This document shows positions 1 to 64,000 of a stretch of DNA of 64,000 nucleotides, piece after piece. Numbering within the stretch: position 1 is the first letter of the stretch; the number at the start of each line of letters is the position of its first letter. The DNA is taken from assembly GCA_000697475.1 (NCBI GenBank), contig JNEU01001091.1:62001-126000 (forward strand), written 5' to 3'. The notes under the pieces were generated by a model. It searched no databases. It saw nothing but the letters and a program-made list of their open reading frames with translations, and was not told the DNA's origin. Position numbers and translations under genes: made by a program. Source of the stretch: Lichtheimia corymbifera B2541. Taxonomy: Eukaryota > Mucoromycota > Mucoromycetes > Mucorales > Lichtheimiaceae.

Positions 1-146
1 AATGAAACTCAACGCGTCCTGCGGTTATCTTTAGGGGTTGTTTAGAGTTTAGCTGTACACTGTGTTGCTGAATATGATAGGCTGGTCCAATCAGGTCTGT
101 GCTGCATAATACTGTCGACGATTCCTTACCTCGATCCAACTGCATC

Positions 147-155
147 TATATAAAG
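147..155 (+). promoter_or_regulatory. TATA-like box of the Zn2Cys6 gene
   Basis: A TATATAAAG sequence lies about 80 nt upstream of the ATG at 233, a plausible core-promoter distance once a short 5' UTR is allowed. The assignment rests on sequence and spacing only. Confidence 0.5.
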
Positions 156-232
156 CATGAATTTGTGGTCACCATCATCTCACTCATTACCCCAAATCAT
201 CTTCTTTATCTTGTAAACTTCACATCTTTAAT

Positions 233-1160
233 ATGGATTTCTCGCTTTCATACGATTGGAGCATGTATGCACCCATCAATACTACTTCTGCACCACCGTC
301 TGTGCACTATCCTTCCTTCTCAGCTTCCTCCGATCTGTCATCATCATCCGCCATGATCTACCCAATTATCAACCCTCCAGTCGTTCAATCTCAACAAGCT
401 CCTACCCAAAAGAAAGACATCACAAAGAAACCCAAGCGTAAACAGGTGAAGAATGCATGCAGTAAGTTTCCCGCCTCACGGAAAAAGTTATAGGCAACAT
501 CTCTAACCACTTTCTTAAATAGTCAATTGCCAAAAAGCATGCAAAAAGTGTGATGATGGACGTGCTTGCCAACGATGTATCAAGCTTGGATTGACAGCTA
601 CATGCGTTGACTCACCTCGCAAGGAACGGCGCAAGGGTGTTAAACGTGGACCTTATAAAAAACGCCAACCTCGTGCCCAACAACAGCAGCTCGCACAGCA
701 AATGGAGCAGCAACAATGCGAGCAAACCTTTCAGCAGCCTAGTGCTTTTGACTGGTTTGATCCTGCATTAGGATGTTGGCCCATTCAGCAAGAACAGCCT
801 ATCTGGGATAATCAATTTTCTGCTTTGGACTTGTTTGCAGTGGACAGCATCCCGCAGCAACAGCAACAGCAACCCATGCTCCCAATGGAAGATGACCTTT
901 CTGCCGGCAGTAGCCCTTCCAATACAACATTGAGCTCACCCACTACACCTCCTTCGGCACATTCACTCTTGCCTGCCCAACAGCGTATTGCTATGCTTCA
1001 ATCTCAACAACAGCAAATGTTCCAGCAACAAACGCTGATGCTTGAGCAGTTTCAACAAAAGCAACAACAGCCAATCCCTTTGCAGCAGCAGCAGCAACAA
1101 CAAACAATGCCAGAACTGGTTTCGGCATGGATGTTTGAACCTACCCAATGCTATCTTTGA
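233..1160 (+). CDS. Zn2Cys6 fungal-type transcription factor, glutamine-rich
   Basis: Two exons (233-461, 523-1160) join in frame to 288 aa. The splice restores a GAL4-type binuclear zinc cluster around residues 76-101: ACINCQKACKKC, then CQRC and a sixth Cys in TATC, with spacing C-x2-C-x6-C-x5-C-x2-C-x8-C plus one extra Cys inside the first loop. A strongly basic tail (RKERRKGVKRGPYKKR) follows, as in DNA-binding linkers of this family. The remaining C-terminal half is rich in Gln with several poly-Q runs, typical of an activation region. The N-terminus is Ser/Pro-rich. It presumably binds DNA in the nucleus; target genes cannot be told. The family is certain; the specific orthologue is not recognised. 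The GT-AG intron splits the first Cys pair of the cluster. Confidence 0.88.
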
Positions 1161-2580
1161 GCTTTTGGCAATCTCTATTACCCGCTCTCTCTTTCCAATC
1201 CTATTTAATCCTTCTTGTATATACCCATGACGTTCATAACGCATTCCTTCTTATTCATTCCTCCGATTACCGGCTACTCGACACTCTTTCCTTGGTCAAA
1301 ATTATTCTATATGCATTTGGAGATGCGTGCATCTTCATCTTTCATCACCACTTTTTTCATGCTGCAACATTTACTAGTAGACAACTCATCACCATTCTTC
1401 ATATTTCCTTTCCCTGTCCTTAAAACATTAAGCATAATATGGTCAATACAATACATCAACGGGGCTGATAATAATAATACACTCGCTTTTCCTATATAAC
1501 AACTCGCTATCATTTTTATAATCAATGTTGATTACACGTGGGCTATTGGGAATAATGATGGATGCTTGTTTCGATCATTATTGATTTGATGCCATTTACG
1601 CTCTTATATTCAACTCCATGCATATTTGCAAAGGACAAACATCACAATGAAGGATCTCATTCACCGATATTTGAAGACTTACTATTGGTGTATCCATCTC
1701 ACCTGAGTTTGATCATTCATGGATTGTGTATAGGAGTAAAATCTCGCTCATTGTTTGAGCAGATACATACTCTCTATGGTAAGGATCGTCTTCATTTTAA
1801 AAAGGCAGACGAGTAGAGTACTGCGATCGAGAGTTTAAATGCCGTTGCCTTTACGGTACAAGTACGTAACGTAATGCGTCGTCACTGGTGATGGGTAGGG
1901 GTCTTGTAAAGGAGTAATTGCCGATCCACAACGTGGTAAGAATATACATCGATGTTTTGGGTAGCATGTGTTTTAAGCTGCAACTTTATTCTTATAATCT
2001 TATCATGCTTCACGACAACGTCATGATCTCTATGTTAGCTGTCATTGTCGACGTTTTTGGAAAAATACGGTTTCAGCGTTGTGTAAATGGAGGATCCAAA
2101 CGTAGCAATTCACTCCCATGTTTGCAATTGACGAGAGACAGCTACGCTCATTTGAGCACTTTATGCCAACCAGTGAAAAACATGGTCCGCTGTAGTGATG
2201 CATTGGTTGCACAGACGACCAAAGCAGATTTGTTTCCATAGCAACAACCATCTCCCAACACAATGATGTTTATTGTTGCAAATCAAGTATGTAATGACCC
2301 AACTCGATTGGCTGACTGTTCCCTAGACAATGACTTTGCCATTGTTAATGTAGCATGGCTTATGATGAATCCTCTAATACATGGTATCGATAGGCTACAA
2401 GCGGTTCATATTATTGATGGATGCATAATGTCTTTTATCATTTTGTATAACATAAAAAAAACTAAGCTATCTCCCCAAGCATGCAGGAACAGAAGCTATT
2501 GCAATTCGGACGTCCGCATTAACCCTTCCGTTTGTTCTCCTTGTTGGTTGTTCCTCTTTCTCCCCGAACACCGACTTTTG
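1161..2580. other. intergenic, no gene recognised
   Basis: About 1.4 kb between the Zn2Cys6 gene and the DUF2408 gene. Open frames here are short, lack family resemblance and splice poorly. It presumably contains the 3' UTR of the first gene and the promoter of the next. Confidence 0.5.
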
Positions 2581-4420
2581 ATGACTGTAGTACCCATTCC
2601 AACACAAGGTGCGCACCCCACTAGAATACGATCGTAACTTTTGACTCATTCAGCATTCGACTAGAAATCCCTGTTCTCGAGAGTCTTATCACTATTCGTC
2701 ACAAGCTCTCAGCATTGAAGAAAGACAGAGATGCCAGCCCAAAAAGTGAAACAATCCTTGAGCTCTACCAAGAAACCGAAAAGCAAGTGGAGACGCTAGC
2801 TGCTATTCGATCGGGTGATGTTTGGGATCCGACTCTTCGCAATCGACTCAATGACGTATTGGACGATGTTATGTCGCTGCTTTCCCTCTTTTACATGAGT
2901 CTTGGGCGTAATAGACAAAGTAAGTGTGATCTAAGATAGGAGCGTCGTCGTAATTTGATGCTGATTTTACTTGACAGGTCCTGCCGTCTATGTCCATTTG
3001 GTAACGGCCGAGGTAAGCATCACCTGGTGGATCAGCTATCTTTTTTTGCACAAGCTGAGTGTGATATTATTCTATGTATAGCGCTATTTAGGTCAGCTGG
3101 CACAAATGGGCATCTACACAGACTCGATCCTCGTGGAGATCGAAGCACGGCTCTCCGATGTGGAAAATATCATTTATGCAGACGAGAATGGCGAGATTGC
3201 ATCATCATTCCTTGACCTACTCAAGAAGAAATTGGCCCGATGCAGTAAGTTGTTATATGACTCATTTCATTGTTGTTATGGTTACTCATGGTTTCTATGG
3301 AGCACGAATTGGATATCCTTCTCGAGTTGACTCGCGACGTATCTCCTGAGCTGTAAGTACTTGTGGACAAGCTGTAGGTGTATCCAATAGCTGACAACCG
3401 TATCTCTGTAGCGAATCCATACACAAGGAGCTTACGACATTAAGGCGAGATTTGGGCATAGTCGCCGCAAGGCCCGCGGGTTTTACAGCCAATGACATTT
3501 TACCGTTCCAGGAAAAGGTAATTGGATTTTGGATGCATCAATAACATGATGTTTCTAACCAACTTGTTGTGTAGCTGCGTCAAATTGATCAACGCTGGTC
3601 ATCCAAAGAAAGCGAACAGCTGCCCGGCAAAGGATTGATTGTTGGCTTATTGGAGCAACTACATGAAGAGACACACGACCTTATCGCATCAACTGAAAAC
3701 ATATCAGCATCATTGGTCCCATTGGCTGATCGTCTCAAGGAGATCAAAGGACAACTGGAGCGATTGGCGCTGACACATCGATGGACGTTACGAGAGACCG
3801 ATCTGTATACTTTTCAGGTATATATTGCTCATTGCTTGTGAGATATATGTATTGACATCATCACTCAATGCCTTTATAGGTTCAGCTGCAGGAAATTGAA
3901 AAGTTGCGGGTGAATGGCAAGTTCAAGGACGCAGATGGGAATGTTCCTGAAGGTCAAACGGTCATCAACTTTTTGCTTCGTGGCTGTTATCGCTTGATCT
4001 CAAAGATGCTTGGAGAGAACGTGCCGGTAGCTGAAGCATTGATGCCTGTCCACAACCAACTAAGCACGGTGCGACGCTGTTTGATTGAAGTACAAAAGTG
4101 TGGCAAACCTGATTCAGCACGCGATCTTTATCCGTAAGTCAAATAGGCTTCTATGTGATGCAGGATGTTAAAACTAACACGCATTCATAGGTATCAAATG
4201 AAATTAGCAAGCATCGACAATATTCGTGTGAATGGAATCTTTTATGATGAAGATAACAACATCCCAGAAGGTAGCTATGACGAATAGAGATATTGGATGT
4301 GTCATTGTGTTGGTATATTGACATACAACTATTATAGGGCAAGCGATTTGTATTGCACTGCTGAACGAGTGCTACGACATTCTTCACGAGCTGATGTCTG
4401 CAGTCGACGAAACCAACTAG
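2581..4420 (+). CDS. DUF2408 / UPF0662 family protein
   Basis: About ten exons: 2581-2608, 2665-2919, 2978-3012, 3082-3244, about 3303-3352, 3412-3517, 3575-3817, 3880-4133, 4191-4270, 4338-4420. The start MTVVPIPTQ joins to EIPVLESLITIRHKL, which is why this ATG was chosen. Two related segments, EIEKLRVNGKFKDADGNVPEG and SIDNIRVNGIFYDEDNNIPEG, each followed by a helical tail, are the hallmark of DUF2408 (S. pombe UPF0662 proteins). The rest is helical, with RRWTLRETDLY-like sequence in the middle. Function of the family is poorly known and none is proposed. Oddity: between 3244 and 3303 the only GT-AG pair leaves the conserved frame off by one base, so either a non-canonical junction or a one-base indel is present. 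Confidence 0.82.
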
Positions 4421-6874
4421 CTTGAATCGGCTCTTACAAGCTGCTGCAGGTACTTAAGGAAAAAAGTTCAAAAGGCTGACTATAACACAAATCCAATGCC
4501 GGAGAGGTGTCTGCCATCCTATAGCTCAGTCCCACCGTTCTCGGTATTCCGGTGAATGCTAGTTGAATTTCTTAAGGAACATTTAGCCTCTTGGATGAGG
4601 ATAGTGTTATGGCAACCAATGTAGTTTCCCAGAGTCAATAAATTGCAAGGACATGATACACAATAATAGTAGTCTGGTGTTGTGATTCTTATAGCTTGTA
4701 ATACCTATGAAATAATGATCTTACAATAAGCCTTCTTAGTAGTCTACACGTCTGTCCATCGTCTCTCCTACATGTGGGTCCTTTGCAAGCATAAATCTCA
4801 TAATGAAACATGCGGATTTTGAATGAATGGAGTTGATCAGCATGACGGAGAGCATCTGCTGACCAAGTTTCAAGGTCGAGATGTGCAATCCCAAGGTATT
4901 TTATACTGTATCAATAAATCATGGATTCGACGGATACCCAATTTCCGACCAGCATAGTAAATCCCACATTATACCATCCCATTCCCAATTTCTAAATGAA
5001 GCATGACATCTTTATGAGAACGAAATTGATCAGCATGTCCGAGAGCACGTTGTCTGAAAGTTTCAAGTTTGAGAAGGGTGATCTCATGGTTATAGACCGT
5101 TTTCCCTATTATATGTTCCCGTCAGTTGATTGTCGGACGCTCCCATTTTTTATTTCACAATGAAGCCTGCAGCTTTAATATGAATGGGGTTGATCAGCAT
5201 GCCGAAGCCCACGGTCAGACCAAGTTTGACTATGGAGGTGGGCAACGGCGGGGGGGTGCACTATGCACCCTACTTGCGTTCCGTCCGTCCATTGCCGCTC
5301 CTATATTTGGACCGCCCGATTCATTGAAACATCATAATGGAGTATGCAATTTTTAAATGAATGGAGCTGATCAGCATGACTCAGGGAACCTTCTTACCAA
5401 GTTTCATGTTCAAGGGAGGCAATCCAAGGTGATGCATACTGTTTGGCATTTCGATGAATCCGGGCGGGGACGGAATTTCTGTCCGTCATTAATAAACCCC
5501 ACATTACATTCTCCCTTTCAAAATCTTTGAATGAAGTGTGGGTTCCTTATTAAGAAAAAGTTGGTCAGCATGTCCGAGAGCACATTGTGTGCAAGTTTCA
5601 GGTTCGAGAGAGGCAATCCCAAGGTCAAGACTAGTTTTATAGTGTGCATGGATCTGTCGGACGGTGCCTGATCTATTTAATTTCTACCTCTTCCACTCCC
5701 TGGTTCTTGCCTATTCTTCTTCCATTCTCAACTGTTGTCCCATTCAAGTACAACTACAGCCTGCGAACGATTGTCCTGCTTCAACCCTTCATGTCATTGC
5801 TACGATTGTCTAGATCCTGTTGTCTTGGACTGAATGGCTAGTTGATGGCGTGTGCACCACACTACAACACCCACGTTCCTTGACACTGCACGTTCTCTTG
5901 TACACTCTTATGCCACAACCAATCGTAACAGCATTCATTCCGGCAGTTGCCATTAGCAAGGTCTTTACTCCCTTGTCTCAAGCTACTTGCAGCAACCTGC
6001 CTTGCAGCCTTTTCACGTGAACAGCAAATAGTCATTATACAGAGACAGCTTTATTTACGTGTATCAACTTGCTATAATACAAACGAATTCTTATACATAT
6101 GGATATGGGTACATTGGATGGAAGGATTTGGATAATACAACGCGTGGAAAAAGTGTATCCATTGTCAACCTGACCTTGATGCTATCATCCTGAACGGTTG
6201 CTGGATCCAGCTATCGTACTTTAAAGTGTATTCCATGGCAGCTGCTTTCATCATACTTTGTACAACCTGTCAACCATGATCATCCAACTCTATGAAAGAC
6301 ACATCATGCATATAGTTCGTCACCCTGTATCAAGAGCCACCTCGCATACCTCCCACCACCTTTACGCTGCGCGCTCAAAGTATAGGAACTTCCCTATATG
6401 GATTACTCTCCCTGTTGAAGCAATTCGCTGTAGCTCTCAATTCATCTCTTGTGTATGACGTTGCATTAATAAACGGCCAACCATTTCTAAGATTATATGA
6501 AGTAAGAGACTTTGTTTCTTCCTGACTTAGCCTCGCTGCCTGTGTGGGCATTTGATGGATTGTATTTAGAAAAATGTATGGCATGACAAATGCAAGTGAT
6601 AAAGGAAAAAGAGAAGAGTTTGACTGATGCATTGTTTTCTTGGACAAAGGCCATGCGTATTCGATAGTATAACCCATCTCCACTTTTATTAGTGATTGGA
6701 TCTTGTATAGGAAAGTATCCTACAATGGCGGAAGATTTTAAAAGCATCTGATGGCATAGCTACTGGCAGCACATGATATACATATAACGTTCTGCTTTGC
6801 AAATTACATTATTTCTGGAATAACTGGATGGTATAGGCAGTTTGATGTAAGTCAACTTTTTATTGTTTCCTAAT
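4421..6874. other. gene-poor intergenic region carrying tandem repeats
   Basis: No convincing coding sequence in about 2.4 kb. The central part (about 4790-5640) is the diverged tandem repeat described separately. The stretch 5640-6870 has only short unrelated open frames and probably holds the 3' UTR of the TRIP4-like gene. Confidence 0.5.
4790..5640. repeat. diverged tandem repeat, about 5 units of 160-195 bp
   Basis: The core TTGATCAGCATG (with variants) recurs near 4833, 5026, 5190, 5367 and 5560. Each time it follows an AATGAA...-type stretch and precedes a CAAGTTTCA...GTTCGAGA...GGCAATCCCAAGG-like stretch. Units differ by many substitutions and small indels, so this is an old array. 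A similar layout (AATGAAACATG, then TCAATCGAAC, then GCAAGTTTCACGATCAAGG) occurs near 33.1-33.7 kb, suggesting one dispersed family. Confidence 0.75.
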
Positions 6875-8618
6875 CTAGTAATTGTTGATGCATGAATTTG
6901 GCTCAACAGGGATATCACGATCGTCAGCTACACTGGTTGCATATTCGTAATCATCGAGCATATCATCGAATTGCACCCGTTCTTTTCTCCTTCTAGCTTT
7001 TCCACCCTTGATTGTTGATTGTTTGCCAATAAACTTGGGGGCATGGACACCTTTAAGCAGTGGATTGTGTGCAAAAGTCCCTGCTGAACCATCATCTTGT
7101 TTTGGATGTTCCACCTTGGATGGCTGTGGTGGTTCTTCTGGCTCCGAGTCTTCATCAGAACTTGCACTTTCCTCGTTGACGACGACTTGACGCGACTGAA
7201 CATCGATGGTCATAACACGACGACGTGAATCGGTATTCTGAAGTTTCTTGAGGTTGGCCTGCTGTTTCTTTAGTAAAAGAGCTCGTTCTTGAGGAGACAA
7301 CCAGGGATTCAACTGATCTGACGGCAAAGTGAAATCCGTAGCTTGATCTATATAAAAAGACAATCAATATATAAGATCACACCCAGAGATGGGCTTTACT
7401 TACCAATGACAGTAGTACGCTTTGCACTTGTACGCTGGAATTCCAGCAGCTTTTCCTTATGAGCCTCTGCACGCCTTCGTCGTTCATCTTCAACCTTTTC
7501 ATCCCATACTGGTTCTTGATACGCATTCTTTGGAACAATATCTCCACTGACTTTGGAAGCGTAGCCGACTGATGGTGTTGCTGCACTAGGAGCTTTACGA
7601 GGTTGTTGTGTAGCATTCATCCGTTGTTTTTGCTCTGCACGTTTCCGCTTGGCCTCTGCGATCAATGCGACCTGCTGCTCCTTGGATAAAACCGGTGTGC
7701 CACAAAAAGTACATGGTCCCGGACCTTCAGCAGTGCAAATGATCTTGCCACAATTGAGACAATTGGGTGCCACTGTCAACAAAGGATGCTTCGTCGCTGA
7801 TAATAATGGCTAATATTAGTATCGAATAGGCCATCCCCGATTTCTCTTTTCATATATACCTTGACAATGACAGACACGTCTTTTACCATTCTTCTCTGTG
7901 GTGGACGCTTTGATATGTAGCTCCTTCAATGCAGCTTCCAAGGTCATTTCATTCTTCTTTTTCTTCTTCTTTTCAGTGGTGGTGTTGGTGGGTTCAGTGG
8001 ATGAAGATTGACTTTGAGAGGATGTTTTTTGCTTGGCTTGTGCTTTGCGTGAACTATGGTAGGTAGTAATGTCAGATACCCATCGTTCCAATCCCGCTAT
8101 TTATGCATGGAGTAAGACTCACCTACGGAAATAATCCCCTTCATTCTCCTTTTTCATATAAACATTGATGTTGCTTGGCCATTCAGTCTCTTGTCGTTCG
8201 GTTGCTGGAAGTGATGGGAAATGCTGTACTCCAGTACTTGGTGGCTTCTGCTGCGGTGTCTGTGGCTGTGGCTGTGGTGGTGGTGTTGGTGTTGGTGTCG
8301 ATCGTTGCCTTTGCTGCGGTGATGATGATGCCTGTGACAGTGCTTGTTTCTTGGGTCCAGCAAACTGACGCGATGTATACTCTTGAATAAAAGCAATGCG
8401 GTCTTGATCCGATCCAAGCATTTCCTACATGCAAAAGGGATGAGTCAGCTGTTGTCGAATGAGAGTAAAAAGCGTTGCCATGTTACCATCAAATGGTTTG
8501 AGAATTCGTCAGCAGTCTTCAACGTCTTCAGATACGGCAGAACTTGAGTTTTAAGAGTTTCATCATCAAAGCCGAGGAATTCGCTCAGTTTATGAACAGC
8601 CCAAGAATCGGTATCCAT
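6875..8618 (-). CDS. TRIP4/ASC-1 homologue (Rqt4-like), C2HC5 zinc finger protein
   Basis: Five exons (8618-8487, 8424-8123, 8053-7860, 7796-7404, 7347-6875) join to 497 aa. Splicing assembles CHCQATKHPLLTVAPNCLNC, then GKIICTAEGPGPCTFCG, the C2HC5 zinc finger diagnostic of activating signal cointegrator 1 (TRIP4). The preceding region is Pro/Gln- and Lys-rich and disordered; the tail has NPWLSPQERALLLKKQQANL and an acidic stretch. In animals TRIP4 belongs to the ASC-1 complex; its fungal counterpart Rqt4 is a subunit of the ribosome-quality-control trigger complex that splits collided ribosomes. That role is inferred from the family. The start MDTDSW is the first ATG giving a short N-terminal helical domain; an ATG 33 nt upstream (8651) is also in frame. 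Confidence 0.88.
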
Positions 8619-10206
8619 CGTATTGATAAAACGGGTGACAATAGAGATCAAGAGAAAGGAATGACAAGATCAATCCCCGGCATTTCATTTGACAACATAT
8701 CCAATCTGCTGCGGTCAGAGAACGCATTCCTACTTTGTACAACCTTTATTGCACAATCCTTCACAGTGAGACATACGTATAATATGCTTGCATCTACAGT
8801 TTCGGTGCAATCTAGGCTTCACTACTACTAGTGCACAATGTGGATGAAGCAGGCTTACTTTGTTATCCAAAGATGTCATAGGAATAGGAGCTACAATACT
8901 GCCAATTTACCAAGCTCATAACACGCATTGGAAGGACACAAAATCCGGGGCATGCTACCTATAAGAAGCTATTCAATACAATGAACACGGTGATGAGACC
9001 TTGACACGCAAATCTCCGCCTTGGACAATGAAAGTGTATCATTACCCCTTGAACTCAACAAGAAGACACAAATGCGTCATTATTTCATAGAAGATATAAA
9101 AGCCAATGTATCCTGCTTCTCTGTTTCCCACGTTCTCTTCCCCCCCCATTGCTCCATTTCAAAATGCAAGTTGATGCTACCAGAGTTATACGTGCATGTA
9201 CTACAACAACATCATCTTATTTGGTATAGGTTTCAACGACCTGCAAGAATCGCACATGGAAAGCATAGGGCCAGGCTACTAAAGGAGGAGCAAGAGAGAC
9301 AAAAGGAGCAAGAAAGAAAACAAGAACAAGAAGGATCAGAGCAACAGCAGCAAAAAGGAACGTCTCAAGAGAGAGAGGAGGGATCGTTGGATACCCATAT
9401 TCATGGAGGTGTGGCGGAAGACTTACACCATATGCACATTTCGAATCCTTGAATGTCAAATAAACATCAGTAGCGTTATAGTTCCTTCCAATCAACTTTT
9501 ACCATCATAGATTTTAAGTATCCATTCGAGAGCCACGTCCTATATATCACACTCAAAGCACAGTGCATTATCGGGAGCATATAGTTTAGATAAGGATCTA
9601 CGTTTCAGCATCATCAAAGTGGTACCCGCGATCTGTTGTTTGTAATATCAGCTGATAGTGAGACATATTGAAGCAAAGATAGGCGAGTTATTGCCAGATC
9701 GCGTATAATGGTTTTGATACAATTGCAAGGAGACATTGAGTGGGAGCCTTTTACTTACAAAGACCACATTTATTTGATATCCTTTCCCTTCATCCTATTC
9801 TCCATCCATGCTCGGTCTTCTATATTAATTCATCTAATCCCATTCCTTTTCAAGAAACTGCCGAGCCATTCAGGGTTCACGCAAGAAGTTTACTTGCAAT
9901 TAATGCATCCAATGGTGTGGTTGTGAGTGTGACCTCGCAAAAAACAAAAGCGCCTGACTAACCTTCTTACACAAACAACAGCCCTTTCTCAGCCAGTCGT
10001 ACAGTCTTTGTCTTTGGATTAAGCAGCACCACATATCTTAGCAACAGCACATACGAAGAACGGCAACGTGTTAACGAGCGAGAAAATACTCGACTCGTCT
10101 ATGCTTTTCTCAACAGCTGCTGATTCGCATACGATCCCACTCTTTGCAGCTTTTGCCAGCCCACCATTACGGTACCAACTCCTATTTGCACCACACACAC
10201 ACCGTA
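8619..10206. other. divergent intergenic region
   Basis: About 1.6 kb between two divergent genes. A TATAAAA at 9095-9101 is followed by a pyrimidine-rich stretch and an open frame to 9452 with a charged, Gln/Glu-rich tail. No start-to-stop model with good splice sites could be built for it, so it is not called as a gene. The 5' part of the cyclin gene may lie at its right end. Confidence 0.45.
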
Positions 10207-12212
10207 ATGTATCCACAATACGCTCATCCTGCTCTTGATCCGATTCATGGCATGGTTCCAGCCGGTGCAATGTACCATCAGCCACCGTTGCAGTATTCAT
10301 ATCAGACTCCAGCTTCGTTTCAGCCGGCAGCAGCAGCAGGACATCCAATACAACAGTATCCATGTGTTCCTCCGCTTGAGCCGTTGCCAAGTGCAACCGA
10401 TGTACCACAGACACTGGGATTACCGATACATCAGTTGGCCGAGTTTGCTTCGTCCATGGTATATCTCATGTGGCATGCTAGACGTCCTTCGGTGATGGCA
10501 TTGCATAGTGAATCTTTATCTCCTACATCATCCTCCGAACCAGGAGCAGAAAAAGAACAGAGCACTGAAGATGACGATACCACACTATCTCACTCTAATC
10601 AGCAGCAAGATACTCAACATCGTGAGACTGCTCATATTGCTAATGGAACTAGCAATGCCTTTAAAAAGTTCTCTCGACAGGCAAGCATCATCATCAGCTT
10701 ATTACTAGTCCATCTTTGACTTATGGCATTTTCATTAGATTTTGTATGCTACACAATTATCCGAATCCGTTGTCATGTTATCGCTCAAGTACATTGCAAT
10801 GTTGCTGCAAAAGAATCCAAACATCCAAGGAGCTGAGGGATCAGAGTATCGATTGTTTACTGTGGCGCTAATGCTCGGTAATAACAATGACGCCAATCCG
10901 TATTATACATGCAAGGATGCTAATGCAGTCAATATATAGCAAACAAATTCCTTGATGATAACACGTTCACCAACAAGACCTGGGCAGATATCTCTTGCAT
11001 GAAAGTGACCGATCTCAACATTATGGAATTGGAGTTTCTTGACGTGTTGGATTTTGGATTGTTTGTCGACAAGGATGAGTTTGGACGATGGAAGATGGCA
11101 CTAGTCAACTTTAAGAATCAGCTGCATTCAGTTTACGAAGCACAAGAACTCGAACAACGACAAAAGATGATTGAAGCATCTTTGAAGAGCGTGGGCGTAT
11201 CTATGCTTCAAGATCATCAACAACAGCAACAACCATGGAATATGCAACAGCAGGCTGATGTGCAGCAACAATATCCTCATCCACAATACTTTTATCTCTT
11301 GTCAAAAGCACAGCAACCACACTTTCCTACACAACGAATCAATCAACCCCTGATGCGAGTTCCGTTAAGGGTACCTGCTCATCCTGTATATGTGAATGCA
11401 GGCCATTCATCATCATCCCATCATCTTCAACATGGTACTCAGGCACCACCATTACCTTTGCCTCCACCCCAAACACAATTTCAACACCATCCTCATCATC
11501 ATCATCATCATCAACCCATTTACGACAACATGATGCGATCATCGTCTTCAGCTGTCATGGCAACAACAGGTCATCATCATCCTCCGCCTCCTTTCTCTGC
11601 TGCACCATCACCCGCTGATACCCAATTTGCTTCACATCCTTCGTATCCACTTCGACCCTCATCACAGGTGCAACAAGGACATCCAATGAACCATGATACG
11701 AATGTAGCATCTTACACGCCGATGGGAGAGTTTAATGAAGGCGCGGCGTATTCGTACAGAACGGCGTCACCAGGAGGTTTTGTGAACCCAGTAGTAGGGA
11801 TTGGAGAACAAGCAGCTCCTCCGCCACAACCCATGTACTATTACATGCAAACACCAGCAACTGCATCGGCATCTAATACGTATGGTCACCCTACTACTAC
11901 TACTTCACAATCGCATCATGTTGACAATTCGTATCCATCATCATCATCAACAACATTGACTGGCAATGGCTCCTCTACTACCACTACTACTAACAGCAAC
12001 ACCGTGATGCATAATCAGGTAAATCTACCATTACTATTTTACACTATGATGAAATTAGCTAATGCGTTATGTAGATACCGCTTCATAACCGAACGCAAGT
12101 ACATCATCAGCATCCACCGTCATCATCAACACCATCCTCCTCAACCGCTGCGAAACGCAACAGCCGCAGTAGTAGTAATGGGCCCGTGCTCCAAGTTTCA
12201 GCAAACAATTGA
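10207..12212 (+). CDS. Pho80/Pcl-type cyclin (Pho85-family partner)
   Basis: Four exons (10207-10680, 10739-10877, 10940-12018, 12075-12212) give 609 aa. The cyclin box is assembled across introns: ATQLSESVVMLSLKYIAMLL, then EYRLFTVALMLANKFLDDNT, then TWADISCMKVTDLNIMELEF and LDVLDFGLFV. This is the arrangement of Pcl/Clg1-like cyclins that activate the Pho85 (CDK5-like) kinase. Long low-complexity Pro/Gln/His/Ser tails flank it. Role inferred from the family: linking nutrient or cell-cycle signals to the kinase. The first intron starts with GC (CAG then GCAAGC at 10681) and is a GC-AG intron. The N-terminus is uncertain: an acceptor-like TTTGCAG just before 10144 could mark an additional upstream exon. 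Confidence 0.85.
10681..10738 (+). other. GC-AG intron in the Pcl-type cyclin gene
   Basis: Exon ends ...CGACAG and the intron starts GCAAGC, ending TTCATTAG. It joins KKFSRQ to ILYATQLSES in phase 0. Reading through gives a stop before the conserved cyclin box. Confidence 0.85.
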
Positions 12213-12699
12213 CGACTCGCAAACAGCACAACCCATTTGTAGACATTGACAGCATCATTTTCTTTCTCTCTCTTTCTTTTGCAGTTATCATATCTTTACA
12301 TCTATCTATCATCTTAGTGAATATCACATCTATTTGATTCATTCTATTATGTATAAAAAAAAAGCCAGCATGCATTTCAACATCTTGACGATCCTTCTCC
12401 CCTGCATCAATGATAGCCAATAATTTCATTTACTTGTAAAGAAAACAGGTTTCAAGATGCACCACGATGATCAAGGCCTCCCTGATGTATTCACGCAGTG
12501 CATTTGCCAAGTGACACGAATGGATGTATCCCGAAACATAAAAAGAAAGACACACAGACCACATTATCATTTCTACCCAAAGGTGTGCAACGAGAACAAA
12601 AGGAAGAAGCAGAATCTTTGTATACAAGAGAAAACGATAGACTATAAACAAGAATATTATGGATGGGTAAATAAAGCGGAAGAGGGGGGAGGGAGCGTG

Positions 12700-12731
<32 letters not shown>

Positions 12732-12749
12732 GCTTTTTGTAGTGCTTTT
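12213..12749. other. convergent intergenic region with GA microsatellite
   Basis: Shared 3' region of the cyclin and WOPR genes. It contains a (GA)n run at about 12698-12727 next to a G-rich stretch. No coding signal is seen. Confidence 0.5.
12698..12727. repeat. (GA)n microsatellite
   Basis: Uninterrupted GA repeats in the convergent intergenic region 3' of the WOPR gene. Confidence 0.85.
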
Positions 12750-14613
12750 TCACTTTAGCATGAGAGGACCTGCCATATCTTGATGACCTGGTGTCAATTC
12801 ATCATGATGACCAGTGGTAAATGCGGGGTGAATAACAGCATTGGGAAAAGCTTGTGGTGGGGTATGATGCATCACACTGTAATTGTTAGCTGATAAACCA
12901 GGATCTTGATGATGATGATGTCGATAATCTACCAAGTCATCCTTGTCCTTGTTGTTGTTGTTGTTGTTGTTGACTTCATATGGATGTGCCATGGATGCTG
13001 AAGACGATGAAGTGGAAGAGGATGAAGCGGATGTTACCATGTGAGAACCAGATAATTGTTGTTGATGTTGAGAAAACATGTGCGGTGATGATGATGATGT
13101 CGTAGTAGGTGTGGTTGTTGTGGCTGCGGTTGTAGTAGGCGAATTCAATGGGTGGACAGGGTTAAGCAATTGGCCAATGTTGGTTCCTTTAGTATTGTCA
13201 GGATGCTGCTGTTGCTGATGATGATGATGATTCACGGTATCAGGATGTTGTTGTTGGTGGTGGTGCTGATGTGAACAACGATCGAAAAAGCCAATATCGC
13301 CAGCGAGATGGCCAAAGGAAGCTGCTGCAGCAGCATCTGATGGGCGTTGATGTTCTGGTCTATATGCGAGCATATCTCGTGTATCCACTCGTGAAATCGA
13401 CGAGGTCGATGAAATTGAATAATGTCGTTGATGTTGTTGATGTTGAGCGCGTACAGGAGACATCAACGGTGTACCGGGTGTGGAAGATAAGCTGGAAGGT
13501 GAAGGAATTCCAGGATATGCAGGTGGAACGCCGTACATCATGTTAGGTTGTTGTTGATGATGGGCGTAGGGCGAAATGGTGGGTGATTGCTGTTTCTGGG
13601 TGCTGTTGTCATAGTGATACATGACGTTGTTCTCAGGGTGACGACTTTGATATTGATCCATTGTTGATGAACGAATCGATCCAAGTGACATGCTACGCAA
13701 AGAATGAGCACGACGATCTATTTATGTTGGCATGGTGAGATATAAAATGTAAATAGTAAAGCATCCATTAACCACTTACGGCCATATGCATATGCAGCTG
13801 GAATAGGTCCACCTCCGCCGCCACCGCCTCCACTACCGCTACCACCCAAGCTAGCAGCAGCAGCAGCAGCAGCAGTAATAGCAGCATCTGCACCTTCAAA
13901 AGTAGGTTCAACCATAGGCGGAATACGGAAGTTTTGTCTTGCCAATAATTCGGGGGAGATCTCCAATCCAGCAAGCTCAGGGACAGATGACGGGGTGCGT
14001 AGCCTATTCTCAAGCACATCTTGTGGATTATAATACGACACCAAATGCTGTGATACGCCATTCACCACAATTGACATTGTCTTTTTGATCAAGCCATCTT
14101 TACGGAATTTGTATGAATCTGAAAGACTGCCCACAAGTTGACGCTCTCGATTACGATCCACACTTGCTGATGCACCTCCGGTTGCCGCGGCAATGGCTGA
14201 TGCTGTGTTGCTATGATCGACACTATAGCTGCGTTGTCTCGATGCATCTCCTGAAAGTGAACCTCGCTTGCCAGTTGCACGCTTATCCAATTCACGATAA
14301 ATCAAAAAGTTGCCCAAGATCCGAGAAGGACTCCACACCAATCCATCCGTCCATCGTTTAATGCCTACATAGCATTTAACATTTAGTTCCACTCCTTGCT
14401 CACTTGTCTCCTCCCCTGAATATCTTTGCTCCCATACATACCAGACTCTCGTTCATCAAATACAAACACAGATCCAGATTGGATCATTTTGCGTTCTTTC
14501 TCTTGCAGTCGTCTGCATATTCTTGGAAGTAGCCCCCGACGACAACCCTCAAAGATGAGAAGGACATCTTGTGTCGTTTCAATGTAGCCATGGAATGTCT
14601 CGGTTACAAGCAT
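12750..14613 (-). CDS. WOPR-domain transcription regulator (Gti1/Pac2/Wor1/Ryp1 family)
   Basis: Three exons (14613-14442, 14364-13780, 13717-12750) join to 574 aa. The N-terminal TFHGYIETTQDVLLIFEGCR, then RGLLPRICRRLQEKERKMI, SGSVFVFDERESGIKRW and TDGLVWSPSRILGNFLIYREL is the first WOPR half. The second half follows after a Ser/Ala-rich insert, around KFRKDGLIKKTMSIVVNG and HLVSYYNPQDVL. WOPR proteins bind DNA directly and act as master switches of morphology, conidiation, virulence traits or gluconate uptake in other fungi; which of these applies here is unknown. The C-terminus is His/Gln/Ser-rich and disordered, with poly-Ala and poly-Gly runs before it. The first true ATG is at 14613. 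Confidence 0.92.
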
Positions 14614-15833
14614 GTTGCAGAGAGTCAAATTCTTGATGCGTAAAAAGAGAAAGCGATCGAAAGAAAGAAAGAAAGAAAGAAAGAGGGAGAGAGCAAAAAA
14701 AGGAAACGCACAAAAGGGAAAAATCTGTGAGTGTGGGGTTAAAAAGAAGAAAAGAACAAGAGAAAGATGCTAGCAAGCGAGTCGTTGGTCAGCGCGGCTG
14801 AAATTTCTGGCCTATGCTGAAGGCAAGTTTATAGAGTAAGAGAGAAAAAGTCAATGTGGCAAGTAGTCGTCGGATAGCACCGATCTTGATATGCAAATAA
14901 CATTCGATTCACCCCTGAGAATATCACACATAGTCACTGCTTAAATCCGAGGAAATCTCGATATTGCCACATATTTAGTCCTTTCTCCACAGTGTGTCAC
15001 TCTCACTCTTTCCCCCATCACAACAGCAGCGGCAGCACATCACCAGGGGCTCACTGCACTCTTTGTCTCCCACTAGTAGTACCTCCCACCCCCCAACACT
15101 CCCCCTCCCCAATCACAATCCTCCTTTTTTCTTTCCCTACAACTGTCTTACAGTTGTCATTGTGCATAAGTGACCAACCTCTTGTTTTATCTCGCTCTCT
15201 ACTCAAACTCACCCAAATATCTGGATTAAGGAGAAATAAAAACGTGCCCCTTAGTAAAAAGGGCATTTGATTTTGTCAAGTTGATTGGATGGTATTTACT
15301 ACTTACTTTAGTAGTATGTTTGGGCGTAAATATAAGCCTAAGATCTACAACACGCATACACGAGGGGATCATGACATAGGAGCCTATCTTGATTCACAAT
15401 GAAGAAACGAACTCTTGGAAGCAGAAACAAAGGAGCAAGTGAACGGGGTCTGATCACTCTACAACTCTCCATTGCTTCTCTTTTACCCAAGGAAGTTTCT
15501 TCTTTCTACATTATAGCATCCTTAAAAATGGGAGAGAGCTTATTTTTATATATGCATCACCAAACACTGCTGTGCACACCCGCATACCGATCGCTGTTAT
15601 TGCATATATGCATGGGGCTGCTGCTGCTTTTTTTTTGTTCTTGCCGAATACTGTTGTTTACGCTTACCTCCTATAAATGTCTTATCCGGAATAACTTCAA
15701 ATTGGGTAATCAACAACAACTTTTTATATACAAATTTCAATGGAAGAAAAAAGGGATGGGTGTACACATGTTTGCTACTACACTCTGTATGTTGTGTATA
15801 ATCGAAAAAGACATGGCTATATTTTGTAATGGA
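14614..15833. other. intergenic region between the WOPR and Hsp60 genes
   Basis: Contains a (GAAA)n tract at about 14655-14690 in the presumed 5' leader of the WOPR gene and T/C-rich stretches. A continuous frame at 15399-15947 has no family resemblance and overlaps the Hsp60 3' end, so it is not called. Confidence 0.5.
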
Positions 15834-18936
<3,103 letters not shown>

Positions 18937-21900
18937 ATGCCTTTGCTGAAGAAGAAGCCTTTTCCACTCTTGTCACCACCCGAATGCGACCTTGAACGCA
19001 AGGAATCCAGAGATCGTCAAGTCTGGGTCTCTTCAATCACCGGTGAAATATTCACCATGTACCCGTAAGACACAATGCAACTACGATCGTTCTTTTGTCC
19101 CACTGATACACCTTGTTGTAGAGCCTATCTTGAACGCACGATCCTGTATAAGCGCCCAATTTGGCAGTGTGAAATGACTGGCCGTGTTGGTCTCACCTTT
19201 GCAGAAGCGTTGGAAAGCGAACGAATCGAAAAAGGTCGCGTCAAGGATAAATTACCCGAGGAACTGCAGAAACGTGTATTGGAGCGTGCTCAATTTCGTA
19301 CGTGTTGTTTTCGTGTTTTTTCACGTGTTCCATCATCATTGACTATAGCGTATATATATATAGAGACAACGCGGCTTGACAATGTCGTTGATGATGTCTA
19401 TGATTATTATATCGAACGCTTTGATACCGGTGATCTCGTCACCTGTCGCTGGTCTGATGGTGTAAAGTACGTAGAGAGAGGGGCAGGGATCAGCATAATC
19501 CTTATTGATCTAATGTATTTGACAGGTACAATGCACGAGTTCTCAAAGTTATTCCAAAAGATGAGGATGACATGGGCGAGATATCAGATGAATTGGCAAA
19601 GGCATTAAAGAAGGCAGATGAGGCTGGTATCGAGCACCCACGTTTCTTTGTCGAACTGGTGGACGATGACCTGTCTGGATTGCCCGAATACAAAGAAATT
19701 GTCAACAAGAAGGACATAAAGCAAGTTTACATTTCATTGTCATTTACAACCAACAATGACTTACTTTGATTGTTCCTGTAGACGTGACCGATTACAATTC
19801 AGCAAGAATTTGCTCAAAAAGTTCTTGAGAGATTGCTTGACAAGAGAATCGTATACCGGATCGCCTTACACTGTGAAGGTATGTTTACTTTTTCTTATGA
19901 TTTAGGATGTTTTTGCCTTACGATTCTCCTTTCAGAAACCGATTGCAGATAAATATGGTATCGACACCACATTGCCAACAGAATTACAGAATATCAAGAA
20001 CCGTGTGGAAGCCAAACGACGTCCTGCACTATCTGATGGCCGTAAGAGCAAAGTGTCGGATGCACGTAAAATCGAATCATCTTTGCGCTATCCTATTGAA
20101 GATCTTGATTTGCCATTGTATCGTCGTCAACCTACTGGCGAAGGACCAATCATTGACATGGCCCCTGGCAAGCGTCACGCCAACAGCACTGTACCCAATC
20201 CAACAGGTGGAATGCCAACCTATCCCGACAGCAAAACACTTGAGTCGATTCCGGCCGAATGCATTAGCCCTTTTCTTATGGTCTACTCTTTCCTCATGGT
20301 GTTTGCTCGCAAGTTGGGTTTATATCCCTTTTCTCTTGACGATTTTGAAAACGCACTACGACATTCATCACGTGATATCAAATCCCAGATCTTGATCGAG
20401 AGCAATGTCTGTCTTTTGAATGCGATCATCAATGAAAGGCGGAAACCACGTGGTAGCAGCAGTCAAAGCGGTTTAAGCGGTGCATCGACAGGAACTAGCT
20501 TTGGAACATACATCACACGCCCCTCTACACCAACACCCAGCCTTAGTCGATCCCATTCCAGTGAAGATGATGTACCAGAAAGTCAATCACCTGCCAACGC
20601 CGAATCACGTGATAAGGAGGATGAAGAAGATGCTCGTAAAGTTCCTGTGGGGATAACCTGGGGTCGTCCTGAAATCTACCAAGTTGGCTCAGGGTGGGAT
20701 GCACGTGCCATTCCAGTGGGTGATGATCGTGAAGGTTGGGAGGATGTTCTAATTGGTTGTATCCATGATGTAAGTTACATTGGATGATGGTGCTTGCGCT
20801 TATCATACTAATCATCTTAACATAGATCGCTCCACCAGAACTGGGTGCTGATATTGACAGAATCTTTATGCAATTGGTCCCAAGGAGTGGCACAAAACTC
20901 GCAGACAGAGAAGAAGCTTATTTACATCTCAGCCTGAAGGACAAGGTGTTGCTGATGGAACTACTTATTAATGTTGTCAACGAGTGTTCATTCATCAGGT
21001 AGGCGATATCGAATCAAGTTCCTACGTTTTGATGATCTAATTATAATTGGGGATTTCTTTAGAGAATACATGGATATCTGCCAGGAGCAAATGACTGAAT
21101 TACGGAAACAAAAGATCGAGATTGGACGTGAACGGAAGCGGATGTAAGTAGAATGCGAATACCTATGAAAAAAAAGTGAAGTTTCTAACAGACATGGCTA
21201 GTAACGCTGAACGACAAGAATTGGAACGCCGGATTGAAGAGGAAGATGGCAATGGCGGTAGCCCCAGTGCCAATGGAACCAATAAGGATGACGGCAGTGA
21301 TGATGGGGAGAGTGAAGAAGCTAGCATGTAAGTGATATGAAAACGGGTCATTGTATGCTGTATGATGTTAATTAATATAATTGATGATAGTGCTTCTACT
21401 GATCGAGCCGACACACCTTTCTCTGATGAAGGATCCACTCCCCCGATACAAGAGACGCGACAACTTTCTCGACAAGCTATATTGAAACGCAAGCAATTGG
21501 AGCGAGAGGAGCGAGAAGCTAAGAGAGTCAAATTGCTTCATCAGCAGCGTGAGCAGGCAAGGATGAGAAGCAAGGAGCTCAAAGCACGGAATACCATTCG
21601 AAGGCAATTGGATGAAGAAGAAAGACAGCTACTGAAGAAGGTATGTCAAAATTAATTGTTCCAGAAAGAAAGATACATTGATACTAATAATATCTTCATA
21701 TACATATATAGGAGGAACAAGTAGAACAGAACATGCGTAAATATGACATCCTGCGGATGAAACCACTTGGGCGCGACAAGTTCTTCAACCGCTACTTTTA
21801 TCTTGACAATATCGGTGGCGCTAATGCTCATGGCACCGGCCGTCTTTTCGTTCAAAGCCCCACCAGTACCGATATCACAGTTTTACGTTCACGAGATGAA

Positions 21901-22476
21901 CCATTGGATGCCACTGAAGAGAAACAGAATACCAACAAACCTGCTGGACACGGTGGTGGTCTTCATTTTGTGGGACAATTGATGCGGGCACAAGGTCTCG
22001 ATAAGGAAGCTGATTTCTTGGAAAGCCGCGTCAAAGATATGAGTGGTCTCAATAATACGGATGCTGCGACGACAAACAACTACTCCGAGTGGTGGAAATG
22101 TTTTGATGATCCAGAGGATGTATGTATAAAAGGAAATGAGGTACCCCGCATGATTTTTTTTCTAAATGCATATGCCTATTTAGATTGATAAACTACTGGC
22201 TTGGCTCAATCCTAAAGGTGTTCGTGAACACAAGCTTCGAAAAGAAATCGAAAAGAACATGCACACCATGGTGAATGGAATGAAAAAGAGATCATCTGTA
22301 AGTATTTTTTTTTCGTGTCTTCATTGGCATCTTTTAGTAACCTCACGGATATAATTTTTCAGGATCAAAATGCTCCCAAACTACAGGTCCCCACAATGCG
22401 TAGTACACGTAGTAGAGCATCACCAGCAGCACCACCAGGAACTTGGCTTGCATATGTGAACAAATTCCAAAAGTAA
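18937..22476 (+). CDS. Acf1/WSTF/Itc1-like ISWI complex subunit (WAC, DDT, WHIM)
   Basis: Thirteen exons from 18937 to 22476 join without a frame break to 932 aa. The N-terminus MPLLKKKPFPLL, then VWVSSITGEIFTMYPAYLER and IWQCEMTGRVGLTFAEALES, is a WAC (Acf1 DNA-binding) domain. The segment AECISPFLMVYSFLMVFARK, then LGLYPFSLDDFENALRH, is the DDT domain. Downstream come KDKVLLMELLINVVNEC and PLGRDKFFNRYFYLDNIGG, the WHIM motifs that contact ISWI, separated by a charged coiled coil. Expected role: targeting and spacing subunit of an ISWI nucleosome remodeller in the nucleus. The fourth intron (from 19721) begins GCAAGT and is a GC-AG intron; the alternative GT donor gives a stop. Its 3' end converges on the FKBP gene 127 nt away. 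Confidence 0.92.
19721..19781 (+). other. GC-AG intron in the Acf1-like gene
   Basis: The donor GCAAGT follows GACATAAA and the acceptor is CCTGTAG, joining KKDIK to RDRLQF. The alternative GT donor leads to ACG TGA, a stop. Confidence 0.88.
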
Positions 22477-22603
22477 TATAGATACAACAATCTCCCTTTT
22501 ATCCACTTTCCCTCCCTACCACCCTCATTCCGAAAATAGCCATACAATCCACACAAACCATGAACCCATTATAGTAGATCATTTCATTGTATAAAGAAAT
22601 TTG

Positions 22604-23532
22604 TTACTGTTCCTTCTTGCTATTACTATCTTGAGCAGCCTTCTTCTCCATGAATTTGGCAAGTTTCGCATTATCTACAGCCTTGGCCATCCGATCCATA
22701 TATACATACACAAGTGCAATCACTCCCAATCCAGCATAAAACCATGGATTCCTATCATATACGTCTGCGTAAGATGATGCATAAAGCAGCAACAAGGTCC
22801 AACTCACGTGAAGGGGGCATTGACTTCCATCACCTCGATATCATATACAACGGCGGTATTGGCTAAGATAATATAGTGTGAGCTTTGCGACATGTAAGAT
22901 TTCATGGTTAATCCTCTACTTACGAGGTACCTTGCCTGGGACACCTAGTTCACCAAAAGCTGGATCCATACCCATTAATAAATGTACCTTTTGAGGAATG
23001 AATGAAATCACTTACCCATATCTGCAGGCATTAACACGCGCCTGATTTCGCCCTCACACATGCCTTGTAATCCATTCTTCAATCCTATACAGCATACTTA
23101 TGAGCCTAACCGGGTCCTATCTCAAAGTTACACTCATTGCTACTTACCCTCCATCATTTTATCACGACCTACACGATAAATAGTTCCAGGTTGTCAGGGG
23201 CAACAATAGTAAAAAGGGTGTGTGTGGAGACCAACACTTACCGAGCTTATATGTAAAAGGTTGATTGGTCTTATAGGTATCTTCAAAGTATTCAGTTTCT
23301 CCCCATGCTCGTGCCTTGAAGTGAATCGTAACCTTGGCATTGCTTCCCACTGTGCGTTTGCAGTTTTCAGAAGGCCTTAAGATGGCTACATGCCACACGA
23401 TGGTTATCAAAGGGTTCGAGATGCGTTTTAGTATAGGATTGTACCTCCTTTTAAAGTAGTTGGTTGTTCTTCCGTAGCAAAACAAAGTACTGCCAGTAAT
23501 AAACAGACGATGGAAGTCAAGACGAGTTTCAT
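22604..23532 (-). CDS. FKBP-type peptidyl-prolyl isomerase, secretory-pathway membrane form
   Basis: Seven short exons (23532-23445, 23385-23242, 23168-23148, 23084-23016, 22959-22924, 22862-22808, 22751-22604) give 186 aa. A signal peptide (MKLVLTSIVCLLLAVLCFA) is followed by one FKBP fold: KVTIHFKARAWGE, FTYKLGRDKMMEGLKNGLQG, MCEGEIRRVLMPADMAFGEL and PPNTAVVYDIEVMEV. A hydrophobic segment (WFYAGLGVIALVYVYM) and a Lys-rich tail follow. It therefore sits in the ER or secretory membrane with the FKBP domain lumenal. Several residues of the classical drug and proline pocket differ (HF instead of HY, GLKNG instead of GW-type), so isomerase activity may be weak. One exon is only 21 nt. Confidence 0.85.
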
Positions 23533-23734
23533 TCGAGACGCGATAAACGAGAAAAAGAGAGGTGTGTCTGTGTGTGGAATGGGCAGCAGGGTAACTGTGT
23601 GTGTCTGTGTGCGTGACACCAAGATAAAGTTGCAGCAATCATCCGATTACCAAAAAGGCAAGAACAGCTGTTTTCATCGATGACCATGGTACAGTGAAAT
23701 AGCCAGAAAATGCCATAAATCCACATTTTTGCTT

Positions 23735-25356
23735 TTATTGTGAATTGCTATTGGTCTTACTGTTACGTGATAAGGATTCGAGCAACATGTGGCGTGCGTG
23801 AACACCTTCTTCTCGACGACGTTTTCCTTCGAGCCATAGCATTGTCTCTGAATAAGTGCGTGGGAGGATACGCCGAGGTTGAACATCCCCTTCAGCAGCC
23901 AAAGTGAAATAAAAAATGTTGGTTGTCTCACACTTTGAATGTTCGATATCAACGACTTCAGCTACCACTCTCACTTGGAAAGAGTGATGGGGTGCACCTT
24001 CTGCATAAATGACTTCGGATTTGAGATGAAGAAGCGTACCAACGTGTACAGGTCTACGGAAAATAACCTCGTCCATAGCCAGTAAGATAGCATCTCGAGA
24101 GCCCAAGTAGACAGTGGCATCTGCATAAGCAAGCTCATAGGCACGACGCATCAAGTAGCCACCAAAGATATTGTTGTGGATATTTCGATCTTGGGGCTGC
24201 ATTAGATAATTGCTTTCAATGCTGGTGTCATGCATCCATACAAGGTTACTAGGCATTGGCTGCTTATCGGCACTATTTTGCATCATAAAGGACTTTTCAT
24301 CGCTGTGATCGTATTTAGAATATTCGAGATAAATGTCATGAATGGCCAATCGTTCCTCAGGCGTGGGTGGAAAACGCGTCAGGGCACTTTCAGCATTACG
24401 TTTCTTACGTGCCTTGTTAGCTTTGGCAAATTCAAACAAGCGCTCTTCAGCTGGTGTGGTTGTTTTGAGTGGGTTGATTCGCACAGACTTTCCAGTGGCA
24501 GAATCGATAGCTACCATCGTAAACCTTGTTGCAAGCACTGTATTGGGACCCAACTCACCGGGATGTTGAATTTTTGCTGATGTGGGTTCTGTGGGTGATA
24601 AGTGTTCAACATCTTCACCAGCAGGCACGGTTTCTGCTTTGAGAAAGATTTCCATAGAGCTTGTACCTACATAGGTCACCTCTCCCGTCAACTTGTAATC
24701 CTCAACAGCTTTTGGCAGCAGCAAATCCAGTCGATCGACACTGGCCGTCACCACAGTAACAGGCCGTGCATTAGGATCATTATTATCAATATGTTTGTAG
24801 GCCACAGCACCTGCCATTCTATCCAAGTCTTCAAGCAGCTACATCGATCCATGTTAGCTGTTGCAGAATACGAATAAGAATATCAGCTTACCTTTCCCGT
24901 ACGAATTCGCCCGTCCACAAAAATATACTCATCCAGCAGTTCCGGTGATGATTTAAACGGCAAGTATTGTACCATGGCACTATCGGACATCTGTGATCAA
25001 GTTACACACCACGTCAGCTATATCTTTTTCGTCTGTGCTCACACGTCTTATTTACCGTCTTCTCAATCAAATGACGCTCTTGTGGTGCTTTTGAATCTGC
25101 GATTGGTTTTTGATTTTCTCGTTCAAGGATTTTATCCATCCAAAAATGCGTTGGCCGTACAGTGTACGTGCGTTCATCTAATGTTTGGGTTGGATTAGTT
25201 ATTTCTTGCTGATAGTAGCGAGTATGACCCACCATCATCTTTTAGTACCCTTGTTGCTGCAGTGAAGGTTCGTTTGGTTTGTGGCATATACCGACGCGCC
25301 ATTGATAATCGAAAAGCGGCTGATGTAGCCATCCTGCATCGAGTTAAACGCATCAT
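23735..25356 (-). CDS. mitochondrial acyl-CoA thioesterase, ACOT9-like double hotdog
   Basis: Four exons (25356-25233, 25177-25056, 24990-24892, 24838-23735) give about 482-483 aa depending on which of two adjacent ATGs is used. The N-terminus (MRLTRCRMATSAAFRLSMAR) is Arg-rich and amphipathic, a likely mitochondrial presequence. Two hotdog halves are visible. The first runs from GRIRTGKLLEDLDRMAGAVA to VATRFTMVAIDSATGK; the second starts at SIESNYLMQPQDRNIHNNIF, then GGYLMRRAYELAYADATVYL, matching the ACOT9/10 arrangement. It should hydrolyse fatty acyl-CoA thioesters in the matrix; substrate length cannot be told. It is transcribed away from the ornithine carbamoyltransferase gene across a 1.1-kb intergenic region. 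Confidence 0.9.
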
Positions 25357-26483
25357 TGTGGGTGTGTGTATGAGTGCAAGTTTTTGTACGTGTGTAAAAA
25401 AAGCAATAATAGATGGAGAAAAGGAAGAGAAATATCAGAGTGCACAAAACCCTTGGATGTGGTGATGATGGTAGTGGGTGTTGAGTATATGGGCTATTCG
25501 GAGTTGATACCACATGTTGTGTAAGCTAAGTATTACGTCTAGAGAGGAGATCAAGGATGATATGAAGCTGATGTAAGCTACACTTGGAAGCAAAAGGATC
25601 AATGCAATGTGTGCAACATGCGTAGTCTATCTTCGCGCTCTATTCAATTAGGCTTCCACAATTCCGGTTCTATCCGGAGGTTTCGGACCGACCCATTAAT
25701 CCCATTTTTAGGACTTTTATGTCCACGCGGCCCAACGACCCACTTGTCTCTTTCCCTTTCAAGATGATATCATAAGCCTTTTTTCATCCCCCAACATTTG
25801 CGACCTTTCAATCAGCCACGTGGTTTTTATTCAATACCTTGCTAATTTGCTACCAGTGTAGAATTTCAATTAGTGGGTTGAAGTTTATTTGCCTTGTGAC
25901 GGGCTCTTGCTCTATGTATGGTCGCGGTGTTACGCTTATAGCAATGGTGTAAAGAGAACTTGCTCCACACACATACCAGGGATTTCACCGATTATGTCCG
26001 CGACATGCTTCCAGATTTTAAGCCCGAAACACCGTCGGCCATAGACCCCCATGTCGATCGTAGGGCCTTCATGAGTATAAGGGCAAGAAAAGTAAAGTGT
26101 TGGGCAACTTGTTCAATGTAGGGCTATCAGAACAGGAAAGGGAAGGAGAACCATGCAAATGGGGCGAGTTGACGTTACACGGATTTGATGTCAAAGGAGG
26201 GGGAGAGAAATGATATCTCGATCCTTTTGTGTGGGGAAAAACTGGTCACCTGTCAGAGTGATTGACTTGATAGAGGAGGGAACAAACAAGCCAAGATCAA
26301 GTTTCCCTGTCAACATTGATTAAAGAGAAAGCATCATGATAAACAGTGAATAATAATAATAATACATGTTGTTGTTGTTATGAAGTGATGATGATGAATG
26401 ACTCACATGTGCTACCTGCACACATATGTGAGTCATCGACAGACAAAAGAAGTCTAGCAGGAACACTCTCATTCGATTCACCC
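25357..26483. other. divergent intergenic region
   Basis: Upstream region shared by the thioesterase and ornithine carbamoyltransferase genes. It holds a GT-rich stretch near 25360-25400 and the Gcn4-type sites listed separately. No further gene is recognised. Confidence 0.5.
26399..26435. promoter_or_regulatory. inverted pair of Gcn4/AP-1-type sites upstream of the OTC gene
   Basis: TGACTCA at 26399-26405 and TGAGTCA at 26429-26435 are perfect Gcn4-type heptamers in opposite orientation. They lie within a longer inverted repeat (ATGACTCACAT and ATGTGAGTCAT). They sit just before an arginine-biosynthesis gene, the expected target of general amino-acid control (Gcn4/Cpc1). The functional role is inferred from motif and context. 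Confidence 0.65.
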
Positions 26484-27868
26484 ATGCTCCGCTTTAGCAA
26501 AACACTTACAAAAGCCCATCTCACCAAAGCTTCCAATTTTTGTTTTTCTCCTTCTCTTTCTTTTCCCTTTTCCACCATGGCTCAACAAGGATATTCTACT
26601 CAGGCTCCTAAGCCCCCACATTTCATCACCACCGCTGACTACACTGCAGAGCAGTTGCTTGATCTGGTGCATCGCGCCATTCAATTCAAAGTGGAGTCAA
26701 AGTACAATCACCCACAACCTCGCACCGAACGTCCATTGAGTGGCAAGACGCTTGCTCTCATGTTCTCCAAGCGTTCAACGCGTACTCGTGTTGCTACAGA
26801 AACTGCCACCGCCTACCTCGGTAAATATTTTTACGCCCAGCAATGTGATACAACAAACAACAGTGTACTGATGATGATATGTTCTAGGTGGTCACGCCAT
26901 GTTCCTGGGTTCGCAAGATATTCAATTGGGCGTGAATGAGTCATTGTTGGATACCTCGCGTGTTGTCAGCTCCATGGTTGATGGTATTATGGCTCGTGTC
27001 AAGGGTCATGATGAAATCGAGGTATGTAGGACAACAAGAGATGGGGGAGATGCATAGATGGATGGATGGGAAACTAATGATCAAATGTAGACTCTTGCTC
27101 GTGAATCCCGTGTACCAGTCATCAACGCCTTGTCAGACAAGTATCATCCCACTCAAATCTTGGCTGATTTGATGACTATCCACGAACACTATCATCATCG
27201 CAAGAACAATGTCACCGATCGCTACACTGCACATACTCAACACCCTCGTGAAACTCTTTCCGGCTTGAAGGCTGCTTGGGTGGGTGATGCAAACAACATT
27301 CTTCAAGAAATCCTCGTCGCTTTCCCCAAGGTCGGTATTAGCGTCGCTGCTGCTTGCCCACCAAGCTACAAGTGTGATGAGGACGTCATCGAGATTGCCA
27401 AGGCCGATGCTGCAAAGACTGGTGCTTCTGTATCATTCACTACCAACCCCAGCGAAGCCCTCAAGGACGCTGATATCATCATCACTGATACCTGGTACGT
27501 ATCATTACACTGTGTGGGAATATGAGGGTATACTAATGGCGATCGAAATTATAGGATCAGTATGGGTCAAGAAGAAGAAAAGGCTAAGCGTCTTCAAGAA
27601 TTTGCTGGTTACCAAGTGACTATGGATATGGTCAAGAAGGGTGGTGCAAAGCCTGACTGGGTTTTCATGCATTGCTTGCCCCGTAAGCCTGAGGAGGTCG
27701 ATGATGAGGTACATACATGGAGTTACTACTCAATACAAACGATGATGCTAACCTTTCTTTTTCCAGGTCTTTTACTCTGATCGATCGCTTGTTTTCTCCG
27801 AAGCAGAGAATCGCAAATGGACCATTCTTTCCGTTATTGACGCTTTGATGGTTCGAGGAGGCATCTAA
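26484..27868 (+). CDS. ornithine carbamoyltransferase, mitochondrial
   Basis: Five exons (26484-26820, 26888-27021, 27091-27494, 27555-27708, 27767-27868) give 376 aa. Signature motifs are SKRSTRTR (carbamoyl-phosphate binding), [25 protein letters not shown] and [16 protein letters not shown] (HCLP, ornithine site). The enzyme makes citrulline from ornithine and carbamoyl phosphate in arginine biosynthesis (ARG3-type). The ATG at 26484 was chosen because [19 protein letters not shown] reads as a mitochondrial presequence ending near GYST. A second in-frame ATG at 26577 (MAQQGYSTQ) lies in good context and would give a form lacking it. Regulation by Gcn4-type sites is likely. Confidence 0.96.
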
Positions 27869-28963
27869 ATTAGATTTCTCATTTGTTCACTTTCCCCCCT
27901 CCATTTGTATAAAGATATAAGACACAAGTACATACATAAACATGAAACGAGATTTGCATGCACACGAAGATGCAAGGATGCCTACATTCTGGTTATATAT
28001 CAAGGGGATGCTCCTGATTATACATTCACACTTTGCTCCTCTCATCATCGTTTTATATCTTTGCTGATTCTATTTGGATCTTCAGCTCCCCAGCATAGTA
28101 CAATATATATGCATTATAGTGATGATGGTACCATCTAAAAGTCACCCTGCATGTATCCATTCCCAGAAAGATGCATTGATTTCACAAACAACTTGCATGT
28201 CATGTATGCAACTGCTGCAGCCTTGAACAAAGAAGCACTCCAGACCCCTACCTCCTTTTGGTCTCCACTAATATGTATACACAATGTTTTGAACGGCCTC
28301 CTACATCTCTATGTTATAACCCCCCTCTCTTGATATATCTCCCGTTCTCAAGAGAAAGAAAATGCGTGGCCATTGTGCTACTATCAATGAACGAATCAAG
28401 GTATATTATATCCTTCCATTACCCCAATGATAGCAATTATGGCCGATGTTTACACAAGCCATTCTTTGAGGAGAAGGTATACGATCACTGATAATCTCCC
28501 CTACATAGGCCATACATTGGTAGGGGTCAACTAGGGTGTTCGTCTGCTAAAGAAAAACAATGTCCTATTTACACAAACTTTTATTGTACTTTGGATACCC
28601 AATCCACTACAATACAATAAACCAGGATAATGGAAAGGGAGATAAGGGATGAGTTTTATCCTGTTTTAGATCTTCATACATCATTGCAGGCGCATCACCA
28701 GGGCATACATAACCACTTTGTGTGTCAAGTATATAGGAAGGTTGGCTTGAAAGAAATACGAGAACTTGTGATCTAGGCCGCTCAATTGTGTTTTTGTTGA
28801 TTCTTTTCACTTTATTTCTTTCTTTTTCTCTTTCTTTCATCTTTTTACTCTTGTCTCCCAATTTTCTTATGCACACATATCCCAAGACGATGAACCATCA
28901 TGCTCTTCCACCACGTCACCACGATAGCCTCGTTCGTACGGAAGCATTTCTCGGTATGAATAC
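27869..28963. other. intergenic, no gene recognised
   Basis: 3' region of the OTC gene and promoter/leader of the next cyclin. A T/C-rich tract at 28788-28860 probably belongs to the cyclin leader. From 28869 a short open frame (MHTYPKTMNHH...) ends at a good donor (GTATGA at 28955), but its phase does not match the downstream frame. Confidence 0.45.
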
Positions 28964-29809
28964 ATGGATATTATATGCATGCGATGCACCTTTGCTCATT
29001 TCAGCTACTTGCCGCTCAAAAAAGATATCATGACCAATATGGTTGAAATAATGTGGCGGCGGGTCTGCCAACAAGGCATCTCAACGATACGCCACTTTGT
29101 GCGCGAAATTTTGAAACGATCCCAAACAACATATACGACAGCACAAATTGCTATTGCTTACCTGTTTCAGATGATAAAGCAGTATAATCAGCAGCGATCC
29201 ACATTTCAACGTCATGGTATCCACTGCTGTGGTCGACGTATGTTTTTGGCTAGTTTGATGGTTGCTTCTAAATTCCTGCATGATAAAACCTATCGCAACT
29301 CGGCCTGGGCTAGCATGGCACAATTACCTGTGCAGGAGGTCAACTTGGCCGAACGTGTGTTTCTGCAAATGTGTCAATACCGGCTTTACGTATCACCCGA
29401 AGCCTACGATCAGCTGCATCGACAATTTGCGTATCAACTCACCCAACTTCTCGGTCATCACCATCACCATCCCCATTTGCTTATCATATCAACCAACAAG
29501 CAGCCTAATCCTACTCCTGCTGCTATTACTACTACTCCATCCCATTATTACTCTTTTATTTACAATCCCAAATGTAAAAAGAACACCGCTGCAGCATACA
29601 TCGCCAATGCAACTATCGGAGGAGACATTTTGGCGTATCAACATCAACAAACGCATGATGGTGGCGCATTTGCATCTCATCCGCGTGACAAACGATATCG
29701 CGACCCTGATGACTCCCCTGCTTCTTTTTGCCCACCCACATCCAAACGTTGTAAATCCTCATCACATCCCCATCAACATTCATATCAAAGGCTTTTAGGT
29801 CATATATGA
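28964..29809 (+). CDS. second Pcl-type cyclin (Pho85-family partner)
   Basis: A continuous frame of 281 codons. The cyclin box is visible: TIRHFVREILKRSQTTYTTA, then QIAIAYLFQMIK, CCGRRMFLASLMVASKFLHD and YRNSAWASMAQLPVQEVNLA, then ERVFLQMCQYRLYVSPEAYD. This is the arrangement of yeast Pcl/Pho80 cyclins, so it probably binds a Pho85-like kinase. The His/Pro-rich tail ends with a basic segment. The true start is uncertain: an intron-like GTATGA...TTTCAG at 28955-29003 suggests a short 5' exon, but the phases do not join cleanly to the conserved frame, so the first in-frame ATG is used here. The conserved box itself is not affected. Confidence 0.8.
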   Translation: MDIICMRCTFAHFSYLPLKKDIMTNMVEIMWRRVCQQGISTIRHFVREILKRSQTTYTTAQIAIAYLFQMIKQYNQQRSTFQRHGIHCCGRRMFLASLMVASKFLHDKTYRNSAWASMAQLPVQEVNLAERVFLQMCQYRLYVSPEAYDQLHRQFAYQLTQLLGHHHHHPHLLIISTNKQPNPTPAAITTTPSHYYSFIYNPKCKKNTAAAYIANATIGGDILAYQHQQTHDGGAFASHPRDKRYRDPDDSPASFCPPTSKRCKSSSHPHQHSYQRLLGHI

Positions 29810-32800
29810 AATTCGTATTGTACATCTTTATAATATTAAAATGATAACAATAAGAGTAATTCACAAATATAGTAGTGTAACCGAAATGATGAAATAAAGG
29901 GTAATACACAAACAGGTATCAATAATGGAAGTGTTAAGAACAGCAACAAGGGAATTTATGAAAAGCAGGATGATGGGAGAGAAAGGGGTTGTTAGCAAAA
30001 CGATCCACGACGATCATAATGGCAGTGATAAACTTACATATTCATATGACGGGCCGTATGACCCTGCCCATGGGTCTACCATGAGCCATATGTTTTGGAG
30101 GGAGGAGAGACTTGAGACAAACTTGGACCACAGGGAAGGGGACCTTGGCGAAGTTTAGGGACTGGTGCGACATGGGCGACCAGGACGACAGTTCTTGCTG
30201 CTTAACACCGAAGCCTCCGCGGAGAAAAAAAGGTATGCGGGAGAGTGCAGCCATTAAAAAAAAACCTTCAGCGTTGACGAGTCGACGGATTGATTAAGAG
30301 AAGAGGTCTGTGTAAAGAGAAAAGAAACCAGCCAAAGTCGTGGCCTTATATATCACTCTGGAAAGATGTTATCGATTACTATCAACTATGTAAAGAACAG
30401 ACTTCCACCTGCTGGCAACAAGAAGGTATCAACAACCCCCAACGTATATAGATGCATCAGAAAACACAATAAAGATGGCCGCGATGAGAACAAGAGTCTG
30501 GCAAGTATGTACTCAACAACTTCAAAGATGCTCTTACCCAATCAAGATGAAGTAAATCACCCCAAAACATAAGTAAACGAGCAAAAAAGGAAGGTCGGTA
30601 GTAGAGCCGCATGCATATAACAAGTTGGAAGCAGCTTTGACAACCATTTTTCATCGGATGTTCTCACGCATTCAGAAGATGACGATTTATCCCGCCATGC
30701 ATTAATGGACAAAACCAAGGGGTGATTGTTTCCTGGACCACGCATAACAGGTTGATGGCAACTTTGAAATGTCAGTATCGAAAAATACTCCCACGAAGCC
30801 GAATAACATGATATAACAAAATAAGAAAAAGGTTACTCTTGATATCGACGACAGGTTTTATATCACAGCTCCACATCACATTTAGATGTACGTAGGAGAA
30901 ACAAATTTGTATAAGTATGTACGTAAACCACCTAGCCAGCAGTAATCAATTCAATCGAGGGACCACTTTTACTTTTCCTCTCAAGGTAATCCCACTCCTC
31001 CTTATTGTATCACATCACAAAACGCATCTACTTATTGCATGGCCGATACCCGATCCACCTTTATTATCCCATCTTCGAAGCAATATTATGTATCTAATCC
31101 ACAAGCTACTACTAAGCTACAATCTTTTATACTTCATATAGCTTTCTAGCTACTTTGGCCACCATCGCCATCATCATCATCATCGTCGTCGTCGTCCGTC
31201 ATCATTTCGTCCTCGTAATCGTAATCGTACTCGTACTCGCACCAGGCAAACAGTCCTCAGCCTCCTCATCCTCCTCGTCAACCCCCCCCCAATATCGAAG
31301 GCGCGCAAGTAGAAAAGAATGGGATCGTAATCGTCATTGTTGTGAATATAGTAATCGTCATTGTTGTGAATGGAGCGATCATCGTAATCGTCGTCTCTAC
31401 AAATAGAAATCAGCCAAGTTAGAGAAAACTCTGCACGAATCACGCAAGGTCAGTTCGATCCATGGCAAGGAAGGGCATCACTTACGTAGAATCCAGGCTC
31501 ATAGTTGTTCTCATTTCATCCGCTCCAAAGAAAGAATGATCCCCAATCCTTCCGCCTCATGAAAGAAATCCTCAAAGGGAAAGAACGAGCCTATCACGAG
31601 AAGAGCGTGTTGGTTGGCACTGATGTCAAACACATTCACAAGCTGTTGCAAATCCCTCTTACCTCAACACGGATAACATGCGCTTCCAAAAACCCATCGT
31701 CGTCGAGCACTTGATACAAGCTGGGAGTCGAACCCAAAGAGATGATGATGCACCAGTTGCACTGCCTGAGCAAAAGAAGCCTATACAATTCGTTCTTAGC
31801 ACACATATACAATAAACACCTTTTTCATTGTTTCTCCCATTGCATTTGCCTTTTACATACACATAAAGATCCCTCTTTGTTGTTGGTTACCGGAAGCTGG
31901 AAACCTTGGTATAGTGTAGTTGAGCCGAAGCAAAACGCCAAACCAGCCAACGTCCTGAGACCAAACTTGCCCTCTATACAAGCCAACTCGTCAATGGCAC
32001 AAGTTATGCTGCAACATTGGGATCTGAATGTACCTGTTGACACTAAGCGTAGAGCGGGAATAGCAACGATATTGCCATGACAACCACTCATTCCTCAGCA
32101 CTTGGATACACTTGAGTACGCCTGTTCAGAACTACATTAGTACCTCACAACCAACAACAGCACTGTTTTATAATACATTACCTTGATTGGGATGTCGTGA
32201 ATGGTATAAAGGCAGAGGAGGGATAAAAAGGAAAAGAAGCGTTGTCTCAAGTCGTGGAGCTGCCGTCCCCGATTTCAAATCCCCCACTGCTATTACACTG
32301 AGGCCACTCAATTACCTACTTCACACACACCATCCACTATCATCTTCCTTCATCTTCATGATAGACAATCAGATACACGTAAATAAAATGCATGACCCTC
32401 ACGTATCGCAAAAGGTTATGTGTGTCATTTTACACTTTACCATGATAATGATGATCCAATAACAGCTAAGTACCAGTTTTTTTTTATTCAACCCATTCCG
32501 AAGCATTCTTTTCCTATTATGCTCGATGTTGTCCTCAATAAAAAAGAGCCCTTCACTTTGCATACATGTGCTACCAATCACGCTTCCATCGATAACGAGA
32601 TCACTCCTACTGATACTTAAAGATTGCACAATAAAACATGGTATGGTTAATATTCCAGAAATGGTCAGCGCACCGAAAAGCATCTTTTAATGCTAAAAGC
32701 CTCTCATAATTGACATCAATGGCCATTCTCTGCTGCTGTCAACTGAATAAAATCATCCTTGGGCGACCTTTTTGCGAGACATGAATACGTCTCACGCTTC

Positions 32801-33040
32801 ATCCACTTGCAAACAAGATTCTTTCGGATGCAGTGATCATTTTTGGCTTATTGACCATATCATGATCAACTTGAAAAAAGCGCCATACGGGCTATCAAAG
32901 GCGGACCTTACTATAAGCACATAGGCGTAAATGTCCATCATGCACCCTCCACCAATAGAATCGACCTCTCAACTCCTGCCCCTGGGCTTGTGACACCATT
33001 CAAATCCTTCTGCATCTTTGGCACTAATATAAGAGAGGCG
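29810..33040. other. gene-poor region
   Basis: About 3.2 kb with one weak small gene candidate on the minus strand (30042-30254), a CAT/CGT-rich low-complexity stretch (31160-31260), a poly-C run near 31283, and a 20-nt direct repeat at about 31329 and 31353. No other coding signal could be supported. Confidence 0.45.
30042..30254 (-). CDS. possible small protein, 70 aa, unrecognised
   Basis: Reads MAALSRIPFFLRGGFGVKQQ at its start and ends MGRVIRPVI. A TATATAAG sequence lies about 92 nt upstream of the ATG (30345-30352, minus strand), which supports transcription. The basic N-terminus could be a mitochondrial or membrane-targeting segment, but no family is recognised and no function is proposed. 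A GTAAGT follows the stop closely but no acceptor is found, so the frame is taken as unspliced. It may be a chance frame. Confidence 0.33.
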   Translation of the reverse strand: MAALSRIPFFLRGGFGVKQQELSSWSPMSHQSLNFAKVPFPVVQVCLKSLLPPKHMAHGRPMGRVIRPVI

Positions 33041-33044
33041 ATTG

Positions 33045-33712
33045 ACAATGAGCAAAGACCACTTGTCATATAGCATCACGCTTACAGCATATGTAAAACC
33101 TAAAGTTGCCCATAACTAAAAATTCTACAATGAAACATGGGGTCTTCAATCGAACAATGTTGCTCGGCGGGGTCAACAGGATCTACTGTGCAAGTTTCAC
33201 GATCAAGGTATGTGATCTCAGATTCATCGAATGTCAGCACCAGCCAAAATGGAATAGGTCGACCTCTTGATTTTTTTTGACGAGGCTGGTAGTGAGATTG
33301 GGTGGATCTGAGAATGGCCACGACTATCATGAAAGTTGCACCCAAGGTGCGTTTCACCCCGACGAGCAACTTTGTTCGATTCAAGACCCACGTTTCATTG
33401 CAGAATTTTTAGTTATGGGCATCTTTGTGTTTTACATATGCTGTAACCATGATGCTATATGACAAGTGGTGTTTGTTCATGGTCAAGTAGCTGGTTCTCA
33501 ATAGAGCGGAAGATGCAGAAGGGCGTGTTTGTGTCATATAGCTCATTTGCATGATGCTTCACAATGAACAAACACTACTCTCCATATAGCATCATGGTTA
33601 CAGCATATGTAAAAACATAAAGGTGCTTGTATCTCTAAATTTTAGAATGAAATATGGACTCTTCAATCGAACAAAGATGCTCGGCAGGGTCGAAATTATA
33701 TACTGGCTCTAT
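33045..33712. repeat. dispersed repeat: inverted pair plus third direct copy
   Basis: Three copies of a unit of about 150 bp: copy A about 33047-33201 (plus), copy B about 33328-33490 (reverse complement), copy C about 33560-33710 (plus). Shared anchors are ATATAGCATCA, TTACAGCATATGTAAAA, CATAACTAAAAATTCT, CAATGAAAC and CAATCGAACAA. A and B match over most of their length, so the A-B pair can fold into a long imperfect hairpin with a loop of about 125 nt. Copies also resemble the tandem array at 4.8-5.6 kb. Confidence 0.75.
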
Positions 33713-35791
33713 CCCATTTAGGCTATGCACGAAATCAGTTACTCCGCAATCTGAGCCACATACGTACATGCACACGAATATCATTTGGATTTATTGCCCG
33801 ACCGAAGAAAACACCATACATCAATGAAGGTAACCAAGGGATTCGTATCAATATTATATCAGTACTAAAAACCCAATAGATGTTGCAAGCCGTATGCAAT
33901 CATCAAGTAACCATAATCGTGTATGAAATTGATACAAGGCTTCTCAAGAAGATAGATATTTTGCTTTCTCTTTTTTTCTCATTCAAAGCACTATATATCA
34001 TATTTCAGGCCAGTGTGATGACAGCAGAGAACAGATGCTTCTTGCATTCCTCCACCTCAAGTATACTCTTCTTACTGGTAGCAAGTGCCAAACTCGAAAC
34101 AATGGCGGGATGATGATACGACGACGAGTACAACATATACAAACGATAGCTCCTTTATCATGGATAGTGTGTATATGTATCAGCCATAATAGCAATATGG
34201 AATTTGTATCGATACTCGTGGCAGGGTGCTTTCAGCTGCATAAAATGCATGCGGTGATTCAACTCTCATTGTCGCAACCTTACTCCTTGTGTGAAGGGAC
34301 GAACAAGAGGGTGCGCGTCACGTGCAGGTGAGGTAAAAAGGCAATGTGGGCAGATTAAATTTGGTTGCTCTCTTTCACGTCTGCTCTTTTTCCTTTTCAA
34401 CTCCATTTCACTTCATTGGGCGATGACATCCATAGCAACTTTTCCGCCGAGATTTATTCCCGAACGATGATAGCGCCTACACGACACCTTACACTACTCA
34501 TTGTTTACGCGTGTGGAGCGAAGATGCAAAGACACTGATTCAGGTTCGTTTTCAAGCTTGGTTGCAACGCGCAACCAATTCAAGGGGTTGCTTATTTTTT
34601 TTTGTGATGTTACAGCTTATCGATCCTCTTTATCTATCATATACCAACCATTCCATACTATCATTACCATCATCTCTTCATCTACCTAAGACACAGCACA
34701 CAGCCACGTGTGATTTGTATTATGATCCGCCTATTTTTCAAGGTATAGAAGTGGATAAACGATCCTGTTGATCAAAGAACGATGATTAAACATCATGAAT
34801 CATAGGACATACAAGGAAGACGTGGAGTATACCTTATCTGACAGCTATTCATACCCGTTATCAGGTACGCATCAATACAAACTACTCTCACAATACATGA
34901 CTTATGCCACAGCGTGATTAAACTCCCATACAGAATGTCGAAGCAATAGATTGTCTGACAGCCGAATGGAAGAGGATTCATATCAAAAGCGATCACGTGG
35001 TCTTACGATCAGGATGTTGGTCTTGCAATGGCTATGAACGAATGGAGAGATGCATCAAGCACAGTGGATGGAGGACATGGGTCGCCCTTTCTATTGCTTA
35101 TTTCGTCGGTATCAGTGGATATGGATCATGGGAACGTCTGAGGATGACGATAGGATGGATGGAATTGTCGAATGGGCTCATATCTTTGACGAAAGGTGCT
35201 TTACATCCATTTATTATATCGGAATGATCCAGCCAACATGCAGCAATTATTTTCCAACCATGGATGAAGATGTTTATGAGGGCAGCAACCAAGAATACAA
35301 TGACTCAATGATACATATGATCCGCACGTGCTTCAATCATGTCGGACTGGGGAGAATTCCGCACCACAGCGATAATACGGTAAAGCGTTTACTAATATCC
35401 TTTGAAACACTGAAACCAATCTGACGAAATGAAGATGCTTCATTCTTGAACGACTGTTATCCATCGTTATGGCTACAAGCCCAATGCTAAACATCTCAAG
35501 TTCCATCCTCGATTTCCCATAATGAGTAACTAAGCTCAAGACATTCAAAGATCTTTCAAACACAATGTAATGTGTATTATTGTTTATTTATTAGTTGTAA
35601 TAAAAGCTATCAATTTTACAGCGATTAGTGTTGGTAATGGATTTTCTCACAATCAAATCGACTTACATCGGCGCCCGGGGTCAGGGAGTGTAAAAGAGGT
35701 GATTCTTCTGCCTCCCCATATAGCTTGCAGAGCACCCATGTGGTGTGAAGGCAATGGCGTCGTATAATACGGAAAGCTAAACAATCGCATT
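33713..35791. other. region with decayed coding fragments
   Basis: No intact gene is recognised. It contains the frameshifted relic at 34422-34760 and an unassigned open frame at 35050-35424 (WMEDMGRPFYCLFRRYQWIW..., EWAHIFDERCFTSIYY...). The latter has balanced codon use but no start context, family or splice partner that could be confirmed. Confidence 0.4.
34422..34760 (+). pseudogene. frameshifted gene relic with possible Myb/SANT-like segment
   Basis: ATG at 34422 opens MTSIATFPPRFIPER and meets TGA at once. A one-base frame change restores DDSAYTTPYTTHCLRVWSED, then AKTLIQ. The WSEDAKTLI core resembles the first helix of trihelix Myb/SANT-like domains, but this is weak. An intron-like GTTCGT...TTACAG (about 34542-34616) would continue the frame into LIDPLYLSYTNHS. 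Read as a decayed gene, or as an assembly indel in a real one. Confidence 0.3.
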
Positions 35792-36200
35792 CTATATTCT
35801 GACCGATGCATACATTGTACTATGCGTTGATAATGTTTATCGTCACGGGAGGGAATGCGTCATTATCATTCATTGCTTACCTCTTTAGAGGTACTATCAT
35901 GGACTAAAGGTTAAGCGCAAGATTTTAGTACACAAAGCAGTGATGATAATGTTTCTACCAAAGTAATACTTTACCTTGCCATATGACAGTGGATTGATCA
36001 ATCATGATACGTTCCTTGACATGGAAGCTTTCACACATCGCTAGCTTGATTTGTTGTTGGATATATGGGTTATCACGCTATAAAGCAATACATGAGCGAT
36101 GAGAAATCTACATAGATGCCAAACTTACTCTAACAGCAGGTGTACGTATGATAGATGATACAGTACTGCTTTGAGAGCGCGTTCTTTTGCGTTTAGGCAT
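35792..36200 (-). CDS. tiny four-exon gene, 71 aa, unrecognised
   Basis: Exons 36200-36129, 36077-35975, 35893-35881 (13 nt) and 35819-35792 join in frame. The protein begins MPKRKRTRSQSSTVSSIIRT (basic, nuclear-localisation-like) and continues RDNPYIQQQIKLAMCESFHV. All junctions use GT-AG with ordinary consensus (GTAAGT, GTAAAG, GTAAGC donors; ATAG or ATGATAG acceptors). If the last intron is retained the product ends ...WQVPLKR at 62 aa. No family is recognised. The consistent phases argue for a real transcript, but a decayed fragment of a larger gene is possible. Confidence 0.42.
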
Positions 36201-37014
36201 GATTGTATACTGCGGCGTGAAAGAAAGATGGATAACGCGGCTATCAAACTACATGAAATGTGATTGATCGGCGCGCACTTTTAAGCTCCTACGTTTTTTT
36301 GGTAAGACATTGGTTGGCGCCTTTACACCCTTACAAGCTCTATGATAAGTTAAACATAACCTTACTATTGACAATTCATGTTGTGGTATATACCCTGCTT
36401 AGATAAGAAGATAGTATACACATTGAGTTCACAAAAGAAGAACGATACCAAATCAGCAAATAAAAGTGAATCTAAAAGGAGCGGAGTAGTACAAGGAGCT
36501 TGTACGATACACCTCCTCTGTTCTTTGTCTATTCTCACTATCCCAGTCATGGCACGATCCCAACACCCGTTGCATTTGAACGATTGCTTAAGGCACTGAC
36601 AGTATGAACAGCACAAGATTTACGATGAGGAAGGTACTGAAGTTGCAAAAGGAAGGAAGGCAGCCTTTGCTCTTTTAATCACAAATGTATCAATCCACCA
36701 GGTACGATCCACGAGGCTCGAAACAAGGATATGTCATCGTACGACAAGAAGTGACAAGATTCGCATGTCAAAGGTATGCTTCTAATGCGCGAAAGCATAG
36801 AGCTACAGTTGGCAACTGACATGAACATAGAAGGCTTTTCATTGGTTATTTCACTGGCACGTCAAGGATGTTATCATACTGTTTACTGCCTTGGGGAGTT
36901 CTCGTTACCAAGTTTTACAAGTATCCTTTTGTATGAATCTGCAACAACTTCTATTATCTTTCGGCGTCGTCAAGGTTTATCACGCCTGATTGTGGCTCTA
37001 TTGTCGACATGTCT

Positions 37015-39310
37015 TTTGGTGGATATCCAACTACGCTTGCCTGTTATCGGTGGATCATATCAGCAACAATTACAAGAAGCGGCAATGAGCAATAGAGCCT
37101 ATACCTTTAGTGCCAACAACTCTTACTCGATTCCCTGGTGGTTCTCATTATTGGCCAGATACTCTCATCAAGAGCATCCTGATGCACATATCCCTTACGG
37201 GGGGTATCACACCAGCAACAAGCTACAGTATATGTGTGTGTGTGTGTCTGTGTTTTGGCGCTATCAAGATTTATCGACCGTCCAAGGAAGCTATCATCAA
37301 GCAACACTACTACCTCTGGAAAAACGGTTATCAGCAATTGTTTATTGTATGGGAATCTCTGCAGCAAGGACATCGGCTTTTGGTGCTGGGTAGAATCAAG
37401 GACGTCGGGTGTATCCATTCCATGCGGTCCACAGCAAGAAGTCTTTACATTGCCTCATTTGGGTATGTTGGCATGGAGACGCGTCTAGATTGGGTTTCCT
37501 TGTTATCTCACAATATGCTCATGGTAGATTAAATACGTTGGATGGTGGTATCTCTGACAGCAACAAAATATGGATCTCAATGCAAGAACGCTATATGGCT
37601 GGCTCATGGGTATGCATGGTGTTGGATCTACAAAGCAGGACCAGTTAATTAACCAGCCTTACAATGAAGCAGCAGCAGTAGCACATACTGGATCGCATGG
37701 ATACAAGGTTATTTGCAAGCATCAAGAAATGGTATTGGGAATACCAGAAGGTAAAGTGATTATTTTAGGATTTGTCGCCTTCAAGTGCACTGATGAAGGA
37801 AATAGAATGGCACAGACTCTCTTCCGGCGATATTATCATTATCACAGCAGCACGTCAAGGGATGGAGTGTACTGTCTTAAGGGGGAAGGCCACGGTGTGT
37901 TAGCGGAAATCATGTTCGGCTCATGGTGCGATTTCGGTTTAAAAATGCATCCCCTGATCGATATTGGAGAACAACGTATTTGCTCCACCCTTTGCAATGC
38001 TATACGTTACTCGACTTGGAGAGATGGTGGTTATCTCCTTGGCAACGTGGCTGGACCCACGGCAAGTGGTTGATAAGTCAGCTGGGGAGGGGCTCATATG
38101 GGTCACCTGAAACCGGCGTTTTGATGCCACGTTCCTCCGGAGGCTAGAAGACAGTGCGGGTGCTTCATTCCTTGGCTGTGCGCTTTTATTATTACATTTA
38201 CATCCTGGTGGTCTATTTGGTCCCAAGCCTGAGTGATGATTGGGTGATTCAGGTATGTATGATTCTGATGCATTTTGGAAACTTTGCTGAAACGGCTGCT
38301 ACTATTTAGACGGACCACTGCAGGGAGCTACTTGTCTTTCGGTGCCTTGAATTTTGCAAGATCACGTCTATGATTGATAAGTATTGTTGGATGGGATTGG
38401 AAAACTTCGTTTACTGAGCATATTTTATAGTTGAATCATGTCAGTCATGAGGAAAAGCGTTACATCTTTAGGTGGCGCCAACGTCCATCCTTATTCCATT
38501 TCTGGTGTTTGGTTACCAAGCAACGGGCGATTTCTCTGAAGAGTGTCAGCCAATGCACGCATGTCTCTTGGGAGTGGATTGTATCAGCAATAAGCAACAG
38601 CATCCATATCGTTGGTATCATATCAAGCTTTATCACATCATCCGGTGTTTCTCGTTATCGGCAATTCGGTGGATATCCTGAACTGAAGGTCTCTTATCGA
38701 TTGATCCCGTCAGCAGCAAGGAACAACTTGTATATCTTTGGTGTCAGCAAGCTTCCCGTCTCCTGGTGGTTCTGGTTATCGGCAACTCCTTTGATACACG
38801 GCTGCCATTCAACGTCTCTTATGGATGGATCATGTCATGAACAAGCGATGAGAGCCAACGTCGACATCTTTAGTGATACCAATGTCATCTATGCATCTGT
38901 CCAAGGTCGACACCAATTCTTTGATGGATATCCTGCTTCGCATGTGTATTATCGGTGGATCATATCAGCAACAAGCAAGACGCAGCAGCAACGAGCAGCA
39001 GGGTCTATATCTTTAGTGTCAACACCATTTACTCGATTCTCTGGTGGTTCTCGTTATTGGCCAATTGCTTTCAAAAGCATTCTGCAGCGCGTGTCTCTTA
39101 TGGGTGTCGCATAGCAACGAGCAACAATATTACGTGTGTTCTTGGTGTTATCAAGGTTTATCGATCACGCAACCCATTCGTCGTCAACTATAGCTCCCTT
39201 CCTTTGGCGAATTATTGGTATGTATAGTATTGGATCTACAATGCAAGTGCTGTCAACTAACGAGCCTTACACTGGAATAGCAGCAGCATGATATTGTTGG
39301 CATGGAGATA
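37015..39310. repeat. degenerate tandem array, 125-150 bp period, with duplicated tail
   Basis: The core GGTGGATCATATCAGCAACA (with variants) recurs near 37051, 37195, 38568, 38692, 38818, 38948 and 39098. Between cores lie ATATCTTTAGTGTCAACA-like and CTGGTGGTTCTCGTTATCGG-like stretches. The tail GTATTGGATCTACAA...AACGAGCCTTACA...GCAGCAGCA occurs twice (about 37593-37700 and 39206-39305), so a larger block was duplicated. Translations of units resemble each other (YIFSVNTIYSILWWFSLLAN against YTFSANNSYSIPWWFSLLAR) but fall in different frames with stops, so present-day coding is unlikely. Confidence 0.7.
37231..37253. repeat. (TG)n microsatellite
   Basis: An alternating TG run inside the degenerate array. 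Confidence 0.8.
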
Positions 39311-40485
39311 CGGTTTTATTTGAAGGAAGGACGCTGTTGAGAATTACTACAAGGTAAGAGTATTGGTCATGGAATGTGTCACATGCATGTGTACTTACAA
39401 TGGAAGATATGTAATGACAGCATCTGCACGGCAAGCATGGATTATTTTTTCTCTTGCTATGGTGAACAAGGTAAAGCATTTTATAATAATGATGGTGATG
39501 AATAGATGATTGATGTCGATGATATGTAGAATACAGCTGGTGGGATGGGATTGGATGGAATGATGATTTGCATCGTATCAAGAACAAGAGTGCAAAGAAG
39601 CAAGGGTATTGGTTGTCATCACTCGCTGTTTAACACCAAGGAGGTTAGTTACTCGATCAAGATAATAATACAACACCTTCACTGACTGATTACTTAATCA
39701 AGGATGAGCTCGAGATCATGTACGTAGGCGCAGGATGGTCTGGGTAATAAGGTATACCATATGGACAGCGTGTAATGCAATACATCATTGTTATTAATGC
39801 AATCCACGTTTATGCTCTAGATAGCTGTTCCTAATGTATTTAGATTGAATTTATTGAAAATGACATAATACATACCTGGGGATGGTTTATATCAGGCAAT
39901 ACTGGATGGAAATGGTGTTATCGATATGCGTAGTGCTTTTGTGGATGGGATATTTGCCAGCATACGTACCTTTATCATGAACTCTTAAATTACCAGCACC
40001 ATTATTCATGGTATCGAGCAGAGGAGTGAAAGAGACAAATACAAATGGGGTAGAGTATTAGTAAGGGATATAGATTGTCATTATGAGCAAGTAGTACACG
40101 TGTGAGTTTTGGTAGCATTTACCTTACTGGTTGCACTTCTAATGACTCCTACACTAACTCTTTTTGTTCTGCCGATATACAGTTTGCTTCTCACGTTTAA
40201 AGAGTCTCAAGTTTGGTGTGGCTAAAAAGTATGATTCTAACTTGTCGCCAACCAGTTGAGAGATTAGGAAATGATTAAGGATGTTGGGTGATATACATAC
40301 GTGTGTATTACCTTGTCGTTTGTGAATCTCAAAAAGTTAACAACCTAAGCGGTGAAAGCTCATCACTTAAGGCTCTCCTCCTACACCTATTCATGCAATT
40401 GTTCCGTTCTTTTCCATGAAAGCTAACAATAAAGTAACTGCAAGCTTGTAAGCATGGATGAGAACAAATATATCGCTTGTTATAG

Positions 40486-40534
40486 CCCACAAACTGGAAA
40501 AGCACCTAAATCCTGTGCTTTTCCAGTTTGTGGG
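40486..40534. repeat. perfect 20-bp inverted repeat (hairpin)
   Basis: Arms 40486-40505 and 40515-40534 are exact reverse complements over 20 bp, with a 9-nt loop (CTAAATCCT). The arms start CCCACAAACTGG and end CCAGTTTGTGGG. It lies about 180 bp upstream of the ATG of the XPG-Fanzor gene, near the probable promoter. It could be a short foldback element, a transposon-end relic, a small-RNA precursor or a terminator-like structure. No second copy was seen in the window. Confidence 0.9.
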
Positions 40535-40715
40535 TACATATAATTATTATACCGGATTTTCCCTTGAAGGTAAAACTTGTATAATATTTCAAGTGAATCT
40601 GTGATATATGCTACTAGTTTTCTCTTTTTCGCTTTTCTATCATCTACTCAAGTTTACCAAGGTTAGAATTATGCTTGTCACTACGTATCAATGCTCACAA
40701 CCCATATTTTCATAG

Positions 40716-43700
40716 ATGGGATTAAAAGGATTACACCGATATGCTCGTGACCATAATGTCTATGAAGATGTTAAAGTTGTTACCGAACTTCAACGCCGCA
40801 AGACTTCTATCCTATTTGTGGATTTTTGCTGTGTGTTTTTCTCCATGCTGCAGAATATTGTGGCTGAACAGCTATTGGAAGCTTATCTGACAGCCGGAGA
40901 TCAGCCTGGTCAAGAGGTTATCATCAACCTTGTGCAGCCGTTCGTCAATCACGTGACGCACCAGCTAAACATCCTAAGACAAGCCGTTCTTGATCAAGGG
41001 GGCAGGCCTATGCATATATGCTTGGTTATAGACGGCGAGGCTTTACCTGCGAAGGCTCCTACTCATGCAATAAGAAGAACTCATCAGTCCAATGCATTCC
41101 ATGCCGCCACAAAATATCACAATCATCCTCGACGTAAAGGAAAGAAACATTTCAGCTTTCGGAAAGCCGCAAGAAACTGGATTAGTTTCTCTCCCGTGAT
41201 CAAAAATGCCATACGATATATCCTCGAGCAGCAAGGTTGTGGAACGTACCAGCAAACATTTTTGAATGCTCCCACTAGTCAACAACGCCCAGCAATGAGT
41301 TACCACACAGCCCTTTTCGAAGCGGACCCGGAAGTTGTATTCCTTTCCGAACATGTTTCACCCGATGATGTTCCTGCTATTCTATCTCAAGATGGAGATT
41401 TATTTGGTTTTCACGGTGCTATTGATGTAATGGTATGCTTATTCTTCGTTTATTTCTATGTATTCCTTTATCTTACCCAAACATAATTAGCGTATCGTTA
41501 AAATTCAATGGAACAATCAAGCCAATTTCCATGGGCAAATCACAACCAAGCGAGACTTTTTCAATGAACTAGGTTTAGTTTCAAACAATCAAGCACTCTT
41601 AACTCAGGTACATGTTATTACCAGTAGTCAATAACGCACTTAAGCAATGCATACTCATCCTTGTTAATAGAGTGAAGTGCGATTTGCTTGCCTCGCAGCC
41701 ACATGTGGAAATGACTATGCTGAGAACATCAAATTTATTTCCTTTGCTCGGATTGCCAAGGTTCTTAACGAGATTCAATACCAAGCCCAGGTTGTCCCAG
41801 CCCATGAATTCTTGGAGACGCTACTTGTCAAGCTTTCAAGCACAGTAACATGGTATCAACGCCTCCGCTTCCGTGTAGCTGTCCATCAATTTTGCACACC
41901 AAGGGTATCTCACATCATCCCAGGCCTTGAGAATGGTTTCCATATTGGTATACCGATTTTGCGAGCCGACGATATGCTATATTATCTGGGGTTACATGGT
42001 GCACCAAATCCTCTCGCAACACCACTACAGCCTCTTCAACCACCACCACCACCACCACCACCACCACCACCACCACCACAGCAACCTGCGGTTCATATTC
42101 AAGGACCGATTTATAAGACTATACCTCCTACAACTGAGGGAAATCTTCCAGCTCTTCACGATTCTCTTGCCCAAGAAAGATGGGATGGTGAAGCAGGTGC
42201 TGCTGGCGACGGAGATGACAATCAACCTGGAAGCGGTGGCGGCCCAATGAGAGGCATCACCAAAGCCTATAACAAGGCAAAAGACAAGATGAAAGGTGTT
42301 ATCCCCAAAAGTTATGATCCTGAACGGCCAACGAAGAAGATCAAATCACGTGGCCAATTGGGGCAAACCGGCCAGACTGCTTCATCTTCGAAAGCTGCAA
42401 AACAGAAGTCCAAGACAACAAAGTCATCGGTCACACCACCAGATGATAGGCTCAACCTTGATGTGATGCCGACAACCATCAAGTTCAAAGTATACGACCA
42501 TGAACAAAACAAGCATGTACCAATGGCTTTCCACCAAAAGTCCAGAAAAGTTTCAACGATGCAAGCGGGGCTTTATTCTTCTGTTCTTGCTGCAGCCAAG
42601 TTTTGGAATGATATTCATCGACAATCACTTCCTGAAGCAAGCCGTTACCCCGAGCAGCAAACAAATGCATATGCTATAGCTGAGGCAGAGCTTTGGCAAG
42701 GTGTTATATCATCTGTCGCGAAAGAAATGTCTTATGCACGATACGTCGCGCTGCATATCCTCAACATTGCTCAACGCATTGCTTTCTACTCTCTTGATGG
42801 TGAGACCGCGTTGGCATTCTTCGGCGCATTCTTCACGAGTGATACCGCACTACTTCAGTCGTTATGGCGATTCATACTTTACTGTGGTATGGATTATCGA
42901 CCTTTAAGGCACGGTGCTACACAAACGGAAATCCGACAGGCAGAGCAGTATGCTTACAATGACAGGATCATTACGATTGCAATGGACGGAGAGTTGGAGC
43001 AAGGTGCCAATATACATGATCTCAAGGCGTTCAATGGCGATGTTGCTTATGTCCACTTGGCAAAGTTAATGAAGGCCAACATTGTTTTTCGTAACATATT
43101 TCTGCTGGCTCGTAAGATATGGTATCAAGATTGCTCTCAGGAAATGATCCAGCGAGCGCCTCCATCACAACACAGATCCCAATTACTCGATCTTATCGTC
43201 ACCAATCTCATCAATGTCTACCAATTGAACGTTGTCAGGAATTTTCCTATGAGATATCATCGATATATTGAAAGGCTACTCAAGGAACAAGCTAGGGTGC
43301 CTATTGGATGGCCTACGGATGATGCCTTCATCCAACAAATCGTAGACCAGGTGAACCATGGTGGGAATACCAATTTCATTGATGATTTCGAATTTGCTAC
43401 CGATGGTGCACGTGAAGCTGCCAGACAACATATGCAAAAGCTTATTGATCGGCGAAGAAACAGCGAGCCTCATTCCCAAGATTACCACTTTAATATCGAA
43501 AAGTGTACACAAGAACTCATAAGCATTGCAACCATTCCGGAGAATTGGCCGGGGCCGAAGGATGCATTGATTGGATACTTGTTCTATCGTATATGGGGTG
43601 TAACTCTACGATCATTGGAAGATGCAGAAGACGAAGCCGAAGAAGAGCAACAGTTTCAACAACGAGTTGAGCAACTCCCAGGTCACATTCGTGATGCCAT

Positions 43701-45584
43701 TGACCATTTTGTTCAAGAGCGAAGGCAGGATCAAGTGATTGGTTATACTGTTGAAGAAGCACCCATTCATGAATTGCTGGGTATTGCTACACAACCTCAA
43801 GAGCAGGAAACACAGGAGGGTGCACTTTACACAGCCACAATATTACAGCATGCTGATGAGGGAAAGGAGAACGAACAGGCTAATCAGGAGTTAGAGGATG
43901 AAGACGACTATGTTGGAGATGTTAATGGATGTACAGAGGATACCGGTTGGCTGGTTGCCATGATGATTCATATGCTAGAATCATGTCCTGAAGGACTTTC
44001 CTATCCTATCTCTCCCCTGGCAGCTCAACACACGATCGCTATTCCTTTCACTGCTGGTGCCATATGTGATATTATCAAACATATGGAACATTTTACAGCT
44101 CCAATCATTGATCCTTGGAGTGCTATAGCAGATGATAACACCAAGAACGATGAAGAAAGGGATTATGCAAGAGAAAGTACGTATATATACTACATGCTAG
44201 TGCATATGTTAACCGATCATTGCTCATAGGAGCACAATCTCTCTTGGCTGCACGATATCGTATTCAAGATCGAGCACGTAAGGAATCTTTGTCACCTTCA
44301 TTGCTTCCTCCTGCGCACGGATTTCAAGCTTTCACCCGACAAATTGGAAGAGTTTTTAATCCAAACCGACCTCAACCAAGCAATGAACAAGATATCCCTC
44401 AAAGATATATACACGGATTATCAGATGCTCAAAGTTGGGATGGTGCTATCGATACAATATTTGACATCCGATGGCGAGGTCAGGTTGTTAACGTCGATGG
44501 AGAGGATCGTGTATGGAGATTAAAGAGGACCGGCTACGCAAGGATGCTTAGAAGAAGATTTTACATGGATGACAACAAACCACGGTACACATCAAGAAGA
44601 TTATTCTTATCGGATGGGATACGTATAAGGCAAAATTGGAACGATTGGAATACCGGTGCTCGTGTGAGCCAAACACCTCGCTATCTAAAGGAAATCAGAA
44701 GAACATCTCGAGAAGATCTTCAAGTCGCTCATGGTGTTGGTGAAGCAGATGATCTCCTTCAGTACTTTAGCGGAGTCACCGGACTAGATATAGGAGAAGT
44801 ATGCGCTGCGGCTAGTGTATTTCTTCCTTCGGATCCAAATCAAAATGGATCCCAACTTATTATCAAGCGCGGATTTCTTTATGGTCGTGTCATCCCTAAT
44901 CAGCAATGGTTGGAAAGAAGGAAGAATTCAAGGAATATACACGATTTGGAAGATGCCTTAAGCGAAGGTTCTGCAAGGTCAACATTCGCCAAGCTAACCG
45001 TCTATCTAACAGCATTAAAAACCGATGATGGGGCAATTCGGTTGTTCGACTTTTATTCATCTCCATCTGTGCGAAGAAGACTATGGGACAATCATTTGGC
45101 GCAGAGGTCGGCGATGGACCGAGCATGTCACCTTGTTATGCAGCAAGGAGCAAGAACGTCGCATGGAAACACCAATCTTCCAGTGATCTACGCATTCGGT
45201 CTTGATGGGTTGTCAAAAAGAGCAAGAAAAGGGGCGTTGGCACCTATGGATCATAAATTTTCGAGGCATTTGTATCAAAGACTTAAACAAGGCGTGCATC
45301 CATCAAGCATAACCAGGATCGATGAATATTTATCGAGCAAGACATGTTGTAACTGCTCAAGTCACGGCGTAGAATCTCGAGTCCAGTATCTGCAACACCC
45401 TGCCACTGCTTACGCTCCACAACGTCAGTCATATCGTGTCGTCATTTGCAACACGTGCAACAGGCGCCTTCATCGAGATGGCAATGCAGCTCATAATCTA
45501 GCTTTGGATACATGGTGTTACTTGAAATGGAGACGACGAGTAGGTTTTAGAATCAGACCCTCAAGGAGAATACAGGCCACATAA
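40716..45584 (+). CDS. XPG/FEN1-like nuclease fused to a Fanzor/TnpB-like RuvC nuclease
   Basis: Four exons (40716-41432, 41491-41607, 41671-44176, 44230-45584) join in frame to 1564 aa. Residues 1 to about 320 are XPG/FEN1-like: MGLKGLHRYA, LFVDF (D36), LVIDGEALPAK (D106), FEADPEV (E202, D204), SQDGDLFGF (D226, D228) and CGNDY (D293). A poly-Pro tract (about 400-413) and a basic linker (PTKKIKSR) follow. From about residue 545 (TTIKFKVYDHE) the protein resembles TnpB/Fanzor: GLDIGEVCAAA (RuvC-I, D1300), IDEYLSSKTCCNC (E1479, zinc C1486/C1489), VICNTCNRRLH (C1520/C1523) and HRDGNAAHN (RuvC-III, D1530). Fanzors are eukaryotic RNA-guided DNA nucleases; RNA guidance here is inference. The nearest alternative, two separate genes, would require ignoring consistent splice phases. 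Confidence 0.87.
42034..42080 (+). repeat. CCA-repeat encoding poly-proline inside the fusion gene
   Basis: A run of CCA/CCT triplets coding for about 13 prolines, placed between the XPG-like and the central part. It probably acts as a flexible or stiff linker. Confidence 0.85.
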
Positions 45585-47076
45585 TCACAACACAGCAATG
45601 TTTATATGTAGTATTCGTTTTCAAAGACAATGCATTTAGTACAGAATAAATGAACGATCGTCATTATCCATGTTCAATGCCAAATTAGCCATGTAATTGA
45701 CACCTTGTGATGTAAGATATATGACGGGTTGAATGGATGAGAGGGATCTTCAAAGATGTTTTCGCCATGTTGTGTATGTGGTGGTGTTATGCATACCAAG
45801 GATGAATCGCATATGTTCCCATGTGACGACGCCGCATGGAAATCACCCGTGTTTGGATTCATCGATAAAGATTTAGCATATAATAAATCCTTGAAAAGCA
45901 GTATTCCAACACCATTCTATCGTTGATAAGATATATCGGGTATCGGCTATGATAAAATCGTGAATATAATACATGCGTCTATATGGGATAATCTTGCTTA
46001 CCATCTAACTCATCCATGGTATCGTTAGAGTAAGATCTTGTGTAACCTCAGCAGTTATAATCCCTTATAATAATAATGCAAGCCAAGCTTCGAAGGGCAG
46101 CTGGTTGATTTGATAGGATGTAGTTGGCTGTAGATCGTCGGATACCGTTCCATCTATCATCGTTCAAAGTGCTGTGTAAGCTGTGATCATGTATCATGGC
46201 CCTCTTGTATAATCTAGATTTATTGATAGCAATGTCAGATTGATAACAGGTTTTGTATCAATCGTTTTATCCAAGTAGCAGACAAGACAAGGTTCCTAAA
46301 TAATAACAATGCAACAGAGAGCAAAATAAAAGCAATTGAGATATTTGTATATAGAGACAAGATAGGATTACTTTGAGAATCAATATATCTCTTTCAACTA
46401 TCGTTACCAGCTACAACTATAACACGACTTATATATGTTTCTATGATACTTGTGTGATGAATGCTGTATGGAGATAGGATTTATATATGATGATATTAGG
46501 ATAGATGAAATGATGGATACATAGAGTCGAAGGGAATCGTCGTGTGACGAACCTTGAGTGTATATATGGAAAGTTACACGCGGTGCTCTCTGTGAGATAA
46601 GCGTGGTCGTTGTGACACAATGGCTTGCCATCTTGTTCTTGGTAATGGATCTTACGTGTATTGGTACCTGAAACACGACAACAACAAGCGCGATATCGAT
46701 TATGAAAAACTTGCAGGTATTCAAACATTCAAAAATAGCTATTTCGGATGTTGTCACGGATATTGTTTAGCATTATGTTTGAGGGATATGCTTGACTACC
46801 TGCTCGTAACCAGCGCCTCCCCCTTTTCACCACAATCAAACAACCAATCTCTGCAACGGAACCACGGCTTCTCTACATTCAACAACACCCATTGATCAAC
46901 ACCGTCTTGTTGTCAACATTAAACAGACCTTCGCGTACTTGAACACCAACATCCATTGCAAATCAACACAGCGATGAACGTTTATTCTTTGTCCGAAGCT
47001 GCATGCGTCGTTATTGTACATGTAGAATTAATGCTCGTCTAGAGTTGGTTGATGCAAGCTTGTAGATGCCCAAGTA
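45585..47076. other. AT-rich intergenic region downstream of the fusion gene
   Basis: About 1.5 kb without a convincing gene. A frame at 46620-46895 has no family resemblance. In known Fanzor and TnpB loci the guide-RNA scaffold overlaps or follows the 3' end of the nuclease gene, so the first few hundred bases are a candidate place, but no conserved structure is seen by eye. A short 8-bp-arm hairpin (GATTGATA/TATCAATC) lies at about 46238-46263. Confidence 0.45.
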
Positions 47077-49510
47077 TTATGATGAATCACTGTCGTTCTC
47101 CTGCTCCTCCTTTTTCATTTTCTTCTTGGCATCCTGCCTTTGCTTTCTCTTTCGCTTTTTAGAGGCTTCGATCATTTCCCTAAAATTGCATAGTCAGTTT
47201 CATATCCTAATAAAGTGCATATACCATTCTCTAACACTCACTTTCTCCTTGCTGCTTTGATTTTCTCACGTTTTGGTGTTGTATCGATGGTCTCTCGCTC
47301 AAGTCCTTTTCGCTTGAATTCCTTCTTCATTTGGAAACTATAGAGATCATACATGAGTACTTTTTCGCTTCTTCCTCCTTCATTGAAACTCACGTTGGCT
47401 TCTTCAGCTTAAGCATCCATTCCGGAACTTTGCATCCTGATTCCTTCATGACATTGACAATGCTATGCATATAATATTAGCATCATGAGCACGGGATCTC
47501 CTCCTTTTTCTTACCTTCGTAGATATTGCATGTCATCCTTGGTATAGTAAGTAACAGCCTCACCCGCACGACCAGCACGACCAGTACGACCTATATGACA
47601 TCGTTAGATCTTTGCACGATAAAAGGAATCAACAAAGCTTACCGATTCGATGGATATAGCTTGCTACAGTCTGCGGAATGTCGTAATTGATGACAAGATT
47701 GACGCCCTTGAAATCAAGACCACGTGCCATGAGTTCGGTTGCAATCAACACCCAAATATTGCCCAAACGGAATTGATTGATGATATTGTCACGCTAGATA
47801 TACATTGCATAATAAAGCAGTATAAGCACACGTGGCAAGATGAAACACGCTATTTTCCCATACCTGTGCTTGTGTTCTATCCGAATGAATCACTTCAACA
47901 TTGATGCCATCATAAACAAGTTCATGGAACAATTCCTTGGCACGATCAATTGACTGCACAAAGATCAGTACTGGAGGCTTGATGCCCTTTTGGATATATT
48001 GTCGTAATGCCACCATTTTGCCTGCTTCATTTCCAGTAAAGATAAGCTCTTGCTTGATTGTCTCAGTTGCAGCATTTCTATATTTTCCATAATGAATGAT
48101 CAGCAGGCATATAAACAACAACAACAACACACACACACACACACCAAACTGTTTAGCATACCTTGAACCAATGACAACTTCAATAGGATCCTTCATCACG
48201 GTTTTGGCGAGATCTTCGACCTGGCCGGTGAATGTAGCACTGAACATATATTTGCGTACGTTGGGTCCTGAGCATGCTGCAAAAATCTCATCCGTTTGTT
48301 CCAAGAATCCAAGATCCATCAATTTATCCGCTTCATCAAGGACAAGATGCCGCACTCTTTCCGACAGAAAAAAAAAAGAAATGTTGTCAGTATCACCCCT
48401 ATGATTCTTGTCATGACCACTTACTCGCTCAAGTCGATCTGCTTTTCCCTCACAGCGAAAATCAGACGTTTAGGTGTGCTTATCAGGATATCTAATGGAA
48501 GGCTTGTTAGATTTATGGGAGACAACTGGATATCCTTCTATTGACGTACCAAACTTTTGTCGTGAATGTGGGTTTTGTGATTTGGAAGCAGCGGATGCCT
48601 TGGTAAGGACATTGATTTTGATACCGGTACCAGCACTAATCTTGACCAATTCCCGATGAATCTATCCATTGTACTTGTTAAAATGCATCCTTAGCCTTGT
48701 TCCTCTTTTCCAACTATACCTGTTGTGCCAATTCACGTGTAGGTGCGATGATCAATGCTCGGTAGCCCACTTTGGATGGTTCATCCAGGTCTTGGAGAAT
48801 GGGCAATAGGTAAGCGAGAGTTTTACCGGAACCGGTGGGTGCACAAGCCATGAGATCTCGACCCTTAAGCATGATTGGGATGGATTGCATTTGGATCGGT
48901 GTTGGTGTCTTATATTGGCTGCTGTGAAGATTCGTATACAGTTGTGGCTTCAAGTTGTAGGCCTCTGATGCAAGGTCCTGGAACGCGCAGAATGGATTGG
49001 GGATGTCGGTACCATAGACTCGGATACGCTTTGCTTTACGGAATGCTTGAGCTTCCTTTTGATTGTTGATCGTCTTCCATGTCTTTGCTATATACATCAT
49101 TGAATATACATATATATATGATTTATCCAATATCCCTTCTCCATACCTTGAGCATTATCATCATCATCATCGTTATCACTATTATCATCGCTATCATCGT
49201 CTTTCTCCTCGTCTTCCGAATCGACGTCCATAGACTGTTCCTCGACAGGCTTATCGTTAAGTGGATCGATCTCGCTCAACAACTTGGATCGTAACTTGGG
49301 ATCAATAGCTGCTGCATTGCTAGAAGCTCGTTTCTTTTTGTCGCTGGCCTTTTTGCCCTATGATACATACAAGGTGGTGTCAATGAAAAGGGTGCCTTCA
49401 CCATGCCGCTTCCATTCAAGGCGATCGTTTACCTGAAAGAGCTCAATGTCGTGACCGAACTGCTTCTTGTTGAAATGTGCACCGTTGCCCAGTAGCTTGA
49501 ATAGATCCAT
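47077..49510 (-). CDS. ROK1: ATP-dependent RNA helicase ROK1 (DDX52), DEAD-box
   Basis: Twelve exons from 49510 to 47077 join in frame to 579 aa. DEAD-box motifs are all present: [20 protein letters not shown] (Q motif), APTGSGKT (I), PTRELAQQ (Ia), [10 protein letters not shown] (II), FSATF (III), [12 protein letters not shown] (IV), [15 protein letters not shown] (V) and [15 protein letters not shown] (VI). The N-terminus [18 protein letters not shown], then an acidic stretch and [19 protein letters not shown], are typical of ROK1/DDX52. The C-terminus is Lys-rich. Expected role: 18S rRNA processing and 40S assembly in the nucleolus. A CAA/CA microsatellite lies in one intron (about 48114-48143). 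Confidence 0.96.
48114..48143. repeat. (CAA)n(CA)n microsatellite in a ROK1 intron
   Basis: CAACAACAACAACA followed by a CA run, inside the intron between the exons ending at 48162 and starting at 48077. Confidence 0.85.
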
Positions 49511-49690
49511 TGGCAGTAAAGGTTTTTTGCAAACTTGGTTTCTGCTTTCAACTCCTCCGCTTATAAAGGCAGCAGTTCGGCTTCCACCTCGTGACTTTTT
49601 GTATGTAGAAAGACAATTGCATTTATATCCATCACGTGTTTAGCTAGAAACAATTGTATACATAAAACATCCTCTTGCCATGCTATATGT

Positions 49691-49742
<52 letters not shown>

Positions 49743-50104
49743 TCAGGGAAGTCTCATCTATGTTGGATACCCGGATACTGATGTGAGAGAGACCCAATGC
49801 TTCTTTTCTTTACTATTTGATGTGGCCTAGAATTACCTATTGGCAACAAGCTATAAAAGTTGAGAGGTTGACCAAGATGATGGCGAGTAAGAAGATGATA
49901 CAATGAATCCATCTGGGGGTGGTTGATCCAAATGCTTCAATGCAAGAATTAGGTGTTGCACAAAATGTCGCATGGGTTGCCAATTCTGATAAGACGCCCT
50001 CTTTCAGCTCTGCGATTTTACTCCTCTTCCGCTTTATTCACACACACCCAAGATCCATTCTTTACCTATCGTTTATATCTACTTTGAACTCTCCAAATAA
50101 CACA
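49511..50104. other. divergent intergenic region (ROK1 / Dsc3-like)
   Basis: Contains a long (CT)n microsatellite at about 49692-49735. Shared promoter region of two divergent genes; no further gene seen. Confidence 0.55.
49692..49735. repeat. (CT)n microsatellite
   Basis: A CT run of about 20 units between ROK1 and the Dsc3-like gene. Confidence 0.85.
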
Positions 50105-51056
50105 ATGACGGAAAGCGTCGACTATTACGACTCTTTGGACGTCCATGTTCGGTGGGCTGATGGCACTGATCTAGTGATTACTATCTCACCTACCCAAGAC
50201 ACAGTCGGCACCTTAAAGCACAAAGTACGAGCAACATGGAGGACGGCTCCTCCTCCACCAAACAACGCCAATCTCATTCTATGGTATTAGATTCAACAAT
50301 TAGTTCCTGAACGAACCAATCAAAAGTATATTCGCCTCATTCACACTGGCCGTATTCTTGACAACGACCAGCAGACTTTGAGTCACTATGGCCTGGGCAA
50401 GTTTATGCGAAGCGCCACGTCCAAATTACCTATCCCGCCACCATCACCGGTCTACATCCACTGCTCGGTTTCAGATCATCGATCATCAGATCAACATAGC
50501 AATGACACTGCAAATGGAGAAAATAATACAAGGGTAAGATCAGAGAAAACGTTTCATGTTATGCAACTCTAAGTGCTCGCCTCGTCCATAGCCGTTGATG
50601 GGATTCGATCGTTTACGTGAGTCAGGGTTCAATGAAGAAGAGATCCGGGATATTCGAGCACAGTTCCATCGGACACACGGTTCTTCTTTTGATGGTGGTA
50701 AGCATTCTATCACCTTCTAGTGGGTAGCCCAAGTTACTAACTTTATTTTATAGAAGCGACTGAACAAACAATGGCCCTAGAAGAGCAATGGATGGAGAAC
50801 ACAGGCGAGATGTTACCGGATGGATGTAAGTAAAAATGATGAGAGAGCATTTAAAAGAACGCAAGGATTAATGATATCACAAGTGATCCAGGGTACATAC
50901 AAAGAGATGATGTGGGGATTACTCTTGGGATTCTTCCTCGGTATTCTATGCATCTTTTGGTTCAGGGAGTCTGTTTTTACGCGAAGGCATCAGATGGGCA
51001 TCGTGGCAGGAATGCTCATCAACATTTCATTTGGCGTACTTCATGTCTATCACTAA
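50105..51056 (+). CDS. Dsc E3 ligase complex subunit 3-like (ubiquitin-like, DUF2407)
   Basis: Five exons (50105-50224, 50291-50533, 50592-50697, 50754-50825, 50884-51056) give 237 aa. The first two exons form a ubiquitin-like fold: LDVHVRWADGTDLVITISPT, then DTVGTLKHK, RLIHTGRILDNDQ and TLSHYGL. Next comes MGFDRLRESGFNEEEIRDIR, then AQFHRTHG, the DUF2407 signature. Two C-terminal membrane segments (WGLLLGFFLGILCIFWF and GIVAGMLINISFGVLHV) anchor it. In S. pombe Dsc3 is part of the Golgi Tul1-containing ubiquitin ligase that activates SREBP by cleavage; this role is inferred from the family. Confidence 0.88.
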
Positions 51057-51148
51057 GCTTGTACTATAATACCACCCTCCTCTTTTATATTCCCTACAAC
51101 ATCATCCACTCTCTCTTATCCTCACATTTTATCTCCACCTTTATTCCA

Positions 51149-51900
51149 ATGAAAAGTGCTTTCATCTTGCTATTTACCATTCTATCAATCGGGTTTGCCG
51201 TAAGCTAATTGTAAGAGGATTCAGGGTCTGGCCATCCACCTAAAGCTCGCTTTCCATTCCGTCATAGTCGACTGAGCAGCAGCCCATTGACACGTTACCA
51301 CCAGCACCCGTTGTACTTACATTACCAGCACCCCCGTTCGATTGGCGAGATGCTATAGAAAAAGAGCTGGGACGACTGAAGATATTGACACGTCAAGCTG
51401 AACAAGAGCTCACCACGTTGGGACGACGAAAGCAACAACTTACTTGGGATGATATCTACTTTGATCTACGACGCATGTTCCCTGAGGTGTTTGAAATGTT
51501 TGAGACACTGGTTGTTACGACGCAGGAGGAGGAAAAGGAGGATCGGCCACAAGAACAACGAGAGCAAGAGTGTGATGATAAGATAAAGACAATGATTGAA
51601 CGTCGTCGCCAATTACTCTGGGAAGAACTCGACGCTGAGAAACGACAAGAATTAGCACAATGGGCCGAGAAAGCTCAAAAGGAACAAGACCCTACAAAAG
51701 CTGACAATGAATTAGCTGCCATTGCATGGATGCAAGGAGGACCAACACGACGTCTGTTTGAAGAATTATCAGCCGATGACATCCTTGATGAGTTCAGAGT
51801 CCCTTCAGTATGGAAGAGCGCGTACAATGTCATTGTCAACACACCAAAGCAATGGGCTAAACGAACAGTGGAGAAATGGGTCGGATGTAGTTGCGAATAA
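51149..51900 (+). CDS. secreted or lumenal coiled protein of unknown function
   Basis: Two exons (51149-51199, 51268-51900) give 227 aa. Exon 1 encodes almost exactly a signal peptide (MKSAFILLFTILSIGFA). The mature part has a Pro-rich start, then long charged helices (EKELGRLKILTRQAEQELTT, ERRRQLLWEELDAEKRQELA) and ends VEKWVGCSCE with the only two cysteines. No family is recognised. It follows the Dsc3-like gene by 92 nt on the same strand and converges on EMG1. Confidence 0.75.
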
Positions 51901-52009
51901 GATATCCACAAAAAGACAATAAACATATTCATTGTTCATTTCCTTTTTTTTTTTTCAACGACTATAATAACACGATATGCGATAAGAACAAAGATGATGA
52001 TGAACGATG

Positions 52010-53182
52010 CTACATGATATCCCACAGGTCTTCCAATGCACAACACACTTTGCTGCAGGCAACGGATGCTGATAGTGCAAAACTTGAAATGCCTATAATA
52101 ATAAACCCACCATCATCAATCAATCTCATCTCGATATACCCAATCTTGTAAAACGATCCCACTTACCAATCTTTTCCTCCACATAGGCATCGGCAAAAGT
52201 ATCCGCACCCTTAGCCATTGCTCCGACCGAGACAACAATCTTCTTATCCTTGGGTACTTGCTTGAAATAAGGATATAAACGCACTTTGGTCGCGTTCCAT
52301 GACAATGCTATGCATCCCAAAATGAGCTTCAAGGATTGATGGATCATCCCTAATCTACTCACCAATCTTCTTTGAGTTTTCTGGAATATACTGAGTGACA
52401 GGTGGTGGCATGATTTCCAATAGCTTCTTGTTATCATCTCCACTGACAATGCATCCCTTTTCCAATAGTTGTACTAGGAAATAGCATAGATGAATACCTT
52501 GTATATAAACGAGGATACAATGTCATCACTTACCCATAAGACCAGAGAAACGCTTGATGGTACGTGGAATTCGACATTCGGGATTGATGCGAATAACGAC
52601 ACCTTTAGCTGTGTGGATATAGACCTGGCAAAATATATATGAGAGACCCGATCGATTTAAACGCACGGACATTGGAAGAGAGTTCTATATATACCTGCAA
52701 ATGGCCTGATTTGTTCAATGGACTATCCAATAGAGCCAAGAGACACTGGAACAAGTGTATATGATGTTAATGATATGCTTTTTTTCGCCTTCCCATATAC
52801 CAAAACACCTCAAACCGAAGGCTTTTTTGTTTACCTGATGCACAATATCGGGGCGAGCGTCAGCAATATCACGACCCAAACGCTTCAAGATCGACTGATG
52901 TTCGTCGCAATTGAGCAACTGCATTTTCGAGTCGAACCGGTATGGATTAAGGCGAGCAGCTTCCAGTGAGGCATTCTCCAAAATGACAATGAGTTGTTGA
53001 TTGTCGTCCTTTTTGTTTTGCTCTTCTTCAGGCTGTTGTTGTTGTTGCTGCTTTTGTTCTTTTTGTGTTGAAGACGAAGAAGAAGACGAAGGTGCCTCTT
53101 TGGCCTCGCGTGGCTCTTGAGTCTCGGCTTTGACTTTCTTGGTCACGCTTGTCTCGGCGGACGCCTTTAAATCGTCAGACAT
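52010..53182 (-). CDS. EMG1: rRNA pseudouridine N1-methyltransferase Emg1/Nep1
   Basis: Six exons (53182-52835, 52745-52695, 52624-52534, 52473-52363, 52307-52167, 52092-52010) give 274 aa. After a Lys/Glu/Gln/Ser-rich N-terminus the SPOUT-family core reads [33 protein letters not shown], then [74 protein letters not shown] and [20 protein letters not shown]. These match Emg1/Nep1, which methylates the hypermodified 18S rRNA pseudouridine and is needed for 40S biogenesis in the nucleolus. The internal A/G-rich disordered N-terminus is longer than in yeast. Confidence 0.97.
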
Positions 53183-53477
53183 TGGCCTCTTCAATGTGGA
53201 AATCTTGAAAGTGTAAAAGGGCGAAAAGAAGTGTGCAGTTCAACCATGTCTACTGAGACACGACCAATATTTTCATTGAACCAGAAGCCCCGCTCATCTA
53301 TTATGAACATCTTTACAAGATCCATCAGCTAATATAGTGTACAAAAAACGAGCCTTTATATATGCTTTTTATATGACGTATAAAGAAAGGGGATCTAGGT
53401 ATTCAAACATCGTCTTCTCTTTTATCATGTACTTTTTTGCCCTTAATGATGTACGGGTTTCGAGCCTACAGATCAGA
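53183..53477. other. short intergenic region
   Basis: Promoter of EMG1 and 3' region of the ferredoxin gene (both minus strand). No gene is seen. Confidence 0.5.
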
Positions 53478-54262
53478 TTAGCTTTCCCCATCCGTCACAT
53501 GACCCTCCTCCTTGTTGTTGCCATCGTTACCATCTACTCTCAAATTCCGCGTTGCCGATGGTAAACGAACCGTCAAGCCATCCAATTCATCATTCATAAA
53601 GATTTGACATCCTAGCCGTGATCTATCCAAGTAACAATCTTTGATCAGGAACATGCACCGGTTGCCATGTTGTTTTACCCCCCCCCCCACTCACGTTTCA
53701 GTCAAACCAAATGCCAAGTCAAGCATATCATTTTCTTCATCTGATGGCTCTTCCATCTTGTCGTAGTAATCGGGTTCGCAGATCACGTGGCAAGTAGAGC
53801 ATGCCAAAGATCCTTCACAGGCACCTGTTGATTCCATCATCCATGAGCATCCCCGTTGGTTACTTTTCTGCATTTTGCTCCCTTACATTCCAAATCAATG
53901 TCATAACGTTGTGCAAGATCAAGCATCGAATCGCCCTCTACAGCTTTGACCGAGATCTCTTCGCCATCCGGCATAATAAAGTGGACAGTGTATGGTCTTT
54001 TTTTTGTAAATAATATATCAGCATGCTTTGTACATTGATCGTTTCATGATGTGGATACTCACCCTTCTCCCCGAGAAATACCCCCTTTGCCATGCAACAA
54101 GACTGAAGAGACGATTGGGTGAGCAGATCGATTCATGGAAAAAAAGTGTTGCCCATTACCTGGTGCAGTGGCGATCGTGCGCTTCCAGTTGTGTTGAGCA
54201 GCTACAGACTTTCGAAAGGATGCTGATACAGTAGAGGCTTTACTGGTGAATAGACGAAGCAT
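53478..54262 (-). CDS. mitochondrial 2Fe-2S ferredoxin (adrenodoxin / Yah1 type)
   Basis: Five exons (54262-54160, 54102-54063, 53996-53887, 53824-53695, 53622-53478) give 175 aa. The presequence [20 protein letters not shown] is basic and Ser-rich. The core reads [35 protein letters not shown], then [14 protein letters not shown] with the C-x5-C-x2-C cluster, [20 protein letters not shown] with the fourth Cys. Yah1-type ferredoxins carry electrons from ferredoxin reductase for iron-sulfur cluster and heme A synthesis. The C-terminus is longer and acidic. A poly-C run lies in the last intron (about 53678-53688). Confidence 0.95.
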
Positions 54263-54418
54263 GATATATTGGTAGGAGAAAGAAGAAACGTGGAAAAAAG
54301 TATCTGTGTGTTTTTGCTATTCGGATATAGGCATGCCCCGCAACCATCGGTTCTATGAATCTCCGAAATGAAAGAGAGAGACAGAGAGAAATGTGTCATT
54401 TATGACTCTTTTTGTATT

Positions 54419-56420
54419 TCATACATCAAGATCAGCAAGGTCAGAGCCATCACCAAATACTTGATCAAAATCTTCCTCATCACTAAACTCTTCAATAGGA
54501 TCATCTACATCTTCTGTACTAGCTGAAGGTTCAAGCAGTGCGGCACCTCGGTTCCAAAGCCCTATGCAATCCAAAGCGGAATCAGGATTTCCGGAAAGCC
54601 GCGCATATATACCACACACAAGGTTTTTACTTACCAATGCTAGGCTCTTTGGTCCTTTGTTGGTATACAACATCCAAATACTGTGGCCGGCCAAATCCGA
54701 AAATCCCCTGACTCTTGAGTCGCCCATGGTTTGCTTGTGCCATTGTTCCATACATGGCTATCAACGCTTCGTATTCATCACCCGCATGGTCCTAGATAAT
54801 AATCACAATGAGCCCTTTTTGCTAATAATCTCTCTCTCTCGTTGGATACTTACCCTCCAATCATCCAGCGAAGCCAAATAATCTCCTTCGCACATCCAAT
54901 CAATTGCTTTGGAAGCATCCTCAATGTGTGTAAAAAAGTTCAGGTAATGCTCGTAGATGTACGGTGTTAAATGATGCCAATCTGCTAGTCGTTCCAGGAT
55001 AACCTAATATAATTCCATATTAGCACTCAGGATGGTATATGCCTCTTGATTTGTACCTCTGGTAATGATTCAAGCTTGCCATCAGAGCTGCCTGTTTTAG
55101 ATTCGATTAGCTTGTATATAAGCCGCCATATATACCCATACATACGTTTAGCATAAAGCACTTTGCCAACTGCATGGAATAAAGAAAGAGGCTCTTCTCT
55201 ATTATCACAAAGATATCATGTTGATATGAAATTGACACAGCATTGCACTATCCACACACTTACCTCGATTCTGCCACTTGTATATCAATCCTTCGCCGTT
55301 TGGTATTGTCCCTTGATCGAGATGTTGACGGAATACAGTAATATTGCAAATTGTTGATGGCGTTTCTTATATCTCCACGCGATGACTCGGCTATACGTGA
55401 TATTGTATCTTTGGTCAAAGCGACTGGTGTAGTATTTCTTTCTAGGTCGTATGTCCGATTCAGTGCTTTGTTGATGGCTGATAATGTGATTGGATTGAAT
55501 CTTGTAAAGTAAGAGGAGGGGTGATTAATTACTTTTTTGCTCGCAATGCGTATATAAAGACCACTTACTCTACGATATGGCATCCTGGATGGGTCGTTAT
55601 ATGCTGTGGTATCAGGTCCCTGAGACTCGTTAATTGCGTATCATTGCGTCGACCTTCAATGGGCATGGTTGCTTCTGTCACGATGAGTACGATTAAAAAG
55701 GGCTCTGTTGAAGAAAGGCAGTTGTATAGCAATTGATGGAATCGGGTTTGAAGTGCGTCATTGCCGAGATAAGGAAGATCATCAAGCAAGATGATTTGAC
55801 GTCGTCGGCTCATGTTGTTATGGTGCTGGCTTCCAAGCGAAGAATACAATGTTGCCTCGTGCAGAAATCGTTCCAGCTTGCTAATGCTTGACTGATATTC
55901 TAAATTGATATGTCTAGTGAGACTCCATGCAAACAATGAATACAATCCGTACCTGGTTCATTGTATCGATCCAGAATGGTTTCCCATTCGACCAACGGGA
56001 TGTTATCTTCTGCAGCCAATAATCGTATCATGGTGCTTTTCCCTGATCCTGCAGGTCCTGATAATACAAGAAGCTGATTGGATTGGTCACTCGACTTGGC
56101 CCTTTGCATTGATATGTTGCCCACCATTCACATACCTTGACATGACTGAGCGTATCGATTACTGCTCTCACTTCCTTGACTTTGGCTGGTCGTACAGCGA
56201 GCGTCTACATGCATGTATCGTCAGTACACATGGAGGATATATACGATCTTCGATATCATACTTACACCAAGTGTTGGTTTATGCTTGTCAACCCATAGGT
56301 GATCTACAAATCGAAACGCATGCTGCGTGTTGGAGAATTGCAGGAACAGAGGTCGAATGGCGACGTGTAGAGCTTACTTTCAGGCGATCGGATCGGAGGA
56401 GCAGATGGAAATATAAAGGG
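54419..56420 (-). CDS. Rad17/Rad24-like checkpoint clamp loader (5' end incomplete)
   Basis: Many small exons. Those traced: 56420-56378, 56303-56266, 56204-56136, 56094-55953, 55899-55569, 55500-55264 and several more down to the stop at 54419. The entry DHLWVDKHKPTLG (LWVEKY-like), then TLAVRPAKVKEVRAVIDTL, QLLVLSGPAGSGKSTMIRLL (Walker A), RRQIILLDDLPYLG (Walker B) and SRIAESSRGDIRNAINNLQY (clamp-loader lid) fit Rad17/Rad24, which loads the 9-1-1 clamp at DNA damage. The acidic C-terminus (EEFSDEEDFDQVFGDGSDLA) is also typical. The first exon was not found: the frame at 56420 is entered through an acceptor (CAATAG), so more sequence lies upstream. One intron is only 41 nt (56135-56095). Confidence 0.85.
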
Positions 56421-57019
56421 CTATTGACATGTGTGAGATCTAGAGTCGATCGATCGAGGCGGTAAAGCATTACTGGAGGATTCATATGTGAGTATGCTGC
56501 AGGGACGAAGAAGAGAAGCGGTGCTTGATGCGTCTCTCACTTCCAGCTCTCATGTATTGATTGTACTCGCAGGTCGAAAAATGCTGCTTGGTCTTGGAAG
56601 CACATGATATGACGTCGGTCTAACATCAAGGATGAATTACATTATGAGGATTTTCAAGAGCTTTCTTCGCATCATCAAGGTACAGTGGAGTGCTTTGTTT
56701 TTTGGAATAGTACTTCACTGGAGCTTACTGGATGTGTTTCATGTGGACCGGTTCCTTTCCTTCAACAGTAGATCACCCTCCCCCCTTATGCTTAATCGAA
56801 TGTGTATATATTAACATCCCACCACCAACTTCCAAATATTATGGTTTGCTAGATTGAAGAAATAAGCTGATGCTTTATAATAAATATATTGGTTTGTTCT
56901 ATCATACAAAGGAAATTTACAAAAAAAAGGAAAAGGAAAACGCATACAACAGGATGGGGGGGGGTATTATATATATATATACATGATGTGCCTGTGTGGA
57001 ATAGTAGTGTAACTGGATG
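56421..57019. other. intergenic region
   Basis: Presumably includes the unassigned 5' exon and promoter of the Rad17-like gene and the 3' UTR of the sulfate permease gene. A G-run and (TA)n tract lie at about 56956-56981. Confidence 0.5.
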
Positions 57020-59561
57020 TTATACTGCATTGGATTGGCCAATCTTCTTTTCTTCATCATTCACCTGAGAATGACGTGCCTGATCAGGTAGCTCGGGAGC
57101 TGTGATGATTTGGGATTCCTGAGTGAGCGCGTGATTGGCGACAACGGCATCAGCAGCATCAGCCATGGTGACGAAAAAGTAAGGGAAAACATCAACGACG
57201 ACAGTCTTTTTGCCATCAACGCCTGCAGTACCAGCCTGGGGAACGACGCTGTGATGAGTGGTACGTCGAGAGACAGGAGGTCGTCGTACATCTTCAATGA
57301 CCACCACATCTGTTTTGTTCTTGCCGTCATCACTTGACCCGTCTTGTGAGGGACCATCTTCATCCACATCATTGTCATCATCATCGTCATCATTGACGGT
57401 GGCATTAAGGTCTGAGTGGAATGGGCCATGTTTACCACTGCGGCGGTGTTGAGTGCCAAATCCTGCAAGCAGCAGTGATTTACGGACGGCCAATGAGTCA
57501 TTGAGGACAAAGTACCAATGCACAGCTTCACCAGCGTAGCGTTCCACCATAAGTACAGCTTCCTTGATTTCCTCAAATGCGGTATAATCCATTTGATCCA
57601 CGTGTGTGAGATCCATGATGATGGCTTTGATCATTGGTTTCTCAGCATCTTTTTCATCAGGCTTGGCAGTATCGCTCCAAGGACGATCATAGCCTTGTGA
57701 ATGTCCTCTTCGTGTGGTACGCTTGATTTCGTCCATCAGCTTTTCGAAAAAGAAGATAGAGTTTTCAAATACAAGGTTCTCTTGTGGTTGGAAACACACC
57801 ACACCAGGAGCGACAGGATGCACCATATGACCCATAGTAGGATGAGTGATCGAGAAAAATTGTGTTGGTGATGATTCAAGACGACCCAAGATGGCGTATT
57901 TTGGACGAGCAGAGCGGTAAAGTTGCACAATCAAGGACAAACCAACTGGGACATAAACGCTGATATCGATGCGAGTCACCAAGCAAATGATATAAGCGGC
58001 CGCGAAAATGACAAGCTCGGAAGGATTAAGACGCCAAAACTTGAGCCATGTTCTGGGACCCACAATAAGATCAGTCACTGCATGTGCAATCACCGCGGCA
58101 AGGCTTGATGTAGGGATGAATTGGAATGCGGGTGTGAATACATAGAGTGCAAGCACCACGATGATGGCCACTAAAATGTTGCTGAGAGGCGTTCGTACAC
58201 CAGATTTGGAATTGACAGCTGAACGGCAAAAGGATCCTGTGGAGGGATAGGCGGAAAAGAAGGATCCAAAGATGTTGGTTAAACCAAGGGATAAGATTTC
58301 TTGGTTCACCTCAACTATTACCATCACAAGCTTAAATCAGTCATCCATTATGAGGAATGTGCATGTGTGCATGTATCATACTTACTGCGATAGTCACTCT
58401 TTTTACCCAAGCTGGTGGAAATAGCGCAATGCTCCATAATCAACAAGACAACCATGCTTGGAAGAAATGATGACACTTGCCCAAGCAAGTCGGTTTTGAT
58501 CTCTGGTACACCCATCAGCTGGAAACCAGAAGGAACGGGGCCGAGGATTTGAAAGGGGCTTTCTTCCAAATGGCCAAAGTGATTGATTAACCAGGATAAG
58601 AAGGTTGTAAATACGAGCACAACGATGTTACGAGCGATGTTGAAATAGAACAGGGGTCGAGCATATTTCGAGTATCGGCGAGTAAGATACTTGCATGAAT
58701 ACTTGACACCGTATAGCCAAACGAGAGAGAGAATGCCGATAAGGGCATCAATTTTTGCTTCTGGGAGTGCTTTGAGCGTATTTCCAAAGACCATGTATGG
58801 GACATCGTGGTTGTTGACATGGACACCAAGGATCTTGGGCAACTGCGAAATGACAATTGTAAGGCCACTACCTGCCATAAAACCAGCAATAGCAGGCTGA
58901 CAAATGAAACGGAAAAGGATGCCAAGACGTAAAGCGCTGACGACAAATAGGATGATGCCAGATAAAAGGGCCATAGTAGTCGCAAACTGATGTAATGTCC
59001 ATTCTCCAGAAGTAAATTGGGGGCTCGATTCAATCGTTGTAAAGATTTGGCCAACAAACAACGAGCTAATAGCAGTGGTACCTTTGAAAACAAAAGATGC
59101 AATGCACACATGTGCATAAGTATCTTGCATGTTGCAGCTAGATAAGGGTGCTTACCGATGTTGATATCTTTGGAAGTGCCGAAAAAAGGATAAAGTGCTG
59201 TGCCAACAAAGCTGGAGTACAAGCCGTATTCTGGAGTAAACCCAGCAAGCTTGGCTGCATATACAAATTATTGCTCGCATTAGCTCGTATGTCCTTTGCC
59301 ATGTGTTGATATATCTGCATGTGCATTGCACGAATGCTGCATACCATAAGCCATCGATTGTGGGACAACAATAGCGCCTAGAGTAATAGCAGCAAGTATA
59401 TCACCGGTAGCCCAACTCCATTTGTAATGAGGCAGCCAATGTATTATCGGTAGGCAGCCGCTGAAGTATGATTTGATATGGGATGGCAAGTGACGAGAGA
59501 AGGATCTTGCCTGGTCAACATATTTGGGTGGTGGGTTGTCGAGGTATACGGTGGTTGACAT
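57020..59561 (-). CDS. SulP-family sulfate permease with STAS domain
   Basis: Four exons (59561-59345, 59254-59156, 59081-58386, 58314-57020) give 768 aa. The first membrane segments read WATGDILAAITLGAIVVPQS and MAYAKLAGFTPEYGLYSSFV (SulP signature). Others include FICQPAIAGFMAGSGLTIVI and GLTNIFGSFFSAYPSTGSFC. After about ten to twelve membrane helices, a cytosolic STAS domain carries AIIMDLTHVDQMDYTAFEEI. An acidic insert (Asp-rich, about residue 640) interrupts the STAS region. It should import sulfate across the plasma membrane (SUL1/SUL2-like). A TATATAAA lies about 95 nt upstream of the start. Confidence 0.95.
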
Positions 59562-61413
59562 AGCAAGATGGTGAATTGAGGAGGCGAGAAAAGGTGATGA
59601 CGATGATGGTGGTGGTGGTGGATGATGGCAAAAGAAAGAATGCCAATGTCGCTGTTTATATACATCCCAATTCAATGGCAAGATTTCTCTCAGATCTCTA
59701 TGGTGTACAAAATATTTGATTGACGTTTGAACCAGTGGCCACAAGCCAAGCTTGCGCTTTCACCAGTTCTGGTTAACAGATAAGGTTATTCTGCTACGTT
59801 TCAGAGTACAATATTCCCCCTCTCCCACGTCATTGATCTGCTGACTCCTTTTGGGAAGGCGATAGTATGATCTCCGTCACAAGGCGCCTGGGAGACTGAA
59901 CTTTAGAGTGCCATTGGAAGACACTAATTGAAACATGCGATAGCGCAATTATTCATTGGGGACACTTCCCAACAATGAAAACAGCTATTTAGATAGCGGA
60001 AAACCTTAAACGCCTTCGCCGATGCCATAGTGGCGTTGGTCGGCTCAATCTGAAATACATTATAGTTTATGTTTGTGCATGCCATTGTTTGTGTGCGTGT
60101 GTGTGTGCGTGTACTACCCAGGATTGTGCAGAAAAAGGCTGTTGTATACTATATGTTCAGCTCACATGGTACAGGTACGCACGATGACATCGGTTGTGCG
60201 ATGTTTGCAGTTGAAAATTGGATGATGATAATTGTGGTGTGTGTGTGTTTCTTGGTGTTACCGCACAACCCAGCTGATACTTTAGATTTTCAATCAACGA
60301 TTCAGTAAATCATAAGGGCCATGATAAGGTGGGGGATGAGAAACCTATGATGGGTGGGACACAAATTGGCCGTGTGAGCTCTCGAATCGTTTTCTTTATT
60401 CATCTTGCCAGCCACATATAATTACTGCGATGCAATGTAATAAGGTTTTGATACTAGCTACCTCTTGTGAGCCATGAGCTGCTGCATATGCACGCGCGTC
60501 AAATCTAATTCGCAGCTCAATGTATATTACTTTTCTCAACGCTAAACCGAGCATGGTATTATGGTAGGGTATCGGGGTCATTGCCGGTCACCATTGGTTA
60601 TCGACAGAGCTGCATATTTTGTTTGACTACTTAATTCGGAATGGCAAGCGAATAAAGAGCAAGAAGGTGATCTAGGGAGTTTAATAATTTACCACCGCAA
60701 GCCCATGTGGATGTCAATAGCCATATATGGATACCAGAAACCGCTATGATGACCTTGTTTGCATCGAATTCATTGGCTCATTTTGAACCATAGCACAAGA
60801 AGCACAAGCACACACACACAAACACTATTACACCTGCTCGGTCATTCCTAAACATAGAGAATAAATTTGTTGGTTTCCAGGAATGTGATCACGGGTACAG
60901 AATGTAGCTGCTTATCACCAGCAATGACGTCTTGTGCGCGTTGACCGCCAAAAAAGCATCCAGGTTACGTCGTTCCTCTTGTGCACATGGTAAATGCTGG
61001 CGTCATCTGGTTGCTATTTCTTTTGCATCTTGATGGTGCATATTGAAAGAAAGACGTATTTACCACCGAATAGGATGTTGCTCCGTTATTTGCACCTGCT
61101 CCGGCTGCGTGCATGACATGTACATTACTTTTACATCACCGGTCATATATCTCAAAAAAGGCCTCTTTTGACCACCCTTGCATCCCTGTTGGGCTTGCAA
61201 TATTCCAGGAACAGTAAAGAGCAGCTTTTTGATCTTGTGATATTCTACTCGCACACTCAGGGGAGAAAAGAGAGCTCGACTCGAGCATGCATGGTGACAC
61301 AATCTCCACACACATACACACACGCACACATGTAATACACATCAGGTAACTGCCCGGTCCGTGTTGTGCAGCTTTTTGAAAGAAAAACCGTTCTTTTAAC
61401 GTGTCTTGTAAAC
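59562..61413. other. intergenic region
   Basis: About 1.85 kb with promoter of the sulfate permease gene on the left and the 3' region of the next minus-strand gene on the right. It holds GT-rich microsatellite stretches (about 60083-60113 and 60235-60250) and CA-rich ones (about 60806-60822, 61304-61330). No gene is recognised. Confidence 0.5.
59655..59662 (-). promoter_or_regulatory. TATA-like box of the sulfate permease gene
   Basis: TATATAAA on the minus strand, about 94 nt upstream of the start codon at 59561. Confidence 0.5.
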
Positions 61414-62327
61414 TTAATGAACAAAATGGATGGGGCTATAGCAAACATTGTAGCCTTTCGAAACACCATTGGCCTCAAACAAATCATTCACCGAGAATGC
61501 GACTGTGATGTGTGGGTTATAGTTCTATTAAACAGCATTTGAGCACATGAGTAAGCCATCGTCGTTATCACCACACAAATAAGGCAAATGTCTAAACTCA
61601 CATCGGGATTGAAGAGAGCCGTGTTACCGCCTTTTGATGCATACAACTGGAAGATGGCTCGTCGAATGTTACGCAGGTCGCGTGAATCGACGATAAGTTG
61701 ATAAACGATATATTGCTCATTGTCGACTTTAACATCTTCACGACCAAGACATACGACACGGAAGCGGCTAGCTTGAATTTTGTGTTGCCTGGCAATGTTG
61801 TTGATCTCGTCCAAGGTTACACTGGCGTTGGCGAGGAGATTGAACTCCGGCGGTGTGACCACAGTGATATGGGATTCGCCTAGTTGAAACCATGATATCA
61901 GTCAACACCCAACGTGAGAAGGCTGTTTGACGTACGTACCTCTATTGAACAATGGCTGTTCGGTGCTATTCAACTCCTTGGCAATAGGCTCCACATACTT
62001 GTAATCAAGGTTCATTCCCAACCAACCTACCCATGCATTTAGCCATTCGCCCAATGGGCACTTTTTTTCATTCCACCATCGCCCTACCGTCATTTTCTTT
62101 GAAGGGAATTGAGGAGCTGTGATAAATACGTCTCGAAAGAGTCACGGGAGAGCCTAGAATGATCGATTAGAATATTGAATGGATCGACATTGCTCATTGT
62201 ATTTACCTTGATAAGGGACACCAAGAGGAGTTTGTTTGTGTTTGCCATTGGGAAAGGCATAGCCCAGGTCACAGAAAACCAAGATACAGCATAAACACGT
62301 GAGCGCAAAAGCGACAAGATTGACCAT
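61414..62327 (-). CDS. secreted 2H-phosphoesterase-like protein
   Basis: Four exons (62327-62207, 62131-61940, 61879-61602, 61524-61414) give 233 aa. The N-terminus MVNLVAFALTCLCCILVFCD, then LGYAF, is a signal peptide. After it comes DVFITAPQFPSKKMTVGRWW, an N-terminal helix region. The two catalytic-type motifs of the 2H superfamily are GESHITVVTPPEF (H-x-T) and NYNPHITVAFS (H-x-T), the second created only by splicing the last exon. It resembles the SAK-type 2H domain found in fungi, whose substrate is unknown; cyclic phosphate or RNA-end chemistry is inferred from the superfamily. A secreted form is unusual for RNA repair. Confidence 0.72.
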
Positions 62328-63094
62328 TTGGGTTATGGATGCCTGTTGAGGATGAGGTGGATTTCCATACTACAAGCGCGTTGAACCACATTTTATATCA
62401 CACAGATGAGACGGCTTACGTTGCACCACCATGGAGTACAAACTTACTATCAACCTACAAACGTGGGCAAAAATACAGGCTACTATTGACTGGAATCAAA
62501 AGAAAAATGTGGGATTATCCATCAACGAGTCACTTTTTGTATAGTCGAGCACATGCCCACCTTTGCCATCCTTTCACCTCTACTACTAGTATAACCAAGA
62601 TGCCGTAGAAATGATGATAATAATAAGAAGGGTGCTTTATATAAAATATCCGATTTCATCACTGCATTTTACCTATCTCTTCCTGACAACAATGGTCGTA
62701 TTGTAGTCGCTATATAAAAGTCAAGCTCTATGCCTTATCCAGATTGCTAAGGGTATCATAAAAGAGACGAACGACCTGCATGACACAATCCTCCTCTGTC
62801 ATAATAAAGAATGGTCATATTTGCATTTGTGGCTGTTTGGGATCTTTATTCAGCTAAACGAATGACAATGAACGCATATTTGGATAGCCATTAAGCAAAC
62901 AAACGAGCTATTTTCTAAGACTTTGTCACGGCCTGATAGATCCTTGTTTAATATGAATAGCACGGTGTGGCTGGCAATTAGCTGTAGGTGGTGGTGGTGG
63001 TAGCACGGATAATGCCGACGCAGGTGACCAAGAAAAAGCCTTCCCTTTCCCTTTCCTTCCTTCCAAATCAGTGGGCCGCTTATTGTTGCCTATC
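62328..63094. other. divergent intergenic region
   Basis: Promoter region for the 2H gene (minus) and the Brl1/Brr6-like gene (plus). A short GGTGGT run lies at about 62989-63001 and a CCTTTCC-rich leader at about 63039-63063. No gene seen. Confidence 0.5.
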
Positions 63095-64000
63095 ATGGCT
63101 TTCCAACGTACGCGAGAGGCACCCATGGACTTTGAGTACGAACATGCACCCCATTTCTCTTATAACGTATTTAATTCCTACAACAACGTCGCCCATGGTA
63201 AGTCTTGCAATGCCCTTTACGCTTTTTGTCTTGTACTCACTATACCCATGATGCACCCCAGATCTTGCAAAAAAGGCTGCTCATTCAGTAGCAAGTGGTT
63301 TCTATGTGCCTGAATCAAGATCGAACAAACGAGATCCACCCGAAATCAGCCATGTATCAACAAAGCTGGATGATATTACCTTGAACGACACTTTACCGCA
63401 GGCAGCAGCAGCATCACCACTTCCTGCACCACTATCCCCGATTCAAGATACTGAACAAAAGCAATCATCTGTAAGGAAACAATACATTCGCGATGTACTA
63501 TGGGATATTAGATATTCATTGGAAAACTTAGAGTATGTCATCGTCATCTTTACCGCAAACACCACCTGATCTATCTCTGGAGGCACCTTCAACAACATCC
63601 CCCAATGACTTACCACTCATTCAAGCTCCTGCACCAGTACCACCGCCACCAGCACCTTCGCATCAACATCTTCATCAGCATATATACCCCTCAGCACCAT
63701 CAACACAAGAAGAGCAACGAGATAATTGGATTATCTTAGCTACAGGGTAAATGAGGATGGGATCTTCAATGCAGGCCCGTATACTAATTAACCTGGTGAT
63801 GTAGAATGTTACATGTCGGATGCCAGATCGCTTTGTTTACGCTGGCCGTATTCGTTGTGGTTCAATTTGCTGTCGCTCTTAGACGAGATGTTTCTCAAAG
63901 GATGGCTATTTATGAATCAGGTAGGCTGTGTAAAAAGCGCAACAAGGCAAGCAATGACTTATACACTTGTTTAGATATTCTTGAGGATCATTATCATTGT
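63095..64000 (+). CDS. Brl1/Brr6-like nuclear-envelope protein (partial, runs off window)
   Basis: Exons 63095-63197, 63262-63471, 63532-63746, 63805-63920 and 63975 onward. The N-terminal part is disordered and Pro/Ser-rich. The membrane segment MLHVGCQIALFTLAVFVVVQ is followed by FAVALRRDVSQRMAIYES, then DILEDHYHC at the window edge. The hydrophobic helix, the R-x-DV...E/Y...DIL...C order and the Cys are those of the Brl1/Brr6 domain, whose cysteines form disulfides in the nuclear-envelope lumen. These proteins act in nuclear pore assembly and membrane lipid balance. The call rests on a truncated domain. A frame reading through 63472-63531 is rejected because only splicing there keeps the downstream frame open. 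Confidence 0.7.

Follow-up and report, generated by a model that had tools for sequence, protein, structure and literature searches.

The window, a stretch of 64,000 nucleotides of the Lichtheimia corymbifera B2541 genome, contains on its forward strand a gene at positions 40716-45584, whose four exons join into a single open frame of 1564 residues, from MGLKGLHRYA through HRDGNAAHN to the stop codon (Table 1). The first part of the predicted protein is related to XPG/FEN1-family nucleases and the last part to the RuvC-TNB region of Fanzor/TnpB-like nucleases. Domain borders were set from the alignment, with XPG at about residues 1-345, the linker at about 391-560, WED/REC from about 561, and RuvC/TNB at about 1295-1540. 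The remainder of exon 3 gave no match to Pfam or NCBIfam models.

Table 1. Features of the XPG-Fanzor gene and its 3' flank (positions are those of the window).
Feature	Positions	Strand	Residues and remarks
Exon 1	40716..41432	+	Residues 1-239; XPG N and I regions; open frame, splice sites
Exon 1 acids			D36, D106, E202, D204, D226, D228; invariant in all three genes
Intron 1	41433-41490	+	GT-AG, phase 0
Exon 2	41491..41607	+	Residues 240-278; XPG domain continued
Intron 2	41608-41670	+	GT-AG, phase 0
Exon 3, start	41671..41871	+	Residues 279-345; last part of XPG domain; D293 in GNDYAEN
Linker	42007..42516	+	About residues 391-560; proline-rich, variable
Exon 3, remainder	42517..44176	+	Probable first WED strands and REC region; label inferred from order
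Intron 3	44177-44229	+	GT-AG, phase 1
Exon 4	44230..45584	+	WED, RuvC-I, zinc finger, RuvC-III; stop codon 45582-45584
Asp codon of WED motif SDG	44613-44615		D1242
Asp codon of RuvC-I motif GLDIGE	44787-44789		D1300
Alternative glutamate	45324-45326		E1479
C4 zinc finger			C1486/C1489/C1520/C1523
Asp codon of RuvC-III motif HRDGNAA	45477-45479		D1530
Conserved block across the stop codon	45483..45795	+	313 bp; candidate for a guide-RNA scaffold or for functional 3' sequence of another kind

The original prediction of four exons and three GT-AG introns, with phases 0, 0 and 1 and no internal stop, was borne out by a re-reading of the sequence and by the introns of two paralogs. A narrow search returned 198 GT-AG combinations that keep the frame open, four of them giving 1564 residues, and because so many choices are compatible with an open frame the splice sites need outside support, most of which comes from the intron positions of the paralogs. 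When the three genes are aligned, intron 1 falls in column 242 and intron 2 in column 284 in each of them, both in phase 0. The last intron is in phase 1 in all of them, but its positions differ by 18 columns where the alignment is poor, so that its homology is likely rather than proven. An extra phase-2 intron is found in both paralogs and is absent from the window gene. The GC content of the window-gene introns is 0.28-0.36, while that of exons 1, 3 and 4 is 0.45 and that of exon 2 is 0.37.

The paralogs, L009 (C281, 1417 aa) and L010 (C61, 1416 aa), were found intact in a search for relatives across the same genome (35 Mb, 432 contigs). Both have the same domain order as the window gene and are 34-38% identical to it, with similar values in the XPG part (36-37%), the middle (34-36%) and the WED-RuvC part (35-38%). 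In the window gene a single exon, with a frame that stays open over 852 aa, encodes the last part of the XPG domain (with GNDYA and D293), the linker and the beginning of the next region, and the junction between XPG and the next region is likewise within a single exon and frame in L009 and L010. The pairing is therefore a fusion and not a misjoining of neighbours. The claim that domains of the XPG/FEN1 family and of the Fanzor/TnpB-like RuvC-TNB type are combined in one polypeptide is supported, in the same order and with both sets of catalytic acids, by three diverged genes.

The XPG half was recognised more clearly in the family than in the window gene alone. With E values up to 1 accepted, Pfam XPG_I was found in all three members (best 6.7e-5) and XPG_N in two of them (best 2.6e-5), but on the window gene XPG_I scored 21.1 bits (E 4e-4), below its cut-off of 24.9, and XPG_N was unmatched. 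A three-sequence XPG profile searched against the PDB retrieved EXO1 (4e-6), RAD2 (5e-3) and FEN1 (1a76, 0.08), while the window-gene sequence alone reached EXO1 only at E 1, with nothing significant. The seven acids of this half (those of exon 1 and D293) and the GNDYA motif are invariant in the three genes. We matched the seven acids to the family by FEN1 numbering, including what we take to be a change of E160 to D, and D293 presumably corresponds to FEN1 D233.

An AlphaFold model of exon 1 was of modest quality (pLDDT 56.5, pTM 0.59). Its top five fold matches in the PDB were EXO1 chains, with E values of 5.5e-3 to 2.6e-2, probabilities of 0.90-0.99 and TM scores of 0.34-0.36, none of the matches having an E value below 1e-3. 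The model of exon 4, covering RuvC and WED, had a pLDDT of 33.1 and was too low to use. Of the two structures that the original prediction had called for, the XPG fold hence received weak support, through EXO1 as the top match, and the RuvC fold none. Compared with EXO1, FEN1 and XPG of the Rad2 family, the window gene shares the MG[IL]KGL start, the XPG_N and XPG_I regions, the seven acids and GNDYA, with EXO1 nearest by profile, but it contains the nuclease core only and is fused to a RuvC nuclease. This half is a predicted EXO1/FEN1-like nuclease, and the presence of both active sites in the protein is well supported by sequence. L038, a locus in this genome whose motif marks it as the probable EXO1 gene, was considered as a recent donor of the XPG part and discarded, the similarity being weak (19.3 bits).

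In the C-terminal half, the TNB model PF07282 matched the window gene with an E value of 7.8e-8, over its cut-off, as it also did in L009; L010 scored 23.2 bits, below the cut-off of 26.3. With E values up to 1 accepted, TNB was found in all three members. The RuvC triad D1300/E1479/D1530, assigned by motif and not by structure, is invariant in the three genes. Its glutamate stands in an E-x6-C arrangement in the window gene, L009, L010 and the ordinary Fanzor L044; this placement, six residues ahead of the zinc finger, is the 'alternative' glutamate position of Fanzors (PMC10711439, in part). The WED motif is SDG in the window gene and TDG in L009, L010 and the ordinary Fanzor L046, TDG being described as a Fanzor1 hallmark (PMC10711439, in part). 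The motif D-X(125,275)-[TS][TS]XX-C4-X(5,50)-RD of Bao and Jurka (PMC3627910, in part) also fits the window gene, as judged by eye.

Other characters set the family apart. The DPG motif at RuvC-I, described as near-exclusive to Fanzors (PMC10711439, in part), is present in the three ordinary Fanzors of the same genome (L044, L045 and L046) and is absent from this family, which has DIG in the window gene and DFG in L009 and L010. The zinc finger has four cysteines in the window gene, while its second pair is degenerate in both paralogs. NCBIfam TnpB models scored far under the cut-off (17.2 vs 100 bits), and a profile search of the PDB with the C-terminal part returned TnpB only (9nzp, E 0.024) and no Fanzor. 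A profile alignment with L046 was collinear from RuvC-I to RuvC-III over window residues 1272-1554 (P 1.2e-5, probability 81%), comparing a three-sequence profile with one roughly joined single sequence, and those with L045 and L044 were weak (probabilities of 29% and 6%). Neither tblastn, with E values up to 1 accepted, nor a profile search showed an XPG match in the three ordinary Fanzor loci (~9.5 kb). The motifs point to a Fanzor1-like RuvC part that lacks one Fanzor fingerprint, DPG.

Substitution rates (NG86) were compared by region. Between L009 and L010, the RuvC part had dN 0.15, dS 0.82 and dN/dS 0.18, the XPG part dN 0.10, dS 0.38 and dN/dS about 0.26, and the middle dN 0.18 and dS 0.85, while the linker, with dN 0.38 and dS 0.55, had the lowest identity and the highest dN/dS (0.68). 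A second comparison was given by C312, a 5'-truncated duplicate of the RuvC part whose DNA is 92% identical to the window gene over 904 bp. Over 231 RuvC codons dN was 0.029 and dS 0.357 (dN/dS 0.08), and 44 of the 59 differences were at third positions. Both nuclease parts show purifying selection, and we conclude that both have been kept as working proteins. The sequences establish that the two parts are fused, that the fusion is conserved in the three paralogs, that both sets of catalytic acids are present and that purifying selection has acted on them.

Besides C312, the genome contains partial or broken pieces of the family: RuvC fragments in C423 and C425, a weak partial copy in C8, and in C118 an XPG exon 1 with a stop codon, together with an exon-2-like piece. 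No recent full-length copy of the window gene was found in the genome. Convincing element ends were not found in the window, L009 or L010 regions, where target duplications were sought by eye in the flanks. Inverted pairs numbered 22 in the window region, 11 in the L009 region and 14 in the L010 region. A few imperfect ones enclose the gene, for example 39576-39595 with 46625-46644 (85%) around the window gene and, in coordinates of the L010 region, 1928-1959 with 7227-7258 (72%) around L010, and none was seen in common between different copies. Dispersed repeats at 39300-39424 and 46334-46620 were rejected as parts of an element, being not specific to this gene. The combination of intact and broken pieces without convincing ends suits an old, low-copy, once-mobile family. 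The window gene itself is probably of this kind, old, low in copy number and mobile now or in the past, rather than a gene for housekeeping repair.

The scaffold of a TnpB or Fanzor guide RNA, together with the right end of the element, is expected across the 3' end of the gene. The window gene and C312 are unusually alike there. Their last 34 codons, including the stop, have no synonymous difference and do have nonsynonymous ones (permutation 0.00065, for a region picked once the differences had been inspected). The 211 bp beyond, which are non-coding, have 9 mismatches in 207 positions and one 4-bp gap, vs 20 differences at 87 four-fold sites (Fisher 4e-6), and homology stops abruptly at 45795. 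However, conversion explains this block equally well: the coding start of L009 and L010 contains a low-divergence tract (6% of 48 four-fold sites vs 37% of 444 overall) that looks like gene conversion. L009 and L010 gave no blastn match farther than 19 bp beyond the stop codon. Folding of the 3' block was no better than that of shuffled sequence (z 0.92 and 0.09), the window-gene and C312 copies fold differently, and folding was discarded as evidence for a guide RNA. No Rfam match was present in 36000-50000. RNA guidance of the window protein is plausible.

Most likely the gene encodes a Fanzor1-like nuclease that carries its own EXO1/FEN1-like partner, and it is reasonable to suppose that both nucleases would act jointly on one target. 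We favour a mechanism in which the RuvC part makes an RNA-guided cut and the tethered XPG part then trims, in what is probably an old low-copy (once-)mobile gene, and assign it a probability of roughly 0.45. The WED-REC-RuvC part would bind an RNA transcribed from the 3' end of the gene that encodes it, form an R-loop at a DNA site matching this RNA, and cut there. Enzymes of the EXO1/FEN1-like family cut at junctions of single- and double-stranded DNA, and the tethered domain would then trim either the displaced strand or the 5' ends, with immediate resection of the break or removal of the flap. This would bind the cut site to repair by copying of a sister copy, the route by which TnpB-type elements home. 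The stricter version, a self-contained RNA-guided cut-and-resect enzyme whose XPG half degrades one strand or removes a flap and so forces homologous copying, is doubtful.

Other arrangements of the two activities were weighed against guided cutting followed by trimming. The protein could be a domesticated double nuclease, in which the Fanzor part serves without a guide as a DNA-binding or structure-cutting module and the XPG part works in host repair or recombination. The low copy number, the lack of convincing ends, the absence of DPG, the partly degenerate zinc finger and the failure to find a structured 3' RNA by folding all agree with this, but the RuvC triad is kept in all three genes with dN/dS of 0.08-0.18 in that part, and several broken copies point to past mobility; we consider domestication unlikely. 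Alternatively, the XPG part could serve the mobility of the element, as a transposase stand-in or in processing during excision or gap repair, with RuvC acting independently as in Fanzor1 elements. Fanzor1 genes occur on many transposon types, and MuDr-like Fanzor1 elements of Rhizopus, Phycomyces and Mucor are without a MuDR transposase (PMC3627910, in part). The broken copies in this genome fit such a role, but neither convincing ends nor a recent full-length copy was found. XPG enzymes are moreover unfamiliar as transposases, and we know of none, which leaves this role rather less likely still.

If the two halves act apart, the gene could be an ordinary Fanzor1 with a passenger XPG domain, and the variable, weakly constrained linker would be in keeping with that. 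The XPG catalytic acids are nevertheless kept, and dN/dS there is near the value of the RuvC part, making a passenger improbable. That the gene model has misjoined two separate genes is extremely improbable: an internal start in exon 3 is possible, but the junction shared by the three genes and the introns 1 and 2 common to all of them argue against it.

If the cut-and-resect reading were true, this would be, to our knowledge, the first case in nature of an RNA-guided nuclease fused to a structure-specific repair nuclease. The original prediction that no described system has the XPG-Fanzor pairing holds in the literature searched, where no description was found. A paper on Cas12a mentions both TnpB and XPG and one on large-cargo integration both Fanzor and FEN1, and among the papers listed in the broadest search none names the pairing in its title or at the opening of its abstract. 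The sequence searches covered prokaryote, viral, phage and plasmid DNA. Among viral contigs, none of the 1, 169 and 78 pattern matches obtained with window exon 4, the C-terminal alignment and the XPG alignment, respectively, was confirmed, nor was any of 90 pattern matches in GTDB genome contigs. Plasmids and phages, queried with window exon 4 only, gave no match. FKBP, considered as a taxonomic marker, led to an Fpr4-like paralog and was set aside as uninformative.

The family shares with Fanzor1 proteins (SpuFz1, GtFz1, PpFz1) the RuvC D-E-D residues, the alternative glutamate, TNB, [ST]DG before RuvC-I and a long region between, and differs in its N-terminal XPG domain, in DIG/DFG instead of DPG, in the incomplete zinc finger of L009 and L010, and in size (1416-1564 aa), most Fz1 proteins having 600-700 aa (PMC11423790, in part). 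With TnpB and Cas12f it has in common the TNB domain and a RuvC-I motif of the form DΦG, in which Φ is hydrophobic, whereas the alternative-position glutamate, eukaryotic introns, size and XPG domain distinguish the window gene. The Mucorales Fanzor1 PpFz1 of Parasitella also carries an added domain, the cyclophilin-binding FRI insertion (PMC11423790, in part), but this is a small insertion in RuvC and not a second nuclease. FEN1 or EXO1 is now being added to prime editors by engineers (PMC12386499, in part). If the fusion is natural and both active sites are kept, it would allow a direct test of the contribution that a second nuclease makes, and would hint at the way in which Fanzors direct repair and spread through the genomes of eukaryotes.

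In the 5'-truncated duplicate of the XPG-Fanzor fusion gene, the reading frame extends further upstream through a stretch of about 63 residues that is not related to the window gene, giving an open chimeric frame of 300 aa. The RuvC-I motif DPG was found in three ordinary Fanzor-type loci of the same genome (L044, L045 and L046), and no XPG match was detected in the 9.5 kb surrounding each of them.

Dispersed repeats lie on both sides of the window gene, and part of the downstream one also occurs, in inverse orientation, near the intact paralog L009. A perfect inverted repeat (20 bp with a 9-nt loop) precedes the start codon of the window gene by about 180 bp; as RNA it is predicted by folding to be very stable (z -5.6), and an own-genome DNA search returned only its self-match.

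Features at and around the XPG-Fanzor loci
Feature	Location	Strand	Further own-genome matches
Truncated duplicate of window gene (L011)	C312, ~1976-2878	-	
Dispersed repeat, upstream side	window 39300-39424		39
Dispersed repeat, downstream side	window 46334-46620		21
Inverted repeat	window 40486-40534		

Synonymous divergence between the intact paralogs L009 and L010 falls sharply at the start codon (from positions 2370 and 2646, respectively). Four-fold sites differ at 6% of 48 in the first 118 codons, compared with 37% of 444 overall, and the DNA immediately 5' of the start codon is only ~68-70% identical.
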